Assembly: GCF_020179405.1 (NCBI RefSeq)
Contig: NZ_JAICBZ010000006.1
Coordinates: forward strand, 1 to 64,000
Source: Xinfangfangia pollutisoli
GTDB taxonomy: Bacteria; Pseudomonadota; Alphaproteobacteria; Rhodobacterales; Rhodobacteraceae
Direction of reading: 5' to 3'
DNA: 64,000 nt
Shown here: piece after piece, positions 1 through 64,000 of the stretch
Layout: every line of letters starts with the position of its first letter
How positions within the stretch are numbered: position 1 is the first letter of the stretch
Position numbers and translations under genes: made by a program
Notes under the pieces: model-generated
What the model saw: only the letters and a program-made list of their open reading frames with translations
What the model was told of the DNA's origin: nothing
Database searches by the model: none

Positions 1-1345
1 CGGTTGCGGCGCGGGGGCCCCGGGGGCTGCGGCCCTGGCCCTGGCCCTGGCCGCGGCGGGCGGCGCCGAACAGGTCCCAGCGCAGCGCCTTGATCTCTTC
101 GCCATAATGCGCGCGGATCGACGGGTCGGCGATGCGTTTCAGTGTGGCGCGCAGGCTTTTGTCCAAGGCGGCCTTGCGTTCGGGGCTGTCGAAACTGCGC
201 CCCTCGGTCTCGCGGCTCCACAACAGCCGCACCATCGGCTGGGCGGTGTCCAGCACGCGCTGCATCGCCGGCGCGCCCTCGGCCTTGATCAGATCGTCGG
301 GATCCTGCCCGCCGGGCAAAAGCGCGAAGCGCAGGCCCTTGCCGGCTTCCAGAAGCGGCAGCGCCAGGTCGATCACCCGCAAGCCCGCCCGCAGCCCCGC
401 CGCGTCGCCATCCAGCGAGATCACCGGCTCATCCGCGATCCGCCACATCAGCCGCAGCTGGTCTTCGGTCACCGCCGTGCCCAAAGGGGCGACGGCGGCG
501 GTGAAGCCCGCTTCGCACAGCGCGATCACATCCATATAGCCTTCGGCCACGATCAAGGGCTTGCCCTTGCCCGCCGCTTCCCGCGCCGGGCCGTGGTTGA
601 ACAGGTTGCGGCCCTTGTCGAACAGCTCGGTCTCGGGCCCGTTCAGGTATTTCGCCCGGGCATTCGGATCCATCGACCGCCCGCCCAGGCTGATCGCCCG
701 ACCGCGCGCGTCGCGGATCGGAAAGATGATCCGGCCGCGAAAGCGGTCATACAGGCTGCCATCCTCGCCCCGCGCCACCATGCCCGTGGCCACCATCAGA
801 TCGGGCGCCACGCCCTTTGCCGCCAGCGCGTCGCGCAGCGCGTGCCGGCTGTCGGGCGCCCAGCCGATCTCCCAGCGCTCCCAGGCGGCTTCGGCCAGGC
901 GGCGCTTGCCGGCCAGATAGTCGCGCGCCTGCGCGCCGCCGCCGGTCTTCAGCTGCAGCCGGTAGAAGCGCACCACCTCTTCCATCACCTGCCCCAGTTC
1001 CGTGCGCCGGTCGGCCTTTTCCGCCGCGCGCGGATCGCGTTCGGGCATGACCATGCCGGCCTCGCGCGCCAGCACCTCGACCGCCTCGATAAAGGACATG
1101 TTCTCGGTCTCGCGCACGAAACTCAGCGCGTCGCCCTTGGCCTGGCAGCCGAAGCAATAGTAATAACCCTTCCGATCATCCACATGAAAAGACGCGGATT
1201 TTTCCTGATGGAACGGGCAGGGCGCCCACCAGTCGCCCTTGGCCATGTTCGACTTGCGCATGTCCCAGGTGACCTTCCGCCCGACGACGGAAGACAGCGA
1301 AACGCGGGTGCGGAGTTCGTCAAGGAATCCGGGGGGCAGGGACAT
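1..1345 (-). CDS. dnaG: DNA primase DnaG, N-terminal and catalytic part (cut by window edge)
   Basis: Synthesises RNA primers for the replisome. The 448 visible codons begin with a CHC2 zinc finger (Cys43, His46, Cys64, Cys67), followed by the RNA polymerase core and a Toprim domain (a VAEGYMDV motif near residue 262 and a downstream SLDGDAAG). The reading frame runs off the left edge in a Gly/Gln/Arg-rich linker, so the C-terminal helicase-binding domain lies outside. DnaG is usually about 600-650 residues. The ATG at 1345 gives the normal MSLPPGFLDELR-type N-terminus, although the Shine-Dalgarno match is weak. It lies downstream of the amine locus on the same strand but behind a strong hairpin, so it probably has its own promoter. 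Confidence 0.97.
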   Translation of the reverse strand, partial: MSLPPGFLDELRTRVSLSSVVGRKVTWDMRKSNMAKGDWWAPCPFHQEKSASFHVDDRKGYYYCFGCQAKGDALSFVRETENMSFIEAVEVLAREAGMVMPERDPRAAEKADRRTELGQVMEEVVRFYRLQLKTGGGAQARDYLAGKRRLAEAAWERWEIGWAPDSRHALRDALAAKGVAPDLMVATGMVARGEDGSLYDRFRGRIIFPIRDARGRAISLGGRSMDPNARAKYLNGPETELFDKGRNLFNHGPAREAAGKGKPLIVAEGYMDVIALCEAGFTAAVAPLGTAVTEDQLRLMWRIADEPVISLDGDAAGLRAGLRVIDLALPLLEAGKGLRFALLPGGQDPDDLIKAEGAPAMQRVLDTAQPMVRLLWSRETEGRSFDSPERKAALDKSLRATLKRIADPSIRAHYGEEIKALRWDLFGAARRGQGQGQGRSPRGPRAAT

Positions 1346-1394
1346 GCGCTAGATATGCGCGCTCTGGCCCGCGGAGTCGAGGGTGGCAGCCGCC

Positions 1395-1510
1395 GGGGGT
1401 TTTGCACCCCCGGGCCCCCGCAGGATATTTTCGCAGAGAGGAAGGCAGAACCCCGTCGCGTCTTCCTCTCTGCGCAAATATCCCGGGGTCCGGGGCAGAG
1501 CCCAGGGGCG
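1395..1510. repeat. Inverted pair of an intergenic GGATATTT...GCAGAGAGGAAG repeat
   Basis: Two copies of the same element face each other. Copy A (1395-1447) has a G5/C5 hairpin, then GGATATTTTCGCAGAGAGGAAG-like sequence; copy B (about 1461-1505) is its reverse complement. The 22-base arms (1423-1444 and 1462-1483) match at 21 positions around a loop of about 17 bases, forming a large stem. It sits between the end of the puuB-like gene and dnaG, where it could act as a terminator. A third copy is at 16911-16961. Confidence 0.8.
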
Positions 1511-1512
1511 GG

Positions 1513-2820
1513 TCAGAAGCCGATCCGGTCGCGGGTGGAGTACCAGGTCATCGCCAGCACCAGCAGCGGCCAGCGCAGCGCCGCTCCGCCGGGGAAGCGC
1601 GGCTGCGGCAGGCTGGCCATCAGATCGAAGCCCGAGGACTGGCTGGCCGTCGCCTCGGCCAGAAGCTTGCCCGCCAGCGTCGCCAGCGCCACGCCATGGC
1701 CCGAATAGCCCGAGGCCGACAGCACATTCGGCTGCGGCCGCGCGAAACAGGGCATCCGGTTCAGCGTGATCGCCAGCGTGCCGCCCCAGGCATGGTCAAT
1801 CTTGACACCGCGCAGTTGCGGATAGACCTCGAGCATCGGCTTCGACACGGTCTTGACGATGTCAGGAAAGCGATAGCCATAGCTTTCGCCGCCGCCGAAC
1901 AGCAGCCGCTTGTCGTCGGACAGACGCCAGTAATTCACCACGAATTTCGTGTCATGCGCGGCGACGTTTTCCGACAGGATCCCGGCCGCGCGATCGCCCA
2001 GGGGTTCGGTCGCGACGATGAAATTGTTGATCGGCATGACCCGCGCGGCGATTTGCGGCTCCAGCCCGCCCAGATAGCCATTGCCGGCCAGGATCACATG
2101 GTCGCAAGTGATGCGGCCGCCTTGGGTGGCGACCACCGGCTTGGCGCCCGGCGTGATGCGATGCACCTCGCTGCGTTCAAAGATCCGCACGCCGGCCTGT
2201 GCCGCGGCCTGCGCCAGGCCAAGCGCAAAGTTCAGCGGATGGATATGGCCCGCCCCGCGATCGATCTCGCCGCCCTTGTAGACGGGCGAGCCGATCAGCC
2301 GCTTGATCCCGTCGCGGTCCAGCGGCTCCAGCTGGTCATAGCCGTAGTCGCGGTGCAACTTTTCAGCGTAAAGATGCAACTCGCGGGTTTCGGTCTCGGT
2401 CCAGCAGGCATGCGCAATGCCCGGATGCCAGGCAACCGGCATGGCGTGGCGGGCGATCAGATCGCGGACCAGCGCCTTGGCATCCTGCGCCATGTCCCAC
2501 AACCTGCGGGCATTTTCGCGCCCGGCGGCCTTTTCCAGCCACAGCTGATCCTGCCTTTGACCCGATCCGACCTGCCCGCCATTGCGTCCCGACGCGCCGA
2601 AGCCCACGCGATGCGCCTCGACCAAGACCACAGACAGGCCCCGTTCGGCCAGATGCAGCGCCGCCGACAGGCCGGTATAGCCGCCGCCCACCACGCAGAC
2701 ATCGGCCGTCACCGCGCCATGCAGCGTGGGGAAAGGGTCCAGCGGCGTGGCGGTCGCGGCGTAATAGCTGGGCGGATATTCCCCGACCCGGTCATTGGCA
2801 TGCAGAAGGTTCAGTCTCAT
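1513..2820 (-). CDS. puuB: FAD-dependent gamma-glutamylputrescine oxidase-like protein (PuuB/OrdL family)
   Basis: A 435-residue flavoenzyme of the glycine-oxidase/D-amino-acid-oxidase (DAO) fold. The dinucleotide-binding GGGYTG is at residues 45-50, followed by the FGASGRNGGQ motif typical of PuuB/OrdL. PuuB oxidises gamma-glutamylputrescine to the aldehyde, releasing ammonia and peroxide. It starts 13 bases after the stop of the upstream GS-like gene and is the last gene of a leftward run of two GS-like enzymes, an amidotransferase and an ABC transporter, which supports an amine-catabolic role. The exact amine (putrescine or another) cannot be read from sequence; a second OrdL-like paralogue is at 52943-54250. 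Confidence 0.85.
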   Translation of the reverse strand: MRLNLLHANDRVGEYPPSYYAATATPLDPFPTLHGAVTADVCVVGGGYTGLSAALHLAERGLSVVLVEAHRVGFGASGRNGGQVGSGQRQDQLWLEKAAGRENARRLWDMAQDAKALVRDLIARHAMPVAWHPGIAHACWTETETRELHLYAEKLHRDYGYDQLEPLDRDGIKRLIGSPVYKGGEIDRGAGHIHPLNFALGLAQAAAQAGVRIFERSEVHRITPGAKPVVATQGGRITCDHVILAGNGYLGGLEPQIAARVMPINNFIVATEPLGDRAAGILSENVAAHDTKFVVNYWRLSDDKRLLFGGGESYGYRFPDIVKTVSKPMLEVYPQLRGVKIDHAWGGTLAITLNRMPCFARPQPNVLSASGYSGHGVALATLAGKLLAEATASQSSGFDLMASLPQPRFPGGAALRWPLLVLAMTWYSTRDRIGF

Positions 2821-2833
2821 GCGTCGGGTCTCA

Positions 2834-4189
2834 TCAGACGTTCAGAAGCAGATGCTCCCGCTCCCAGGGGCTGATGACTTGCAGGAACTCTTTGTATTCG
2901 TTGCGCTTCACCGAATCGTAGACCTTCACGAATTCCGGGCTCAGCACCTCTTGCAGGGCCTTGTCCTCTTCCAGAAGGTCCAGCGCATCGCCCAGGTTCA
3001 CCGGAATCTCGGCACTGTCAAAATAGGCGTCGCCCTTGCATTCGGCCCGGGGCGCCTGCTGTTCGATCAGGCCCAGATAGCCGCAAGCCAGGTTCGCCGC
3101 GATGCCCAGATAGGGGTTGCAATCCATCCCCGGCAGGCGGTTCTCGATCCGCCGCGCCGAGGGGCCCGAGATCGGCACCCGCAGCCCGGTGGTGCGGTTG
3201 TCGCGGCCCCATTCCAGGTTGATGGGCGCTGCAAAATCAGGGACATAGCGGCGATAGCTGTTCACATAGGGCGCGATCAGCGCGATCGCGGCGCCCATAT
3301 GGTTCTGCAAGCCGCCGATGAAATGGCTGAAGGCCTCGGTTTCAACGCCTTTCGGCCCCGAGAAGATGTTCTTGCCGGTCTTCAGATCGACGACCGAGGT
3401 GTGGATATGCATGGCCGAGCCGGGCTCGCCCGCGATGGGCTTGGCCATGAAGGTGGCAAAGCAGTCATGGCGCAGCGCGGCTTCGCGGATCAGCCGCTTG
3501 AAGAAGAACACGTCATCGGCCAGTCGGACCGGATCGCCATGGGCCAGGTTCAGTTCAACCTGCCCAGCGCCGCCTTCCTGAAGGATGCCATCGATTTCAA
3601 GACCTTGCGCCTCGGCGAAATCATAGATGTCGTCGATGACCTTGCCGTATTCATCCACCGCCGACAGCGAATAGGCCTGTTTGCCGGCTGCCCGCCTTCC
3701 CGAGCGGCCCATCGGCGGAATGACCGGCAGGTTCGGGTCGGTGTTGCGCGCGGTCAGGAAGAATTCCATCTCGGGCGCCACGACCGGGCGCCAGCCCTTG
3801 GCCGCGTAAAGATCCACGATCTTCCGCAGCACATTGCGCGGCGAATAGGGGATCAGCGTGCCGTCCTGGTCCTTTGCGTCATGGATCACCTGCAGGGTGA
3901 TGTCGGCCGTCCAGGGCGCGGCGGTGGCGGTGCTCCAGTCGGGTTCCAGATACAGGTCCGGCTCGGTGAAAGCATCGAACGGGTTGTCGGCCCATTCGCC
4001 GGTGATCGTCTGCAGGAAGATCGAATTCGGCAGGAAGTAATTGGTCTGCTTGGCGAATTTCGCGGCCGGCATCGCCTTGCCGCGCGCGACGCCGGCAATG
4101 TCGCCGATCACGCATTCCACCTCGTCAACGCGGCGATTGCCGATATATTCCTTGGCCGCCTCGGGCAGCTGGTCGGTCCATTTGGACAT
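2834..4189 (-). CDS. puuA: Glutamine synthetase-family gamma-glutamylpolyamine synthetase (copy 1)
   Basis: 451 residues of glutamine-synthetase fold. Visible active-site elements are the metal ligands in PEMEFF (Glu140, Glu142), HIHTS (His261, His263), the NRTTGLR loop (from 330) and RRIENR (345-350). The family (PuuA/GlnT) ligates glutamate to the amino group of putrescine or similar amines using ATP, protecting the amine before oxidation by PuuB. It is shorter than housekeeping GlnA and lacks the GlnA adenylylation-loop context. It sits immediately upstream of puuB, and a second divergent GS-like copy occurs in the same operon (5005-6342). Substrate preference of each copy is unknown. Confidence 0.85.
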   Translation of the reverse strand: MSKWTDQLPEAAKEYIGNRRVDEVECVIGDIAGVARGKAMPAAKFAKQTNYFLPNSIFLQTITGEWADNPFDAFTEPDLYLEPDWSTATAAPWTADITLQVIHDAKDQDGTLIPYSPRNVLRKIVDLYAAKGWRPVVAPEMEFFLTARNTDPNLPVIPPMGRSGRRAAGKQAYSLSAVDEYGKVIDDIYDFAEAQGLEIDGILQEGGAGQVELNLAHGDPVRLADDVFFFKRLIREAALRHDCFATFMAKPIAGEPGSAMHIHTSVVDLKTGKNIFSGPKGVETEAFSHFIGGLQNHMGAAIALIAPYVNSYRRYVPDFAAPINLEWGRDNRTTGLRVPISGPSARRIENRLPGMDCNPYLGIAANLACGYLGLIEQQAPRAECKGDAYFDSAEIPVNLGDALDLLEEDKALQEVLSPEFVKVYDSVKRNEYKEFLQVISPWEREHLLLNV

Positions 4190-4224
4190 CTGGTCACACT
4201 GTGTAGGGGGTGGCCCCCGGGCCG

Positions 4225-4938
4225 TCAGGCGCGGAGCTTCTCGGCCCCATTGGCTTCGGTCTTCTGGCGGTTCAGAAAGAAGGCCGCGATGCGGTCGGCC
4301 ATGGCCGACCGGCCCAGCGGCCGGCCCAGCTGGGCCACCGCTGCATCCAGCGTGGCATCCGGCACCAGCCCGCGGCCGCGCTTGTCGATCAGGCCCTGAA
4401 CGAAATCGGCGGTGAATTCGGGATGCGGCTGCACGGTGAACATGCGGTCGTCGTAAAGCAGGGCGGCATTCTCGCAGAAATCGGTCGAGGCGATGCGGGT
4501 CGCCGCCTCGGGCTTTTCGGTGACCTGATCCTGATGCCAGGCGTTCAGAGTGATCTTTTCACCGTCAAAATCGTAATCGGTCGGGCCGACCGACCAGCCG
4601 CCCCGGTATTTCTCGACCCGCCCGCCCATGGCCTGGGCGATGATCTGGTGGCCAAAGCAGATGCCCACCACCGGAACATGCGCGGCATAGGCCTTGCGGA
4701 TGAAATCCTCCAAGGGCTTGATGAAGGGGTGGTCCTCATAGGCGCCAAAGCGCGAGCCGGTGATCAGCCAGCCCTCGCAATCCTGGACGCTGGCGGGAAA
4801 ATCCATCGCCATCACCTTGTAGCGCCGGAAGCTTAGCCCGCGCCCGGCCAGCAGGGTTTCGAAGAAATCCGGGTAATCGCCCATCTCTGCGCGCAGCGCG
4901 TCGGGGGATTCGCCGGTTTGCAGGATGCCGATCAGCAT
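4225..4938 (-). CDS. Class I glutamine amidotransferase domain protein (candidate gamma-glutamyl hydrolase)
   Basis: 237 residues with the class I amidotransferase triad: Cys94 in GICFGHQ, and His172/Glu174 in TVQPHPEF. The chosen ATG (4938) is preceded by AGAGGA at good spacing; an upstream in-frame ATG at 4992 has no such site. It belongs to the stand-alone GuaA-N-like group, not the PuuD subgroup, but lies between two PuuA-like genes, so it may hydrolyse the gamma-glutamyl bond of the oxidised intermediate as PuuD does. That function is inferred from context only. Confidence 0.75.
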   Translation of the reverse strand: MLIGILQTGESPDALRAEMGDYPDFFETLLAGRGLSFRRYKVMAMDFPASVQDCEGWLITGSRFGAYEDHPFIKPLEDFIRKAYAAHVPVVGICFGHQIIAQAMGGRVEKYRGGWSVGPTDYDFDGEKITLNAWHQDQVTEKPEAATRIASTDFCENAALLYDDRMFTVQPHPEFTADFVQGLIDKRGRGLVPDATLDAAVAQLGRPLGRSAMADRIAAFFLNRQKTEANGAEKLRA

Positions 4939-5004
4939 GTCGTCCTCTTGGATCTTTCCCCTGAACCTGAGCGCGGAACCGGGGGCGGTCAAGCCCCCGC
5001 CCGT

Positions 5005-6342
5005 TCACACCGTGTCGAGATACAGTTCCACCTGCTCTTCTGGCGACAGCTCGGCGATGTAATGCAGCTCTTGCCGCTTGGTCTGCACCAGGTTGCGCAC
5101 CAGTTCCTTGGGCAGGAAGCGATAGATGATGTCCGAATGTTCGAACGCGTCGATCGCGGCGTCCCAGCTGGAGGGGATCTGCGGCAGGTCCAGCGCATAG
5201 GCATTGCCCGCCACCGGGGCCGGTGGCTCTTTCTGATCCTCGATCCCCGACAGGGCGGCGCCCAGGATCGCGGCCAGCATCAGATAGGGGTTCACATCGC
5301 CCCCGGCGACCCGGTGTTCGATCCGCCGCGCCGCCGGATTGCCGGCCGGAATGCGGATCGCGGCGGTGCGGTTCTCATAGCCCCAGGCGATGGCGGTGGG
5401 TGCGTGCTTGTCGGGCACCAGGCGTTCGTAGCTGTTCAGATGCGGCGCAAACAGCAAGGTGCTGTCATGCATCGCCTCCAGGCAGCCCGCCACCGCATGG
5501 CGCAGCGCCGCGGTGCCCTTGGGCCCGCCCGAGTCGAAGATATTGTCGCCCCGATCGTCCAGCACCGAGAAATGCGTGTGCAGGCCCGAGCCGGAATAAT
5601 CCTGATAGGGCTTGGCCATGAAGCTGGCGGCAAAGCCGTGGCGCCGGGCCAGGCCCTTGACCAGCATCTTGAACAGCCAGGCATCGTCAGCCGCGCGCAG
5701 CGCGTCGTCGCAATGCATCAGGTTCACTTCGAACTGGCCCAGCCCGGTTTCCGACGTGGTGGTGTCGGCCGGAATGTCCATCGCCTCGCAGGCGTCGTAG
5801 AGATCGGTGAAGAAGGTGTCGAAGGCGTCCAGCGCACGGATCGACAGCGTCTCGGCCGCCTTGCGCCGCTTGCCGCTGCGGGGGCTGGCCGGCACCTGCA
5901 TGGTCTTGCCCGAGTCGTCGATCAGGAAGAATTCCAGCTCCATCGCGCAGACCGGCGTCAGGCCGCGCGCCTTGTAGCGTTCCACCACCGCGCGCAGGGC
6001 ATGGCGCGGGTCGCCTTCGTAGGGCTGGCCATTCTCGCGGAACATCCAGATCGGCAGCAGCGCGGTCGGCGCCTCAAGCCAGGGCATCGGCATGAAGCCG
6101 CGTTCGGTGGGTTTCAGCACCCCGTCCTGGTCGCCCTGTTCGAAGACCAGCGGGCTTTCGTCGATATCCTCGCCCCAGATGTCGAGGTTCAAGACCGAGA
6201 AGGGGAAGCGGGTTCCATCCTTCACCACCTTGTCGGCAAAGCGCGCCGGAACGCGTTTGCCGCGCGCCTGGCCGTTCAGATCGGCCGCGGCCACGCGGAT
6301 CGTGCGCACATCAGGGTGCTTTCTAAGCCAGTCCTTCATCAT
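5005..6342 (-). CDS. Glutamine synthetase-family gamma-glutamylamine ligase (copy 2)
   Basis: 445 residues, glutamine-synthetase fold, clearly paralogous to the gene at 2834-4189 but divergent. It keeps the first-shell acidic motif (CAMELEFF), the LHTHFS histidine motif, an NRTAAIRIP loop and ARRIEHR. The N-terminus is short and there is a double Met start (6342/6339) without a strong Shine-Dalgarno. It is the first catabolic gene after the transporter permease. Having two different GS-like ligases in one operon suggests two amine substrates or two successive glutamylations. Confidence 0.82.
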   Translation of the reverse strand: MMKDWLRKHPDVRTIRVAAADLNGQARGKRVPARFADKVVKDGTRFPFSVLNLDIWGEDIDESPLVFEQGDQDGVLKPTERGFMPMPWLEAPTALLPIWMFRENGQPYEGDPRHALRAVVERYKARGLTPVCAMELEFFLIDDSGKTMQVPASPRSGKRRKAAETLSIRALDAFDTFFTDLYDACEAMDIPADTTTSETGLGQFEVNLMHCDDALRAADDAWLFKMLVKGLARRHGFAASFMAKPYQDYSGSGLHTHFSVLDDRGDNIFDSGGPKGTAALRHAVAGCLEAMHDSTLLFAPHLNSYERLVPDKHAPTAIAWGYENRTAAIRIPAGNPAARRIEHRVAGGDVNPYLMLAAILGAALSGIEDQKEPPAPVAGNAYALDLPQIPSSWDAAIDAFEHSDIIYRFLPKELVRNLVQTKRQELHYIAELSPEEQVELYLDTV

Positions 6343-6524
6343 ATCAGCATCACGAAAGGCACGGTCCCCCGCGCCACGGGGCCAATGCGGCCCCAGGGAT
6401 GCGCAAGGCTCGGGACCATGCCCTTGGTCCTTCCCCAGGTTTCGATCGCCTCACCGCCGGGTCTCTGTCGTCCCTGTCACGGTTCCGGGCCCCTGCCCGG
6501 ACAATTTGATCAAATCCAAGCCTA

Positions 6525-7352
6525 CTATCGGATCAGGTTCGGGCGCAAGCGGATTTTCTGTCGCTGGTTCGATGGCAGGTGGCGGTTCAGCCGCCGGTTC
6601 GCCATCCCGTAGACGGTTGTGACGGCCAGGGTCAGCAGGATGAAGTAGAAGCCGACGATCGGATAGGGGATGAACGGGTTGAAGGTCTTGTCGGCGAAAT
6701 AGCTGGCATAATACAGCGCATCGCCGCGCTGGCCCAGGACCGGAAAGGCCGAGGCGAAGACCAGGGTCGTCGCGTGGAACAGGAAGATCGCCTCGTTCGT
6801 ATAGCCGGGCCAGCCCAGCCGCAGCATGGTGGGCCATTCGATGCGGCGGAACTTCTGCCAGCCGGTCAGCCCATAGGCCTCGGCCGCTTCCAGATCGCCC
6901 TTGGGGATCGACTTCAGGGCACCGTGGAAGATCTCGGCCGAATAGGCGGCGGTGTTCAGGAACAGGACGAACAGCGCCCCGGCCCAGGCCTTGGTGGTCC
7001 AGGCGGTGCTGACCTGAATGCCGAAGATGTCGATCCCGGCCTTGGGCAGCATCACCAGCGCCTCATAGGCCAGGAAGAACTGGATGAAGAGCGGCGAGCC
7101 GCGGAACAGGAAGACGAACCAGTCGGCCGGCTTGCGGATCAGCGGGCTGCGTGCGGCCTTGGCCAGGGCCACGGCATTGGCCAGGAAGAAGCCGCAGATC
7201 AGCGCCACCGCGCCGAAATAGACGTTCCAGATCAGGCCCGAGCCGATCAGGGTGAATTGCTGGCACAGGGTGAAATCGGTCTTTGGCAGCAGGTTCTCGC
7301 CAATGCCGATCGCGCGCAGCCCATAGGCCTGGACGGTTTCCCAGCAGGTCAT
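6525..7352 (-). CDS. Polar amino acid/amine ABC transporter permease (HisM/ArtM-like)
   Basis: 275-residue inner-membrane permease with several hydrophobic segments and the cytoplasmic EAA loop (AAEAYGLTGWQKFRRIEWP) that docks the ATPase. Start at 7352 is chosen because GGAGG lies 7 bases upstream; a longer frame to 7376 lacks this. It pairs with the permease at 7426-8307 and the ATPase at 9988-10758. The downstream gene is the GS-like ligase, so uptake and gamma-glutamylation appear co-transcribed, although a 182-base gap separates them. Confidence 0.9.
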   Translation of the reverse strand: MTCWETVQAYGLRAIGIGENLLPKTDFTLCQQFTLIGSGLIWNVYFGAVALICGFFLANAVALAKAARSPLIRKPADWFVFLFRGSPLFIQFFLAYEALVMLPKAGIDIFGIQVSTAWTTKAWAGALFVLFLNTAAYSAEIFHGALKSIPKGDLEAAEAYGLTGWQKFRRIEWPTMLRLGWPGYTNEAIFLFHATTLVFASAFPVLGQRGDALYYASYFADKTFNPFIPYPIVGFYFILLTLAVTTVYGMANRRLNRHLPSNQRQKIRLRPNLIR

Positions 7353-7372
7353 CGCGTGCCTCCGGGGGGCCG

Positions 7373-7417
7373 GCAAATTCCTTCGAAGGAATTTGCAAAA
7401 CTCTTCGAAGAGTTTTG
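7373..7417. other. Two abutting perfect palindromes with TTCGAA cores
   Basis: 7373-7396 reads as a perfect 24-base palindrome and 7396-7417 as a perfect 22-base palindrome; they share base 7396 and both centre on TTCGAA. They lie between the two permease genes of the importer. Each could form an mRNA hairpin (processing or attenuation) or a protein-binding site. No U-run follows either, so simple Rho-independent termination is not indicated. Confidence 0.75.
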
Positions 7418-7425
7418 TCTCGCGC

Positions 7426-8307
7426 TCATGCCGCGGCCTTTCTCAGGGCTTCGCCCGCCGCGGTCGCCTGGCCATGCGACAGGCGCCGGGTCAGCCGGGC
7501 CAGGCCCAGTTCCGAGACGCGGGTGAAGGCAAGGTAGAAGACCAGCAGCACCAGGAAGTAGTACAGCCGCCAGTCGCCATGCGGATATTCATAGGCCTGG
7601 GTCTTCGACCCGCCCAGTTCGCGCGCGTAATAGACGATGTCCTTGACCCCCAGAAGGAACAGCAAGGGCGTGGCCTTGATCAGGATCATCCACAGATTGC
7701 CCAGGCCCGGCAGGGCATAGACCCACATCTGCGGGATCAGCACCCGCCGGAACACCTGGCCGCGCGACATGCCATAGGCTTCGGCGGTTTCCAGCTGCGC
7801 CCGCGGCACGGCCTGCATCGCGCCATAGATCACATTGGCGGTGAAGGCGCCGAAGACGATCGCGAAGGTCACCACCGCCAGGCCGAAGCCGTACAGCTGA
7901 TGCACGAAGCCCGAGGCGCGGGCCGAGGGCACCTTGGCCTCGGGGCAGACGCGGAATTCCAGCCCCTGCCAGGGCGAGACATCGGTCGCGGGGCAGACGG
8001 CCAGGAATTTCAGATATTCGATCAGCTGGTCCAGCGCGATGACGAAGAACAGGAAGAAGATGATGTCGGGCACGCCGCGCACCATCCAGATATAGGCCTT
8101 GCCCGCCCACGAGACCGGCGCGATCTGCGACCGTGCCGCGGTGGCGCCCAGAAACCCCATCGCCAGCGCACTGGGCGCGGTGATCGCCAGCAGCCCCAGC
8201 ACGGTCATGAAGGACCAGTAGAAATCAAGATGCTTGCCCGATGTCAGGTAGCAGAGCGCCCATTGCAGGCCCTCGATGGCTTTCGGGTCGGCGCAGGCTT
8301 CGAACAT
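7426..8307 (-). CDS. Polar amino acid/amine ABC transporter permease (HisQ/ArtQ-like)
   Basis: 293-residue membrane permease with about five hydrophobic segments and an EAA loop (TAEAYGMSRGQVFRRVLIP). A periplasmic insertion with two cysteines lies between early membrane segments (about residues 103-132), longer than in HisQ. The start at 8307 is preceded by GGAGCG. It forms the heteromeric channel with the permease downstream (6525-7352). Family members import basic amino acids, opines or related compounds; the substrate is not determined here. Confidence 0.88.
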   Translation of the reverse strand: MFEACADPKAIEGLQWALCYLTSGKHLDFYWSFMTVLGLLAITAPSALAMGFLGATAARSQIAPVSWAGKAYIWMVRGVPDIIFFLFFVIALDQLIEYLKFLAVCPATDVSPWQGLEFRVCPEAKVPSARASGFVHQLYGFGLAVVTFAIVFGAFTANVIYGAMQAVPRAQLETAEAYGMSRGQVFRRVLIPQMWVYALPGLGNLWMILIKATPLLFLLGVKDIVYYARELGGSKTQAYEYPHGDWRLYYFLVLLVFYLAFTRVSELGLARLTRRLSHGQATAAGEALRKAAA

Positions 8308-8326
8308 CGGCGCTCCGGGGCGGGGC

Positions 8327-8347
8327 GAATTTTCGGCGAAAATTCGG
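8327..8347. other. Perfect AT-rich hairpin upstream of the HisQ-like permease
   Basis: A 21-base inverted repeat (10-base arms CGAATTTTCG around one base) lies in the 132-base gap between the binding-protein gene and the permease gene. Its position fits an mRNA-stabilising or attenuating hairpin that would leave the binding protein more abundant than the permeases. It resembles the TTCG-centred palindromes at 7373-7417. Confidence 0.6.
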
Positions 8348-8439
8348 GGCGGGGTGCCCCGGGCCCGGCCAGGGCCCAGGGATGTCAGGCAGAAGCGGGC
8401 GGCGCCTGTCGCCGGGCGCCGGCCCGCGCTTGCATCCGA

Positions 8440-9192
8440 TCAGCAGCCTTCCTTGCCGGCGTCGCCCCAGACCAGCGAGTCGGGGCCGAAATATTCCGGC
8501 TTCACGATCATCGCATCCAGCGAGCCGTCGCATTTCATCGACTTGATCGCGGCGTCGAACTTGGCGCGCAGCGCGTCATCCGACTTGCGGAAGCCCATGC
8601 CGATGCCGCCGCCGATGGTTTCCTCTTTGTCGAGCAGCACCAGCGCGCCGCCCGATTCCGCCGCCACCGGCGCCAAATAGTCCTTGTCGGCCAGCACCGC
8701 GACCGCCTCGCCATTCTTCACCGCGGCGACGGTTTCCTCGGGCGTGGCATATTCGACCAGCGTCATGCCGTTCTCGGCCACGAACCCGGCCTGGATCGTC
8801 GCGGTCTGCGCCGCGACCGGGCCCGATTTCAGATCGACATCCTTCGACAGCGCCAGATAGGCCGAGGCCGAGGGCGGCAGATAGCCCTGGCTGAAGGCGA
8901 TCACGGCTTCCCGCTCGGGCGTGATGCTCATCCCGGCGATGATCGCGTCGTAATTGCCCGATTGCAGGTTCGGGATGATCGAATCCCAGTCATTGGTGGT
9001 CCAGGTGCAGTTCAGCTGCGCGATCTCGCACAGCTTGTCGCCCAGCTCGCGCTCGAAGCCCGAAACCTCGCCGGCATCGTTGATGAAGTTGTAGGGAGGA
9101 TAGGCGCCTTCCGTGCCAAGGCGCACGACATCCTGCGCGAAGGCTGCGGGGGCGATCAGGCCCAGGGCAGTGGCGAGAAGCAGCTTTTTCAT
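8440..9192 (-). CDS. ABC transporter periplasmic binding protein, family 3 (first copy)
   Basis: 250 residues with a clear signal peptide (MKKLLLATALGLIAPAAFA, cleavage after residue 19 likely) and the family 3 binding-protein core: YPPYNF near the mature N-terminus, GFERELGDKLCE, and an IAGMSITPERE motif. GGAGA precedes the ATG. Closest in character to lysine/arginine/ornithine-binding proteins. It is one of two binding proteins in the operon, immediately upstream of both permeases. Confidence 0.9.
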   Translation of the reverse strand: MKKLLLATALGLIAPAAFAQDVVRLGTEGAYPPYNFINDAGEVSGFERELGDKLCEIAQLNCTWTTNDWDSIIPNLQSGNYDAIIAGMSITPEREAVIAFSQGYLPPSASAYLALSKDVDLKSGPVAAQTATIQAGFVAENGMTLVEYATPEETVAAVKNGEAVAVLADKDYLAPVAAESGGALVLLDKEETIGGGIGMGFRKSDDALRAKFDAAIKSMKCDGSLDAMIVKPEYFGPDSLVWGDAGKEGC

Positions 9193-9252
9193 TCGAGTCT
9201 CCCAGGTTTGCTTCTTGTTGATCCGGAACGAAGGACGGCGGGGCGCGCCGGG

Positions 9253-9978
9253 CTAGAACCAGCGCGCGTCGTAGCTGTCGATGGTGCCATCGGCGCGCAT
9301 GGCCGAGATGGCGGCGTCGAAATCGGGTTTCAGCGGGCTGCCCTTGCACAGGACGATGCCGGTGCCCTCGTCGGGAATGTCGACAGGGTACAGATACTCC
9401 ACCCCCGCGCCCAGCAGCAGCGGCTCCAGATCGGGGCGGTCGCGGAACGGGCCCAGCGCCAGGTCGCTTTCCCCGCTTCCGACCGATTGCAGCGCTTCCG
9501 CCTCGCCGGGGAAGCTGCGGAAATCCAGGCCCTCGGCGCGCAGCCAGGCTTCGTGGATCGTGCCCGATTGCACCGCGATGCGGGCCGTCTCGGGCGCGGG
9601 CGCGCCGGGCAGGCCCACGAACCATTCCGTCTCGTCGCCATTGGCATAGGGCGTGGTGAAATCGACCAGCGCCCGGCGTTCGGGCGTGACGGCGATGCCA
9701 CCGATCGCGGCATCGAAGCGGCCCGAGATCACGCCGGGGATCAATTCGTCGAAGGCCGCGGTCTGCCATTGGCAGACATGGCCGCTGCGCCGGCAGATCT
9801 CGGTCATCACGTCGATGTCGAAGCCTTCCAGCCCGCCGCCGGCCTGGGGCTGGACATAGGGCGGAAAGCTTTCATCCGTGCCGATCACCAGACGGTTGCC
9901 CGCGCCCGCGGGCGGGTCGCCCGCCGCCGCCAGCACCAGCGCCGCACCCAGGGCCGAAAGAGAGGCGAAACAGGCCAT
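9253..9978 (-). CDS. ABC transporter periplasmic binding protein, family 3 (second copy)
   Basis: 241 residues, signal-like N-terminus (hydrophobic residues 5-20) and family 3 motifs (ESFPPYV, GFDIDVMTEI, IGGIAVTPERR). It is only distantly similar to its neighbour at 8440-9192, keeping the same motif order but a different ligand-pocket sequence and four cysteines. GGGGGCGG precedes the start, 9 bases beyond the ATPase stop. Two binding proteins sharing one permease pair would widen the substrate range; alternatively this one may be a sensor. Family assignment is firm, ligand unknown. Confidence 0.85.
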   Translation of the reverse strand: MACFASLSALGAALVLAAAGDPPAGAGNRLVIGTDESFPPYVQPQAGGGLEGFDIDVMTEICRRSGHVCQWQTAAFDELIPGVISGRFDAAIGGIAVTPERRALVDFTTPYANGDETEWFVGLPGAPAPETARIAVQSGTIHEAWLRAEGLDFRSFPGEAEALQSVGSGESDLALGPFRDRPDLEPLLLGAGVEYLYPVDIPDEGTGIVLCKGSPLKPDFDAAISAMRADGTIDSYDARWF

Positions 9979-9987
9979 CGCCGCCCC

Positions 9988-10758
9988 CTAAGCCGCCGTG
10001 GCCGACAGGAAACCGCGCAGCCGTTCGGTCTGCGGATTGCCGAACAGCGCGCCGGGCGGGCCTTCTTCCTCGATCCGGCCCTTGTGCAGGAAGATCACAT
10101 GGTCGCTGCAATCGGCGGCAAGGCGCATGTCATGCGTGACCAGCAGCATGGTCCGGCCCTCATCGGCCAAGGCCTTGATCACCTTGACGACTTCCTGTTC
10201 CAGTTCCGGGTCCAGCGCCGAGGTCGGCTCGTCGAACAGCAGCGCGCGGGGCTCCATGCACAGCGCCCGCGCGATGGCGGCGCGCTGCTGCTGGCCGCCC
10301 GACAATTGCGCGGGCCAGGCCTCGGCCTTGTCGGCAATGCCGACCTTGGCCAGGTATTCCCGCGCCTTCACCTCGACCTCTTTCGGGTCGCGCTTCAGCA
10401 CCGTCACCGGCGCCTCCATCACATTCTGCAGGATGGTCATATGGGCCCAGAGGTTGAACTGCTGGAACACCATCGACAGGTTGGTGCGGATCCGGGTCAC
10501 CTGGGCGCGGTCGGAAGGGTGGCGATGCAGGCCCTGGCCCTTCCAATGCACCTCTTCACCCTCGAATCGGATTGAGCCCTGCTGGCTGTCTTCCAAGAGG
10601 TTGCAGCAGCGCAGCAGCGTGGATTTGCCCGAGCCGGAGGATCCGATCAGCGACACGACATGGCCGCGCGGCGCCACCAGATCGACGCCTTTCAGCACTT
10701 CCAGCGGACCGTAGCTTTTGTGGAGATCGCGGATCTCGATGACGGGCGTTTCGGCCAT
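9988..10758 (-). CDS. Polar amino acid/amine ABC transporter ATPase (HisP/GlnQ-like)
   Basis: 256-residue cytoplasmic ATPase. Walker A GSSGSGKST is at residues 39-47, followed by a Q-loop (VFQQFNLW), signature LSGGQQQR, Walker B LLFDEPTSALD and a switch histidine in LVTHDM. It carries the HisP/OccP-type insert with HPSDRAQVTRIR that is typical of histidine/opine/basic amino-acid importers. It is the first gene of the leftward transporter-catabolism locus. The 137 bases upstream (10759-10895) hold its promoter, but no convincing -35/-10 was picked out. Confidence 0.92.
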   Translation of the reverse strand: MAETPVIEIRDLHKSYGPLEVLKGVDLVAPRGHVVSLIGSSGSGKSTLLRCCNLLEDSQQGSIRFEGEEVHWKGQGLHRHPSDRAQVTRIRTNLSMVFQQFNLWAHMTILQNVMEAPVTVLKRDPKEVEVKAREYLAKVGIADKAEAWPAQLSGGQQQRAAIARALCMEPRALLFDEPTSALDPELEQEVVKVIKALADEGRTMLLVTHDMRLAADCSDHVIFLHKGRIEEEGPPGALFGNPQTERLRGFLSATAA

Positions 10759-10895
10759 TCCCCCCGGCTTCCCTGTCGTGGACGGCCCGCAGCCTTCTGT
10801 CGGGATGCGCGGCCCTTGCTACGGATTAGGGCGCAGAACAGCCCGTATTGCAACGGCGATTCCGGCATGTGACGCCGGGTCTGCCTGTCAATTCA

Positions 10896-11669
10896 TCACG
10901 AAGCGGCGCCAAGATCGGCAGGCGCGGCGGGAATCGGCACGGCCAGCCATGCCTCGGCCGGCAAGGCCACCAGCCCGCGCAGATGCAGCGTGTCGCGGTC
11001 TTCGTCCGACAGGGCGGCGATGGCCGCATCCAGCGCGGCGAAGATCGCAGGCCCGTCGGCACCGGGCCCGGCGATATAGGGCAGGGCGGGGGTCGGGGGC
11101 GTGAGCGCCACGATTTTCAGCCCCGGCACGGCGGGGTCGCCATCTTCCTGCATCATCGCCCAGGTCACCGCATCCAGCGCCGCCAGATCGGCCCGACCCT
11201 CCGCCACCGCCGCGGCCGAGGCGCGATGCCCGCCGGTGCGCAGCCGCGGCGTCAGCGCAAAGCCCTGCTCGGCCGCCCAGTTCGCCGGCGCAGCCCAGCC
11301 CGATTGCGACAGGTCGTCATTGAAGGCGAAAGGCGCGGTGGCGAAATCGGCAAAATCCGCGCGCGGATCGTCCTTCCGCGCCACAAGAACGGAGCGGTAC
11401 TGGCCGCGCGGGCAGTCGCGCAATCCGTGATCCGGCGCGCCGATCAGCGTGACCTGGCCATGCAGCCGGGCGCGATAGGGAAAGCCGCAGGTCTGCGACA
11501 GGACCAGATCCTCGGCCGTCCAGGCCGGCCAATAGGCGCCTTCGCCGCGGGTCAGACCCTGGGGCGCTTCGATCCCGCGATGGGCCAGTTCCTGCCGGGC
11601 CAGCGCCCAAAGCCGGTCATTCGCCGCCCGGGCGGGGCCGCTGTCATACATGCCAAGCGAGGCGATCAT
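10896..11669 (-). CDS. PhnD/SsuA/transferrin-like substrate-binding domain protein without signal peptide
   Basis: 257 residues of the PhnD-like family: an ASLGMYD start, a DLVLSQTCGFPYR ligand-loop motif and a GGHRASAAAVAEGRADLAALDAVTW motif. The N-terminus goes straight into the first beta strand, with no export signal and no transporter genes beside it, so a cytoplasmic or sensory role is more likely than uptake. Its ATG overlaps the stop of the TerB-like gene (ATGA, 11666-11669), implying translational coupling. The ligand is unknown. Confidence 0.7.
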   Translation of the reverse strand: MIASLGMYDSGPARAANDRLWALARQELAHRGIEAPQGLTRGEGAYWPAWTAEDLVLSQTCGFPYRARLHGQVTLIGAPDHGLRDCPRGQYRSVLVARKDDPRADFADFATAPFAFNDDLSQSGWAAPANWAAEQGFALTPRLRTGGHRASAAAVAEGRADLAALDAVTWAMMQEDGDPAVPGLKIVALTPPTPALPYIAGPGADGPAIFAALDAAIAALSDEDRDTLHLRGLVALPAEAWLAVPIPAAPADLGAAS

Positions 11670-12106
11670 GGCTGTTTCTCCGCTTTCTGCCGGGCGATCG
11701 CATTCTCAACGTCGCTCAGGCCCAAAAGGTTCGCCACCATGCGCAAAAGCCGGTCTTCCTCGGCATCGCGGCTGCCATCGGCCAGGGCCACCGACCACAG
11801 CGCCGAGACCAGATCGGTCCGGTCCTCCAGCGGGATCGCGGCCTTCAGCGCCCGGGTGAAGCGCACCGTATCGGGCGCGGCCTCTTCCAACGCCTCGGCT
11901 TCGGTCCTGAGCCTTGCGGCCTCGAAAGGCCCCAGCCCATGGCGGGCGATCAGCGTGCGGTCGATCCGCGCGATCTCGGTCTCGGTATATCGGCCATCGG
12001 TGCGGGCAACCCGCACCAGCAGGGCCGCCAGCGCAAGGCGCGCGTCGGGATCGGGCAGGCGGGGCGGGGCGGGGGCCAGCAGGCCGCGCAGAAGCGAATG
12101 GAACAT
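11666..12106 (-). CDS. TerB-like (tellurite resistance/DjlA-type) helical protein
   Basis: 146 residues, all-helical with the paired acidic motifs of the TerB fold (VRVARTDGRYTETE and ALADGSRDAEEDRLL), each resembling a metal-binding D/E cluster. Family members are often membrane-stress or metal-sensing proteins of unclear mechanism. It is translationally coupled to the PhnD-like gene. No ter operon is present, so tellurite resistance should not be assumed. Confidence 0.75.
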   Translation of the reverse strand: MFHSLLRGLLAPAPPRLPDPDARLALAALLVRVARTDGRYTETEIARIDRTLIARHGLGPFEAARLRTEAEALEEAAPDTVRFTRALKAAIPLEDRTDLVSALWSVALADGSRDAEEDRLLRMVANLLGLSDVENAIARQKAEKQP

Positions 12107-12145
12107 GGCGGCAAGATAGGCGGGCGCGGGCGGCCGCGCCAGATC

Positions 12146-13048
12146 TCAACCGGGTTCTGGGCGCCGGATACGGCCTTGTGACAGCGGCACGGCGCTGCCG
12201 GCGATGCGCACGGCGGTCAGCGCGCCTTCGGCAAGCTCGACCGTCAGCCCGATCTCGGACCGCCGCCCCATCTCGACCCCCTGGGTCAGCGCCAGCCGGG
12301 TTGTGCCGGGCGCCAGATGGCCATTGGCCAGAAGTTGCGCCGCGAAAAGCGCTGCGGCCGAGCCGGTGGCCGGGTCTTCCGGGATGCCGGCGGTGGGGCT
12401 GAACATCCGGCAGCGGAAGGCCTGCGGGTCGGTGCGGACATAAAGATAGATCGAATCCACCCCCGCCTTTGCACAGGCGGCAGACCAGGCCGGTTCCTGC
12501 GGCCGGGCGCGGGCCAGGGCATCAAGCCCCTGCACGGGCAGATACAGAAAGCGCGGGCCGCCTGCCTGGCAACCCGGGCGGTCAGGGCCGATCTCGGCCT
12601 CGGTCAGCCCCAGCGCCTGGGCCAAGAGGCCCGTCTCGGGCACCTGTCCGGCCGCATAGGGCAGGACCGGCGCCGTCAGCTCGGCCGTGACCGACGCGCC
12701 GCGGCGGCGGACCGTGACGGGCACGAGCCCCGCTTCTTCCTCAAGCGTGATGACCTTGTCGAAATCGCCGCCTTCATCCGCGCAGGCCAGATGGATGGCG
12801 CAGCCGATGGTCGGATGGCCGGCAAAGGGGATCTCGTCGGTCGGAAAGAAGATGCGCACCCGCGCCGTATGGGCCGGATCCTGCGGGCGCTGGACGAAGA
12901 TCGTCTCGGACAGGTTGAATTCCCGCGCGAGGATCAGCATCTGGGCAGTCGAAAGCCCATCGGCGCCCAGCACCACCGCCAGCGGATTGCCGGCAAAGGG
13001 CCGGTCGGTGAAGACATCCAGCGTGTGGAAGGCCAGGGTCTCGGTCAT
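12146..13048 (-). CDS. PhzF-family isomerase/epimerase-like protein
   Basis: 300 residues with the PhzF double-barrel signature: LDVFTDRPFAGNPLAVV at the N-terminus with the catalytic Glu in LSETIFV (around residue 48), FAGHPTIG, and a C-terminal PTAGIPEDPATGSAA motif. PhzF in phenazine producers isomerises a hydroxyanthranilate, but no phenazine genes are nearby and most family members have unknown substrates. The ATG overlaps the stop of rlmJ by four bases (ATGA, 13045-13048). Confidence 0.85.
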   Translation of the reverse strand: MTETLAFHTLDVFTDRPFAGNPLAVVLGADGLSTAQMLILAREFNLSETIFVQRPQDPAHTARVRIFFPTDEIPFAGHPTIGCAIHLACADEGGDFDKVITLEEEAGLVPVTVRRRGASVTAELTAPVLPYAAGQVPETGLLAQALGLTEAEIGPDRPGCQAGGPRFLYLPVQGLDALARARPQEPAWSAACAKAGVDSIYLYVRTDPQAFRCRMFSPTAGIPEDPATGSAAALFAAQLLANGHLAPGTTRLALTQGVEMGRRSEIGLTVELAEGALTAVRIAGSAVPLSQGRIRRPEPG

Positions 13049-13824
13049 CGAAGCCCTTTGTACAGCGCGCTCAGCCGCGCGGCCTCATCGGCCAGGCCGA
13101 AGGGCGGGTTGACGAAGATCATCCCCGAGCCCTCCATCCGGTGGCCGTCGCGCGCGGGCGGAAAGCGCACCTCATGCACCAGGATATCGGCATGCTGCGC
13201 CTTCAGCGCGGCCACCATCGGCCCATGCGGCCCGCCGCGCAGGATCGGATACCACAGCGCCAGGATGCCCACGTTCCATTTGCGCGCGAGCGCGGCAAAG
13301 ACCTTGGGGATGCGGTCGTAATCCTCCTTCACCTCGAAGGACGGATCGCACAGCAAAAGCCCGCGCCGCGGCGTGGGCGGGCACAGCGACAGCGCCATTT
13401 CGAACCCGTCCTGCTTGCGGATATCCGCCTCCCAGCCCTGCATCGCCTGCACCAGCCCCGCATGTTCCTGCGGATGCAGTTCCGCCAGATGCAGCCGGTC
13501 GATGTCGCGCAGCGTCATGGCCGCGATCAGCGGCGAGCCGGGATAGGCATCGTCGCCCAGCATGGCCCGGGTCTCGGCCAGGCGCTGGGCATAGGGATGG
13601 GCGGCGGGAAACCAGTCGGCATGGGCCAGAATGCCCTTCGCCGCCTCGCCGGTCTTTTCCGCCTCGGGCGCCGAAAGCCGATACAGGCCCCGCCCGGCAT
13701 GGGTTTCCAGATACGAGACCGGCTTGTCCTTGCGGGTCAGATAGTCCAGCGCCCAGGCCAGAAGCGCGTGCTTCTGCACATCGGCCAGGTTTCCGGCATG
13801 GAAGGCATGTTGATAGGACAGCAT
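13045..13824 (-). CDS. rlmJ: 23S rRNA (adenine2030-N6)-methyltransferase RlmJ
   Basis: 259 residues. The N-terminus MLSYQHAFHAGNLADVQKH is diagnostic of RlmJ, and an NPPF catalytic tetrapeptide (FVNPPFGL) lies near the C-terminus, with a LLCDPSFE segment before it. It methylates A2030 of 23S rRNA using S-adenosylmethionine. Length is a little under the E. coli enzyme (280). Translation probably couples to the downstream PhzF-like gene. Confidence 0.92.
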   Translation of the reverse strand: MLSYQHAFHAGNLADVQKHALLAWALDYLTRKDKPVSYLETHAGRGLYRLSAPEAEKTGEAAKGILAHADWFPAAHPYAQRLAETRAMLGDDAYPGSPLIAAMTLRDIDRLHLAELHPQEHAGLVQAMQGWEADIRKQDGFEMALSLCPPTPRRGLLLCDPSFEVKEDYDRIPKVFAALARKWNVGILALWYPILRGGPHGPMVAALKAQHADILVHEVRFPPARDGHRMEGSGMIFVNPPFGLADEAARLSALYKGLR

Positions 13825-13950
13825 GCGCCGGGCCTAACAGGCGGGGCAGGCGCGCGCAACGGAATTGGCCCGCGCCCCGGACCGAAGCGGGCCGGCCTTT
13901 GCCCGACGCTGAAGGGCGGGCTTGCGGGCGGGCGGGCTTCGCGCCATCCT

Positions 13951-13966
13951 CTGACCATCCGGTCAG
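13951..13966. promoter_or_regulatory. Inverted repeat CTGACC-N4-GGTCAG upstream of cdd
   Basis: A perfect 6-base inverted repeat with a 4-base centre ends about 14 bases before the cdd start, directly before the AGGAAAGGA ribosome-binding site. It could be an operator for the nucleoside operon or a leader hairpin. The 155-base gap to rlmJ otherwise holds GC-rich direct repeats (GGGCGGGC) at about 13914-13938. Confidence 0.4.
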
Positions 13967-13979
13967 GAAAGGACCCGTC

Positions 13980-14372
13980 ATGACTTTGGCCAAAGCCGCG
14001 GCAGAGGTGCGCGAACGCGCCTGGGTGCCCTATTCGCGCTTCAAGGTCGGGGCGGCGATCCGTGCGGCCTCGGGCAAGGTCTATGCCGGCTGCAATGTGG
14101 AAAACGTGGCCTATCCCGAAGGCACCTGCGCCGAGGCGGGCGCGATTGCCGCCATGTGCGCGGGGGGCGATTACAAGATTGCCGAAGTCTATGTGATCGC
14201 CGACAGCCCCGAGCCGGTGCCCTGCTGCGGTGGCTGCCGGCAGAAGATCGCCGAATTCGCCGGGCCCGACGTGCGGGTGACCATGGCCACCACCGATGGC
14301 AAGGAAAAGACCGTGACGGTGGCCGAATTGCTGCCGGGCGTCTTCTCGGCCGCGCATATGGATCGGGCGTAA
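13980..14372 (+). CDS. cdd: Cytidine deaminase
   Basis: 130 residues, homotetrameric type. The zinc ligands are Cys50 in the CAE motif (with Glu52 as proton shuttle) and Cys83/Cys86 in PCCGGCRQ. NVENVAYP matches the substrate-binding NVEN motif. It deaminates cytidine and deoxycytidine to uridine and deoxyuridine. The start at 13980 is favoured by AGGAAAGGA upstream. First gene of cdd-deoA-deoB-add-upp; deoA starts one base after its stop. Confidence 0.95.
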   Translation: MTLAKAAAEVRERAWVPYSRFKVGAAIRAASGKVYAGCNVENVAYPEGTCAEAGAIAAMCAGGDYKIAEVYVIADSPEPVPCCGGCRQKIAEFAGPDVRVTMATTDGKEKTVTVAELLPGVFSAAHMDRA

Positions 14373-14373
14373 G

Positions 14374-15693
14374 ATGGCCGCGCAGCCGGATGCCCGCCAG
14401 ATCATCGCCAAGATCCGCGACGGGCGGCCCGCCACGGCCGAAGAGCTGGGCTGGTTCGCGCAGGGCCTGGCCTCGGGCGCGGTGAGTGATGCCCAGGCCG
14501 GGGCCTTCGCCATGGCGGTTCTGCTGAAAGGCCTGGGCGAAGAGGGCCGCGTCGCCCTGACCCGGGCCATGCGCGACAGCGGAAAAACCATGGTCTGGCA
14601 TCTGGAAGACCCCGTGGTGGACAAGCATTCCACCGGCGGGATCGGCGATTGCGTGTCCTTGCTGCTGGCACCGGCCCTGGCCTGCTGCGGGGCGGCGGTG
14701 CCGATGATCTCGGGCCGGGGCTTGGGTCATACCGGCGGCACGCTGGACAAGCTGGAGGCGATCCCCGGCTTTCGCACCGGGCTGAGCGAGGATCAGTTCC
14801 GCGCCCAGGTGGCCGAGATCGGCTGTGCCATCGTCGCGGCCAGCGCCGAACTGGCCCCGGCCGACCGGCGGCTTTACGCGATCCGCGACATCTCGGGCAC
14901 GGTGGAATCGATCGACCTGATCACCGCTTCGATCCTGTCCAAAAAGCTGGCCGCCGGGCTGGAGGCACTGGTTCTGGACGTGAAATGCGGCTCGGGCGCC
15001 TTCATGGCCTCGCTGGACGAGGCCGAGGCGCTGGCCCGCGCGCTGGTCGCGACGGCGCAGGGCGCGGGCTGCATGACCAGCGCCTTGATCACCGACATGT
15101 CGCAGCCCCTGGCCACCGCCGCGGGCAATGCGCTTGAGGTGATCGAGGTGATGGAGACGCTGACCGGCACCTCGGTCAATTCCGCGCTGTGGGATCTGAC
15201 CGCCGATCTGGGCGGCGAGGTGCTGGCGCTGGCGGGACTGGCCGCCGATCCGGCCGATGGCGCGGCGCGGATCGCCGAGGCGATGGAATCCGGCCAGGCG
15301 GCGGAATGTTTCGGCCGCATGGTCGCGGCCCAGGGTGGTCCGGCCGATTTCGTCGAACGCTGGCCCGACCGTCTGCCTTCGGCCCCGGTGGTGATGGAAG
15401 CGCCGGCGCTGGAAGACGGCTATGTCGCCGCGATCGACGGGCGGGCGCTGGGCCATGCGGTGGCGCATCTGGGCGGCGGCCGGCTGCGCGACGGCGACCG
15501 GATCAACCCGGCGGTGGGTCTGTCGGATCTGGCCGGCATCGGCGAGGAAACCGGCGCCGGCGTGCCGCTGGCCATGGTGCATGCAACCAGTATCGATGCC
15601 GCCCAGGCGGCGGTGCGCGCGGTGCAGGCGGCCTATCGGGTCGGTGCGGCGATGCCGGAAGAGCCGCCTTTGGTGTTGAAGAGGATCGGCTGA
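14374..15693 (+). CDS. deoA: Thymidine phosphorylase
   Basis: 439 residues with the pyrimidine-nucleoside phosphorylase signature (KHSTGGIGD near residue 84, SGRGLGHTGGTLDKLEAIPG, and VLDVKCGSGAFM). It cleaves thymidine or deoxyuridine with phosphate to base and deoxyribose-1-phosphate, which DeoB converts onward. The stop overlaps the deoB start by one base (TGATG), showing tight operon organisation. Confidence 0.95.
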   Translation: MAAQPDARQIIAKIRDGRPATAEELGWFAQGLASGAVSDAQAGAFAMAVLLKGLGEEGRVALTRAMRDSGKTMVWHLEDPVVDKHSTGGIGDCVSLLLAPALACCGAAVPMISGRGLGHTGGTLDKLEAIPGFRTGLSEDQFRAQVAEIGCAIVAASAELAPADRRLYAIRDISGTVESIDLITASILSKKLAAGLEALVLDVKCGSGAFMASLDEAEALARALVATAQGAGCMTSALITDMSQPLATAAGNALEVIEVMETLTGTSVNSALWDLTADLGGEVLALAGLAADPADGAARIAEAMESGQAAECFGRMVAAQGGPADFVERWPDRLPSAPVVMEAPALEDGYVAAIDGRALGHAVAHLGGGRLRDGDRINPAVGLSDLAGIGEETGAGVPLAMVHATSIDAAQAAVRAVQAAYRVGAAMPEEPPLVLKRIG

Positions 15694-16901
15694 TGAGCGC
15701 GCCAGGATCCCGGGCCTTTCTGGTCGTCCTCGATTCCGTGGGCGCGGGCGGCGCACCCGATGCCGCGGATTTTGGCGATGCGGGCGCGAATACGCTGGGC
15801 CATATCGCCGCCGAATGCGCGGCGGGGCGGGCCGAGGTTGGGCGTTCGGGGCCCTTGCACCTGCCGAACCTGGACGCCTTGGGGCTGGGCGCGGCGGTGA
15901 AGCTGGCCTCGGGCTTTGACGCGCCGGGGCTTGGCGCGGTGCCGCAGGGCCTGTGGGGCGCGGCCGAGGAAGTCTCGCCGGGCAAGGACACGCCCTCGGG
16001 CCATTGGGAATTGGCGGGCGTGCCGGTGCCCTGGGACTGGAGCTATTTTCCCGACACCGTGCCGGCCTTTCCGTCCGAGCTGGTGGCCGAGGTCTGCCGG
16101 CTGGCCGGGACCGAGGGGATCCTGGGCAATTGCCACGCCTCGGGCATGCCGGTGATCGCGCGCTATTGCGCCGAGCATAAACGGACGGGCTGGCCGATCT
16201 GCTACACCTCGGCGGATTCGGTGTTTCAGATCGCCGCGCATGAAGACTGGTTCGGGCTGGACCGGCTGCTGGCCCTGTGCCAGGCGCTGGCGCCGACGCT
16301 GCATGCGATGAAGGTGGGCCGCGTGATCGCGCGTCCCTTCACCGGCACCTGCGACGATTTCCGCCGCACCGCCAACCGGCACGACTATGCCATCGCGCCG
16401 CCTTCGCCCACGCTGCTGGACTGGGTGGCCGATGCGGGCCGCGCGACCCATGCCGTGGGCAAGATCGGCGACATCTTTTCCATGCGCGGCATCGGCAAGC
16501 TGTGGAAGGGCAAATCCGATGCTGACCTTTTCGAACATCTGACGCGGCTGGGCGCCGAGGCCGAGCCTGGTTCCTTGACATTTGCGAACTTCGTCGAGTT
16601 TGACAGCCTGTATGGCCATCCGCGCGATGTGGCCGGCTATGCCCGCCATCTGGAATGGTTCGACGCCGCCCTGCCGCGGTTTCTGGCGACGCTGCGCCCC
16701 GGCGATCTGGCGATCTTCACTGCCGATCACGGCAATGACCCGACCTGGTCGGGCACCGATCACACCCGCGAACGGGTGCCGGTCGTGGGCTGGGGGCTGG
16801 GTCCGCGCGCGGTGGGGCTGCGCGGCTATGTCGATGTGGGGGCCAGCATCGCCGCGCATCTGGGCGTGGCGGGGCAGGGGCCGGGGCGGTCGTTCCTGTG
16901 A
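15693..16901 (+). CDS. deoB: Phosphopentomutase
   Basis: 402 residues of the alkaline-phosphatase superfamily. Metal-binding motifs are visible at both ends: LVVLDSVGAGGAPDA near the N-terminus and TADHGNDPTWSGTDHTRE near the C-terminus, with GKDTPSGHWE between. It interconverts (deoxy)ribose 1- and 5-phosphates in nucleoside salvage. The ATG (15693) is fixed by overlap with the deoA stop. Confidence 0.95.
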   Translation: MSAPGSRAFLVVLDSVGAGGAPDAADFGDAGANTLGHIAAECAAGRAEVGRSGPLHLPNLDALGLGAAVKLASGFDAPGLGAVPQGLWGAAEEVSPGKDTPSGHWELAGVPVPWDWSYFPDTVPAFPSELVAEVCRLAGTEGILGNCHASGMPVIARYCAEHKRTGWPICYTSADSVFQIAAHEDWFGLDRLLALCQALAPTLHAMKVGRVIARPFTGTCDDFRRTANRHDYAIAPPSPTLLDWVADAGRATHAVGKIGDIFSMRGIGKLWKGKSDADLFEHLTRLGAEAEPGSLTFANFVEFDSLYGHPRDVAGYARHLEWFDAALPRFLATLRPGDLAIFTADHGNDPTWSGTDHTRERVPVVGWGLGPRAVGLRGYVDVGASIAAHLGVAGQGPGRSFL

Positions 16902-16910
16902 CCGGCCCCC

Positions 16911-16961
16911 GGGGGTTTCACACCCCCGGACCCCCGTGGGATATTTTTGCAGAGAGGAAGG
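16911..16961 (+). repeat. Third copy of the GGATATTT...GCAGAGAGGAAG intergenic element
   Basis: Single copy, same orientation as the element at 1395-1447: a G5-TTTCACA-C5 hairpin, then GGACCCCCG and GGGATATTTTTGCAGAGAGGAAGG. It fills nearly the whole gap between deoB and add. The terminal AGGAAGG may itself serve as the Shine-Dalgarno of add, so the element would be placed in a translation initiation region. Confidence 0.75.
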
Positions 16962-16967
16962 CGGGAG

Positions 16968-17945
16968 ATGAAAGAGCTTCCGAAAGTGGAGTTGCATCTG
17001 CATCTGGAAGGGGCGGCGCCGCCGGCCTTCGTGCGGGGCATGGCGGCCGAGAAGAAAGAGGATATCTCGGGCATCTTCGATGCGCGCGGCGCCTATTCCT
17101 ACAAGGATTTCTGGCATTTCCTGAAGGTCTATGAGACGGCAACATCGGTGTTGCGCTCGCCCGAGGATTACCGGCGGCTGACTTTGGCGGTGCTGGAGGA
17201 AAGCGCCGCTTCGGGCGTGGTTTACAGCGAATGCTTCCTGTCGCCGGATTTCTGCGGCGGGCGCGATGTGGCGGCGTGGCGCGATTATCTGGCGGCGATC
17301 CGCGATGCGGCCGATCAGGCCGAGCGGACGCTGGGCATCACCCTGCGCGGCATCGTCACCTGCATTCGGCATTTCGGCCCCGACAAGGCGCGCGAAACGG
17401 CGCTGTGCGCCGCGGAAACCGCGGGCGACTGGCTGGTGGGTTTCGGCATCGCCGGCGATGAGAAGACGGCGGAGCCGAAGGACTTTGTCTGGGCCTTCGA
17501 TTGCGCGCGCGAGGCGGGCTTGCGGATCACCGCCCATGCCGGGGAATGGCGCGGGCCGCAGGGCATTCGCGACACGCTGGCCGCGCTGGCGCCCGAACGG
17601 CTGGGCCATGGCGTGCGGGCGATCGAGGACCTGGCTTTGGTCGATGAACTGGCCGAGCGCGGCACGGTGCTGGAGGTCTGCCCCGGCTCGAATGTCGCCT
17701 TGGGGCTTTACCCGTCGTTCCGCGCCCATCCGATTGCCGAACTGGACCGGCGGGGGGTGAAGGTCACCGTCTCGACCGATGACCCGCCCTTCTTCCACAC
17801 CACCATGGCGCGGGAATACGAGGCGCTGCACCGCGCCTTCGACTGGGATGAGGGGCAGTTCGACAAGATCGCCAAGGCCTCGCTTGACGCGGCCTTTTGC
17901 GATGCCGATACGAAAGCCAGGATCGCCAAGCTATTGGAGCGCTGA
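16968..17945 (+). CDS. add: Adenosine deaminase
   Basis: 325 residues, amidohydrolase TIM barrel. Zinc ligands appear in HLHLEG near the N-terminus, the HAGEW motif, and STDDPPFF with the catalytic aspartates. It converts adenosine and deoxyadenosine to (deoxy)inosine. The start at 16968 matches the usual [15 protein letters not shown] beginning; the longer in-frame ATG at 16947 lies inside the repeat element. Two bases or less separate it from upp. Confidence 0.92.
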
Positions 17946-17946
17946 C

Positions 17947-18579
17947 ATGCCGGACCATCTGACCGTCGTTTCCCATCCGCTGGTCAGCCACAAGCTGACA
18001 TTGATGCGCGAGAAGGACACCTCGACCGCCAGCTTCCGCCAGCTGTTGCGCGAGATCAGCCTGTTGCTGGCCTATGAGGTCACGCGCGAATTGCCGATGA
18101 CCACGAAGCAGATCGAGACGCCGCTGCAGCCGATGGATGCGCCGACGATCGACGGCAAGAAGCTGGCGCTGATCTCGATCCTGCGGGCGGGCAACGGGCT
18201 GTTGGACGGGATCCTGGAACTGATCCCGGCGGCAAGGGTGGGCTTTGTCGGGCTTTACCGCGATCCGGCGACGCTGCAGCCGGTGCAATATTACTGCAAG
18301 CTGCCCGATCACCTGGACGAACGGGTGTCGATCGTGGTCGATCCGATGCTGGCCACCGGCAATTCCAGCGCCGCGGCGACCAGCCTGCTGAAACAGGCGG
18401 GGGCCAAGGATATCCGTTTCCTCTGCCTGCTGGCTGCACCCGAGGGCGTGGCGCGGATGAAGGCCGAACATCCCGATGTGCCGATCGTGACGGCGGCGCT
18501 GGACAGCCATCTGAACGACCATGGCTATATCGTGCCAGGACTAGGGGATGCGGGCGACCGCATGTTTGGTACGAAATAA
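17947..18579 (+). CDS. upp: Uracil phosphoribosyltransferase
   Basis: 210 residues. PRPP-binding loop is [14 protein letters not shown], with the uracil-binding [12 protein letters not shown] near the C-terminus and the usual [13 protein letters not shown]-terminus. It salvages uracil (from deoxyuridine phosphorolysis or uptake) to UMP and closes the salvage operon. Confidence 0.96.
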
Positions 18580-18600
18580 GGGGTGTTTCCCCTTTGACTT
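18578..18600 (+). terminator. Terminator hairpin after upp
   Basis: AAGGGG and CCCCTT arms around a TGTTT loop begin inside the upp stop codon (18578-18594), followed by T-rich TTGACTT. The T-tract overlaps the -35 element of the next promoter. Confidence 0.55.
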
Positions 18601-18622
18601 GGAAACAGTGATGCATCACTAT
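18594..18622 (+). promoter_or_regulatory. Promoter with embedded palindrome for the SPOR-domain gene
   Basis: TTGACT at 18594-18599 and CACTAT at 18617-18622 are separated by exactly 17 bases, a good sigma-70 arrangement. A perfect 14-base palindrome, AGTGATGCATCACT (18607-18620), covers the spacer and part of the -10, a position where a bound repressor would block polymerase. Confidence 0.55.
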
Positions 18623-18647
18623 CGCCCAAAGCTACTTGGGGGTAGTG

Positions 18648-20003
18648 ATGTCTGGTTTTCGTCTGTCGGCCGCGGTTCTGGCGGCTGTCTTTGGGGCTGC
18701 GCCCGCTTTCGCCGATCTGAAGGGGCCGGCAGAGCTGCCGCCGGCGTCCTATCAGGGGCAACAATATGTCGACAGCCGCGGCTGTGTGTTCCTGCGCGCG
18801 GGCTATGGCGGGCAGGTGACCTGGGTGCCGCGGGTCAGCCGCGACCGCAAGCAGCTGTGCGGCTATCCGAAATCGGGCGGAACGGTCGAAGTGGCCGAGG
18901 CCGCGCCTCCGGCTGCGGCGCCCGCGCCGGCGCCTGTGGCGGCGCCGGTCGTCATGGCTCCGGTGGCTGCGGCCGCAAAACCCGCCCCCGCGCCCGAAGC
19001 GGTGCGTCCGGTGACCCCGACCGAGCGGGCGGCCACGGCCGAGGTTTCGGGCGTGCCCGCCGTGCCGGGCGGACAGACCGGCTATCGCCTGGCCTGCCCG
19101 GCCGAGACGCCGATGGCCGAGCGGTTCGAGATCCGCGGTGGCGGCAGCAAGGTGATGTGCACCAAGGGCGATGGCTCGCTGGACGGGGCGAATTTCCCGG
19201 TTCTGGTGGCGGGCAGCACGGCGGGCTATCCGACCGGCTATGATGCCTGGGTCGCGGCCGGGGCGGGGCCGAAGGCGGTCTCCTCGGGCGGTGCGGTCTC
19301 GGCGCCCAAGGGCGATGCGGTGGTGGCGGCAACGAAATCGGCCAAGCTGCCCGATCCGAACCCGCCCGCAGGCTACAAGGCGGCCTGGAAGGATGACCGG
19401 CTGAACCCCAATCGCGGCAAGCAGACCGTGGCGGGCGTGCTGGCCCAGGACCAGATCTGGACCCGCACGACACCGATGGTGCTGCGCGAGGATTGGGGCA
19501 AGCCGAAGGCGCCGCTGACCATCGTGGTCCGTCGCGCCGATGGCAGCGAGATCCGCCACGACGGCGTGGTCCTGTCGACCAAGGGCGATGGGCAGCGGGT
19601 GGTGCAGCTGGACAATGGCAAGGTGATGACCCTGCCGCCGGCGGTGGTGAAATCGACCAAATCCGATCCGAAGGCCGGGGTTGCGCCCGCGGCGAAGGCG
19701 GCGCCGGTGGCGGTGGCCAAGGCCACGCCCAGGGCGGCCGCCAAGGCGCCGGCGAAAGACGCGCCGGCCGTCGCGGCCGGGACGCGGCTTTTCGTGCAGG
19801 TCGGCAGCTTCGGCGTGGCCGCCAATGCCGATCGCGCCGCGGGACGGCTGAAGGGCCTGGGGCTGAAGGTTGCGCGCGGCAAGGCCAAGGGCGGCAGCCT
19901 GCAGGTCGTGTTCGCCGGCCCCTATGGCTCGGCTGCCGAGGCCAAGGCCGCCTTGTCGGCGGCGCGGGGCGCCGGCTTCTCGGATGCGGTGATCGTGCAG
20001 TAA
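18648..20003 (+). CDS. Secreted SPOR-domain protein
   Basis: 451 residues. Signal peptide over about residues 1-22 (hydrophobic AAVLAAVFGAAPAFA), a long Ala/Pro/Lys-rich low-complexity middle, and a C-terminal SPOR domain (from about 378: FVQVGSFGVAANADRAAGRL). SPOR domains bind denuded peptidoglycan at division sites, so a periplasmic cell-envelope or septal role is likely. The ATG at 18648 is preferred over a TTG at 18636. It stands alone between its own promoter and a strong bidirectional terminator. Confidence 0.8.
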   Translation: MSGFRLSAAVLAAVFGAAPAFADLKGPAELPPASYQGQQYVDSRGCVFLRAGYGGQVTWVPRVSRDRKQLCGYPKSGGTVEVAEAAPPAAAPAPAPVAAPVVMAPVAAAAKPAPAPEAVRPVTPTERAATAEVSGVPAVPGGQTGYRLACPAETPMAERFEIRGGGSKVMCTKGDGSLDGANFPVLVAGSTAGYPTGYDAWVAAGAGPKAVSSGGAVSAPKGDAVVAATKSAKLPDPNPPAGYKAAWKDDRLNPNRGKQTVAGVLAQDQIWTRTTPMVLREDWGKPKAPLTIVVRRADGSEIRHDGVVLSTKGDGQRVVQLDNGKVMTLPPAVVKSTKSDPKAGVAPAAKAAPVAVAKATPRAAAKAPAKDAPAVAAGTRLFVQVGSFGVAANADRAAGRLKGLGLKVARGKAKGGSLQVVFAGPYGSAAEAKAALSAARGAGFSDAVIVQ

Positions 20004-20027
20004 GGCGCGGATTTTCTTCGATAATCC

Positions 20028-20053
20028 AAGGGCCCGCCTTGCGGGCCCTTTTC
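20028..20053. terminator. Bidirectional Rho-independent terminator
   Basis: AAGGGCCCGC and GCGGGCCCTT form a perfect 10-base stem with a short CTT loop, followed by TTTT on the plus strand. It separates the convergent SPOR gene and the membrane-protein gene at 20071-21090. Confidence 0.85.
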
Positions 20054-20070
20054 CGTGGCCCCGGGGGCGG

Positions 20071-21090
20071 TCAGCCCGCGCAGACCGATTGCAGCGCGAT
20101 CCAGTCGTCATCGGGCAGAAGCGGACTTTGGATCAGCCCCTTGAACGGATCGCCGGCGATCAGCCCCTTGGTGTTGTCGCCCGACGGGTCCAGCCAGCGC
20201 GCATAGGGGGTCAGCGGCACCTGCGCCGCCTCGAAGGCCTCGATCAGCTGGGCATCCGGCACCCGGTCACCGGCGGCGCGCAGGAAGGCCTCGCCATAGC
20301 CGTCCAGCGCATCGGCGGGCAGCGTGCCCGAGGTCAGCAGATCGAAACTGGCGCGCAGCCCGGCATGGTCAAGGATCGGCACCACCGGATCGTGCAGGCC
20401 CGCCGCCACGCCCTCGGCCAGGGCGGCGCCGGCAAGGGCATCGGGGGCCTCAAGCTCGATCAGGCTGCGGGGCAGCAGGATGACGCCGCCCGGCAGATGG
20501 GCGGGGCGGGTCAGTCCTTCGGGCAGGATATAGAGGATCGGCGTATCCTCGGGGCCGAAGACCCGTTCCGACAGGGCCGCCAGCGCCGGCAGGCCCAGGG
20601 CGCCATCGCAGGGCGTGCCGGTCAGCCGCGTCACGTCATCCAGCGCCCGCTGGCCGATCTCGGCCCGTTTTGCCGCCGGCATGACCTTGGCCGTATGCGA
20701 GACCAGCACCCCCGGCAGCACCAGGACGGCGACGCCCAGGATCACCGCCGTCGCGCCGCCGATCAGCACGCCGCGCAGCCGGCCGGGATGCGGCCGGGCC
20801 TGGCGCAGCGCCACCTGCACCGTCTTCAGCGCGGCGATCATCTCGTCTTCTTCCAGCTCCAGCGTCTCGGCCCCGTCGCCATCGGGGGCGAAGATCGCCG
20901 GGCGCTGGCCGGGGTTCACCCGCGTCACCGCCGGCAGCGACCAATGCGACACCACCACGCCCGAGCGCGGTTCGGACAGCATCAGCGTGGCATCGCCCAG
21001 CCGCACGACAACCTCGCGCCGCTGGCCTTCGGGGCTGTCGCGCCAAAGCCCCGTGCATTCCAGTTTCTGATACTTCTTCAGCGCCGTCAT
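20071..21090 (-). CDS. Conserved hypothetical single-pass membrane protein
   Basis: 339 residues, function not recognised. The N-terminal about 85 residues form a soluble basic/acidic domain, a hydrophobic segment (GGATAVILGVAVLVLPGVLV, about residues 110-130) spans the membrane, and the remainder contains two cysteines (CDGALGLPAL and the C-terminal SVCAG). The ORGANISATION recalls a peptidase M48-like or YcjF-like protein, but no HExxH motif is present. The start at 21090 is chosen because upstream codons (to 21147) are atypical. It is transcribed leftward after the acyl-CoA ligase gene, 57 bases away. Confidence 0.7.
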   Translation of the reverse strand: MTALKKYQKLECTGLWRDSPEGQRREVVVRLGDATLMLSEPRSGVVVSHWSLPAVTRVNPGQRPAIFAPDGDGAETLELEEDEMIAALKTVQVALRQARPHPGRLRGVLIGGATAVILGVAVLVLPGVLVSHTAKVMPAAKRAEIGQRALDDVTRLTGTPCDGALGLPALAALSERVFGPEDTPILYILPEGLTRPAHLPGGVILLPRSLIELEAPDALAGAALAEGVAAGLHDPVVPILDHAGLRASFDLLTSGTLPADALDGYGEAFLRAAGDRVPDAQLIEAFEAAQVPLTPYARWLDPSGDNTKGLIAGDPFKGLIQSPLLPDDDWIALQSVCAG

Positions 21091-21147
21091 CGGCCGTTGC
21101 TGCCCTGCCTTTGCGGCCACCCTAACGCCCCGGGCGCCCGGCCACAA

Positions 21148-22767
21148 TCAGATCAGCTTGGCCACGGCCCTGAGTTCGAATTTCTGGATCTTTCCGGTCG
21201 AGGTTTTCGGAAGATCGTGGAACAGGACCAGCTTGGGGCATTTGAACCCGGCCAGCTGGCTGCGGCAATGCGCGATCAGCTCGTCCGCCGTGACGGACGC
21301 CCCGGGCTTCAATTCGACAAAGGCGCAGGGCACCTCGCCCCATTTGTCATCGGGCTTGGCCACCACCGCGCAAAGCGACACGGCGGGGTGTTTCATCAAC
21401 ACGCCCTCGACCTCGACCGACGAGACATTCTCGCCGCCCGAGATGATGATGTCCTTCGCCCGGTCGGTGATTTTCAGATAGCCGTCGGGATATTGGATCG
21501 CGATATCGCCCGACCGGAACCAGCCGCCCTGGAAGGCCTCGGCCGTGGCGTCGGGATTGCGGTAATAGCCCTTCATCACCAGATTGCCGCGCAGGGCGAT
21601 TTCGCCCAGATGGCGGCCGTCCTTTTCGACCGGGGCACCGTTCGGATCATGCACTTCGGCGCCGTCCAGCATCGCCATCGGCACGCCCTGGCGCGATTTC
21701 AGGTCGGCGCGTTCCTCGCCCTCGATCCCGGCCCAGCCGGGCTGCCAAAGGCATTCGGTCGAGGGGCCGTAGGTTTCGGTCAGGCCATAGACCTGGGTCA
21801 CGTTGAAGCCCAAGGGTTCGAAGGCGGCCAGAGTGGCTGCGGGCGGCGGCGCGCCGGCGGTGAGGACCTCGACCACATGGTCGAAGGCGCGGCGGTCCTC
21901 GGGCCTGGCATTGACGATCATGTTCAGAACGATCGGCGCGCCGCCGAAATGCGTTACGCCCTCATCGGCGATGGCGTCATAGATCGCCTTGGCGGTGATG
22001 TCGCGACAGCAGACCATGGTGCCGCCCAGCATCGGCAGCATCCAGGGGTGGCACCAGGCATTGCAGTGAAACAGCGGCACGATGGTCAGATAGACCGGGA
22101 AAAGCTGCATCCGCCAGGCGATCAGATTGCCCATTCCGGCCAGATAGGCGCCGCGATGGTGATAGACCACGCCCTTGGGCCGCCCGGTCGTGCCCGAGGT
22201 GTAATTGATCGCAATCGATTCCCATTCGTCTTCCGGCATCACCCAGGCGAAATCCGCGCTGCCTTCGGCGATCAATTCCTCATAGGTCAGGTAATGGCCC
22301 GTCGCCGTAAAGCCGCGGTCCGGCGCCTCGACGATTTGCGGGGCAGAGCCTTGCATCAGCTTGATCGCGGCCTCGGCCAGCGGGATCAGCGCGGTGTCGA
22401 CGATCACCATCTTCGCGCTGGCATGGCCGAAGATATAGGCGACCGTATCGGCATCGAGCCGCGTGTTGATCGTGTTCAGCACCGCCCCGCAGGCCGGCAC
22501 GCCGAAATGCGCCTCGGCCTGGGCGGGGATGTTCGGCAGAAGGGTGGCCACCACATCGCCCGGCGCGATGCCGCGCCGCGCCAGGCCCGAGGCCAGGCGC
22601 GTGACCCGATCGGCATAGTCGGCATAGGACAGGCGGATATCCTTCCAGACCAGCGCCGTGCGATCGGAATGCACCTGGGCCGCGCGTTTCAGATGCGACA
22701 GCGGCGTCAGGGCCGCATAATTCGCCGCGCATTTCTCAAGCCCGCTTTCGTCCGGCAGCCAGCCCAT
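21148..22767 (-). CDS. AMP-forming acyl-CoA synthetase (DmdB/long-chain-type)
   Basis: 539 residues of the ANL superfamily: P-loop YTSGTTGRPKG, GLTETYGPS, the GWFRSGD A5-A7 region and the C-terminal catalytic Lys in KTSTGKIQK. It activates a carboxylic acid with ATP and CoA. Length and motifs suit fatty-acid or 3-methylmercaptopropionate ligases (DmdB); sequence alone does not choose between them, and no DMSP genes are nearby. GGGAGA precedes the ATG at 22767, which is divergent from the DMT exporter. Confidence 0.85.
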   Translation of the reverse strand: MGWLPDESGLEKCAANYAALTPLSHLKRAAQVHSDRTALVWKDIRLSYADYADRVTRLASGLARRGIAPGDVVATLLPNIPAQAEAHFGVPACGAVLNTINTRLDADTVAYIFGHASAKMVIVDTALIPLAEAAIKLMQGSAPQIVEAPDRGFTATGHYLTYEELIAEGSADFAWVMPEDEWESIAINYTSGTTGRPKGVVYHHRGAYLAGMGNLIAWRMQLFPVYLTIVPLFHCNAWCHPWMLPMLGGTMVCCRDITAKAIYDAIADEGVTHFGGAPIVLNMIVNARPEDRRAFDHVVEVLTAGAPPPAATLAAFEPLGFNVTQVYGLTETYGPSTECLWQPGWAGIEGEERADLKSRQGVPMAMLDGAEVHDPNGAPVEKDGRHLGEIALRGNLVMKGYYRNPDATAEAFQGGWFRSGDIAIQYPDGYLKITDRAKDIIISGGENVSSVEVEGVLMKHPAVSLCAVVAKPDDKWGEVPCAFVELKPGASVTADELIAHCRSQLAGFKCPKLVLFHDLPKTSTGKIQKFELRAVAKLI

Positions 22768-22896
22768 TTCCCGATCTCCCTCATTCCCTTGCGCGGAAAA
22801 GGCCATTTCGCTTTCCAGCGTCGTTTTCCGGCGCGCAGGACCGAGTTTAACAGGCTTATCTGCCACCGGAAGACGCAAGATGACGCAAGAAGCACA

Positions 22897-23817
22897 GTGA
22901 CAAGCCCCCCCGACCGCACCCTCGCCGCCGCAGGGCTGATCCTGACCTATGCCGCGATCATCGGCTTTACCGACAATTTCGTGCGCATCATCGCGCAGGA
23001 TGCGGGGCTGTGGCAGTTCCATGCGACGCGCAGCGTCCTGGCGCTGGCGCTGCTGGTGGCGGTGGCGCCGGCCGTGGGGCTGGTGCTGCGGGCCAAGAAC
23101 TTGCGCGCGGTGGCGCTGCGTTCGGCCATCCATGGCTCGGCCATGGTGATCTATTTCGGCGCGCTGGCCTTTCTGCCGGTCGCCATGGTGGCGGCGGGGC
23201 TGTTCACCGCGCCGATCTTCGTGCTGCTGATTTCGCGCTTTGCCTTTGGCCAGCGCATCGGCCCGGTGCGGATCGCCGCGGTGGGTCTGGGCTTTGCCGG
23301 CGTGCTGCTGGTTCTGGGCCCCGAGGCGCTGGGCTCGGCCTCGCCCGCGGCCCTGATGCCGATTGCGGCGGGGGCGCTGTATGCGCTGGGCAACATCGCC
23401 ACGCGGCAATGGTGCGAGGGCGAGCGGGCCGAGGTGCTGCTGGCGGGGTTTTTCGCCGCGCTGGGGATCTTCGGGGCGCTGGGCATGGCGGTGCTGATGC
23501 TGGTGCCGCTGCCGGTGCCCGAAGGGGCCGAGGGCTTCGTGCTGCGCGGCCCGGTCTGGCCGCCGGCCGCTTTCTGGATCTGGACGCTGGTCCAGGCGGC
23601 GGGGTCGCTTCTGGGCGTCGGGCTGATGATCCGCGGCTATCAGCTGACCGATGCCGGGCGGGCGGGGGTGATCGAATATGCGATCCTGCCGGCCTCGGCC
23701 TTCTGGGGCTGGGTGATCTGGGACGAGGTGCTGACCGGCTGGGCCTGGGCGGGGTTGGCGCTGATCGCGCTGGCCGGCACGATGATCGCGCTGCGCGCCC
23801 AGGCGCAGGAAGGCTGA
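22897..23817 (+). CDS. EamA/DMT-superfamily transporter
   Basis: 306 residues, almost entirely hydrophobic, with about ten membrane helices in two EamA repeats (second repeat from about residue 145). Such proteins export amino acids or other metabolites, or take up S-adenosylmethionine; substrate unknown. No in-frame ATG exists near the N-terminus, so GTG at 22897 is proposed. A six-codon reading frame (ATG at 22880, stop at 22898-22900) overlaps this start, which could couple or dampen initiation. Confidence 0.8.
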   Translation: MTSPPDRTLAAAGLILTYAAIIGFTDNFVRIIAQDAGLWQFHATRSVLALALLVAVAPAVGLVLRAKNLRAVALRSAIHGSAMVIYFGALAFLPVAMVAAGLFTAPIFVLLISRFAFGQRIGPVRIAAVGLGFAGVLLVLGPEALGSASPAALMPIAAGALYALGNIATRQWCEGERAEVLLAGFFAALGIFGALGMAVLMLVPLPVPEGAEGFVLRGPVWPPAAFWIWTLVQAAGSLLGVGLMIRGYQLTDAGRAGVIEYAILPASAFWGWVIWDEVLTGWAWAGLALIALAGTMIALRAQAQEG

Positions 23818-23842
23818 GTCCGGTCTTTCGGAAGAATTTTCA

Positions 23843-23860
23843 GGTTTCTTTGAAGAAACC
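23843..23860. terminator. Hairpin between convergent DMT transporter and tdk genes
   Basis: GGTTTCTT and AAGAAACC form a perfect 8-base inverted repeat with a TG centre in the 48-base convergent gap. No long T-run follows on either side, so termination is plausible, not certain. Confidence 0.45.
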
Positions 23861-23865
23861 CGTGC

Positions 23866-24447
23866 TTACGCCTCGGCCATCGCTTCGCGCCAATGCCGGC
23901 GGCACAGGCTTTGATAGGTTTCATTGCCGCCGATCTGCACCTGATCCCCTGCCTGCAGGGCTTTGCCATCGGGGCCGCGGCGGATGACCATCGTGGCCTT
24001 CTTGCCGCAATGGCAGATCGTGCGCACCTCGCGCATTTCATCGGCCCAGGCCAGCAGCGCGGCCGAGCCGGGAAACAGGTTGCCCTGAAAATCCACCCGC
24101 AGGCCGTAGCACATGACCGGCACGCCCAGATCGTCGACGGCGCGCGCCAGTTGCCAGACCTGCGCCTTGGTCAGGAACTGCGCCTCGTCGATGAAAACGC
24201 AGGCGACCGGACCCTGGTCCAGACGGGCAGCGAGCAGGGCAAACATGTCATCGCCTGGGCCGAAGGTCTGCGCCGCGGCGCCGATGCCGATCCGGCTGCC
24301 GATCCGGCCTTCTCCGGCGCGGGTGTCCAGCCGCGCGGTCAGCAGGAACGTCTCCATCCCGCCTTCGCGGTAATTGTGGGCCGCCTGCAGAAGCAGGGTC
24401 GATTTGCCCGCATTCATCGTCGAGTAATGAAAATACAGCTTCGCCAT
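23866..24447 (-). CDS. tdk: Thymidine kinase (type II)
   Basis: 193 residues. The P-loop STMNAGKST (residues 9-17) and Walker B-like FIDEAQFL motif are typical; a zinc site is formed by CHCGKK and the C-terminal CRRHW. It phosphorylates thymidine and deoxyuridine, complementing the nearby salvage operon, although it is separately transcribed. Confidence 0.95.
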   Translation of the reverse strand: MAKLYFHYSTMNAGKSTLLLQAAHNYREGGMETFLLTARLDTRAGEGRIGSRIGIGAAAQTFGPGDDMFALLAARLDQGPVACVFIDEAQFLTKAQVWQLARAVDDLGVPVMCYGLRVDFQGNLFPGSAALLAWADEMREVRTICHCGKKATMVIRRGPDGKALQAGDQVQIGGNETYQSLCRRHWREAMAEA

Positions 24448-24595
24448 GGCCGTGGCCTAGCCGGGGCAGGGCCCGTGTGCAAGAGCCGCGCCGCCCCGAA
24501 GCCCGCCCCCGCGCGCGAGGGGCAGGGGGCCCGAAAAGCCACGCCTGCCCCTCGCCGCAAAGAAAACGGGAGGGGGCCGTCGGCCCGTCGCACCA

Positions 24596-24740
24596 TTGAC
24601 AAGACAGGAGACCCTGCCGCACCTTGAACCCAAGACGGAACCGTCGGCGTCAATTTCGACGCCGCCCCGCGAACCCCCACCCAAGCCGGCGCTGGGGGCG
24701 CCGACCACTCGCTACGATCCCGGTCGCCCGGGACGCTTTT
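24596..24740 (+). ncRNA. Candidate intergenic small RNA with promoter-like element and terminator
   Basis: The 382-base gap between tdk and the next gene contains TTGACA (24596-24601) but only a poor -10 (CACCTT at 24620-24625). Downstream come four consecutive hairpins: 24634-24645 (GACGGAACCGTC), 24646-24663 (GGCGTC/GACGCC, 6-base loop), 24687-24703 (CGGCGC/GCGCCG, 5-base loop) and 24718-24733 (TCCCGG/CCGGGA, 4-base loop) followed by CGCTTTT. No start codon or coding frame fits this stretch, so a structured transcript of about 110 bases from near 24630 is proposed. It does not match the SRP RNA, tmRNA or 6S motifs I know. Confidence 0.45.
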
Positions 24741-24829
24741 ATGAATGACAATTCCCTAACACGAAATTAATGGGAAAACTCTTAACGATTTCCCCCGGTT
24801 GCATTTCCGGCCGGACCCTGGAGAGGCTG

Positions 24830-25282
24830 ATGTCTGCTGCAAGCTATCTGAAAAAACACACCGAAGCCCTGGTGAAAGACGTCGGGATTGAAGCGGCCTG
24901 CGCGCTGACCGGAAAATCCAAGGCGACGCTGGGGCGCTACTATTCCGACAGCGACGAGCATGACGACCGCTTCATGCCGATCGACGTTGTCGCGGCGCTG
25001 GAATCCGCCGCGCGTTTCCCGCATGTGACTTCGGCGCTGGCCGATCTGAAAGGGGTGACGCTCAGCTATGATGCCGAGCGGCACAATTCACAAAGCAAGG
25101 GGGTGAACCAGGACGTGGTCGCCCTGGCGCAGCGCTTTGCCATGCTGATGAGCGAGTACAATCAGGCGATTGCCGATGGCAAGATCAGCGTGAACGAGGC
25201 CAAGCGCATGCTGCGCGAGACGCTCGCGCTGCAGCAGGTGCTTCTGGACATGAAGCTGAACCTCGAAGACGAGGTCAGCTAG
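24830..25282 (+). CDS. Hypothetical protein with N-terminal HTH-like segment
   Basis: 150 residues. Residues about 15-45 (GIEAACALTGKSKATLGRYY) resemble a helix-turn-helix as in phage CII-type regulators, and the C-terminal third is heptad-rich and probably helical/coiled-coil. GGAGAGGCTG precedes the chosen ATG. It is monocistronic and its 3' end overlaps the convergent helicase gene by eight bases. A DNA-binding role is a guess from the HTH-like segment; the family was not recognised. Confidence 0.65.
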   Translation: MSAASYLKKHTEALVKDVGIEAACALTGKSKATLGRYYSDSDEHDDRFMPIDVVAALESAARFPHVTSALADLKGVTLSYDAERHNSQSKGVNQDVVALAQRFAMLMSEYNQAIADGKISVNEAKRMLRETLALQQVLLDMKLNLEDEVS

Positions 25283-26687
25283 GCCGCCGCTTCGGGGCGG
25301 TCGCGCCGCCCTGCGGCCGCGGCTTCTGGCCGGGGCGGCCGGCCTGCGGCTTGGCGCCTTGCGGGGCCGCACCCTGCGGCCTTTGCCCCTGCGCTCGTTG
25401 GCCCTGCGGCTTGCCGCCGGCCCGCGTGGGCGAGGCGGCCAGCTTCTGGCCCTGCCGCCCGCCCTGGCCCTGGCGGTTGCCGCGGTTCTGCCCGGGCTTC
25501 GGTGCCGCGGCCACCACATCGGCCGCCCAGGGCGCGCCGCCGATCACCGGCAGCGGCTTCTTCAGCAGCTTCTCGATCGCCTGCAGCTCGCCCATCTCGG
25601 CCGGCGCGCAGAAGCTGATCGACGAGCCCTCGGCCCCCGCCCGCGCGGTGCGGCCGATGCGGTGGACGTAATTCTCGGGCACATTCGGCATGTCGTAATT
25701 GTACACATGCCGGACGGTCGGGATGTCGATGCCGCGGGCGGCCACGTCGGTGGCGACCAGCACATCCACTTCGCCGGCCTTGAACTCGGTCAGGATGCGG
25801 TCGCGCTGGTTCTGGCTGCGGTTGCCATGGATGGCGCCCACCTCGAAGCCCCATTGCCCCAGCACCTTGGCCAGCTTGTCGGCGCCATGCTTGGTGCGCG
25901 AGAAGACCAGAGCCTGCTCGCCCGGATGGGTCTTGAGATACTCTTCCAGCAGCTTCGCCTTGTCGCCGTTCGGAATGTAATGCACGCCCTGCGTCACCTT
26001 TTCGGCGGGCTTGCCCGGGGGGGCCACCTGCACCTTGACCGGATCGCGCAGATAGGTGTCGGCGATTTCGGTGATGTCCTTCGGCATGGTGGCCGAGAAC
26101 ATCATCGTCTGCCGCTTCAGCGGGATATGCTTGGCGATGCGGCGCAGGGAATGGATGAAGCCCATGTCCAGCATGTGGTCGGCCTCGTCGAGGACAAGGT
26201 AGGCGCAGCGCTCCAGGATCACGTCGCCGCGCTCGATCAGGTCGATCAGCCGGCCGGGGGTGGCCACCAGCACATCGGCGCCGCGGGTCAGCGCCTGGGC
26301 CTGGCGGTTGACCGAGGCGCCGCCGACGACCATCACCACCTTGACGGCGGTGCCCTTGGTGAAGGTTTCCAGATTGTCCTTGATCTGGGTGGCGAGTTCG
26401 CGCGTCGGCACCAGGATCAGGGCGCGGATATGCTTGGGCCCCGGCGGATGGCCGATATCCAGGATGCGGTGCAGAAGCGGCAGGCCGAAGGCGGCGGTCT
26501 TGCCGGTGCCGGTCTGTGCCAGCCCCATCAGGTCGCGGCCCGCCATGATATGCGGGATCGCCTGCGCCTGAATCGGCGTGGGCGTCTTCAGATGGGTGGA
26601 TTCCAGCGCCTTCAGAATGCGCGGCGACAGGCCGAGATCGGCAAAGCTGGTCGAGCTGGAAAGGGTGGTCGAGGGGGAATTGGTCAT
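25275..26687 (-). CDS. DEAD-box ATP-dependent RNA helicase (RhlE-type)
   Basis: 470 residues: Q motif before residue 45, motif I AQTGTGKT (57-64), PTRELA, TPGR, DEAD (167-170), FSAT, and HRIGRTARAG. After about residue 375 follows a Gly/Gln/Arg/Pro-rich tail rich in GQ repeats, typical of RhlE-like helicases that remodel ribosomal or mRNA structures. The start at 26687 gives the usual SFADLGLSP N-terminus; 26699 is possible. It ends inside the last codons of the convergent gene (overlap 25275-25282). Confidence 0.9.
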   Translation of the reverse strand: MTNSPSTTLSSSTSFADLGLSPRILKALESTHLKTPTPIQAQAIPHIMAGRDLMGLAQTGTGKTAAFGLPLLHRILDIGHPPGPKHIRALILVPTRELATQIKDNLETFTKGTAVKVVMVVGGASVNRQAQALTRGADVLVATPGRLIDLIERGDVILERCAYLVLDEADHMLDMGFIHSLRRIAKHIPLKRQTMMFSATMPKDITEIADTYLRDPVKVQVAPPGKPAEKVTQGVHYIPNGDKAKLLEEYLKTHPGEQALVFSRTKHGADKLAKVLGQWGFEVGAIHGNRSQNQRDRILTEFKAGEVDVLVATDVAARGIDIPTVRHVYNYDMPNVPENYVHRIGRTARAGAEGSSISFCAPAEMGELQAIEKLLKKPLPVIGGAPWAADVVAAAPKPGQNRGNRQGQGGRQGQKLAASPTRAGGKPQGQRAQGQRPQGAAPQGAKPQAGRPGQKPRPQGGATAPKRRPS

Positions 26688-27373
26688 GGGTCCGTCCATA
26701 GATCAGGGACGCCGCGCCCTCGCCCCCGGAGATTTCCGTTGACCGTGCGCGCCGTCGGCGCCCCTGCGTGATGGTGGGAACCTGTGTCCGGGCCTTTCGG
26801 TGCTCACGCGGCACGGGCTTCGGACTGGGGGGAGATGGGGGATTTTGGCGGGGAAGTCAAGCGGGGGGAGGGGTGTCTCACGGTGAGACAAGCTGTGGTG
26901 TGAGGGAAATCAACGGGTTGGGTCGGTGGAATTCAGGGTTTGGTAAGGATTGAGCGGGAGAGTGAGGTTGCAATGGGTGCCCGTAGGGGGAGGGAGCCGG
27001 GGTGAATCTCGACCCACGGGTGGGGTGGGGCGCTGTGGATGCTTGCCGAAAAGGTGTGTGGTGAAGGCACACCCTACGCGTTGCGCGAGTATCGCCCACC
27101 AAAGAGGTGCGTCATGAATTCGCACCCTACGGGGATCATGTCGGGTTGGGGCATGGGAGACAGGAAACGCATCGCGGTGAAGGTGCTCCGCCGGCACAAG
27201 CGGGGGCTGGAGGATATTGCAGCGCGGGAGGGGTTTAGGTGAACCGGCTCGCGGCGCGAGCGGCGGCGCTCCTTGCTGAGCGTAGGGCCGACGGGGATTT
27301 GGAAGCGGGAGACTACGTTTCTGGGGCAGACGCTGAGCAGAAAGATTGTCGTAATTATTAGGGGGCAATTGCG
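26688..27373. other. Gene-poor spacer, 686 bases
   Basis: Apart from the helicase promoter side (26700-26850) and a hairpin-repeat pair (27053-27131) no convincing gene is seen. Open frames here have irregular codon choice and no ribosome-binding sites. The 3' half (about 27245-27370) turns gradually less GC-rich towards the cassette at 27374-28240. Confidence 0.6.
27053..27131. repeat. Two copies of a 26-base hairpin repeat
   Basis: Copies at 27053-27078 and 27106-27131 match at 20 of 26 positions and both end in CACCCTACG. Each has a 6-base stem (GGTGTG/CACACC and GGTGCG/CGCACC). One stem pair differs as T-A versus C-G, a compensatory change that preserves pairing, so structure appears to be maintained. 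Reminiscent of REP/BIME-type elements. Confidence 0.65.
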
Positions 27374-28129
27374 CTAAGGCATTGCTCGTTTAAAGATAAC
27401 ACCCAAAGAAAATTTATCCTCGGGAAAGACAGGGGAAAAATTTGATTGAGTTACGAGCCGAAGCCCATCTTTTGTTGATGCTCGCGCGTAAATCACTGAA
27501 AAGTGCTTCTTTGCGATGAATTCCTTGAGTTGATTTAACGCGAAAGCTTTTGCGTAGATCGCGTCCTTGTCGACGATAATGGCCCCAATATATGCCGCGC
27601 AGCGTGATGAGAAACGCTTGCTGAAGTAGTTGAGGCAATCGGCCCCCGCGGCATCGAAGGAACGCCCTTCAATCGCACTAACGCCAGCGTTGCTTAAGGG
27701 AAGGACTATGAAGTATCCGACAAACTTGCCACTGCGTGTATCTCTAATTGCATGGAAGCTCTTCCTGCAGTGATTGTAAATTGAAACTGAGCCTTCAACT
27801 GTTACTCGGCCGTCGGTGCTAGAGGTGTAAAGAGCGTGAAGCTCCTGCAATTCAGCCGCCTTAGGGATATCCAATGCAAAATGCTGAAAATTGCTTGGCG
27901 CCTTGAGCTTCTCGCGAGAGATTGAAATTACAGTCCAGAAGATATAGATTAATACGCTAACGCAAAGAATGACGAGTATGCTGGAGAAACCAAACTCAAT
28001 AATCCAGATGAATGGTTCAATTTGCGGAAACCTAGCGGAAATCTTTTCCGATAAATCCCATAGGCTCCCCATAATCCCTAGAATTGCCAGTAGCGTCGCT
28101 ATGGCAGCCGCAACATAAGCCTTCTTCAT
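27374..28129 (-). CDS. Two-TM membrane protein with acetyltransferase-like C-terminal domain
   Basis: 251 residues, family not recognised. Two hydrophobic helices (about residues 4-25 and 42-70) precede a cytoplasmic domain in which GKFVGYFIVLPLS, a YIGAIIVD strand and RLVTQSNFSPV resemble the strand order of GNAT acetyltransferases; this is a tentative fold reading. Codon use is much more AT-rich (ATA, TTA, AAA, GAA) than flanking genes, indicating recent acquisition. It begins six bases after a 34-codon membrane microprotein (28136-28240), with which it forms a two-gene unit next to a carB fragment. Confidence 0.65.
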   Translation of the reverse strand: MKKAYVAAAIATLLAILGIMGSLWDLSEKISARFPQIEPFIWIIEFGFSSILVILCVSVLIYIFWTVISISREKLKAPSNFQHFALDIPKAAELQELHALYTSSTDGRVTVEGSVSIYNHCRKSFHAIRDTRSGKFVGYFIVLPLSNAGVSAIEGRSFDAAGADCLNYFSKRFSSRCAAYIGAIIVDKDAIYAKAFALNQLKEFIAKKHFSVIYARASTKDGLRLVTQSNFSPVFPEDKFSLGVIFKRAMP

Positions 28130-28135
28130 GGCGCC

Positions 28136-28240
28136 CTAGATCGAGAATTTTCCTTTGTGCAGGGCCAAATATATCAATAACAATATGTTTACAAGATTAA
28201 TCGCGCTGGCAACGGCCAGCGTCATAGTGAAGCCATCCAT
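28136..28240 (-). CDS. 34-residue single-TM microprotein
   Basis: ATG at 28240 preceded by GGAAGGG, stop at 28136-28138. The peptide has a short polar N-terminus, a hydrophobic helix of about 20 residues (from TLAVAS to LIYLAL) and a basic HKGKFSI tail, so it should sit in the membrane with the tail inside. It shares the low GC content of its downstream partner at 27374-28129. Possible roles include a regulator of the partner, a type I toxin-like peptide or a defence component; all are conjecture. Confidence 0.5.
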   Translation of the reverse strand: MDGFTMTLAVASAINLVNILLLIYLALHKGKFSI

Positions 28241-28306
28241 TGTGCGCTACCCTTCCGAGTGTTGCCTGACGCTAGCACTGTTCGTGCAATGCGTAAATAT
28301 TTTGTT

Positions 28307-28344
28307 GACGTTGCAGGGGTGATCTACCTCACCCCTGCAACGTC
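28307..28344. repeat. Perfect 16-base inverted repeat at the carB 3' end
   Basis: 28307-28322 is the exact reverse complement of 28329-28344, separated by TCTACC. The right arm holds the last five codons and stop of the carB fragment. Thus the gene end is duplicated in inverted orientation, consistent with a recombination or element-end scar; without a T-run it is a weak terminator candidate. Confidence 0.75.
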
Positions 28345-28550
28345 CTCACGCCATACCCCTCGCCCCTTGCCTTCATCGCCGCCACCGCCGCCACGCTCGC
28401 CGCTGCCGTGGTGAAATACGGGATCTTGTCCATCAGCGCGACCCGCCGGATATCCCGGCTGTCGGAAATCGACTGCGTGCCCTCGGTCATTTTCATCACC
28501 AGCGCGATGCCTCCGTTCTTCAGCTGGCTGACGGTCTTCGCGCGGTGGAG
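28329..28550 (-). pseudogene. carB: 3' fragment of carB (carbamoyl-phosphate synthase large subunit)
   Basis: About 65-73 codons encode the end of the MGS-like allosteric domain of CarB: NGGIALVMKMTEGTQ, SDSRDIRR, KIPYFTTAAAS and a terminal VRTLQG, followed by a normal stop. Full CarB is about 1,070-1,110 residues, and sequence upstream of about 28550 no longer resembles it in any frame. This is therefore a truncated copy, most likely left by recombination; the functional gene is presumably elsewhere. The breakpoint is approximate. Confidence 0.8.
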
Positions 28551-28735
28551 AGACGGTCGCGCGGTCCGCAACCCGCGATGCCAGATGCGCCAAGCCTCCC
28601 TCGCCCCTGTCGCCTCGGTAGGGTACAGGGTCTGAGGATGTTTGAGTCAGGAGCCTGAAAAGCCGTGGCGCTGCTTGCCCTCCGTTCCTTCGCGCCCCCT
28701 GGCCCCATGGCGACCAGCCTGCGTCACAGCCCAAG

Positions 28736-28765
28736 CGCGACAGCGGCCGGCCGGCCGCTGTCGCG
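28736..28765. repeat. 30-base perfect palindrome
   Basis: CGCGACAGCGGCCGG followed by its exact reverse complement, with no spacer. It lies in the 317-base stretch between the carB fragment and the next gene, where no other feature was identified. A GGCCGGCCGGCC core makes it unusually stable if extruded or transcribed. Confidence 0.75.
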
Positions 28766-28867
28766 GGCTTCGGCGCGAAGCGGGCAGGGGGCGCGGGTCT
28801 GTCGGTTTGCCGAGGGCTCGATGGCCTTGTGCGGCAGCGCGCCGGCGGGGCGGGAAAGGCCACGCGC

Positions 28868-29371
28868 ATGATCGGGCTCAGGATCAGGGCGCGCGAGGCG
28901 CAGGATCGGCTGGCGGAAGCGACAAGGCCCCATCTCGCGGCGCTGAAGGGCTACAGCAAACAGCGCCACCGACAGGAGGCCGCGCTTTTCATCCGCTGGG
29001 CGCTGGATCTGGGGCTGACCAACTCGTCCTGGTCCTGGCCGGTCCGGCAGATGGTCCGGGCGCGGGTTCAGCTGGCCTGGTCCGTGATCTGTGTCAAAGA
29101 CGGCCTGCGCCCGGGTGCCTATTCAACGAGACGTCGCGAGGCGCTGTCGACCGTCTGGAACACCCGTCTTTATACCGATGACGGCCTGTCCCTTTCGCCG
29201 GTTTCGGTGACCTCGCGGTCGGCTCGGCTTTTTGTCTCTGGCGTCGCCGGGGGCGAGGACCGGGCCGCGACCGCTGCGTTGTTGCCGATCCTGCGCGCAG
29301 AGTTCGAAACGCTTGCCATGCGGATGCAGCCAAGGCTGCGCCCGCGACCGAATTGGGTTAAGGTCACCTGA
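28868..29371 (+). CDS. Hypothetical protein
   Basis: 167 residues, family not recognised. Codon choice (GC-rich third positions) supports real coding from about 28868 to the stop. The product is basic, with a helical N-terminal half (REAQDRLAEATRPHLAALKGYS), a Trp-rich centre (SSWSWPVRQM) and a TDDGLSLSPVSVTSRSARLFVSG segment. The ATG has no clear Shine-Dalgarno, and upstream codons from 28829 remain open. It stands between the carB scar and a 29-residue membrane peptide. Confidence 0.5.
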   Translation: MIGLRIRAREAQDRLAEATRPHLAALKGYSKQRHRQEAALFIRWALDLGLTNSSWSWPVRQMVRARVQLAWSVICVKDGLRPGAYSTRRREALSTVWNTRLYTDDGLSLSPVSVTSRSARLFVSGVAGGEDRAATAALLPILRAEFETLAMRMQPRLRPRPNWVKVT

Positions 29372-29414
29372 CCGCAGCCTGCCTCTTAAGCCCTGAACCC
29401 GAATGAGGTTTACG

Positions 29415-29504
29415 ATGGACTATATTCTTCCCGGCCTGACCTTCATCGGCCTCGCGGCAACCGCGGCCGTGTTTGTCTTCTTCATCATCGTTGCGCGCGG
29501 CTGA
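29415..29504 (+). CDS. 29-residue membrane peptide
   Basis: GAGG lies 7 bases before the ATG and the frame closes after 29 codons. The peptide is nearly all hydrophobic (GLAATAAVFVFFIIV) with an ARG end, as in single-pass small membrane subunits such as KdpF-like or CydX-like proteins, but no partner operon is adjacent. Its stop is 12 bases from the end of the convergent flavin reductase gene. Confidence 0.5.
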   Translation: MDYILPGLTFIGLAATAAVFVFFIIVARG

Positions 29505-29515
29505 CGGCGGGACGG

Positions 29516-29995
29516 TCAGTCCGCCACCGCCACCCGCCCGAACTTGCCGCTGCAAAACAGCAGCGGCTCGCTGTCATCGCGCCGCTCCAGATGCAGGACG
29601 CGGCCGATGAACAGCGTGTGGTCGCCCGCCTCGACCTCTTGCGCGACCTCGGTCACGAAGGTCGCCGCCGCATTGGGCACCACCGGCAGGCCGTGGCGGT
29701 CTTCAAGGATAGTTGCCAGGTCTGCGTTATGGCGGCCCGCGAAATGCCAGGCGACATGTTCCATGTCATGGGCCAAGACGCTGACGGCATAGCGTCCCGA
29801 GGCGCGGATGCGGTCGCGCATCTTGCTTTTGTGATCCAGCGAGACGGTGATCAGCGGCGGGTCAAGCGAGACCGACATGAAGGCATTGGCGGTCATGCCG
29901 TGATCGCCGGTCTCGGTGCGCGTGGTGATGACGGTGACGCCGGTGGCAAAACCGCCGCAGGCATTGCGCAGGTCGCGCGGGTCAATTCCAGACAT
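29516..29995 (-). CDS. Flavin reductase component of a two-component monooxygenase (HpaC-like)
   Basis: 159 residues of the FMN-binding split-barrel family: LRNACGGFATGVTVIT near the N-terminus, SLDPPLITVSL and a C-terminal GDHTLFIGRV with LFCSGKF. It should use NAD(P)H to make free reduced flavin for the oxygenase at 30693-32246. The ATG at 29995 overlaps the end of the FAD synthetase gene by 14 bases. Direction and spacing indicate an oxygenase-FAD synthetase-reductase operon. Confidence 0.85.
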   Translation of the reverse strand: MSGIDPRDLRNACGGFATGVTVITTRTETGDHGMTANAFMSVSLDPPLITVSLDHKSKMRDRIRASGRYAVSVLAHDMEHVAWHFAGRHNADLATILEDRHGLPVVPNAAATFVTEVAQEVEAGDHTLFIGRVLHLERRDDSEPLLFCSGKFGRVAVAD

Positions 29996-30611
29996 CGTGA
30001 TCGTCCTTGTGGCGGATATCGGTTGTCGAAAGCGCCGCGCCCAGCATCTGCCAGGGGGGCGGGGCCGCCAGAAGGGCCGCGGCCTCATCATGCGCGCCGG
30101 CGGCCCGCAAGGCCCTGATCCGGCTTGACGAAATCGTCTCGCCCGCGCAGCAGCAGGTGGGCTTCGCCTGCGCGAGCGCATAATGCCGGGCAAGCAGCGC
30201 GACATCGCCGGATTGCTTTGCGCCAAAGCGGAAATCGGCGCCGACATGGATGCGGGCGGGTGCGATGCGGGCCAGATCGGCGATGAAATCCGCCGCGCTG
30301 CGGCCGGCGTAGCGCGTGGTGAAGGGGGCGACGACGATCCAGTCCGGCCCAAGGGCGGCGATCCGCGAAAGCTTCTCGCCAAGCGGCATCAGCCGCGCCG
30401 CGCGCCCGAAATGCACCTTGGGCGGCGGGTCAAAGGTCCAGACCACCGCCGGAAGGCGGCGCTCGGCGGCCTCGGCCACCGCGGCCCGGATCAGATCCTG
30501 ATGGCCGCGATGAACGCCGTCAAACGCCCCCACCGCCACCACACTTGCCGCCAGCGCGATTTGCCGGTCGGTGACGACACGCCGTTTCTCACCGCTGAAA
30601 TCAAGCCCCAT
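29982..30611 (-). CDS. Kinase-less FAD synthetase (RibF N-terminal domain only)
   Basis: 209 residues matching only the FMN adenylyltransferase half of RibF: GAFDGVHRGH (residues 28-37), VGADFRFG (123-130) and ISSSRIR (160-166). The riboflavin-kinase domain of about 120 residues is missing, and the gene ends naturally inside the flavin reductase start. It would convert FMN to FAD. The start at 30611 is preceded by AGAAGG at proper spacing; the ATG at 30620 is too close to it. Lying between oxygenase and reductase, it probably supplies FAD for the pair. Confidence 0.8.
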   Translation of the reverse strand: MGLDFSGEKRRVVTDRQIALAASVVAVGAFDGVHRGHQDLIRAAVAEAAERRLPAVVWTFDPPPKVHFGRAARLMPLGEKLSRIAALGPDWIVVAPFTTRYAGRSAADFIADLARIAPARIHVGADFRFGAKQSGDVALLARHYALAQAKPTCCCAGETISSSRIRALRAAGAHDEAAALLAAPPPWQMLGAALSTTDIRHKDDHDVWN

Positions 30612-30692
30612 GTTGACCATCCTTCTGGCCCAGTCTTCTGTCCGGAAACGGGGGCGGGGCGCTTGCGGCCCCGCCCCCGAGGTCGACCTGTC

Positions 30693-32246
30693 TCAGCCCT
30701 GGAACCCGGCCTTGAGGCGGTTCACATCCCATGGATTGATCAGGTCGGGGGAGGTCCATCCGGTCAGGTCATATTCCGACATGTAGTCGCGCACGGTCTG
30801 ATGCAGCATCTCCATCTCGCCGGTCGCCTGGGCGGTCAGCATGGTCTCGATGCGGATGTTTTCGTAATTGCCGGCATAGTTGGTTTCATACAGCTCATGC
30901 CGCCCGCCGAATTCCGACCCCAGCGCATCCCAGAGAAGTTTCAGCAGCTTCACCCGGTCCAGCGCCACCATACCGTTCGATCCGCGCACGAACCGTTCCA
31001 GATAGGGGCGCACCGCGTCGGATGCGAAATCCAGCGCCGAGGACGGCAGGTAGATCAGCCCCGAGGCGACGTTGCGCTCGATCAGTTCCTTGATGCGATT
31101 ATAGGCCATCGGCGCGAAGATCCGCGAGGCGAGGCCGTAGTTCATGTTCGGCAGCACATAGCCGTCGGTGCCGGCCCAGGGGACCGGGCTTTTCACCATC
31201 GCATCCGAAAAGGCCCAGAACATGTTGCGCCAGCCAAGCACCTCGCCCACCGCCGTTTGCGGGCCGCGGAAGGCGCCCGAGCCGGTGGCCTCCAGCGCCA
31301 GCGAGAAAAGGCCTGCGATGAAGTCCAGCTTTACCGCCAGCCGGGTTGCCCCATGCAGCGTAAAGCGCGGCACGAACCCCGACGCCGGGAAGAAGGCGTT
31401 GATCTTGGCGATATCGCCATAGATGAAGATATTCTCCCAGGGCACCAGCACCTTGTCGAACACCAGGATGGCGTCATTCTCATCGGCGCGCGACGACAGC
31501 GGATAGTCGAAGGGCGTACCCATCACCGCGGCGTTCAGCTCGTAGCTGGCGCGGCTGATCAGCTTGACGCCCGAACTGTCCATCGGCGCGGTGAAGATCA
31601 GCGCGAATTTCTTCTCTTTGATCGGAATGCCGTAATGCGCGATGAAGTTGCAATGGGTCAGCGCCGACCCGGTGGCGACCACTTTCGCGCCCGAGACGAT
31701 CAGCCCCGCATCGGTTTCCTTCTCGACCTGCATATAGACATCGCCGGTTTCCTCGATCGGCAGGTGGCGGTCGATCGGCGGGTTGACGATGGCATGGTTC
31801 CAGTAATCCAGCCGTTCCTGGGTGCGGGCATACCAGGCTTTGGCATTGCCGGCATATTCGCCGTAGAATTCGGAATTCGCGCCCAGCGTGCCCAGAAACG
31901 CCGCCTTGTAATCGGGCGAGCGGCCCATCCAGCCATTCGCCACCTTCTGCGTGGCAGCAATGGCGTCGCGGCCCGCGATCAGATCTTCGGTGGTTTTCGC
32001 GCCCTTGAAGAAGGGATGCGTCCACCCGCCCGACCCGGTATCGGTGGGCCGGCCCAGCGTGGCTTTCTCGGCATTCAGCCGGTCATACCAGCGCGCCACC
32101 ATCCGGGCCGAGTTGCGGAAGGCCGGATGCGTGGTGACATCCTTCACCCGCTCGCCATGGATGTAGATTTCGCGATTGTCGCGGATGCTGTCGAGAAATT
32201 CGGCGCCCGTATAGGGGGTCCGGGTGATGGTGGTCTGGTCTTTCAT
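30693..32246 (-). CDS. FAD-dependent phenolic ortho-hydroxylase, large component (HpaB/PheA1 family)
   Basis: 517 residues of the 4-hydroxyphenylacetate 3-hydroxylase family (acyl-CoA dehydrogenase-like fold), recognisable from [21 protein letters not shown] at the start, the central [14 protein letters not shown] and the C-terminal [32 protein letters not shown] segment. The enzyme uses reduced FAD from the linked reductase. Because catechol 1,2-dioxygenase genes follow, phenol to catechol (as in PheA1/PheA2 systems) is as likely as 4-hydroxyphenylacetate. AGGGAGGAAGCG precedes the ATG. It is divergent from the IclR regulator, with two inverted repeats between. Confidence 0.85.
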
Positions 32247-32314
32247 CGCTTCCTCCCTCGGGCGCTTCGGCCCTCTCCGGGCGCAAGATTGCCAGCGCGG
32301 CGCAAATCTCGGAA

Positions 32315-32330
32315 GGTATCGGGTAATACC
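32315..32330. promoter_or_regulatory. Operator candidate GGTAT-N6-ATACC (oxygenase/iclR promoter)
   Basis: A perfect 5-base inverted repeat with 6-base spacer in the 140-base divergent region. The same motif with the same spacing occurs at 34128-34143, upstream of a LysR gene. Confidence 0.5.
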
Positions 32331-32337
32331 TGGCCTT

Positions 32338-32356
32338 TTTCCGGCATTACCGGAAA
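32338..32356. promoter_or_regulatory. Operator candidate TTTCCGG-N5-CCGGAAA
   Basis: A perfect 7-base inverted repeat with a 5-base centre, close to the IclR gene start. Size and position suit an autoregulatory IclR site. Confidence 0.5.
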
Positions 32357-32386
32357 GTGGCCGTGCAAGGGGCAGGGGAGGGCCGC

Positions 32387-33127
32387 GTGAAAACGATCCG
32401 CAAACTGGGCGAGGTGCTGCGCTGTTTCACCGCCGATCATCCGGAACACAGCGTCACGGCGCTGTCGCGCATCATGCAGAACTCTGTCAGCGGCACCCAT
32501 GATCTGGTGGACGGACTGGCGGCCATCGGGCTGTTGCGCAAAAGTTCGCGCGGGCGGTATCGCTTGGGCCCGCTGGTCGCGACGCTGTACCACGCGCTGG
32601 AAGACAGCTCGTCCCTGGTCGAGGCCGCCCGCCCGGTGATGGCGCGGCTGGCCGCCGAGCATCGCGAGACGCTGCATCTGACCATGCACGACCACGGCCG
32701 GCTGTTGCTGGTCGAGGCGATGGATGGCAACCGCCCGCTGCATGTCTCGACCAATGTGCTGGGTCCGCATGTCGCGCTGAACCAGGCGCCGCCGGGGCGG
32801 CTGCATCTGGCCTCGTTCAGCCCGGCGCGGCTGGGGCTGTGGCTGAATGAACATTGCCGCTCTGGCGGCGGGGTCGATTGCCGCGCCCGGCTGACCGAAG
32901 ACCTGGCGCGGATCGCGGCCGAGGGCTTCGACAGCGGCCCGATCGGCGAGGATGAAGACCTGATCTGCCTTGCCGCAAGGGTTTGCGATCATGCGGGCCG
33001 GGCGGTGGCGGTCCTGTCGATGACGGTGCCCGAAGGCCGGCATGCCCGCCAGCCCCGCGCCTTCCGATCGGTTACGGTCGAGGCCGCGCAGCAGATCTCT
33101 GCCCGTCTGGGCTACAAGCCGGGCTAG
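32387..33127 (+). CDS. IclR-family transcriptional regulator
   Basis: 246 residues: N-terminal winged helix ([24 protein letters not shown]... [15 protein letters not shown]) and a C-terminal effector domain with [19 protein letters not shown]. The GTG at 32387 is chosen for the strong GGGGAGGG upstream. Divergent from the hydroxylase operon, which it probably regulates in response to an aromatic effector (PcaR/PobR-type IclR proteins act this way). Its last three bases overlap the end of the convergent LysR gene. Confidence 0.85.
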
Positions 33128-34026
33128 GCACAGGCATTCTGTCCCAGCCGCACGAATTTCCGCGTGGTCTCCATGAAATTCACCACCTGCGGCGCGCGAT
33201 TGTCCAGCCGTGAATGCACCGTCAGCGCGGTGCCGGGATTGTGGCCGCCATAGGGGCGGAACACCACACCGGGGCGCGTGGTATTGCTGACCGATTCCGG
33301 CACCACCGACAGCCCGACCCCCACCGACACCAGCGAGATCGCGCTTTGGAAATCCTGGGTCAGTTCCAGATTGGCGGGCTTCACGCCCTCTTTCTCGCAG
33401 ATCGACAGCACCAGATCGGCATAGCCCGGGCGGGGGCGCCGGGGATAGAGGACGAAGTTCTGCCCGCTCAGATCGGCAAAATGCACCTCGCGCTGCGCGG
33501 CGAGCGGCGAGTTGTCGGGCAGGGCCAGGATCAGGCGTTCGCGGTACAGAAGCTCGCGGCGGAATTCGTCATCCTTCAACTCGGGGCGCGCGACCGCGAT
33601 GTCGATTTCGCGGGTGATCAGGGCGCGGTGCAATTCGGCATTGTTCATCGCCGACAGCGCCAGCTCGACCTCGGGGTAGCTGGATCGGTAGGCTTTGATC
33701 AGCATCGGCAGCAGCCCATGCGAGGCCGATCCGACAAAGGCGATGCGCAGCCGACCGGCGCCGCCCGCCCCCACCAGCTGGGTCTCGCGCCGCGCCGCAT
33801 CCAGCCGCTCGATCAGCTGCCGGGCGTGGTCCTGCAGCACCAGCCCGGCCTGGGTCAGCCGGATCTGGCTGCGGCTGCGGTCGAACAGCTGCACGCCCAG
33901 ATCCTCTTCCAGCGCGGCGATCTGGCGCGACAAGGGCGGCTGCGCCATATCAAGGCGCGTGGCGGCGCGGCCGAAGTGCAGTTCTTCGGCGACGGCAAGG
34001 AAGTACTTGAGCTGCCGGAATTCCAT
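33124..34026 (-). CDS. LysR-family regulator, BenM/CatM-like (first copy)
   Basis: 300 residues with the LysR winged helix (FLAVAEELHFGRAATRLDMAQPPLSRQIAALEEDLG) and an effector domain with FVGSASHGLLP, characteristic of the BenM/CatM branch that senses benzoate or muconate. GGGAGGAG precedes the ATG. A GGTAT-N6-ATACC site lies about 100 bases upstream, as in the hydroxylase promoter, so one regulator may control both. Confidence 0.85.
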   Translation of the reverse strand: MEFRQLKYFLAVAEELHFGRAATRLDMAQPPLSRQIAALEEDLGVQLFDRSRSQIRLTQAGLVLQDHARQLIERLDAARRETQLVGAGGAGRLRIAFVGSASHGLLPMLIKAYRSSYPEVELALSAMNNAELHRALITREIDIAVARPELKDDEFRRELLYRERLILALPDNSPLAAQREVHFADLSGQNFVLYPRRPRPGYADLVLSICEKEGVKPANLELTQDFQSAISLVSVGVGLSVVPESVSNTTRPGVVFRPYGGHNPGTALTVHSRLDNRAPQVVNFMETTRKFVRLGQNACA

Positions 34027-34127
34027 GATCTCCTCCCAGAGCGGAATCCGGAACGACCTGGCCTTTCAGCTATCGTCCGAAGGCGTCATGGAAGCCGATT
34101 CCACAGACTGCCACAACCCGCAAAAAG

Positions 34128-34143
34128 GGTATTCTTGGATACC
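34128..34143. promoter_or_regulatory. Operator candidate GGTAT-N6-ATACC (upstream of LysR gene 1)
   Basis: Same arms and same spacing as the site at 32315-32330, in the 136-base gap before the LysR gene. It fits a LysR recognition site by symmetry and position. Confidence 0.5.
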
Positions 34144-34162
34144 TCTTTGATATGATGTCCAC

Positions 34163-35071
34163 CTAGTCGCGCTCCATCCAGGGCGGGGCGCTTTCGATGA
34201 TCTCGGCAAGCAGATCCTGCACCATGGAAAGCCAGGGCGAGGTATCGCCGGCGCGGTGGCTGACGATCACCGGCGACACCGCGCGCGGGTCTTCGATCAG
34301 GCGAAACTGCAGATCCGCCCGCATCTGTCGCGCCGAAGCCGGGATGATGCACAGCCCCGCCGCCGCCGCGACCAGGCCAAGCGCGGTCTGGATCTCGCGC
34401 ACCTCCTGCACCTCGCCCAGGCGGATATCGGCCTCCTGAACCAGGGTCAGCACCTGATCGGCATAGCTGGGGCGCGGCTCTTTCGGATAGACGATCAGCT
34501 TTTCCCCGCTCAGCGCCGAGAAGGGCAGCGTCCCGCTTTCGCGGCCCAGGGGCGAATCCGGCGGCACGGCCAGCGCAAGCCGTTCCTCATAGATCACGGT
34601 GCTGGTCACCCCCGGATCGCTTTGGCGCAGGCGCCCGAAACCGATATCGATCCGGCCCTCTTTCAGCGCCGGGATCTGCTGCACCGACAGCAGTTCAAGC
34701 AGCTGGATATCCAGATCCGGCATCTTCTGGCGCAGTTTGCGCACCAGAACCGGCAGGCCGCCGTAAAGGGTCGAGGCGACAAAGCCGATGGAAAGAACCC
34801 GGTTCTGGTTCAGCCCGACGCGGCGCGTCGCGGCTTGCATCTGCTCCACCCGGCCCAGGACCTGCAACGCATGTTCATGGAACAGCCGCCCGGCATCGGT
34901 CAGCCGCACCGGGCGGCTGTTGCGCAGCACAAGCGGCACGCCCAGCTCTTCCTCCAGCAGCTGGATCTGCCGGCTCAGCGGCGGTTGCGCGATGTTCAGC
35001 ATCTGCGCGGCGCGGGTGAAATTGCGCTCCCGCGCCACCGCCACGAAATAGCGCATCTGCCGAAGATCCAT
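34163..35071 (-). CDS. catR: LysR-family regulator of the catechol branch (CatR/CatM-like)
   Basis: 302 residues: N-terminal helix-turn-helix (NFTRAAQMLNIAQPPLSRQIQLLEEELG) and effector domain with FVASTLYGGLP and EPRPSYADQVL. It is divergent from catB, and the intervening 122 bases contain ATAC-N7-GTAT, the published BenM/CatM recognition form. Family members activate cat genes with cis,cis-muconate as inducer. About 35-40% of residues look shared with the neighbour at 33124-34026, suggesting an old duplication (estimate by eye). Confidence 0.87.
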   Translation of the reverse strand: MDLRQMRYFVAVARERNFTRAAQMLNIAQPPLSRQIQLLEEELGVPLVLRNSRPVRLTDAGRLFHEHALQVLGRVEQMQAATRRVGLNQNRVLSIGFVASTLYGGLPVLVRKLRQKMPDLDIQLLELLSVQQIPALKEGRIDIGFGRLRQSDPGVTSTVIYEERLALAVPPDSPLGRESGTLPFSALSGEKLIVYPKEPRPSYADQVLTLVQEADIRLGEVQEVREIQTALGLVAAAAGLCIIPASARQMRADLQFRLIEDPRAVSPVIVSHRAGDTSPWLSMVQDLLAEIIESAPPWMERD

Positions 35072-35121
35072 CGCCCATGCCCCGGTCTAAGACCCTGATC
35101 ATGCCATTGGTCCCGGTAATA

Positions 35122-35136
35122 ATACCTTTCAGGTAT
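35122..35136. promoter_or_regulatory. BenM/CatM-type box ATAC-N7-GTAT
   Basis: Perfect match to the ATAC-N7-GTAT recognition sequence of the BenM/CatM LysR proteins, between catR and catB. Another partial ATAC/TAAT half-site lies just to the left (about 35116-35125). Confidence 0.65.
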
Positions 35137-35174
35137 CGCATCAAATGCAAATGATCTTGGACGCCCGTGGCGGC

Positions 35175-35193
35175 GGCCCGCATGATGCGGGCC
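35175..35193 (+). promoter_or_regulatory. Hairpin ending at the catB start codon
   Basis: Nine-base arms (GGCCCGCAT/ATGCGGGCC) around a single base, ending exactly before the ATG at 35194. If transcribed it would bury two in-frame upstream ATGs and the ribosome-binding region. Confidence 0.5.
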
Positions 35194-36372
35194 ATGAACC
35201 AGACCCTCACATCCCACCCGCAGGGCAGCATCCCGGCCAGCGGCATCCGTGTCGACCGCGTCGAGACGCTGCTTGTCGATCTGCCGACGATCCGGCCGCA
35301 CAAGCTTTCGGTTGCGACGATGAACGGCCAGACGCTGATGCTGGTCAAAGTGACCTGCTCGGACGGCAGCATCGGGATCGGCGAGGGCACGACGATCGGC
35401 GGTCTCGCCTATGGGGCGGAAAGCCCTGAAAGCATGAAGCTGGCGATCGACACCTATTTCGCGCCGCTGATGATCGGCCAGGATGCAGGCCGGGTTCAGG
35501 CGCTGATGGCGCGGATCGGCAAGATGGTCAAAGACAACCGCTTTGCCAAAAGCGCCGTCGAGACCGCGCTGCTGGATGCTCTGGGCAAACGCTGCGGCCT
35601 GGCGGTCAGCGAGCTGCTTGGCGGGCGCCAGCGCAACCGTCTGCCCGTCGCCTGGACGCTGGCCTCGGGCGATACCGCGCGCGACATTGCCGAGGCCGAG
35701 ACGATGCTCGACCTGCGCCGCCACCGGATCTTCAAGCTGAAGATCGGGGCAAAGGCCCTGCGCCAGGACATCGCCCATGTCGCCGAGATCAAGCGCGCGC
35801 TGGGCGAACGCGCCGCCGTGCGGGTCGATGTGAACATGGCCTGGAACGAGGTCGAGGCGGCCTGGGGCATGGCGGCCCTGGCCGATGCCGGCTGCGAGCT
35901 GGTCGAGCAACCCGTCGCCACCGCCGCGGGCCTGTCGCGGCTGGTGCGGCGGTTCCCGGTTGCGCTGATGGCGGATGAATCGATCACCGGGCCGGACTCG
36001 GCCTTCGAGATCGCGCGCGTGCATGGCGCCGATGTGTTCGCGATCAAGATCGAGCAGAATGGCGGGCTTTTCGCCGCAGGCCGCACGGCGGCGATTGCCG
36101 ATGCCGCGGGGATCGGCCTTTACGGCGGCACCATGCTGGAAGGCGCGCCGGGCACCGTGGCCGCGGCGCATCTTTTTGCCACCTTCCCGCGGCTGGACTG
36201 GGGGACCGAGCTTTTCGGCCCGCTGCTGCTGACCGAGGAAATCCTGCAGGATCCGCTTGATTACAGCGATTTCGAGCTGACCGTGCCGAATGGCCCCGGA
36301 CTGGGGATCGCGCTGGACGAGGATCGCGTGGCCTTCTTCGCCCGCGATGGCTTTGCCCGCAAATCCATCTGA
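35194..36372 (+). CDS. catB: Muconate cycloisomerase
   Basis: 392 residues of the enolase superfamily. Catalytic KxK (Lys181, Lys183) lies in FKLKIG; metal ligands are Asp212 (VDVNMAW), Glu238 (VEQP) and Asp261 (ADES); the general acid/base lysine is Lys285 (AIKIEQNGG). N-terminal LLVDLPTIRPHKLSV is typical of CatB. It converts cis,cis-muconate to muconolactone. ATGs at 35182 and 35185 are also possible starts. First gene of catB-catC-catA. Confidence 0.93.
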   Translation: MNQTLTSHPQGSIPASGIRVDRVETLLVDLPTIRPHKLSVATMNGQTLMLVKVTCSDGSIGIGEGTTIGGLAYGAESPESMKLAIDTYFAPLMIGQDAGRVQALMARIGKMVKDNRFAKSAVETALLDALGKRCGLAVSELLGGRQRNRLPVAWTLASGDTARDIAEAETMLDLRRHRIFKLKIGAKALRQDIAHVAEIKRALGERAAVRVDVNMAWNEVEAAWGMAALADAGCELVEQPVATAAGLSRLVRRFPVALMADESITGPDSAFEIARVHGADVFAIKIEQNGGLFAAGRTAAIADAAGIGLYGGTMLEGAPGTVAAAHLFATFPRLDWGTELFGPLLLTEEILQDPLDYSDFELTVPNGPGLGIALDEDRVAFFARDGFARKSI

Positions 36373-36384
36373 GAGGAGGCGTCA

Positions 36385-36675
36385 ATGCTGTTTCACGTCC
36401 GCATGGATGTCCGCATCCCCCGCGATCTGCCCGCCGATGAGCTGGCCGGTATCCTTGCCCGCGAAAAGGCCTATTCGCAGCAATTGCAGGCCAGCGGCAA
36501 ATGGCGCCACATCTGGCGGCTGGCCGGGGAATACGCGAATTTCAGCGTCTTCGATGTGCAGGACAATACCGAATTGCATGAGATCCTGCTGGGTCTGCCG
36601 CTGTTCAAATTCATGGAAATCAAGGTGACGCCGCTGCTGCGCCACCCGTCTTCGATCCGCGAAGACGACAGCTGA
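36385..36675 (+). CDS. catC: Muconolactone delta-isomerase
   Basis: 96 residues, full family length, with the DLPADELAGILAREKAY and WRHIWRLAGEYANFSVFDV blocks of CatC. It moves the double bond of muconolactone to give 3-oxoadipate enol-lactone, the substrate of PcaD (43898-44677). GAGAGGAGG precedes the ATG, 12 bases after catB. Confidence 0.95.
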   Translation: MLFHVRMDVRIPRDLPADELAGILAREKAYSQQLQASGKWRHIWRLAGEYANFSVFDVQDNTELHEILLGLPLFKFMEIKVTPLLRHPSSIREDDS

Positions 36676-36744
36676 CCAATGCCCGGGGGGACGCGAGAGG
36701 AGAGTGCGCGGCCCCATTCCCAATGATCCAGGAGGAGAAAAACC

Positions 36745-37683
36745 ATGACCGTCAAGATCTTCGACCGCCCAGATATCCAGGACTTCCTCAAGACGCTGAG
36801 CGGGCTGGACAATTCGAAAGGCAATGCGCGGATGAAAGAGATCACGCATCGCCTGATGTCGGATCTGTTCAAGGCCATCGACGATCTGAACATCACGCCC
36901 GACGAATACTGGACCGGCATCGCCTGGCTGAATGATATCGGGGCGGCAGGGCAGGCGGGGCTGATCTCGCCCGGGCTGGGGCTGGATCACTTCATCGACG
37001 AACGGCTTGATGCGATCGACGCGGCGCTTGGCATCGACAACCCGACGCCGCGCACCATCGAGGGGCCGCTTTATGTGGCCGGCGCGCCGGAATCGGTGGG
37101 CTTCGCGCGGCTTGACGATGGCCGCGATCTTGATGGCCAGACGCTGATCATGCATGGCGTGGTGCATGACGCCGACAAAAAGCCGCTGCCGGGCGCGAAG
37201 GTCGAGGTCTGGCATTGCGACACCCGGGGCTTCTATTCGCATTTCGACCCGACCGGCATCCAGGCGCCGTTCAACATGCGCCGCACCATCATCGCCGATG
37301 AAAACGGCCGCTACAAATTCCAAAGCATCCTGCCTTCGGGCTATGGTGTTCCCCCGGGCAGCCCGACCGAGCGGCTCTTGTCCTCGCTTGGCCGTCACGG
37401 CCAGCGCCCGGCGCATATCCATTTCTTCGTCAGCGCGCCGGATCACCGCAAGCTGACCACCCAGATCAACATCGAGGGCGACCCGCTGATCAATGACGAC
37501 TTCGCCTATGCAACTCGCGAGGGCCTGGTGCCCAGCGTCAAAGAGCGCAGGGATGAGGAAAGCATCCACGCGAACGGCCTGAACGGCCCCTTCGCCGAGA
37601 TCGAGTTCGACATCTTCCTGACGCCGCTGATTGACGGTGTCGACAACCAGGTGAACGAGCAGCGCAAACGCGCCGCCGCCTGA
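36745..37683 (+). CDS. catA: Catechol 1,2-dioxygenase (intradiol)
   Basis: 312 residues. The Fe(III) ligands fall at the classical positions: Tyr164 (RGFYSHF), Tyr200 (LPSGYGVP), His224 and His226 (RPAHIHFF), the same numbering as in Acinetobacter CatA. An N-terminal helical linker domain (residues 1-100) mediates dimerisation. It cleaves catechol to cis,cis-muconate. GGAGGAG precedes the ATG, 69 bases after catC. Confidence 0.96.
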   Translation: MTVKIFDRPDIQDFLKTLSGLDNSKGNARMKEITHRLMSDLFKAIDDLNITPDEYWTGIAWLNDIGAAGQAGLISPGLGLDHFIDERLDAIDAALGIDNPTPRTIEGPLYVAGAPESVGFARLDDGRDLDGQTLIMHGVVHDADKKPLPGAKVEVWHCDTRGFYSHFDPTGIQAPFNMRRTIIADENGRYKFQSILPSGYGVPPGSPTERLLSSLGRHGQRPAHIHFFVSAPDHRKLTTQINIEGDPLINDDFAYATREGLVPSVKERRDEESIHANGLNGPFAEIEFDIFLTPLIDGVDNQVNEQRKRAAA

Positions 37684-37709
37684 CGCCACTCTCCTTCAGG
37701 CATCAGGCC

Positions 37710-38741
37710 TCACTGGCCGTCCGGATCAGGATCCGGGCGGCTTTTTCCGTGCGGCGGTACCGCGGCCCCGGGGGGCGGCACTGCTGACAATGCCCCGCGC
37801 GCACCCGTCGCGCTCGGGTCAGGGCCAGGGGCCGCGGGCTGCCGGATCGCGCGTTCGACAAGGCTGCGAAACCAGCGAAACCCCGCATCACCCATGGAAT
37901 GCGCGGCCCAGACCATGTTGACCGGCGTCTCGGCCTGGCCAAGCGTGATCGGCAGCAGCCTGGCGCGTCCGGCGCGCGCCAGCATCTCGCCGTAACGCGC
38001 GGGCACGATGGCGACGTAATGGCCACCCGCCAGCAGATCCGGCAGGGCCGCGAATTCGCGGATCACCAGGCTGGGGTTCGTCTCCAGCCCCAGCCGCGCA
38101 AGGATCGCGCCGATCTCGCCGGCATAGGTCGCGGCGGGCGCTGCAATCAGCAGCGCCGCGCCCTTCAGCGCCGCGGGCGTCTGCGGCGGCGCCGGATCAT
38201 CCGGCGCACAGATTGCGACATAGCGTTCGGTGTAAAGGGTGATGGTTTCCACCCCGGGATCGGCCAGGGTCACCAGACCGATGGCAAGGTCGATCCGGCC
38301 CGACATCAGCCCCTGGCCAAGATCGGCCAGCGGCACCGGCGCGTTTTCCAGCGTGACAAAGGGCGCCTCGGCCACCACCGCCCGGGCCAGCGCGGGCAGG
38401 AACATCGCTTCGCCCAGCCCCGAAAGCGACATGCGAAACCGCCTGCGGCTTTCGCCGGGCTGAAAGCTGCTTGCCCGGTTCAGCGCGTCGATCATGGTCG
38501 AAAGCGCGGTCTGCACGGCGGGCAGGACCTCGGCCGCGTAGCGGGAGGGCACCATGGCGTTCTGGCTGCGCAGAAACAGCGGATCGTCGAGGATGCGCCG
38601 CATCCGGCCAAGCGCATTGCTGGCCGCAGGCTGCGTCAACCCGACCCGCGCCGCCGCCGCGGTGACCGATCCGGTCTCGGCCAGGGCGACGAACAGTTTC
38701 AGAAGGTTCAGGTCGAAACCTTCCAGCCGAATTGATTTCAT
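37710..38741 (-). CDS. LysR-family regulator with extended C-terminus
   Basis: 343 residues: LysR winged helix (LFVALAETGSVTAAAARVGLTQPAASNALGRMRR) and an effector domain of the NahR/NodD-like type. Typical members end near residue 300; the last about 40 residues are Pro/Gly-rich and are encoded across the catA terminator (37716-37746), so the original stop may have been lost or the tail may be dispensable. GGAGATC precedes the ATG. It is divergent from the PanE-like/ThDP enzyme pair, with a TACAAATTGTA palindrome between them. Confidence 0.8.
   Translation of the reverse strand: MKSIRLEGFDLNLLKLFVALAETGSVTAAAARVGLTQPAASNALGRMRRILDDPLFLRSQNAMVPSRYAAEVLPAVQTALSTMIDALNRASSFQPGESRRRFRMSLSGLGEAMFLPALARAVVAEAPFVTLENAPVPLADLGQGLMSGRIDLAIGLVTLADPGVETITLYTERYVAICAPDDPAPPQTPAALKGAALLIAAPAATYAGEIGAILARLGLETNPSLVIREFAALPDLLAGGHYVAIVPARYGEMLARAGRARLLPITLGQAETPVNMVWAAHSMGDAGFRWFRSLVERAIRQPAAPGPDPSATGARGALSAVPPPGAAVPPHGKSRPDPDPDGQ
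37716..37746 (+). terminator. Terminator of catBCA
   Basis: Twelve-base stem (one G-T pair) made by GCCGTCCGGATC and GATCCGGGCGGC, followed by TTTTT. It overlaps the 3' codons of the convergent LysR gene. Confidence 0.8.
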
Positions 38742-38753
38742 GAATGATCTCCA

Positions 38754-38764
38754 TACAAATTGTA
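38754..38764. promoter_or_regulatory. Palindrome TACAAATTGTA in LysR/PanE-like divergent region
   Basis: Five-base arms around a single base in an AT-rich 92-base divergent promoter; likely LysR half of the control region. Additional ACAAT/AATATT repeats follow at 38770-38778. Confidence 0.4.
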
Positions 38765-38833
38765 ATTTAGACAATATTCCGTGCTGCCGCTATCTTTTCC
38801 CGCGAAAACGCCAGTGCCGGCGGGGGAGGATCA

Positions 38834-39778
38834 ATGCGGATTGCAGTTCTGGGCGCTGGGGCCATGGGCTCGGTCTTCGGGGCGCGGCTGGCGCTTGGCG
38901 GGGCGAAGGTCACGCTTCTTGACGTGAACGCGGCGCATCTGGCGGCGATTGCCGCGCGGGGCCTGATCGCGGATCTGGACGGAACCGAACATCGCCTGCC
39001 CCTTGCGGCGATGACGCCTGCCGATTTCACCGGCCCGGCGGATCTGGTCCTGTTGTTCACCAAGGTATTCCACACCGACGCCGCGCTGGGCGCCATCAAG
39101 GGCGCGCTGGGCGATGCGATGGTGCTGACCTTGCAAAACGGCATCGGCAATGCCGAAAGGATCGCCGCGCATCTGCCCGCAGACCGGGTGATCCTTGGTC
39201 TGACCATGACGCCGGCCGAATTTCTCGCGCCCGGCCGCGTGGCCTCGCATGGGGCGGCGACGACCCGTTTCTACAGCGCCGACGGCCAGGCCCGCCCGAT
39301 CCTCGATGATCTGGTCGCGGTCATGCGAAAGGGCGGGATCGACGCGAAGGCCGACCCCGAGATCCAGGCCGCAATCTGGGAAAAGGCCGCGTTCAACTGC
39401 GCGATGAATGCGATCTGTGCGCTGACTGACGGCACGCCCGGCGGCATCGGTGCGCTGCCCGAGGCACTGACGCTGGCGCAAGATACCGCCGCCGAGGGCA
39501 TCGCCGTGGCCCGGGCCAGCGGCATTGCCGCCAGCGGCGAACGTGTCCGCGCCCTGATCGACCATGCCGCCGCGCATCACCTGCTGCACGCGCCCTCGAT
39601 GCTGCAGGACCGCAAGGCCGGGCGGCGCACCGAGATCGACGCGCTGAATGCCGCCATTGCCGAGCGGGGCGCGGCGCTTGGCATTCCCGTTCCGATCAAC
39701 CGCATGCTCACCACCCTTGTGCGGCTGGCAGAAGCCATGCCCGCCTACCGCCAGAACACCGCCGGAGCCCGCCCATGA
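38834..39778 (+). CDS. Ketopantoate reductase-family (PanE/ApbA-like) 2-keto acid reductase
   Basis: 314 residues with the Rossmann motif GAGAMGSVFG at the N-terminus, the LLFTKVFHTDAAL segment, and the C-terminal helical domain with EKAAFNCAMNAICALTDG. PanE makes pantoate, but this copy is operon-linked (ATGA overlap, 39775-39778) to a ThDP-dependent decarboxylase-like gene, so reduction of another 2-keto or branched substrate in aromatic metabolism is more probable. GGGGGAGGA precedes the ATG. Confidence 0.75.
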   Translation: MRIAVLGAGAMGSVFGARLALGGAKVTLLDVNAAHLAAIAARGLIADLDGTEHRLPLAAMTPADFTGPADLVLLFTKVFHTDAALGAIKGALGDAMVLTLQNGIGNAERIAAHLPADRVILGLTMTPAEFLAPGRVASHGAATTRFYSADGQARPILDDLVAVMRKGGIDAKADPEIQAAIWEKAAFNCAMNAICALTDGTPGGIGALPEALTLAQDTAAEGIAVARASGIAASGERVRALIDHAAAHHLLHAPSMLQDRKAGRRTEIDALNAAIAERGAALGIPVPINRMLTTLVRLAEAMPAYRQNTAGARP

Positions 39779-41481
39779 CCGACAGCCAGATCACCGCAGG
39801 CGCCGCGATTTTCGGCAAGCTCAAGGCGCTTGGCGTCGAGCATGTGCTGGTCAATTCCGGCACCGACTTCCCGCCCATCGTCGAAGGTCTGGTCGAGGCC
39901 GGGCGGCGCGCGATCAGCCTGCCGACACCGGTGATCTGCCCGCATGAAAGCGTCGCGCTGGGCATGGCGCATGGCTATTACCAGGTCTCGGGCAAGATGG
40001 CGGCGGTGATGCTGCACACGAATGTCGGCCTTGCCAATGGCGCGATGGGGGCGATCAACGCCTGGTGCGACCAGATCCCGATGCTTCTGATGTCGGGCCG
40101 CACGCCCGTCACCGAAAGCCGCCGATTTGGCGCCCGCACGGTCCCCATCGGCTGGGGGCAAGAGATGTATGACCAGGGCGCGCTGGTGCGGGAATGCACG
40201 AAATGGGAATATGAACTGCGCTTCCCCGATCAGGTGCCAGAGGTTCTGGACCGCGCTTGCGCCATCGCGCAATCGGTGCCCAAAGGCCCGGTCTATCTGT
40301 GCCTGCCGCGAGAGGTTCTGTGCGAAACGCTGGGCGCCGAGGGGCTTGATCAGCCGTCGCGCATGGTGCCCGTGGTGCCGGCGCCCCAGCCTGAAGCGCT
40401 GGAACGCGCGGCCCAGCTTCTGGCGGGCGCAAAGGCGCCGCTGATCATTGCGCAGCGCGGTGCGGGCAGCAGCGAAGCCTTTGCCGCCTTTGACGCATTC
40501 GTCACCCGCCATGCGCTGCCGGTGTCGCAATACTGGGCCAATACGCCGGCGCTTCGGCTGGCGCATCCGATGCATATCGGCGCGAACCCCGATGCCGCCC
40601 TGGCCGCGGCCGATGTGGTCCTGGTGATCGACTCGCTGGCGCCCTGGTGGCCCGACCATGTCACGCTGCGCCCGGATGTGCAGGTGATCCAGCTTGGCCC
40701 CGACCCGCTGTTCAGCCGCACGCCGATCCGCAATTTCCCCGCGCATGTGACCCTGCCGGGCGAAACCGGCCCGACGCTGATGGCGCTGATCGAGGCCGTC
40801 GACCGCCAGCCCCGCGACGAACCCGCGCTGGCCGCCCGCAGGGAGGCCACCGCGCGCATCTCGGCCGCCAACCGCGCGGCGCTGAGCGCGCTTGCCGAAC
40901 GCGGCAATGGCAGCCCGATGACCAAGGCCTATGTCGCGGATTGCCTGGGCCGCGCGATCAAGGGCCGCAAGGCCAGCGTCTTCCATGAACTGGGCTGCCC
41001 GCTGCAGCATCTCGATCTCGAGGACCATCTGAGCTATTTCCAAGAGCCGCATTCCGGTGGCCTGGGCTGGGGTCTGCCGGCCGCGCTTGGCGCGCAGCTG
41101 GCCGACCCGGACCGGCTGGTGATCGCGACCATGGGCGATGGCAGCTACATGTTCGCCAACCCGACCGCCTGCCACCAGGTCGCCGAGGCGCATGACTTGC
41201 CCGTTGTCGTGCTGGTCCTGAACAATGGCGAATGGGGGGCGGTGCGGCAATCGGTGCTGGGGCTTTACCCGCAGGGCGTGGCGAAACAGGCCAATGAGGT
41301 GCCGCTGACCAGCCTTAAACCCAGCCCGGATTTCACCCTGACCGCCGCCGCCAGCCGCGCCTGGACGCAGACGGTCACCGATGGCGCCGACCTGCCCGCC
41401 GCGCTGGCAAAGGCGATCCGCATCGCGACCGAAGACCGCCGGCAGGTGCTTTTGAACATCGCGATCAGCCCCGACGCCTAG
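39775..41481 (+). CDS. ThDP-dependent 2-keto acid decarboxylase-like enzyme (benzoylformate decarboxylase/acetolactate synthase family)
   Basis: 568 residues: N-terminal Pyr domain with the activating Glu58 in PHESVALG, a His in LHTNVGLANG (as the BFD active-site His), a central Rossmann-like domain, and the PP domain with GDGS from about residue 454 and the paired NN 26 residues on. The fold covers acetolactate synthase, benzoylformate and phenylpyruvate decarboxylases. Location among aromatic genes, together with an MdlB-like gene at 62613-63758, suggests benzoylformate or a related 2-keto acid, but this is inference. Confidence 0.75.
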   Translation: MTDSQITAGAAIFGKLKALGVEHVLVNSGTDFPPIVEGLVEAGRRAISLPTPVICPHESVALGMAHGYYQVSGKMAAVMLHTNVGLANGAMGAINAWCDQIPMLLMSGRTPVTESRRFGARTVPIGWGQEMYDQGALVRECTKWEYELRFPDQVPEVLDRACAIAQSVPKGPVYLCLPREVLCETLGAEGLDQPSRMVPVVPAPQPEALERAAQLLAGAKAPLIIAQRGAGSSEAFAAFDAFVTRHALPVSQYWANTPALRLAHPMHIGANPDAALAAADVVLVIDSLAPWWPDHVTLRPDVQVIQLGPDPLFSRTPIRNFPAHVTLPGETGPTLMALIEAVDRQPRDEPALAARREATARISAANRAALSALAERGNGSPMTKAYVADCLGRAIKGRKASVFHELGCPLQHLDLEDHLSYFQEPHSGGLGWGLPAALGAQLADPDRLVIATMGDGSYMFANPTACHQVAEAHDLPVVVLVLNNGEWGAVRQSVLGLYPQGVAKQANEVPLTSLKPSPDFTLTAAASRAWTQTVTDGADLPAALAKAIRIATEDRRQVLLNIAISPDA

Positions 41482-41544
41482 GGGCTTCGCGCCAGCCCCC
41501 CCCCAACGTCCGGTGCGATCCCTGCCGCGCGTTCCGGCTGCGAA

Positions 41545-42790
<1,246 letters not shown>

Positions 42791-42809
42791 TCAATGGTAC
42801 TTTTGAGAC

Positions 42810-43661
42810 ATGGATATTCGCGCGGCCATCCCTCTGTTCGACCTTTACGGCGAGAACCGCGCCTTCCCCGATATCCTGCATTGCGAGACGGTGAATGACC
42901 GCGCCGCGCTGCATGACTGGCAGATCGACATTCACCGTCATGCCGGGCTGCATCAGCTGTTCCTGCTGACCTCGGGCGAGGCGGTTCTCAGCGCCGACGG
43001 GGTGGACCGCCCGTTGCAGCTTCCGGTTCTGGTCTCGATGCCGCATCTGACCGTGCATGGATTCCGCTTTGCCAAAGGCACCGCGGGCATGGTGGTGACG
43101 ATCCCGATGGCCGAGCTGCCGCAGGTCTTTGGCCCGGACAGCCCGCTTGCCACCGCGCTTGCCGCCTGGGCCGTTCTACCCGCGCCCGTGGCGGAGGCCG
43201 CGCAGGTCGCGGCGCTGGCGGCCGAGCATCGCGGATTGGCGCAGGGCCGGGCGCTGATGCTGCAGGCGATGGCGCAGCAGCTTTTGACCACGGTTGCGCG
43301 GCGGATCAGCGCGGCCGCGCCCGTGCCGCCGCGCCCCTATGCGAAACGCATGGCGGCGTTTGACGCGCTGATCACCCGCCACTTGCGCGACCACTGGCGG
43401 GTCAGCGATTACGCAGCGGCGCTTGGCATGACCTCGACGCATCTGAACCGGGTGACCCGCGCCGAGACCGGCGCCTCTGCCGCGCGGTATGTGGAGCGGC
43501 ACCTCTTGCAAGAGGCGCGGCGGATGCTGGCCTATACGCGCGAACCCGTCGGCGCGATTTCCTGGCATCTGGGATACGAGGATGCGGCCTATTTCTCGCG
43601 CAGCTTTCGCCGCCAGGCGGGGGAATCGCCGCTGGCCTATCGGGCGCGGTTTCAGGCCTAG
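42810..43661 (+). CDS. pobR: AraC-family activator of pobA (PobR)
   Basis: 283 residues: N-terminal cupin-like effector domain (HRHAGLHQLFLLTSGEAVLSADG) and C-terminal double helix-turn-helix (LGMTSTHLNRVTRAETG and YEDAAYFSRSFRRQAGESP). It is divergent from pobA, the arrangement seen for AraC-type PobR proteins that respond to 4-hydroxybenzoate. Confidence 0.85.
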   Translation: MDIRAAIPLFDLYGENRAFPDILHCETVNDRAALHDWQIDIHRHAGLHQLFLLTSGEAVLSADGVDRPLQLPVLVSMPHLTVHGFRFAKGTAGMVVTIPMAELPQVFGPDSPLATALAAWAVLPAPVAEAAQVAALAAEHRGLAQGRALMLQAMAQQLLTTVARRISAAAPVPPRPYAKRMAAFDALITRHLRDHWRVSDYAAALGMTSTHLNRVTRAETGASAARYVERHLLQEARRMLAYTREPVGAISWHLGYEDAAYFSRSFRRQAGESPLAYRARFQA

Positions 43662-43777
43662 CGGGGCCGCACGGGCCGCGCAGGGTCACCCGGCGCCGCA
43701 GGACAGTGTCGATCCCCGCATGCCCCCTTGGCCGGCCCGCCATCCCGCCTTTTCCCGCAGGAACACCGGGCGGATTC

Positions 43778-43810
43778 GTGCGATAGGCGAACAAAGTCTT
43801 CATATCGCAC
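43778..43810. promoter_or_regulatory. Spaced inverted repeat GTGCGAT-N19-ATCGCAC before pcaD
   Basis: Perfect 7-base arms separated by 19 bases, about 90 bases before the pcaD start. Spacing (26 bases centre to centre) would suit a dimer or looped site. The rest of the 236-base gap between pobR and pcaD shows nothing else clear. Confidence 0.4.
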
Positions 43811-43897
43811 AAGCGGCTTTACCGTCGCCCCGGCTCTGCCTATCCCGGGTAGATGGCTGGCCCAGGGCATCGCCATCGTAACGGAAAGGACCTGATC

Positions 43898-44677
43898 ATG
43901 CCTGCTCTCACCCGCCCCTGGGGCGCGATGCATTACCGGATCGACGGGGCGGAAACCGGGCCGGCGGTGGTCTTCGCCAATTCGCTTGGCACCGATCTGC
44001 ACCTTTGGGACGATGTGGTGGCACGCCTGCCCGGCATCCGCGCGATCCGCTTCGACAAGCGGGGCCACGGGCTTTCCGATCTTGGCGGCGCGGTCACGGT
44101 TGAAGCCTATGCCGATGACGTCGCAGCACTGATCGAAACGCTTGGCCTGGGGCCGGTGGTGTTTGTCGGTCTTTCCATCGGCGGCATGATCGGCCAGGCG
44201 CTGGCCGCCCGGCGGCCCGACCTTGTGCGCGGCCTGGTGCTTTCCAACACCGCGCCGAAAATGGGCACGGCCGAGGCCTGGACCGCGCGCGTCGACGCAA
44301 TCGGCAAAGGCGGGATCGAGGCGATTGCGGAGGCGGTGATGGAACGCTGGTTCGCCCCCGTCTACCGCGCGAAACCCGATCTGGCGGTCTGGCGCAATAT
44401 GCTGACCCGCACCCCGGTTGAGGGCTATATCCAGGCCTGCCACGCGCTTGCCGCGGCGGATCTGACGGCCACGACCGCAGTGCTGGCGCTTCCGGTTCTG
44501 GTGATCGGCGGCGCCGAAGATGGCGCCTCGCCGCCCGATCTGGTGGGCGCGATGGCCAGGCAGATCAAGGGCGCGGATTTTCACATCCTGACCGCGACCG
44601 GGCATATCCCGCCGGTCGAGGCCACCGCGGAAATGGCGGCGCTTCTGCAGGATTTCATCGCAAGACACGCCGGATAA
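43898..44677 (+). CDS. pcaD: 3-Oxoadipate enol-lactonase
   Basis: 259 residues, alpha/beta hydrolase. Nucleophile Ser93 in GLSIGG, acid in GGAEDGASPP, catalytic His in ATGHIPPVE. The N-terminal block (NSLGTDLHLWDDV, RFDKRGHGLS) is typical of PcaD. It hydrolyses 3-oxoadipate enol-lactone to 3-oxoadipate, where the catechol (CatC) and protocatechuate branches join. The start at 43898 is supported by GGAAAGGA. Single gene, ended by a strong terminator. Confidence 0.93.
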   Translation: MPALTRPWGAMHYRIDGAETGPAVVFANSLGTDLHLWDDVVARLPGIRAIRFDKRGHGLSDLGGAVTVEAYADDVAALIETLGLGPVVFVGLSIGGMIGQALAARRPDLVRGLVLSNTAPKMGTAEAWTARVDAIGKGGIEAIAEAVMERWFAPVYRAKPDLAVWRNMLTRTPVEGYIQACHALAAADLTATTAVLALPVLVIGGAEDGASPPDLVGAMARQIKGADFHILTATGHIPPVEATAEMAALLQDFIARHAG

Positions 44678-44683
44678 TCGGAA

Positions 44684-44709
44684 AAGGGCGGCCCCGGAAG
44701 GCCGCCCTT
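44684..44709. terminator. Bidirectional terminator between pcaD and the ALDH operon
   Basis: AAGGGCGGCC and GGCCGCCCTT form a perfect 10-base stem around CCGGAA, ending 5 bases before the convergent aldehyde dehydrogenase stop. Confidence 0.75.
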
Positions 44710-44714
44710 CGTGC

Positions 44715-46160
44715 TTAGAACGGGTAATGCTGGTTCGGGTCTTCGATGGTCAGCCAGCGCAGATCGGTGAACTCGGACACACCCGCCATGCCGCCGAAAC
44801 GACCGTAGCCCGAGGCCTTCACGCCCCCGAAGGGCATCTGCGGCTCGTCGCCCACGGTCGGGCCGTTGATATGGCAGATCCCGGTTTCCAGACGGTTCGC
44901 CACCGCCATCGCCTTCTGGATATCGCGCGAGAACACCGCCGAGGACAGGCCATAGTCGCTGTCATTGGCGACGCGGATCGCCTCTTCCTCGCCCTTGACG
45001 CGGATGATCGGCTTCACCGGGCCAAAGCTTTCCTCCGAATACATGCGCATCTCGGGCGTGACGTGGTCGATCAGGGTCGCCGCCACGATCGCGCCGTCGC
45101 GGGTGCCGCCCGCGATCAGCTTGCCGCCCTTGGCGACGGCATCGGCGATCAGCTCTTCCATCTTGTCGCCCGCGCCGGGGGTGCAGAGACCGCCCAGAAC
45201 CACATGTTCGCGCGGGTTGCCGGCGGGCAGTTTCGACGCCCGCGCCGCCAGATGCGCGGCGAAGTCATCGGCGATGCTGTCATCGACGATCAGCCGCTCG
45301 GTCGACATGCAGATCTGGCCCTGGTTCATGAAGCAGCCAAAGATCGCCGCATTCACCGCAGCATCGATATCGGCATCCGCCAGCACGACGAAGGGCGCCT
45401 TGCCGCCAAGTTCCAGGATCGCGGGCTTCAGCTCTTCACCCGCCAGGCGGCCGATGATCCGGCCTACCTTGGTCGAGCCGGTGAAGTTCACATGCCGCAC
45501 CTCGGGCGCGCGGATCAGCGCCTCGACCACCGCGCCTGCATCTTCCGGCGCGTTCGAGATCACATTGACCACACCTGCCGGGAAGCCCGCCTCGGTGAAA
45601 CAATCGCCGATGAGACGATGGGTCGCGGGGCACAGCTCGGAGGATTTCAGGATCACGGTATTGCCGCAGGCCACCGCCATCGCAACCGCACGGGTCGCAA
45701 GGATCACCGGCGCATTCCAGGGCGCGATGCCGACGCAAACCCCCTTGGGGCGGTGAACGGCCATCGCCAGCGTGCCCGGCTTGTTCGAGGGGATCACCGT
45801 GCCACCAAGCTGGGTCACGACCGCGGCCGCCTCGCGCAGGATATTCGCGGCAAGGCCCACGTTGAAGCCGATCCAGGGCCCCGTCGCGCCGGTTTCCGCA
45901 ATCGCGGCGGCGATGAAATCGGGGGCCTTGGCATCCATGATGTCCGCCGCGCGGTTCAGCAGCTTGCGCCGTTCCCCGACCAGCGTCTGCGACCAGCTGG
46001 CAAAGGCGGCATGGGCCGCCGCCACGGTGGTCTTCACGTCCTCAAGGCTGGCGGCGGGTGCGGTGCTGGCAACTTCGCCCGTCACCGGGTCTTTGCGCTG
46101 AAAGACGCGGCCATCGCTGGCGGGATGGTCGGCACCATTGATCAAATGGCTGATTTTCAT
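44715..46160 (-). CDS. Aromatic aldehyde dehydrogenase (vanillin/benzaldehyde type)
   Basis: 481 residues of the ALDH superfamily. Motifs in order: APWNAP, FTGSTKVG, catalytic Glu in LELGGKAPF, catalytic Cys in NQGQICMS, and SEESFGPV. The APWNAPVILATRAVA stretch is characteristic of vanillin, salicylaldehyde and benzaldehyde dehydrogenases. The start at 46160 follows GAGAGAAG. It is the last gene of the ALDH-SDR-ALDH operon; the substrate could be vanillin or benzaldehyde. Confidence 0.85.
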   Translation of the reverse strand: MKISHLINGADHPASDGRVFQRKDPVTGEVASTAPAASLEDVKTTVAAAHAAFASWSQTLVGERRKLLNRAADIMDAKAPDFIAAAIAETGATGPWIGFNVGLAANILREAAAVVTQLGGTVIPSNKPGTLAMAVHRPKGVCVGIAPWNAPVILATRAVAMAVACGNTVILKSSELCPATHRLIGDCFTEAGFPAGVVNVISNAPEDAGAVVEALIRAPEVRHVNFTGSTKVGRIIGRLAGEELKPAILELGGKAPFVVLADADIDAAVNAAIFGCFMNQGQICMSTERLIVDDSIADDFAAHLAARASKLPAGNPREHVVLGGLCTPGAGDKMEELIADAVAKGGKLIAGGTRDGAIVAATLIDHVTPEMRMYSEESFGPVKPIIRVKGEEEAIRVANDSDYGLSSAVFSRDIQKAMAVANRLETGICHINGPTVGDEPQMPFGGVKASGYGRFGGMAGVSEFTDLRWLTIEDPNQHYPF

Positions 46161-46173
46161 GACTTCTCTCCGT

Positions 46174-46959
46174 TCAAAGTCCAAGTGTTTCGATATTGAC
46201 CGCGGCTTCCAGCCCGCCATCGGTCGGGATATTCGCGCCATTCACCCACCGCGCCGCATCCGAGCAGAGGAACAGGATCACCGGCGCGATATCGCCTGCG
46301 GTGCCGGCACGGCCGACACGGGTGATGTCGGCATTCACACGCGCATCGCCCAAAGTGTCGCGGAACTGGGTCAGGATCGGGGTGGTCACCGGGCCGGGCG
46401 AGACCGCGTTCACGCGGATGCCCCGGTCGCGAAACAGCGGATCCCGCGCGGCAAGCTGGTTCCAGACCAGAAGCACCTCTTTCGAGATCGGATAGCCCGC
46501 CTCTTCGGGCAGTTGATACGCCGCCACCAGCGCCGCCGCATCAAAGCCCTTGCTTCGGGCCATGCCCGTCGCGCGCGCGGTATTCGCGCGCCAGCCATAG
46601 CCCGCGATCGAGGCCACGTTCACGATCGCGCCGCCCTCGCGCATCTTCGGCGCGGTGCCTTCCGACAGCGCGCGCAGGCCAAGGAAGTTCACCGCCAGCG
46701 TATGCGCGACCCCGGTCTGGCCCGAGACGCCCGCCACATTGCACAGCGCGTCAATGCCGCCGGGCAGCGCATCCAGGATCGCCTGCACGCCCTCGGCTGT
46801 GCCAAGATCGCCCGAAAGGAACGCGCCAAAGACCTGATCGGGACGGGCGCGGTCAATGCCGATCACTTCGGCGCCAAGCTGCAGCGCCAGTTCCGCCGTG
46901 CGCCGTCCGATGCCGCTTGCGACCCCGGTCACCACGATTGTCTTGCCGAAAAGCATCAT
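46174..46959 (-). CDS. Coniferyl-alcohol dehydrogenase-like short-chain dehydrogenase
   Basis: 261 residues, SDR fold. Cofactor motif GVASGIGRRTA at the N-terminus, NVAG strand motif, catalytic Ser in NVASIAG, Tyr/Lys in YPISKE, and NAVSPGPV. The long insert between Ser and Tyr (GWRANTARATGMARSKGFDAA region) matches CalA-type coniferyl alcohol dehydrogenases. It would oxidise an aryl-allylic alcohol to the aldehyde, handed to the flanking ALDHs. Its ATG overlaps the stop of the upstream ALDH (ATGA). Confidence 0.8.
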   Translation of the reverse strand: MMLFGKTIVVTGVASGIGRRTAELALQLGAEVIGIDRARPDQVFGAFLSGDLGTAEGVQAILDALPGGIDALCNVAGVSGQTGVAHTLAVNFLGLRALSEGTAPKMREGGAIVNVASIAGYGWRANTARATGMARSKGFDAAALVAAYQLPEEAGYPISKEVLLVWNQLAARDPLFRDRGIRVNAVSPGPVTTPILTQFRDTLGDARVNADITRVGRAGTAGDIAPVILFLCSDAARWVNGANIPTDGGLEAAVNIETLGL

Positions 46960-48434
46960 GTTGTCTCTCCATTCCCCTCGCGGGCTTCCTCGCCGAAGCC
47001 CGGACGCGGCCCGGACGGCCCGAGCGAGATCCAGCGGGTTTCGGTAAATTCATCCAGGGCGGCGCGGCCACCAAAGCGGCCATAGCCGCTGTCTTTCACG
47101 CCGCCGAAGGGCATGTCGGCCCGGTCGCTCAGCGTGGTGGCGTTGATATGGCAGATCCCGGCATCGATCTGGCGCGCGATGCGCATGGCGCGGTCGAGGT
47201 CGCGGGAAAACACCGCGGAAGACAGCCCATAGGCGGTGTCATTGGCGATGAACACGGCCTCGGCGTCCGATACCGCACGGCAGATCGTGGCGATCGGGCC
47301 AAAGCATTCCTCGTGATAGACCGCCATGCCGGGGGTGACATGGTCGATCACGGTTGCATCCATGAAAACGCCATTGGCCGCGCCGCCGGCCAGGATGCGC
47401 GCGCCGCGCCGTTCGGCGTCGCCGACCAGATCTGAAAGCCTGCGCGCCACTTGCGGGCTGACGATGGGGCCGAGCGGCCATTTCCCGCTGCGCGGATCGC
47501 CCGCGCGCAGGCGCTGCGCCTTGGCGGCCAGAAGGGCCGCGAAGCGATCTGCCACCGGCTCGACCACGATGATCCGGTCGGTTGCCATGCAGACCTGGCC
47601 CTGGTTCATGAAGGCGCCGAAGGCGGCCTCTTCGGCGGCAAGGTCCAGATCGGCGTCTTCCAGCACCAGGAAGGGCGCCTTGCCGCCCAGCTCCAGCAGG
47701 CAGCGTTTCAGATGCCGGGCGGCGGTTTCGGCGATCAACCGGCCGACGCGCGTCGATCCGGTGAAGTTCACCCGCCGCACGGCCTCATGCGCGATCAGCG
47801 CCTCGACCACCTCGCCCGCCGTTTCGGGGGGGTGGGTGACGATGTTCAGCACGCCCTCGGGCAGGCCCGCCTCGGTCAGGATCTGGCCGATCAGAAGATG
47901 GGTGGCGGGCGAAAGTTCCGACGCCTTCAGCACCACCGTATTCCCCAGCGCCAGCGCGGTTGCGACGGCGCGGGAGGCCAGCACCAGCGGCGCGTTCCAG
48001 GGCGCAATCGCCAGACAGACGCCCACCGCTTCGCGAAAGGCGAAGGCGCGCATGTCCTGCGTCACATGGCCAAAGGCCTGGGTCGTCAGCGCGGCGGCCT
48101 CTTCCAGATGGTCGCTTGCGAGGCGCATGTTCATCCTGATCCAGGCCCGGGGCGCCCCGATCTCGGCCATCATCAAGGGCGCGATGCGATGCTCGCTGTC
48201 GCGCAGGATTTCGGCGGCCCGCATCAGGATGCGGCGACGTTCGGCCGGGGCGGTGGCGGACCAGGCGGCAAAGGCGCGGGCGGCGGTGTTGACGGCGCGT
48301 GTGGCATCTGCCGCCGTGCAGGCGGGGGCGCTGGACGCGGTGCTGCCCAGTATCGGGTCGATACGGTCGAAACACGCGGCCTCGTCTTGCAGAAACGTCA
48401 TGCAAGATGGCCGGGTTCCAGCGCTGTTGGCCAT
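46956..48434 (-). CDS. Aromatic aldehyde dehydrogenase (second copy)
   Basis: 492 residues, paralogue of 44715-46160 with the same APWNAP, FTGSTRVG, LELGGKAPF, NQGQVCMA and HEECFGPI motifs. GGGAGAGGA precedes the ATG at 48434. First gene of the operon and translationally coupled to the SDR gene. Two ALDHs around one alcohol dehydrogenase suggests successive oxidation of two aldehydes, for example coniferyl aldehyde and vanillin. Confidence 0.85.
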   Translation of the reverse strand: MANSAGTRPSCMTFLQDEAACFDRIDPILGSTASSAPACTAADATRAVNTAARAFAAWSATAPAERRRILMRAAEILRDSEHRIAPLMMAEIGAPRAWIRMNMRLASDHLEEAAALTTQAFGHVTQDMRAFAFREAVGVCLAIAPWNAPLVLASRAVATALALGNTVVLKASELSPATHLLIGQILTEAGLPEGVLNIVTHPPETAGEVVEALIAHEAVRRVNFTGSTRVGRLIAETAARHLKRCLLELGGKAPFLVLEDADLDLAAEEAAFGAFMNQGQVCMATDRIIVVEPVADRFAALLAAKAQRLRAGDPRSGKWPLGPIVSPQVARRLSDLVGDAERRGARILAGGAANGVFMDATVIDHVTPGMAVYHEECFGPIATICRAVSDAEAVFIANDTAYGLSSAVFSRDLDRAMRIARQIDAGICHINATTLSDRADMPFGGVKDSGYGRFGGRAALDEFTETRWISLGPSGPRPGFGEEAREGNGETT

Positions 48435-48557
48435 GATCCTCTCCCTCGCTTCGCGCGGAACTGGCCCCTCCAGACCAGCGGGCAGCGGCCCGCAGATGTC
48501 CTGCGCTAAGACAGGTTCAGGAATCAGGATTTTGCGCCCGGATTGAATATCAAAATC

Positions 48558-48584
48558 TTGCCAAAGAGTATCTGTTTCTGGCAA
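48558..48584. promoter_or_regulatory. Inverted repeat TTGCCA-N15-TGGCAA between ALDH operon and AraC gene
   Basis: Perfect 6-base arms 21 bases centre to centre, two helical turns, as expected for a dimer contacting one face of the DNA. Confidence 0.45.
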
Positions 48585-48593
48585 ATCGTCCCG

Positions 48594-49496
48594 ATGAGCG
48601 CCATTCCCTTTCCTGCCGCGCCCCCTGGCCTGCCGGCCCCGGTGGGGGTGGAGGTGATCCAGCCGATGCTGCGCGGGGGGGCGCGCCGGATCGACCCGCC
48701 CGAGGGCGAAAGCCAGACCGTGGTCGTGATCCTGGCATCCGGTCAGCTGCGGCTGGGCGAAGAGGGCGAAGACCTGACCGCGCCGCTTGTGCAGCTGGTG
48801 CAGAAGACGTCACGCGTGCAGCTTGTCTTCGGGCCCGGGTCCGAGGGCTATCTGCTGGTGATCCCGCAGGCGGCCAGCGCCGAGATTGCCGGGCGCTCGG
48901 CCGAAGGGCCGGCCTTGCAGGATCTTCTGTCCTCAAGCCGCCTGATCCGCCCCGCCCAGGACACAATGGCCGAAAGCTACATGATCCCCGCCGCCCGGAT
49001 CGAAGCCGAGGTGCGGGCGTCGCGGCCCGGATCCCATATCGCGGTGATCGCCTGGCTGCGCCTTTTGCTGGTCAACCTCTGGCGCGAAGCCCCGCTGGAC
49101 CGGCCCGAGGGTGCGGGGATCAGCGGCGAGGCCGAAGTCATCCGCGCCTTTCGCACGCTTGTGGAGCTGCATTTCCGCCACCATCTGGGCGTGGCCGAGT
49201 ATGCGCGGCTGCTTGGCGTCGGCTATGACCGGCTGCATGGGATCTGTCGGCGAAAGCTTGGCCGGTCGCCCTTGCAGCTGATCCACCAGCGCCTGCTGCG
49301 CGAGGCCGTCCTGCGGATCGAGCGCACGGACGAGCCTGTGGCCGCCATCGCCTGGGCCTGCGGTTTCAGCGAACCCCATAATTTCAGCCGGTTCTTCCGC
49401 CGCGCCATGGGGGTCTCGCCGCTGCATCATCGCGCCGGGCTGCAGACCCAGGCCCAGCCGCAGGCGCCCGAACGCGGCTATGCCGACTGGCCGTGA
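48594..49496 (+). CDS. AraC-family regulator
   Basis: 300 residues: N-terminal effector-binding region and a C-terminal double HTH (VAEYARLLGVGYDRLHGICRRKLGRSP and VAAIAWACGFSEPHNFSRFFRRAMGVSP). Divergent from the ALDH-SDR-ALDH operon and probably its regulator. No strong Shine-Dalgarno precedes the ATG at 48594; a TTG at 48543 is the only longer alternative. Confidence 0.8.
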   Translation: MSAIPFPAAPPGLPAPVGVEVIQPMLRGGARRIDPPEGESQTVVVILASGQLRLGEEGEDLTAPLVQLVQKTSRVQLVFGPGSEGYLLVIPQAASAEIAGRSAEGPALQDLLSSSRLIRPAQDTMAESYMIPAARIEAEVRASRPGSHIAVIAWLRLLLVNLWREAPLDRPEGAGISGEAEVIRAFRTLVELHFRHHLGVAEYARLLGVGYDRLHGICRRKLGRSPLQLIHQRLLREAVLRIERTDEPVAAIAWACGFSEPHNFSRFFRRAMGVSPLHHRAGLQTQAQPQAPERGYADWP

Positions 49497-49619
49497 CAGG
49501 GGGCGCCCGGCGGGCCCGAGGCGACAGGCGGGGATCTGCAATCTTGCGAAGACCGTCGGAAGCATACAGTCCTGTCCAATGTCGATGGCCCCGAACCTTG
49601 GGATGGCTCGCCCCCCGGG

Positions 49620-50435
49620 TCAGGACAGGCCGCGCCAGCCCTGCGCCCAGCCTGCCGCCATGCCGATGCCGCCAAACGGATAGAGATGGGCGTCGATCCG
49701 CCCGGGGGCGATCTGTGCAAGCGCCGTGTCCAGCGCCGTCAGAAACGGCTCTGGCGCGGCGATGGCGTCACGGTCATCGGGCATCGCATAGCGGGCGCAG
49801 ATCTCTGCATCCGCCTTGGTGCCAAACATCCGCGCATAGGACAGCAGCCGCTTTGCCGGGGCGGGCGCGTTCACGCCCAGCCGCACCAGGGTGTCGATCC
49901 CGCGTGCGCGCAGATCGGCCAGCCAGGCCGCAATCGCCAGGGGATCCAGCACGAATTGCGTGGTGATCTCGAAGGAGATCCCCGCTTCGTCAAGAAAGCG
50001 CCGCTTCCAGTCCAGGGCCGCCCACAGGGCGGGGGGTGCGATGGCCGGGTGACCTTCCGGATAGGCGACGATCCCGACCGTCTTGATGCCGAACCGGCCA
50101 AGAATGCCGCTGTTCATCAGCGCCATCGCGTTCTGGTAGGGCCCTTGCGGGCGTTCAGGATCGCCGCCGACGATCAGAAAGCGCTCGGGTGCGGCGGCGT
50201 TCTGATAGTCGGAAATCAGTTGGGACGCATCGGCCTCGGACAGAAGGCGGCGCGCGGAAAGGATCGGCACCGGCTGAAAGCCGCAGGCGCGGATCACCCG
50301 GGCGGCATTGACCCGTTGCGCATGGGTTTCGTTGCCGAGGAAGGCGATGTTGATCTGGGTGCCCGGCGGGATCAGCGCCTGCGCCGCTTCGATCTGGCGC
50401 ACGGCCTTGCCGGTGATTTCCAAGGTGTATCCCAT
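49620..50435 (-). CDS. Methylenetetrahydrofolate reductase-family protein (MetF-like)
   Basis: 271 residues, TIM-barrel MTHFR fold: an early INIAFLGNETHAQRV strand, GGDPERPQGPYQNA (folate/FAD region, matching the GGDP of MetF) and a VAYPEGHP motif. It is shorter and more divergent than housekeeping MetF. Such paralogues accompany tetrahydrofolate-dependent O-demethylation of vanillate or syringate, and an aromatic alcohol operon is next door, but no demethylase gene is in the window. AGGAAG precedes the ATG. The 169 bases upstream hold nothing else clear. Confidence 0.75.
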   Translation of the reverse strand: MGYTLEITGKAVRQIEAAQALIPPGTQINIAFLGNETHAQRVNAARVIRACGFQPVPILSARRLLSEADASQLISDYQNAAAPERFLIVGGDPERPQGPYQNAMALMNSGILGRFGIKTVGIVAYPEGHPAIAPPALWAALDWKRRFLDEAGISFEITTQFVLDPLAIAAWLADLRARGIDTLVRLGVNAPAPAKRLLSYARMFGTKADAEICARYAMPDDRDAIAAPEPFLTALDTALAQIAPGRIDAHLYPFGGIGMAAGWAQGWRGLS

Positions 50436-50604
50436 GGGGCTTCCTGGCTGATGACGGGGCCTTTCCCGTGCTGATATCCATACGGTGTTGGACTATGTAT
50501 GCGCATGAAACGGCAGAGGTCTGCGAAGTTTCGCCGCGTGCAGCCGCCTCACCGTCGGTCCCTAAGTCGCCTGCGCGGGGCCAGACACCCCGCGCAGGCC
50601 GCGG

Positions 50605-51705
50605 TCAGTCGATCAGGCGCTCGATCATCTGACGCCAGGGCGCGATGTCGATCTTTTGCTCGGCCAGCCAGTCGGGATTGTAATAGGTCGCCGAATACCG
50701 CTCGCCGCTGTCGCAGATCAGCGACACCAGCGATCCCTTGCGCCCTTCGCGCATCATGGCCGAGGCGATGCAGCACAGGCCGAAGAAGTTCGTCCCGGTC
50801 GACCCGCCGACGCGGCGATACAGCCGCTCGCTCAGCACATGCATTGCGGCGATCGACGCCGCATCGGGCACCACCATCATATGGTCGATCACCCCGGGCA
50901 CGAAGGACGGCTCGACCCGCGGGCGGCCGATGCCCTCGATGCGCGATCCCGGCGCGGTGACCTCGCGGTCATTCAGCCGCCAGGCATCGTAGAAGGCCGA
51001 GCCTTCGACATCGACCACGCAAAGCCGGGTGCCGAGGTTGCGATAGCGGATGTAACGGCCCAGCGTCGCGGCGGTGCCGCCGGTGCCCGCGCTCATCACC
51101 ACCCATTCGGGGACGGGGCTTTCCTCATCCTCCATCTGGCGGAAGATGCTGTCGGCGATGTTGTTGTTGCCGCGCCAGTCGGTCGCGCGTTCGGCATAGG
51201 TGAACTGGTCGAGGTAATAGCCCTGCGTTTCATCGGCGATTTGCGCGGCGGCGGCATAGACCGCGCCTGCGTGATCGACGAAATGGCTTTCGCCGCCGAA
51301 ACGGGTGATCTCGTCGACCTTCTGGCGGCTGGTCGATCGCGGCATCACCGCGATGAACCGCAGGCCCAGCAGGCGGGCGAAATAGGCCTCGGAGACGGCG
51401 GTCGAACCCGATGAGGCCTCGACCAGCGTCGTGCCCTGGCGGATGCGCCCATTGCAGATGCCGTAAAGGAACAGCGAGCGCGCCAGGCGGTGTTTCAGGC
51501 TGCCGGTCGGATGGGTGCTTTCATCCTTGAAATAGACCGAAATCCCCTTCAGCCCGGCGAAATCGGGTTTGACCAGATGGGTATCGGCCGAGCGATGGGC
51601 GTCGCCGTTCAGAATGCCGATGGCATGACGCGCCCAGGCGCGTTCATGGCATTCGGGCAAGGGCGGCAACCCGGCATCGAAGCCGAGGGTAAGCAGATCC
51701 GACAT
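50605..51705 (-). CDS. PLP-dependent cysteine synthase/cysteine desulfhydrase-family protein (Cds1-like)
   Basis: 366 residues, fold type II PLP enzyme. The Schiff-base lysine is in THPTGSLKHRLA, followed by EASSGSTAVSEA, a GTGGT phosphate-binding loop (MSAGTGGTAATLGRYIRY) and a STGTNFFGL motif. The arrangement is that of Cds1-type cysteine desulfhydrases, not CysK/CysM. It could release sulfide, ammonia and pyruvate from cysteine brought in by the peptide transporter. Fourteen bases separate it from the amidohydrolase gene. Confidence 0.75.
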   Translation of the reverse strand: MSDLLTLGFDAGLPPLPECHERAWARHAIGILNGDAHRSADTHLVKPDFAGLKGISVYFKDESTHPTGSLKHRLARSLFLYGICNGRIRQGTTLVEASSGSTAVSEAYFARLLGLRFIAVMPRSTSRQKVDEITRFGGESHFVDHAGAVYAAAAQIADETQGYYLDQFTYAERATDWRGNNNIADSIFRQMEDEESPVPEWVVMSAGTGGTAATLGRYIRYRNLGTRLCVVDVEGSAFYDAWRLNDREVTAPGSRIEGIGRPRVEPSFVPGVIDHMMVVPDAASIAAMHVLSERLYRRVGGSTGTNFFGLCCIASAMMREGRKGSLVSLICDSGERYSATYYNPDWLAEQKIDIAPWRQMIERLID

Positions 51706-51718
51706 TTTCTATCCCGTC

Positions 51719-52891
51719 TCAGGCGTTCAGGGGCAGGCGGCCGCGCAGCAGCGCGCACCAGTACGAGCTGCCCCAGGCAATGGCCTCGTCGTTGAAATCA
51801 TAGGCCGGATGGTGCAGGCCCGCGCTGTCGCCATTGCCCAGATTGATCATGGCGCCCGGCACTTCGTTCAGCATGAACGAGAAATCCTCGCCCCCCAGCG
51901 AGGCCGGCATGTCGCGGGTGACGCGGTCGGGGCCGGCCAGTTTCTCGGCGATCTGCGCCGCGATCTCGGTCTCGGCCGCGTGGTTCACGGTGACGGGGTA
52001 ATGGCGGGTGTAATTCAGCCGTCCGGTCGCCCCATAGGCCGTGGCGATCGCCGGGATGATCGCCGTCAGCCGCGCCTCGATCAGGTCGCGAACCTCTTCG
52101 CGCAGCGTCCGCACGGTGCCGGTCATCCGCAGGGTTTGCGGGATCACGTTGAACGCATCGCCGCCCGAGACCGTGGTGATCGACACGACGGCGCTGTCCA
52201 TCGGGTCCATATTGCGGGCGGTGACGGTTTGCGCGGCCTGGATCACCGCGGCCAGGACCGGCATCGGGTCAACCGTGGTATGGGGCAGCGCGGCATGACC
52301 GCCGACGCCTTCGATCTCGATCTCGATCATGTCGACCGAGCCCATGATCGGCCCCGGCGCGATGGTGAAATGACCCAGCGGCAGACCGGGGCGGTTGTGC
52401 ATTCCGTAAACCTCGTTCACCGGAAAGCGCTTGAACAGCCCGTCTTCGATCATCGCGCGGGCCCCTGCGCCGCCTTCTTCGGCGGGCTGGAAGATCAGGA
52501 TCGCGGTGCCGTCGAAATTGCGGTTCTGCGCAAGGCCGATGGCCGCGCCCAGAAGCATCGTCACATGCCCGTCATGGCCGCAGGCATGCATCTTACCCGG
52601 CACCTTCGACGCCCATTCCGCGCCCGTGGCCTCATGGATCGGCAGCGCATCCATGTCGGAGCGCAGCCCGATCATCCGGCCCGAGGCGGTCGATTGCCCG
52701 CGGATGACGGCGACGACCCCGGTCTTGCCGATACCCTCATGCACCTCGTCAACGCCCGCCTCGCGCAGGGCTTTGGCGATCTGTCCGGCGGTGCGCGGCA
52801 GATCATACAGCAGTTCGGGGTTCTGGTGCAGGTCGCGGCGGAATGCCTTCAGCCGGTCCAGGTGGTCCGCGATCCAGTTTTCGACGGGCAT
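51719..52891 (-). CDS. M20 amidohydrolase (hippurate hydrolase/N-acyl amino acid deacylase)
   Basis: 390 residues of the M20D family: metal ligands in HACGHDGH, EEGGAGA, GMHN and near-C-terminal GGEDFSF, with the dimerisation-domain GHAALPH. It removes acyl groups such as benzoyl or acetyl from amino acids. AGGAGAG precedes the ATG. It follows the FAD oxidase and peptide-transporter genes, so it may process imported N-acylated amino acids or dipeptides. Confidence 0.85.
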   Translation of the reverse strand: MPVENWIADHLDRLKAFRRDLHQNPELLYDLPRTAGQIAKALREAGVDEVHEGIGKTGVVAVIRGQSTASGRMIGLRSDMDALPIHEATGAEWASKVPGKMHACGHDGHVTMLLGAAIGLAQNRNFDGTAILIFQPAEEGGAGARAMIEDGLFKRFPVNEVYGMHNRPGLPLGHFTIAPGPIMGSVDMIEIEIEGVGGHAALPHTTVDPMPVLAAVIQAAQTVTARNMDPMDSAVVSITTVSGGDAFNVIPQTLRMTGTVRTLREEVRDLIEARLTAIIPAIATAYGATGRLNYTRHYPVTVNHAAETEIAAQIAEKLAGPDRVTRDMPASLGGEDFSFMLNEVPGAMINLGNGDSAGLHHPAYDFNDEAIAWGSSYWCALLRGRLPLNA

Positions 52892-52942
52892 ATCAGCTCT
52901 CCTTGGTCGGTCTTGCGCCCGGCCCCCGGGGGGCCGCGCGCG

Positions 52943-54250
52943 TCATTTCGGTTCGGTCCGGTCCTTGCGGCGCAGCCAGGCAAGGTAGCCCGGCGCGATC
53001 CGCCGCGCGATGGCGTGGAAGGGCAGGGGCCGCGGCTCGGACAGGGGCAGGGCCAGGCTGTCCAGCGCATGGCCCGAGACGGCGCGCGCCATTTCGCGGC
53101 CCAGCGAGACCCCAAGCGCCACGCCGCGCCCGTTGCAGCCGATCCAGGTCCAGCCACCGGGGCCAAGGCTGTGGATGCGGGGGAAACGGTCCCAGGTCAT
53201 GCCAAGATAGCCGCTCCAGACATGGGTCATCTGTTGAACCCCAAGGGCCGGGAAGGCCTCGGCAAGGTTCGCGCTGGCTTTCGCGGCGACACGGCGGGCC
53301 ACGTCATGACTGCCGATCACCACGCCGCCGGTGATCAGCCGCCCGCGCGCGTCATAGCGGAAAAACCGCAGATCGCCGCGCGTGTCCGATACCGCCTGAC
53401 GGCCCGGCAGGATGGTCTGGCGCAGGGCTTCGGGCAAGGGCGGCGTCGACATCTGCCAGGACAGGACCGGCACGATGCTGTGCGCCAGCCGCCGCGCCAT
53501 GCGGGGTACGATCTCTCCGGTATAGGCATTGGTGCAGACCAGCAGATGGCGCGCGCGGACCTTGCGGCCGGTCTGCGCCGTGACGATCCACCCCGCGCCG
53601 TCGCGCTGCCAGCCCGTCACGGGCGTTGCCTCATGGATCACCGCACCGTGGCTTTCGGCCGCGCCGGCCAAAGCGCGCGCCAGCGCCAGCGGGTTGATAT
53701 GCCCGCCCGTGGGGTTCAGCATGCCGCCATACCAGAAATCCGATCCCAGCAGCGCCGAGGTCGCCTCACGGTCCAGAAACTGCGCAGGAAAGCCGAAGCG
53801 GCTCCAGGCTTCCACCCGCTTTTGCGACAGCCTGACCCGGCCCGGCGAATGCGCGGGCTGGAACCAGCCGGTCTGTTCGGCCTCGGCCCGCTCCAGGATG
53901 CCTTCGCGCCGGGCGATGTCGAACAGCACCGAGGCGCTGTTGCCGATCAGCCGCGCGAAACGCTGGCCCGCCGCGCCGTAGCGGGCGGCGATGGCATCGG
54001 GTTCGGCGGCGGTCATGGTGGGGATCACCTGGCCGTTGTTGCGCCCCGATGCGCCCCAGCCAACCGCCATCGCCTCCAGCACCACCACGCGTTGCCCCGC
54101 CCGCGCCAGTTCCAGCGCGGCGGAAAGCCCGGTGAAGCCCGCGCCGATGATGACGGTATCGGCGTCGCGATCCGCGTCCAGCGCAGGCGCCAGCGCGCGC
54201 GGTGGCGCGGTTTCCGCCCAGAGCGATTTGGGGAAGGTCACGCCGGTCAT
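52943..54250 (-). CDS. FAD-dependent amine/amino acid oxidase (OrdL/PuuB-like, second copy)
   Basis: 435 residues, DAO fold: IIGAGFTGLSAALELARAG at about 40, GWGASGRNNGQVIP, and a C-terminal WSGYLGMTWDRFPRIHSLGP with GCNGRGVALG. Related to the oxidase at 1513-2820 but not adjacent to GS-like ligases. The ATG overlaps the stop of the transporter ATPase (ATGA), so it is translated together with the importer. The substrate is probably an imported amine or N-substituted amino acid. Confidence 0.8.
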   Translation of the reverse strand: MTGVTFPKSLWAETAPPRALAPALDADRDADTVIIGAGFTGLSAALELARAGQRVVVLEAMAVGWGASGRNNGQVIPTMTAAEPDAIAARYGAAGQRFARLIGNSASVLFDIARREGILERAEAEQTGWFQPAHSPGRVRLSQKRVEAWSRFGFPAQFLDREATSALLGSDFWYGGMLNPTGGHINPLALARALAGAAESHGAVIHEATPVTGWQRDGAGWIVTAQTGRKVRARHLLVCTNAYTGEIVPRMARRLAHSIVPVLSWQMSTPPLPEALRQTILPGRQAVSDTRGDLRFFRYDARGRLITGGVVIGSHDVARRVAAKASANLAEAFPALGVQQMTHVWSGYLGMTWDRFPRIHSLGPGGWTWIGCNGRGVALGVSLGREMARAVSGHALDSLALPLSEPRPLPFHAIARRIAPGYLAWLRRKDRTEPK

Positions 54251-55890
54251 TTGACAGCCAGCGCTTGCACCGGCGGCTCCCAGTCCCGCCCGGGGATCGA
54301 GGCCAGCAGCGACTGCGTATAGGAGTGCTGCGGGTCGGCAAAGACGCGCGAGGTCGGACCCGCCTCGACGATCTCGCCCTTCTGCATCACGATCACCTTG
54401 TCGCAAAGCTGCGCCGCGACGCGCAGGTCATGGGTCACGAACAGCAGCGACAGCGACAGCCGGTCGCGCAGATCGGCCAGAAGCCGCAGGACCTGCGCCT
54501 GCACCGACACATCCAGCGCCGAGACCGGTTCATCCGCGACGATCACCCGGGGCTCCATCGCAATCGCCCGGGCGATGCCGATGCGCTGACGCTGGCCGCC
54601 GGAAAATTCATGCGGGAAACGGTCGGCGGCCGCGGGGGACAGTTCGACAAGGCTCAGAAGTTCGCGGGCGCGGGCATGGGCCTCGGCCTTGGGGGTGCCG
54701 TGGACGATGGGGCCCTGCGCGATCAGGTCGATCACGCGCTTGCGCGGGTTCAAGGATGCCATCGGGTCCTGAAAGACCATCTGAATGTCCTTGCGCAGCG
54801 CCCGCAGCTCACGCCGGCTGGCGGCGATCAGGTCGCGCCCGTCGATCAGCACCTCGCCGCTGTCCGACTCCAGCAGCCGCGTCACGATCCGCGACACGGT
54901 GGTCTTGCCCGAACCGCTTTCGCCGACGACGCCCAGCGTCTCGCCCCGGCGCAGCTGGAAGCTGAGGTCTTTGACCGCCACCACCGGCGCGCGCTTGCCC
55001 GACAAAAGCCCGCCGCGCGCGGCAAAGGTCTTGCGCAGGCTTTTGGCCTCCAGCACGACCGGCGCGTCGACAAGCGGCTTTTCCGGCGGCGGCGTCAGCG
55101 CGGGCACGGCGGCGATCAGCGCTTTCGTATAGGGGTGCTGCGGTGCGTTCAGGATCTGCGCGGCCGGCCCCTGTTCGACCAATTCGCCCAGGCGCAGCAC
55201 CGCGATGCGGTCGGCGATCTCGGCCACCACGCCGAAATCATGGGTGATGAACAGGATCCCGGTGCGGTGGACATGCTGTAAATCCTTGATCAGTTTCAGG
55301 ATCTGCTTCTGTGTCGTCACATCCAGCGCAGTCGTCGGCTCATCCGCGATGATCAGGCGCGGCTTCAGCACCAGCGCCATGGCGATCATCACCCGCTGGC
55401 GCTGCCCGCCCGACATCTGATGCGGATAGGCATTATAGGTCGAGGCCGGGTCGGGGATATGCACATCGGCCAGAATCTCCAGCACACGGGCCTTGCGGGC
55501 GCGGCGGTCAAGATCGGTGTGCAGGCGCAGGACCTCGTCGATCTGCCAGCCCACGGTCTTTTGCGGGTTCAGCGCCGTCATCGGCTCTTGGAAGATCATC
55601 GACAGGCGGTCGCCACGCAGGGCCCGCATCTCGCGCTGGCCGAGCGCGGTGATGTCCTGGCCATCAAGGCGCACCGCGCCCTGCGTCACCCGCACATGGG
55701 GTTCGGGCAAAAGGCGCATGACCGCCCCCGCCGCCATCGACTTGCCCGAGCCGGATTCGCCCACAAGGCAGACGATCTCGCCCTCGTTCACCGTCAGCGT
55801 CAGATCATCCAGCGCATTCGGGCGGTCGCCCCCTTCGGGCAAAGCGACGCGCAGGTTCTGAATTTCCAGAATCGGTTTTGCGGGGGTCAT
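54247..55890 (-). CDS. Fused peptide ABC transporter ATPase (DppD-DppF type)
   Basis: 547 residues with two complete nucleotide-binding domains: Walker [10 protein letters not shown] (first half) and GESGSGKTT (second half), signatures MSGGQRQR and FSGGQRQR, Walker B motifs [10 protein letters not shown] and [10 protein letters not shown]. The single-chain fusion replaces separate DppD and DppF. It powers the permeases upstream (55887-57766). The start overlaps the DppC-like stop (ATGA). Confidence 0.9.
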
Positions 55891-56780
55891 TTCTTCTGCC
55901 TCGGGTTCAGGGCGTCGTTCATGCCTTCGCCCATCAGGCTGAAGGACAGGACGGTCAGCAGGATCACCACGCCGGGGATGACCGCGCAGAACCAGGCGGT
56001 GCGCAAGGCGGCGCGGCCCTGGCCGATCATGTTGCCCCAGCTGGCATAGTTCGGATCGCCAAGGTTCAGGAAGGCCAGCGCCGTCTCCATCAGGATCGAG
56101 GTGGCCATGACGACCGAGGCGAAGACGATCACCGGGGGCAGGGCGTTGGGCAGGATCTCGCGGAAGATGATCGCGGGCGTGCTGACGCCAAGGTTGCGCG
56201 CGGCATCGACGAATTCGCGCTGGCGCAGCGCCATGAACTCGGCCCGGACCATCCGGGCGGGCGCAGTCCAGGAGACAACGCCAATCGCCAGGATGATATT
56301 CTCGATGCTGGAGCCGTAGATCGCAACCAGCGTCAGCAACAGGACAAAGCTTGGGATGGTCTGGAAGGCATCGGTCACGCGCATCAGCACGTCATCGACC
56401 CAGCCGCCGAAATAGCCCGCGACCGCGCCGATCACCACGCCGATGGCAATCGAGATGACGGTGGCAACCACGCCCACCATCAGCGTGACGCGCGCGCCAT
56501 GGACGATCCCGGCAAGGATCGAGCGGCCCAGCTGATCGGTGCCAAGCGGGTTCGCGGCCTCGGTAAAGGGCCAGACCAGCGGCATGCCGGTGCGCGACAG
56601 CGGATCGCCGGGCGCGATGACATCGGCAAGCAGCGCCATCAGCACCACAGCGACGAACAGGATCAGCCCAAGCACCGCCGCGCGGTTGCGGCGAAAGCGG
56701 CGCCACAGCACGGTCGCGCGCGACACCTGCGGGGCCATGGGGGCAGGGCCCTGGGGGGGGATCGTATCGGAAGCGGTCAT
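55887..56780 (-). CDS. Peptide ABC transporter permease (DppC-like)
   Basis: 297 residues: N-terminal helix after a polar segment (RRFRRNRAAVLGLILFVAVV), the GTDQLGRSILAGIVHGARVTL motif and the EAA-type loop REFVDAARNLGVSTPAIIFREILPN. It contributes half of the channel of the importer. Its start and stop both overlap neighbours by ATGA. Confidence 0.92.
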   Translation of the reverse strand: MTASDTIPPQGPAPMAPQVSRATVLWRRFRRNRAAVLGLILFVAVVLMALLADVIAPGDPLSRTGMPLVWPFTEAANPLGTDQLGRSILAGIVHGARVTLMVGVVATVISIAIGVVIGAVAGYFGGWVDDVLMRVTDAFQTIPSFVLLLTLVAIYGSSIENIILAIGVVSWTAPARMVRAEFMALRQREFVDAARNLGVSTPAIIFREILPNALPPVIVFASVVMATSILMETALAFLNLGDPNYASWGNMIGQGRAALRTAWFCAVIPGVVILLTVLSFSLMGEGMNDALNPRQKK

Positions 56781-57766
56781 TTCAGGTCGATCCTCCGGTC
56801 AAGCCAGGCATAGACAAGGTCGGTCAGGAAATTCACGATCACCACGATGATCGAGCAGAGGAAGATGATCCCCAGAAGCGTGTTCAGGTCGCGCTTGACG
56901 ACCGAGGTATAGGCAAGCTGGCCAAGGCCCGGCAGCGAGAAGATCGTCTCGATCACCACCGACCCGCCCAGCACGGTCGAGAATTGCAGGCCCAGAAGCG
57001 TCACCACCGGCAAAAGCGCGTTGCGCATGATATGGTGGAACATCACGCGCGAGGGGCTTGCCCCCTTGGCCCGCGCGGTGCGCACGAAATCAAGGTCCGA
57101 AACCTCCAGCACCGAGGTCCGCATCAGCCGCATGTAGAAGGCCAGATAGATCAGCGACAGCGCCATGGTCGGCATGACCATGTGCATCGCCGTATCGGCC
57201 ACCTTGTCCCAGCCGGTGTAGAAGGCGCCAATCGTCGCCACACCGCCCACCGGCAGCCAGCCGAGCTTCACCGAGAACAACAGGATCATCAGCAGCGCAA
57301 GGAAGAAGGACGGCATCGCGTAGAACACCAGCCCCAGCGTCGAGATCACGTTGTCGGTCAGCGAATAGGCGCGGCGCGCGGCAAAGGCCCCCAGCGAGAC
57401 GCCGCAGACGAAGGCGATGCTCAGCGAGCTTGCCATCAGCAGAAGTGTGGTTCCAAGCCGGTCCAGCAGCACGGTCGAGACGGGCTGCTCATAGACATAG
57501 GACCAGCCGAAATCGAACATGGCGAGTTTCGAGAGGTAGCGCCACATCTGCACCAGAACCGGCTGATCCAGCCCGTATTCGGCGCGCAGCCTTGCGACGA
57601 AGGCCGGGTCCGCCCCGCCCATATCGCCCACAAGCGCGTCGACCGTGTCGCCGGGTGTCAGTTTCAGCAACAGGAAGCTGCCGATCATGATCAGAAGGAT
57701 CACCGGCACCGCCTGCAGCAATCGTCGCAGGGCAAAGGCCAGAACGGGGGGAAGGTGAATGCCCAT
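56777..57766 (-). CDS. Peptide ABC transporter permease (DppB-like)
   Basis: 329 residues with the DppB N-terminus (FALRRLLQAVPVILLIMIGSFLLLKLTPGDTVDAL), six predicted membrane helices and the C-terminal EAA loop (LDFVRTARAKGASPSRVMFHHIMRN). The start at 57766 is chosen; an upstream ATG at 57787 lacks a ribosome-binding site. Confidence 0.9.
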   Translation of the reverse strand: MGIHLPPVLAFALRRLLQAVPVILLIMIGSFLLLKLTPGDTVDALVGDMGGADPAFVARLRAEYGLDQPVLVQMWRYLSKLAMFDFGWSYVYEQPVSTVLLDRLGTTLLLMASSLSIAFVCGVSLGAFAARRAYSLTDNVISTLGLVFYAMPSFFLALLMILLFSVKLGWLPVGGVATIGAFYTGWDKVADTAMHMVMPTMALSLIYLAFYMRLMRTSVLEVSDLDFVRTARAKGASPSRVMFHHIMRNALLPVVTLLGLQFSTVLGGSVVIETIFSLPGLGQLAYTSVVKRDLNTLLGIIFLCSIIVVIVNFLTDLVYAWLDRRIDLK

Positions 57767-57875
57767 TGGTCGGGGGCTCCGGTTCATGAAGGGGACAGGG
57801 GCTGTACGGCCAGTGTCAGCGGGCCACCCGTGGCGCCGCTGCGCAAGGATCGGATCTTGCGGGATCCGGGGGGCA

Positions 57876-57906
57876 GGGGGGCGCAGGCTTGGCAGCCGCG
57901 CCCCCC
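57876..57906 (-). terminator. Intercistronic hairpin between binding protein and permease genes
   Basis: GGGGGGCGC and GCGCCCCCC form a perfect 9-base stem 16 bases after the binding-protein stop. On the minus strand it may protect or terminate the upstream transcript, giving more binding protein than permease. Confidence 0.55.
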
Positions 57907-57921
57907 TTTCGGGCTTTCAGA

Positions 57922-59508
57922 TCACTCCTTGATCCACAGATCGTACCAGCTGGACGATTCCCAACGCGGCGTGTTGTAGGCGTTTTGCAGTTTGACGCTG
58001 TGGATGCCCAGGAAGGGATGCTCGATCGCGAAGATCACCGGCAGATCCGTCATCTCAAGCTTCTGCATCTCGTGATACAGCGCCACGCGGGCCTCGGGGT
58101 TCAGCTCGGTCGCCGCATCGTCGATCAGCTTGTCCATCTCGGGCGAGAGATAGGCGAACTGGTTCGACCAGGCCGTGCCGGCGGGCGCGCCCGAGCGCAG
58201 CCAGACGGTCGTGGAAACCGCCGGGTCCGAGCGATACTGGTGCCAGCCGCTGGCGGTGTCGAAATCATGATCGCGGTAAACCGTGGTCAGGAAGCTGGTC
58301 GCGTCGCTGGGCACGATCTCGACCTGGATGCCGATTTCCCGCATCGCCTGGGCGAAATAGTCGCCCCAAAGGCCGGTATACTCCCCCCAGGATGCCGCCC
58401 GGTGACGCAGTTTGAACCGCACCCCGTCCGGCCCGCGCGGATAGCCCGCCTCATCCAGCAGCGCCTCGGCCTTGGCCTTGTCATAGGGGTAGGTCGGGAC
58501 GTCATCGGTATAGAAGGCGCTGCTGGTGCTGGGGATCGGGCCGCGCCCGGCCTTGCCGTGCCCGCGCATGATCGCCTGGATCGCGAAATCGGTGTCGAGC
58601 CCGTGATAGATCGCCTGACGCACCCGCAGATCGGCCAGGATCGGGTTGCGCAGGTTGAACTCGATCGTCGAATGGGCGACGTTGTTTTCATAGCCTTCCG
58701 GGCCCATCTTGAAGCGCGGATCTTCGCCGAGACGGACCATGTCCTCCATCGGGATACCGATAAAGCCCGAGGCCAGAACCTCGCCCGCCTCAAGCGCCGC
58801 GGCCGCCGCCGCCTTGTCGGGGATGAAGCGCCAGATCACCCGGTCGAGATAGGGGTATTCCGGCCCGCGCCAGTAGTCATCGTTGCGCACCGCAATGATG
58901 TACTGCCCGCGCTCATATTCCGCGAACTTGAACGGGCCGGTGCCGATCGGCGCCTGGTTGTGCGGGTTGCGCAGCAGGTCGGTGCCTTCGTAAAGGTGCT
59001 TGGGCACCGGATGGCCCAGATCCGGCATCGCCGCGACCAGAAGGTTCAGCGGCATCGGCTTGGAATAGTTGAACACCGCCGTCAGCGGGTCGGGGCATTC
59101 GACCGATTCCAGATTGGCCTGCAGCGTCGACGAATAGTTCAGGATCGGCTTCCAGAACTCCATCGCGGTGAAGGCGACGTCATCGCAGCCGAAGGGCTGG
59201 CCGTCATGCCAGCGCACGTTTTCGCGCAGCTTGAAGGTGATCTGCTTGCCGTCTTCCGACGCGGACCATTCGGTCGCCAGAACGCCGACATAGCCGTCTT
59301 TCGTCAGGTCGATCAGCGGCTCCATGATCTTGCCGGTGATCTGATACACGGCGGTCGAGGCCCGCATCGCGGGGTTCAGCACGCCCAGGTCGCTGACCAC
59401 ATGGGTCACGAATGTGCCGCCGCGCTGCGGCTCTTCGGCCAATGCGGGCATGGCGCCGGTTGCAATCGCGCAGGTAGCTGCCGCCAGCCCTCGCTTCAGG
59501 GTCTTCAT
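57922..59508 (-). CDS. Peptide ABC transporter periplasmic binding protein (family 5, DppA-like)
   Basis: 528 residues with signal peptide (cleavage after about residue 24, MPALA) and family 5 motifs: RGGTFVTHVVSDLGVLNP, WHDGQPFGCDDVAFT and NPHNQAPIGTGPFKF. Captures dipeptides, oligopeptides or similar ligands in the periplasm. AGAGAGGA precedes the ATG (59508). First gene of the leftward operon with the permeases, fused ATPase, oxidase, amidohydrolase and Cds1-like enzyme. Confidence 0.92.
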   Translation of the reverse strand: MKTLKRGLAAATCAIATGAMPALAEEPQRGGTFVTHVVSDLGVLNPAMRASTAVYQITGKIMEPLIDLTKDGYVGVLATEWSASEDGKQITFKLRENVRWHDGQPFGCDDVAFTAMEFWKPILNYSSTLQANLESVECPDPLTAVFNYSKPMPLNLLVAAMPDLGHPVPKHLYEGTDLLRNPHNQAPIGTGPFKFAEYERGQYIIAVRNDDYWRGPEYPYLDRVIWRFIPDKAAAAAALEAGEVLASGFIGIPMEDMVRLGEDPRFKMGPEGYENNVAHSTIEFNLRNPILADLRVRQAIYHGLDTDFAIQAIMRGHGKAGRGPIPSTSSAFYTDDVPTYPYDKAKAEALLDEAGYPRGPDGVRFKLRHRAASWGEYTGLWGDYFAQAMREIGIQVEIVPSDATSFLTTVYRDHDFDTASGWHQYRSDPAVSTTVWLRSGAPAGTAWSNQFAYLSPEMDKLIDDAATELNPEARVALYHEMQKLEMTDLPVIFAIEHPFLGIHSVKLQNAYNTPRWESSSWYDLWIKE

Positions 59509-59917
59509 GTCCAAATCCTCTCTGTGGTTCGGGATGTGTTCCGGCCTGGCCGACATCCTTCTTGTTACTTGGTCTCAGGCAAAGTCAGCAACCGAGGGGA
59601 CAAGTCAAGTGTTAAATACACAATTTATGCCGAAGTTTAGCGTCTTTACACACATCCACCTGCGCAAGATCGGGTGTAAAATTTCTCTATTTTGCGATAT
59701 GTGGAAAAAAATAACCTTACAAATACCACTCCGGCCCGCGCTTTTGGGGGATTCTGTTCAGAATGGTTGAATCATACTGTTTTTTGCCGGTTAAGGGGAA
59801 GACTGTTCCGCATCAGGCAGCGTTCTGGTGAGAAAAATCCGATCCCTGCCCGAATTCAGGTTGAAACGTCCGCCAAGATGAAGAAGTCTCGCGGCAAACC
59901 TGCGAAAGAGGCCCGTC
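59509..59917. promoter_or_regulatory. 409-base AT-rich divergent promoter region
   Basis: No gene is seen. The region is markedly AT-rich compared with its neighbours, with a GTGT-TAAAT-ACAC inverted repeat at 59609-59621 and several further AT-rich stretches (TTTACACAC, GGTGTAAAATTT, AAAAAAATAACC). AT-rich degenerate sites of this kind suit an Lrp/AsnC-type regulator, encoded downstream at 60799-61368. Confidence 0.45.
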
Positions 59918-60802
59918 ATGTCCCATCCCGTCACCGGAATCGACCACGTTTTCCTGCTGGTCAGCGACCTGGAAACCAGCGCCGCGCGTTACAGAAGGCT
60001 GGGCTTCACGCTTTCGCCGCGGGGGTTGCACAGCCCGCAGATGGGCTCGGCGAACTACACGATGATGCTGCGCGGCGACTATATCGAGCTGCTGGGGATG
60101 GTTGCGGAAACCGAATTCAACCAGTCGCAGCGCCAGCTTCTGCAGACCAGCGGCGAGGGGCTGCGCGCCATCGCCTGCCGGATCACCGGGGCCGAAACCG
60201 CGCGTGAGGCGCTGGCCGAACTGGGAATCGCCGCGACGCCGGTGATCAACTTCTCGCGCCCGCTGCCGCTGCCCGACGGGTCGGAAGGCGTGGCCTCGTT
60301 CTCGATCACGCAGTTCGCCCCGCAAGAGATGCCGGTCGGCCATGTCTTCATGTGCCAGCACAACACGCCCGAGATGGTCTGGCGACCCGAGCTGCAAACC
60401 CACGCCAATGGCGCGACCGATATCGACGCGGTGATCGTCGCAACCGCCGATCCGGCGGCGAAGGCGGCGGAATTCGCCCGGCTTTTCGCGGCGGGAACCG
60501 TCACGACCGCCGCAGACGGGTCTGCCGTGGTTGAAACCGGGCGCGATTCGGCAAAGATCATCTGCATGCGGGTTGAGGCCGCAGGCCGCGCCTATGCGCC
60601 CGAAGCCGTGGCCGCGACCCCCGCCGACGGCTTCACCGCGCTGCGTCTGCGGGTTGCCGATCTGGCGCAGACCGCGCGGGTGCTGCGGGAAAATGGCGTG
60701 GCTTTCCGGGACGCGGCCCAGGATGCGACTAAGGGCGAGGCGGGCCTTTGGGTCGCCCCGGCAGAGGCCAGCGGCATGATCCTGCATTTCGTATCCGCAT
60801 GA
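59918..60802 (+). CDS. VOC-superfamily glyoxalase-like protein
   Basis: 294 residues with two beta-alpha-beta-beta-beta repeats (N-terminal TGIDHVFLLVSDLETSAARYRRLGF and second module from about residue 160). Putative metal ligands include His8-region and Glu in ELLG. Members are dioxygenases, isomerases or glyoxalases; reaction unknown. Its stop overlaps the start of the Lrp-type regulator (ATGA), and it is divergent from the peptide-importer operon. Confidence 0.8.
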   Translation: MSHPVTGIDHVFLLVSDLETSAARYRRLGFTLSPRGLHSPQMGSANYTMMLRGDYIELLGMVAETEFNQSQRQLLQTSGEGLRAIACRITGAETAREALAELGIAATPVINFSRPLPLPDGSEGVASFSITQFAPQEMPVGHVFMCQHNTPEMVWRPELQTHANGATDIDAVIVATADPAAKAAEFARLFAAGTVTTAADGSAVVETGRDSAKIICMRVEAAGRAYAPEAVAATPADGFTALRLRVADLAQTARVLRENGVAFRDAAQDATKGEAGLWVAPAEASGMILHFVSA

Positions 60803-61368
60803 GCCAGAGCGAAAACGCCAGCCCCGAAAAACCGGGTGCCGAAAAACCGGGTGCGGAAAAGCCGGCTGCCGAAAAAACCGGACCTGGCCGCAAGCGCGGC
60901 CAGACCTCGGGTTTTGACGAAACCGACCGGCAGATCCTTGATCTTCTGCAACATCACGACCGCCCCGTGGCGGTCCTTGCCGAAGAACTGGGCATGTCGC
61001 AAACGCCCTGCTGGCGGCGTATCCGCAAGCTGGAAGAGGCGGGCGTGATCCGGGGCCGGGTCACGCTGGTCGATCCCGAGAAGGCGGGCGTCCCGCTGAC
61101 CGTCTTCATCTCGGTCACCGCTCCGCGTCATGAGGCGCAATGGCTGGACCGTTTCCGCAGCCTGATCGAAAGCATCCCCGAGATTGTCGAGGCCTACCGC
61201 CTGACCGGCCCGACCGACTATATCCTGAAGGCGATGGTGCCGGACATCCGCGCTTACGACCAGCTGTACAAGACGATGATCGAGGGGCTGGAATTCTCGC
61301 AGATCAACTCGTCCATCTCGATGGAAGAGCTGAAATTCACCACCGCCGTGCCGCTGAACTACCTTTAG
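60799..61368 (+). CDS. Lrp/AsnC-family transcriptional regulator with repeat-bearing N-terminal extension
   Basis: 189 residues. From about residue 45 a normal Lrp architecture begins: winged-helix (LDLLQHHDRPVAVLAEELGMSQTPCWRRIRKLEEAGVI) and the RAM effector domain (ETYRLTGPTDYILKAMV-type motif). The preceding about 40 residues are a lysine/glutamate/proline-rich tail with EKPGA repeats (60826-60885), not usual in the family. Probably controls the peptide-importer operon and itself. Translationally coupled to the VOC gene. Confidence 0.8.
   Translation: MSQSENASPEKPGAEKPGAEKPAAEKTGPGRKRGQTSGFDETDRQILDLLQHHDRPVAVLAEELGMSQTPCWRRIRKLEEAGVIRGRVTLVDPEKAGVPLTVFISVTAPRHEAQWLDRFRSLIESIPEIVEAYRLTGPTDYILKAMVPDIRAYDQLYKTMIEGLEFSQINSSISMEELKFTTAVPLNYL
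60826..60885 (+). repeat. In-frame 15-base tandem repeat in the Lrp-type gene
   Basis: Units 60826-60840, 60841-60855, 60856-60870 and a partial fourth unit encode EKPGA-like blocks. The first two units differ at one base; the third at three, so recent slippage is likely. Confidence 0.8.
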
Positions 61369-61541
61369 GGGCGCTGCGACGGCCCGCATCCGGTGCCATG
61401 CCGCGCATCTGCGCACAGTCCATCCCGCAGCCGCCGCCATGGCGGGGCGGGGCAAGGCGTGGTTAAACCTGCCCCTGCCGCTGCCCAAGGGCAGTTGCGA
61501 TGTGCGGGAATGGCCTTGGCGGTTCCCGACAGGAGAGCGTC

Positions 61542-62552
61542 ATGACCACGACCCAGAACAGCCCGGCCCGCTGGCCCTTCCTTGCCTTCCGGCTGTTCCT
61601 TGCGGCCAGCCTTGCGCTTGCTGCGGCGGTGGCGCTTGGGCTGCAAAACCCGTTCTGGGCCGCGATGCCGGTCTGGGTGGTGGCGCAGCCCTGGCGCCAG
61701 GATCTGCTGCTGCGCGGCGTGTTGCGGGTGGCGGGCACCTTGATCGGGGCGGCGCTGGGCTGGGCCGCGCTGCACTGGCTGCCCTCGACCCCGCTGCTGA
61801 TCCTGTTCCTTGCGCTGGCTTTGAGCTGCGGTACGGTTGCAAGCTACTGGATCGGCAACATTTACAATTACGGCGTCCAGCTGGCGGCGATCACGGTCGC
61901 GGTGGTGCTGGTGCCGGCGATGGTGCATCATCTGGCACGGGCCGATGACATCCTGCCGCTGGCGCGGGACCGCATTCTCTGCACGCTGATCGGTGTGGTG
62001 GCGGTGACCGCGACCACCTTCCTGTTCACGCCGCGCCACAGCGGCCAAAAGCCCGAACGCGCGCATCCCGACCGCGCCAGCCTGTGGCGCCGGGCCGGGA
62101 TCACGCTGGTCGCGGGGGGCACCGGCGGCTCGGTCGCGGCGCTTGTCGGTGGGCCGATCGGCATGGCCGCGGGCATGGCGCTGAGCATTTTTCCGGTCAT
62201 CATCGGATCGATGCGCCACCCGCAGCCGGTGCTTTACGTCATGCCGCGCGGCGTCTTCCTGGGCGTGATCGCGGCGCTTTGCTACCGCGTCGTCTATGAG
62301 ATCCTGCCTGCGACCGAGGGGGCAGCCTTTCTGCTGGCGCTGCCCTTCCTGGCGCTTGGCGCCAGCTTGCGGGCCAATCCCAAGACCGCGCCCTTGGGGC
62401 TGGATGCCAATATGGTCTTCCTGCTGGCCGCCGAGGCCGGGATCGTCGGCCATGGCTTTTCGGCCTATCTGCAGGGCGGCGCGGCGCTGATCCTGTGCGG
62501 CATCGCGGTGGCGGCCAGCTATCACCACCTGCTGCGGCCCGAGCGCGCCTGA
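61542..62552 (+). CDS. FUSC-family membrane protein (aromatic acid exporter-like)
   Basis: 336 residues, about ten hydrophobic helices, with a WAAMPVWVVAQPWRQDLLLRGVLRVAGTLIGAALGW block near the N-terminus resembling FUSC/AaeB and YccS proteins. Shorter than AaeB (655 residues) because the cytoplasmic half is missing. AaeB exports hydroxybenzoates, which would suit the surrounding aromatic genes, but function is inferred. AGGAGAG precedes the ATG (61542). Confidence 0.72.
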   Translation: MTTTQNSPARWPFLAFRLFLAASLALAAAVALGLQNPFWAAMPVWVVAQPWRQDLLLRGVLRVAGTLIGAALGWAALHWLPSTPLLILFLALALSCGTVASYWIGNIYNYGVQLAAITVAVVLVPAMVHHLARADDILPLARDRILCTLIGVVAVTATTFLFTPRHSGQKPERAHPDRASLWRRAGITLVAGGTGGSVAALVGGPIGMAAGMALSIFPVIIGSMRHPQPVLYVMPRGVFLGVIAALCYRVVYEILPATEGAAFLLALPFLALGASLRANPKTAPLGLDANMVFLLAAEAGIVGHGFSAYLQGGAALILCGIAVAASYHHLLRPERA

Positions 62553-62612
62553 CGGGGCGGGGCAGGGGATGGGCCGCAAGGTTCCAGCGCCGCCCGCCCG
62601 GCGGCCCTGACC

Positions 62613-63758
62613 CTAACGGACCGGATCGTCCAGAATATAGTCCGGGCCCAGACCGCTGGCCCTGGAACAGCCAAGCAGCGCCAAAGTCGTATCGATCTCG
62701 GCGCCGATCATGGCGATGACCTCGCTGATCCCCGTTTCGCCCCGTGCCGCCAATCCATAAAGGGTGGCCCGGCCCAGCAAGCACATCCTCGCCCCCGCGC
62801 AGAGCGCCTTCACCACATCCTCGCCGGTGCGGATACCGCTGTCGAGCAGGACAGGCATGGCCGTGTCGCCGGGCAGGCCGCGCAGGATGTCAAAGGGCGC
62901 GGCCACGTCCTCAAGCTGGCGCGCACCGTGGTTTGACAAGATCACGGCGTCCACGCCCGCGGCCTGCGCGCGGCGCATTTCGGCGGCCGAGGTCAATCCC
63001 TTCAGGATCAACCGATGCGGCCAGGCCGCCCGAAGCGCCTCCAGCGCTTGCCAGTCAAAGCCCGCATCCATCTGCCGGTTCATGAGCGCGGCCTGCATCG
63101 TCGCATCCGTCGCGTCGGCCGAGGCGAAGTTGGCCAGTTCCGGCAGCCCGTGGCGCAGCTGCGAGACCGCCCATGCCGGATGGCGGGCCACGTCCATCAG
63201 GATGCGCGGGGTCATCCGGAACGGAACCTTGAAGCCCGAGCGCTGATCGCGCAGGCGCTTGCCATTCACCGCGACATCCACGGTCAGGATCAGCGTTGTG
63301 TAGCCCGCGTCCAGCGCGCGTTTGACGAAAACCTTCGCCTGATCCCGGTGCAACACGTAAAGCTGAAACCACTTCTCGCCATCCCCGGCCCGCGCGACCT
63401 GCTCGATGGACGAGGTTGAGGCCGTGGACAGACAGAAGGGCAGGCCCGCCCGCCCGGCGGCCCGCGCCAGCATCAGATCGCCATCCGGCCGCACCACGCC
63501 ATTCAGCCCCGTCGGTGCGATCGCCAGAGGCAGCGGATATCGCTGCCCCCACAAGGTCACCGAGGGGTCGCGCTGCGCGACATCGGTCAGCCTGCGGGGC
63601 GCGAAAAGCACCCGCGCAAAGGCGGCCCGATTGCGCACAAGCCCGCGTTCGCTTCCCGCGGCACCGTCGACATAATCCATGACCATCCGCGGCAGATAGC
63701 GGGCGGCGCGCCGGCGATACGCGTCCAGATCCGGCAGGGGGGCAGGGTGCCTGCTCAT
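62613..63758 (-). CDS. mdlB: FMN-dependent (S)-mandelate dehydrogenase-like protein
   Basis: 381 residues, alpha-hydroxy-acid oxidase barrel. Active-site His277 and Arg280 are in SNHGARQLED; other family residues are in APTGLNG, STASTSSIEQVA, FQLYVLHRD and ILTVDVAVNGKR. Conserved blocks such as MQAALMNRQMDAGFDW and GRATLYGLAARGETG match membrane-associated MdlB of Pseudomonas better than LldD. It would oxidise (S)-mandelate to benzoylformate; lactate dehydrogenase activity is the main alternative. No other mdl gene is adjacent. Confidence 0.8.
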   Translation of the reverse strand: MSRHPAPLPDLDAYRRRAARYLPRMVMDYVDGAAGSERGLVRNRAAFARVLFAPRRLTDVAQRDPSVTLWGQRYPLPLAIAPTGLNGVVRPDGDLMLARAAGRAGLPFCLSTASTSSIEQVARAGDGEKWFQLYVLHRDQAKVFVKRALDAGYTTLILTVDVAVNGKRLRDQRSGFKVPFRMTPRILMDVARHPAWAVSQLRHGLPELANFASADATDATMQAALMNRQMDAGFDWQALEALRAAWPHRLILKGLTSAAEMRRAQAAGVDAVILSNHGARQLEDVAAPFDILRGLPGDTAMPVLLDSGIRTGEDVVKALCAGARMCLLGRATLYGLAARGETGISEVIAMIGAEIDTTLALLGCSRASGLGPDYILDDPVR

Positions 63759-63866
63759 GCTGCCGGCATGGCCAAGGCAGAATGTGCAGGAGCCGTGAAG
63801 ATGCGTGTCAGGTCCGACCCTCCTTGTGTCAACGCGACGGGGGTCACAGGCCCCGCGACCCCGCCC

Positions 63867-64000
63867 CTAGCGGGCCGCCTTCGGCCCACAGAAAGCCTTG
63901 ACCGCCGCCACGATGGCCTGGCCGATCGTCTCGGCCGCCTCGGGCTGGATCGACGGATCAAAGCTGGCAACATCCATGGCCTCGACCTTGAAGAGGTCGG
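63867..64000 (-). CDS. Unidentified protein, C-terminal 44 residues only
   Basis: The frame enters from the right edge and stops at 63867-63869. The visible end reads as a soluble protein finishing in AETIGQAIVAAVKAF, CGPKAAR. Codon use is normal for this genome. Too little is present to name it. Confidence 0.5.
   Translation of the reverse strand, partial: DLFKVEAMDVASFDPSIQPEAAETIGQAIVAAVKAFCGPKAAR

Follow-up and report, generated by a model that had tools for sequence, protein, structure and literature searches.

Two-component FAD monooxygenases are usually viewed as an oxygenase and a reductase that draw on the general FAD pool of the cell; why would an operon of this kind encode a third protein that resembles one half of an FAD synthetase? 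The question is raised by the window analysed here, the whole stretch of 64,000 nucleotides from Xinfangfangia pollutisoli. A sequence-only reading had described an operon in which a 209-residue protein, corresponding only to the FMN adenylyltransferase (FMNAT) half of RibF, lies between an HpaB-type oxygenase and a flavin reductase, with its gene overlapping that of the reductase by 14 bases. The open reading frames and a Pfam search (E ≤ 0.001 for window proteins) bear out this arrangement and the domain content, the FAD_syn domain being present and the Flavokinase domain absent, and the overlap is confirmed by the coordinates (Table 1).

Table 1. The hydroxylase operon and its surroundings in window coordinates.
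Feature	Position	Strand	Basis
HpaB-type aromatic hydroxylase, oxygenase component, 517 aa	30693..32246	-	PF11794 268 bits, PF03241 201 bits
FAD synthetase without kinase, consisting of the FMN adenylyltransferase module, 209 aa	29982..30611	-	PF06574 119.5 bits, PF01687 absent
Short-chain flavin reductase, 159 aa from ATG	29516..29995	-	PF01613 141.8 bits
14-bp overlap, synthetase stop/reductase start	29982..29995	-	Read from sequence
Likely ribosome-binding site AAGGA of reductase, inside synthetase gene	30004..30008	-	By eye
IclR-type regulator, divergent from oxygenase gene	32357..33127	+	PF01614
LysR-type regulator	33124..34026	-	PF03466/PF00126
LysR-type regulator, BenM/CatM-like	34163..35071	-	Top NCBIfam models BenM and CatM, both below cut-off
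Muconate/chloromuconate cycloisomerase	35167..36372	+	TIGR02534 542 bits versus cut-off 335
Intradiol dioxygenase, catechol 1,2-dioxygenase type	36745..37683	+	PF00775 222.8 bits, PF04444 74.8 bits

The oxygenase contains the HpaB_N and HpaB domains of the group D two-component aromatic hydroxylases (HpaB/PheA1), and the short-chain flavin reductase that partners such enzymes is found nearby. Its nearest solved relatives are 4oo2 and the HpaB entries 6qyh and 6eb0, and against TIGR02310, the equivalog model of 4-hydroxyphenylacetate 3-monooxygenase, it scores 663.6 bits and does not reach the curated cut-off of 885.2. The reductase is closest to PheA2, component B of phenol 2-hydroxylase (PDB entry 1rz0, E = 7.7e-40). 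Because genes for the conversion of catechol to muconolactone adjoin the operon, the hydroxylase is likely to act at the step from phenol to catechol.

An in-frame ATG at 30620 would lengthen the synthetase to 212 residues; the Sphingobium homologue agrees with the 209-residue start. The overlap between the synthetase and reductase genes is also 14 bp in P. yeei, Agrobacterium and Marinibacterium, 8 bp in Sphingobium and 4 bp in Sagittula and Bradyrhizobium, while a 30-bp gap takes its place in Xanthobacter. A GGAG/GAGG-type site precedes the reductase start in six of the seven relatives shown (within the gap in Xanthobacter) and is not evident in Bradyrhizobium. The IclR regulator gene occupies an equal position in Sphingobium, P. 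yeei, Sagittula, Agrobacterium and Marinibacterium. Between IS6100 copies the annotated genes are those for LysR, IclR, HpaB, synthetase and reductase and no others.

The predicted fold of the synthetase is that of an FMNAT module (mean pLDDT 88) with a low-confidence tail at residues 194–208, and its best matches among solved structures are the FAD synthetases of C. ammoniagenes, S. pneumoniae and T. maritima. The HxGH and SST/SxxR motifs of the FADS-type I FMNAT module are present, with His34, His37, Asp126, Ser161, Ser162 and Arg166 conserved. The PTAN-motif riboflavin-kinase module (PF01687) is missing and the protein is therefore not classed as a bifunctional FADS-type I member. A re-check at E ≤ 0.05 that included relatives found no Flavokinase domain in four short and four long operon-borne synthetases. 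The kinase motif G.PT.N is likewise found in none of 28 operon synthetases versus 34 of 39 housekeeping RibF proteins, the five misses making it an imperfect kinase marker. That the gene might be the only ribF of the organism, which would have undone the idea of a dedicated enzyme, is ruled out: the genome also encodes a separate bifunctional RibF of 311 residues (FAD_syn 148.9 bits, Flavokinase 135.4 bits). In domain content the window protein thus falls with the monofunctional FMNATs, as a lone FMNAT module beside a separate FADS-type I.

All 39 short and all 23 long operon synthetases retain the two histidines of HxGH and the serine pair of the SS motif, and the FMNAT residues are intact over two phyla; an inactive relic is unlikely given this conservation. 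The protein belongs to the CTP_transf_like superfamily, and the short synthetases carry GAFDG and TFDPPP, unlike the commonest housekeeping forms GNFDG and PHP, which would suit a nucleotidyltransferase for some other substrate such as an aromatic intermediate. In the FAD synthetase of C. ammoniagenes (CaFADS) the isoalloxazine pocket is lined by the aromatic residues Phe62, Tyr106 and Phe128 (PMC7279473). At these positions Phe is found in 22, 24 and 24 of 24 short synthetases, respectively, and with the flavin pocket retained in this way we regard another substrate as very improbable.

At the position of CaFADS Asn125 the window synthetase has Asp. Pyrophosphorolysis is among the reactions of CaFADS, whose N125D variant is reported to lose forward FMNAT activity and to retain some of the reverse reaction (PMC3509593), from which it could be argued that the synthetase works mainly in reverse (FAD + PPi → FMN + ATP) or in flavin nucleotide salvage, supplying FMN or limiting FAD. 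Asp is, however, the normal residue here, being present in 34 of the 39 housekeeping RibF proteins. Moreover, oxygenases of the HpaB-2 family use FADH2, as described for E. coli HpaB, and a reverse role is accordingly hard to credit. The Asp nevertheless belongs among the observations that count against a dedicated FAD-forming role, as does the divergence of the synthetase, which is faster than that of its partners: the window and Sphingobium synthetases are 70% identical, versus 91% for the HpaB proteins and 80% for the reductases.

The sequence-only reading had called for a search of genomes for the same linkage, and a kinase-less synthetase indeed recurs near HpaB in the family, plasmid, Rhizobiaceae and Bacillales sets. 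Within the same family (295 genomes, one per genus) the short form is present in seven genomes including that of the window, which are exactly the seven with an HpaB of at least 74% identity, and it is adjacent in all seven. Neither HpaB nor a PheA2-like reductase is found within the flanks examined of 128 other RibF loci. Among the plasmid matches listed (the best 60 of 168 records and the best 40 of 85, with near-identical plasmids among them), all 15 records with an HpaB of at least 75% carry the synthetase, several being near-copies. In Rhizobiaceae it accompanies four of five HpaB loci of at least 72% identity, or three of four without one genome that was reached via the synthetase itself (G677), and none of 20 loci at or below 59%; the genome of the remaining 72% locus (G885) has no short synthetase anywhere. 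No synthetase was found at the HpaB loci of R. opacus 1CP and Thermus HB8. A scan of genome contigs gave at least four short synthetases among 80 loci listed, the rest being mostly housekeeping RibF, and a class-wide search of 385 genomes gave nothing above 135.2 bits except the window protein (344.5 bits). The class-wide search also turned up a few further short open frames, for example in G401, G566 and G664.

In Bacillales, where 200 genomes had a match, we examined 60 loci: 32 near-full-length matches of at least 55% to the Priestia HpaB (partial matches in G1100, G1180 and G1239 being excluded) and 28 of many weaker HpaB matches, picked down the ranked list with gaps. A further locus found via its synthetase (L225 in G678) was left out; with it included, the first group of loci stands at 10 of 15. 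A synthetase gene lies within about 9 kb at 35 of the 60 loci, and 25 have none nearby. In five (L275, L291, L327, L320 and L332) the distance to HpaB is about 6 kb or more, and in L318 the synthetase is on the opposite strand. The synthetase is seen whole at 33 of the 35 loci, all 33 being without the kinase motif by which absence was scored, and no kinase-bearing one was seen; the other two, L320 (134 residues) and L327 (208 residues), are truncated at the end of the sequence examined and neither can be judged for a kinase. L327 groups with the short clade in the tree. Ten long Bacillales synthetases were also scanned with Pfam and all ten lack Flavokinase. The synthetases accompany several deep HpaB subfamilies, and in Mesobacillus the partner reductase is of an unrelated family.

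The pairing of HpaB with the synthetase is not chance. Many HpaB systems do without it, so it would be helpful and not obligatory. This absence, the frequent location on plasmids and the fast divergence are what might be expected of a ribF fragment carried along with the operon and lacking a role. The exact co-occurrence in the same-family genomes, the intact FMNAT residues and a third codon position that changes more than the first or second in every gene pair compared all argue against such a hitchhiker, as do separate recruitments that each lack the kinase, and we give it scant probability. The second ribF, the co-occurrence and the residue conservation together support the earlier view of a dedicated, kinase-less synthetase apart from the housekeeping enzyme.

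The trees place the operon synthetases in at least three lineages. With p values that serve only as guides, some groups having been named after seeing the tree and several rows being on long branches, a single origin was rejected for all 28 operon-borne synthetases in the first tree (AU p = 0.00035), for the long and short Bacillales synthetases (p = 7e-5) and for the short and Pseudonocardia synthetases (p = 6e-11), while a clade of the long-branched Pseudonocardia, Arthrobacter and Variovorax synthetases gave p = 0.016 and inclusion of Peribacillus in the short clade p = 0.32. Peribacillus may thus belong there; it stood apart in a larger tree.

Taken together, the sequence comparisons identify the 209-residue protein as a probable FMN adenylyltransferase (FMN + ATP → FAD + PPi) dedicated to the two-component hydroxylase whose genes flank its own. 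We infer enzymatic activity, co-induction and an effect on the FAD:FMN ratio as follows. Housekeeping RibF would supply FMN and basal FAD. Upon induction of the operon by phenol-type substrates, the extra synthetase would convert FMN to FAD. The reductase, which would be plentiful and able to use several flavins, would then reduce mostly FAD. The FADH2-specific oxygenase would thereby be charged, with fewer electrons lost via FMNH2 and H2O2. The kinase half would be missing because extra FMN would counteract the shift in FAD:FMN. In favour of the proposed role, PheA2 of Geobacillus holds FAD tightly and also uses it as a substrate, and reduces FMN and riboflavin at similar rates with an affinity 3–4 times lower; the R. 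erythropolis PheA2 has no tightly bound flavin (PMC6165268), which counts against that role.

Of the three effects originally envisaged (more local FAD, avoidance of feedback on riboflavin kinase, direct transfer to the oxygenase), the first fits best, although the sequence does not separate them. Retention of the FMN-consuming half only would also be explained if a lowered FMN level freed an FMN riboswitch and raised riboflavin synthesis. The premise does not hold in this host: RF00050 has no match in the genome, versus seven of 14 control genomes in the same search. This removes one route of feedback and makes riboswitch relief exceedingly improbable. In a direct hand-over the synthetase would bind oxygenase or reductase and pass on FAD unreleased, or act as an FAD-loading chaperone. 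The adjacent, overlapping genes and the occurrence with several HpaB subfamilies are in agreement with this. The gene position varies, however: in two Bacillus clusters HpaB and the synthetase are separated by about 8 kb, and in Pseudonocardia the synthetase follows the dioxygenase. In addition, a tight interface does not predict fast divergence of the synthetase, and PheA needs no oxygenase–reductase interaction (PMC6165268). We consider hand-over unlikely.

The recurrence of HpaB–synthetase pairs without the kinase half in distant bacteria suggests that a private FAD supply is of benefit. More broadly, and with doubt slightly outweighing belief, HpaB-type two-component monooxygenases may repeatedly have taken on a kinase-less FAD synthetase as a third component, on at least three occasions and from different RibF lineages, the kinase being lost in each case. 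The synthetase would act as an FMN-to-FAD ratio switch for the induced pathway, possibly with direct hand-over of FAD, and such systems would really be three-component systems. If so, these enzymes are likely to be genuinely limited inside cells by the supply of FAD, or by competition from FMN and uncoupling. The synthetase would then be a part ready for use in hydroxylation biotechnology, and would allow a direct test of the reasons why the ratios of flavin nucleotides are important.

Among known systems, the riboflavin-lyase operon carries its own flavin kinase and reductase and thus likewise provides a two-component monooxygenase with a flavin-nucleotide enzyme of its own; its kinase makes FMN, whereas the window synthetase would make FAD. 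Bifunctional FADS-type I enzymes (RibF/RibC; CaFADS 2x0k, TmFADS 1mrz) share the FMNAT module, the predicted fold and the residues examined; unlike them, the window synthetase has no riboflavin-kinase module, is bound to an operon and is encoded in addition to the housekeeping enzyme. Plant AtRibF1 and AtRibF2 are RibF-type FMNATs with undetectable kinase activity, reported as active FAD synthetases (cited in PMC2972280), and differ in being chloroplast-associated general enzymes with no tie to a monooxygenase. Monofunctional FMNAT/FADS-type II (PMC2972280) and 'N-terminal region only' proteins (PMC2573891) likewise lack the kinase motif, and some of their genomes have a FADS-type I as well. 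Geobacillus thermodenitrificans NG80-2 and Arthrobacter chlorophenolicus A6 are among those listed; Listeria and Mycoplasma are listed too (PMC2972280), so the type may not be bound to HpaB alone. In the main texts of these two papers, one reference title apart, we found no genomic context or monooxygenase link. In Parageobacillus thermoglucosidasius the chromosomal phenol locus, PtPL, has ribF next to sgcE6 (flavin reductase) and hpaB; the reductase and oxygenase encoded there are reported to be about 92–97% identical to the PheA two-component phenol hydroxylase of strain A7 (PMC8696081). The ribF of this locus, compared here by annotation, is annotated as riboflavin kinase/FMN adenylyltransferase and is not discussed in the accessible text. 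A ribF beside hpaB and a reductase had already been drawn, and kinase-less bacterial FMNATs had been noted without context in 2008–2010, the link between them being left undiscussed in those texts as far as accessible; the association described here suggests a possible role for these proteins.

The three genes are encoded on the same strand. The oxygenase and synthetase genes are separated by an 81 bp gap, and the synthetase and reductase genes overlap by 14 bp, as had been noticed from the sequence alone. The likely ribosome-binding site of the reductase lies within the synthetase gene. In seven relatives this junction consists of the same 14 bp overlap (three cases), an overlap of 4 or 8 bp (three cases) or, in Xanthobacter, a 30 bp gap instead of an overlap.

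Gene trio of X. pollutisoli in the window
Product	Length (aa)	Position	Strand	Pfam
HpaB-type oxygenase	517	30693-32246	minus	
FAD synthetase	209	29982-30611	minus	FAD_syn
Flavin reductase	159	29516-29995	minus	

The claim that the operon enzyme retains only the FMN adenylyltransferase (FMNAT) half of RibF is borne out, since Pfam finds FAD_syn and no match to Flavokinase in this protein. By the sequence-only reading's own standard, its being the sole ribF of the organism would have counted against the idea of a dedicated enzyme. It is not the sole one: the genome (99.8% complete) contains two FAD_syn matches, and the other is a 311 aa protein elsewhere that carries both FAD_syn and Flavokinase. 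HpaB is matched once. Divergent and further along from the trio are genes for an IclR regulator, two LysR regulators, a muconate cycloisomerase and a catechol 1,2-dioxygenase-type enzyme, and by gene content the cluster would specify a phenol to catechol to muconate to muconolactone route. Downstream of the catechol genes, a ketopantoate reductase-like gene and, after it, one for a three-domain TPP enzyme together occupy 38834-41481.

The search of genomes for this gene order, proposed by the same reading, shows that the partners recur together in Rhodobacteraceae, on plasmids, in Rhizobiaceae and in Bacillales. The Rhodobacteraceae were sampled with a single genome for each genus, 295 in all, and seven of these, including that of the window, have a close synthetase (≥53% identity and ≥170 bits; next match 83.6 bits). 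These are the same seven that hold an HpaB at ≥74% identity, and the two genes adjoin in all of them. Two genomes with an HpaB at 50-51% have full-length RibF only. Neither HpaB nor a reductase of the trio's kind was found at 128 other RibF loci with flanks of up to 1.5 or 6 kb. Among the plasmid records listed, all 15 with an HpaB at ≥75% contain the synthetase, several being near-copies, and at least four of the other 45 (HpaB ≤64%) have such a synthetase close by (two Pseudonocardia and two Priestia).

Within 199 genomes of the Rhizobiaceae, the family of Rhizobium mayense, HpaB loci at ≥72% have a synthetase in four of five cases (three of four without G677, a genome that was reached via its synthetase), compared with none of 20 loci at ≤59%. 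The HpaB locus of genome G885, 72% identical, has no synthetase nearby and no short synthetase genome-wide; it represents either a natural loss or the original state and is usable for comparison. From 397 genomes of the Bacillales, the order of Fictibacillus, 60 HpaB loci were fetched. A synthetase gene lies nearby in nine of 14 loci with ≥66% identity to the Priestia HpaB, in 16 of 18 at 55-59% and in ten of 28 at 31-37%, leaving 25 of the 60 with none. Of these 35 nearby synthetases none was seen to bear a kinase: 33 are visible whole and lack the kinase motif, and two run off the edge of the stretch. If a 4 Mb genome contained one or two such genes, a 19 kb stretch would, on an approximate calculation, include one in about 1% of cases. 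The pairing is not due to chance.

Kinase-less synthetases accompany several deep HpaB subfamilies. An HpaB tree of 55 rows, many of them selected for having a synthetase, needs five changes of synthetase label, at least three of which are forced. The short synthetases (177-236 aa as open frames, or longer if the frame continues upstream) form one clade of 39 (support 100/96) that spans Alphaproteobacteria and Bacilli. The Bacillales HpaB group at 55-59% is partnered by longer proteins (279-352 aa by open frame) without the kinase motif, and Flavokinase was absent at E ≤ 0.05 from all ten long synthetases scanned, drawn from two HpaB groups. Eighteen long synthetases form a clade (100/98) that groups with Bacillaceae housekeeping RibF (96/94), and the Pseudonocardia synthetase is placed among actinobacterial RibFs (98/84 with Gordonia). 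Tree tests rejected a single clade of short and Bacillales-long synthetases, and likewise one of short and Pseudonocardia synthetases. Together with the separate placements, this suggests at least three recruitments, the kinase being absent each time, although some rows are long-branched and the choice of some groups followed inspection of the first tree. In the alignment, the Pseudonocardia, Arthrobacter, Variovorax and Peribacillus proteins have lost the GRELGFPTAN stretch and, by our own placement, the region of the kinase catalytic glutamate (CaFADS Glu268).

The adenylyltransferase site is preserved. Both HxGH histidines and both serines of the SS motif are present in all 39 short and all 23 long synthetases. 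The arginine is likewise kept in all 23 long synthetases and in 38 of the 39 short ones, the exception being a gap. The AlphaFold2 model of the window synthetase (pLDDT 88) matches CaFADS, the Streptococcus pneumoniae enzyme and TmFADS. Asp occupies the position of CaFADS Asn125 in most proteins of each group (short, 32 of 39; long, 21 of 23; housekeeping, 34 of 39). As N125D is reported to abolish the forward activity of CaFADS (PMC3509593), enzymes that naturally have Asp here must be tuned in another way. Pro is found in 36 of 39 members of the short clade where 33 of 39 housekeeping enzymes have His (TFDPPP versus PHP).

Other clusters vary around the pair. The range of HpaB subfamilies accompanied, the Mesobacillus cluster and the IS6100-bounded plasmid modules are further indications that the genes work as a unit. 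In Mesobacillus the synthetase is retained and the neighbouring reductase belongs to the FMN_red family, unrelated to that of the trio. In M. zeae (locus L226, 4847-12604) HpaB is directly followed by the synthetase, and then come this reductase, a 3-hydroxyanthranilate dioxygenase-like protein, an amidohydrolase, a RidA-like protein and an aldehyde dehydrogenase, a set that may encode meta-cleavage of an aminophenol-type compound. On Sphingobium and Sphingopyxis plasmids (L033, 4031-11233; L174, 2201-9200) only LysR-IclR-HpaB-synthetase-reductase is annotated between two IS6100 copies, the plasmid gene table being incomplete. The Sphingopyxis terrae plasmid matches in two places; because one aligns in two pieces, it possibly carries one intact and one damaged copy. 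On a Peribacillus plasmid (L039, 2185-11298), a 292 aa kinase-less synthetase is surrounded by two HpaB genes and by genes for an Asp/Glu racemase and two isochorismatase-family proteins. In the Variovorax sp. RA8 plasmid (L169, 6956-14480) the kinase-less synthetase lies 2-3 kb upstream of a reductase, HpaB, maleylacetate reductase and intradiol dioxygenase, a set that appears chlorophenol- or hydroxyquinol-like.

HpaB-type oxygenases use FADH2. The nearest solved relative of the window reductase is Geobacillus PheA2, which is described as holding FAD tightly and using it as a substrate, while also reducing FMN and riboflavin (PMC6165268). Because of this breadth, an induced reductase would spend NADH wastefully on FMN unless FAD predominates. 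A stand-alone FMN adenylyltransferase would raise FAD and lower FMN, and a kinase half would replenish FMN, which would explain both the linkage to HpaB and the repeated kinase loss. Most likely, then, the synthetase would shift flavin from FMN to FAD for the oxygenase. It would be an enhancer and not an obligatory subunit, because the 20 more distant Rhizobiaceae loci and 25 Bacillales loci have none nearby.

No paper on the synthetase-HpaB link was found in the open-access collection searched, outside which most subscription papers fall. In Parageobacillus thermoglucosidasius, ribF is drawn beside sgcE6 and hpaB (PheA), and drew no discussion in the accessible part of that source (PMC8696081, Figure 8 legend). 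In the available portion of the description of the G. stearothermophilus plasmid phe operon, with its 400 aa oxygenase, riboflavin, FAD and adenylyltransferase are absent from the text (PMC2590616). N-terminal-only proteins have been mentioned (PMC2573891), and bifunctional RibF (FADS-type I) is listed together with a monofunctional FMNAT in five genomes and with FADS-type II in eight (PMC2972280). The pairing of a kinase-less synthetase with HpaB is broader than could be known from the sequence alone, and the trio is real: its parts are ordinary and their combination is unusual.
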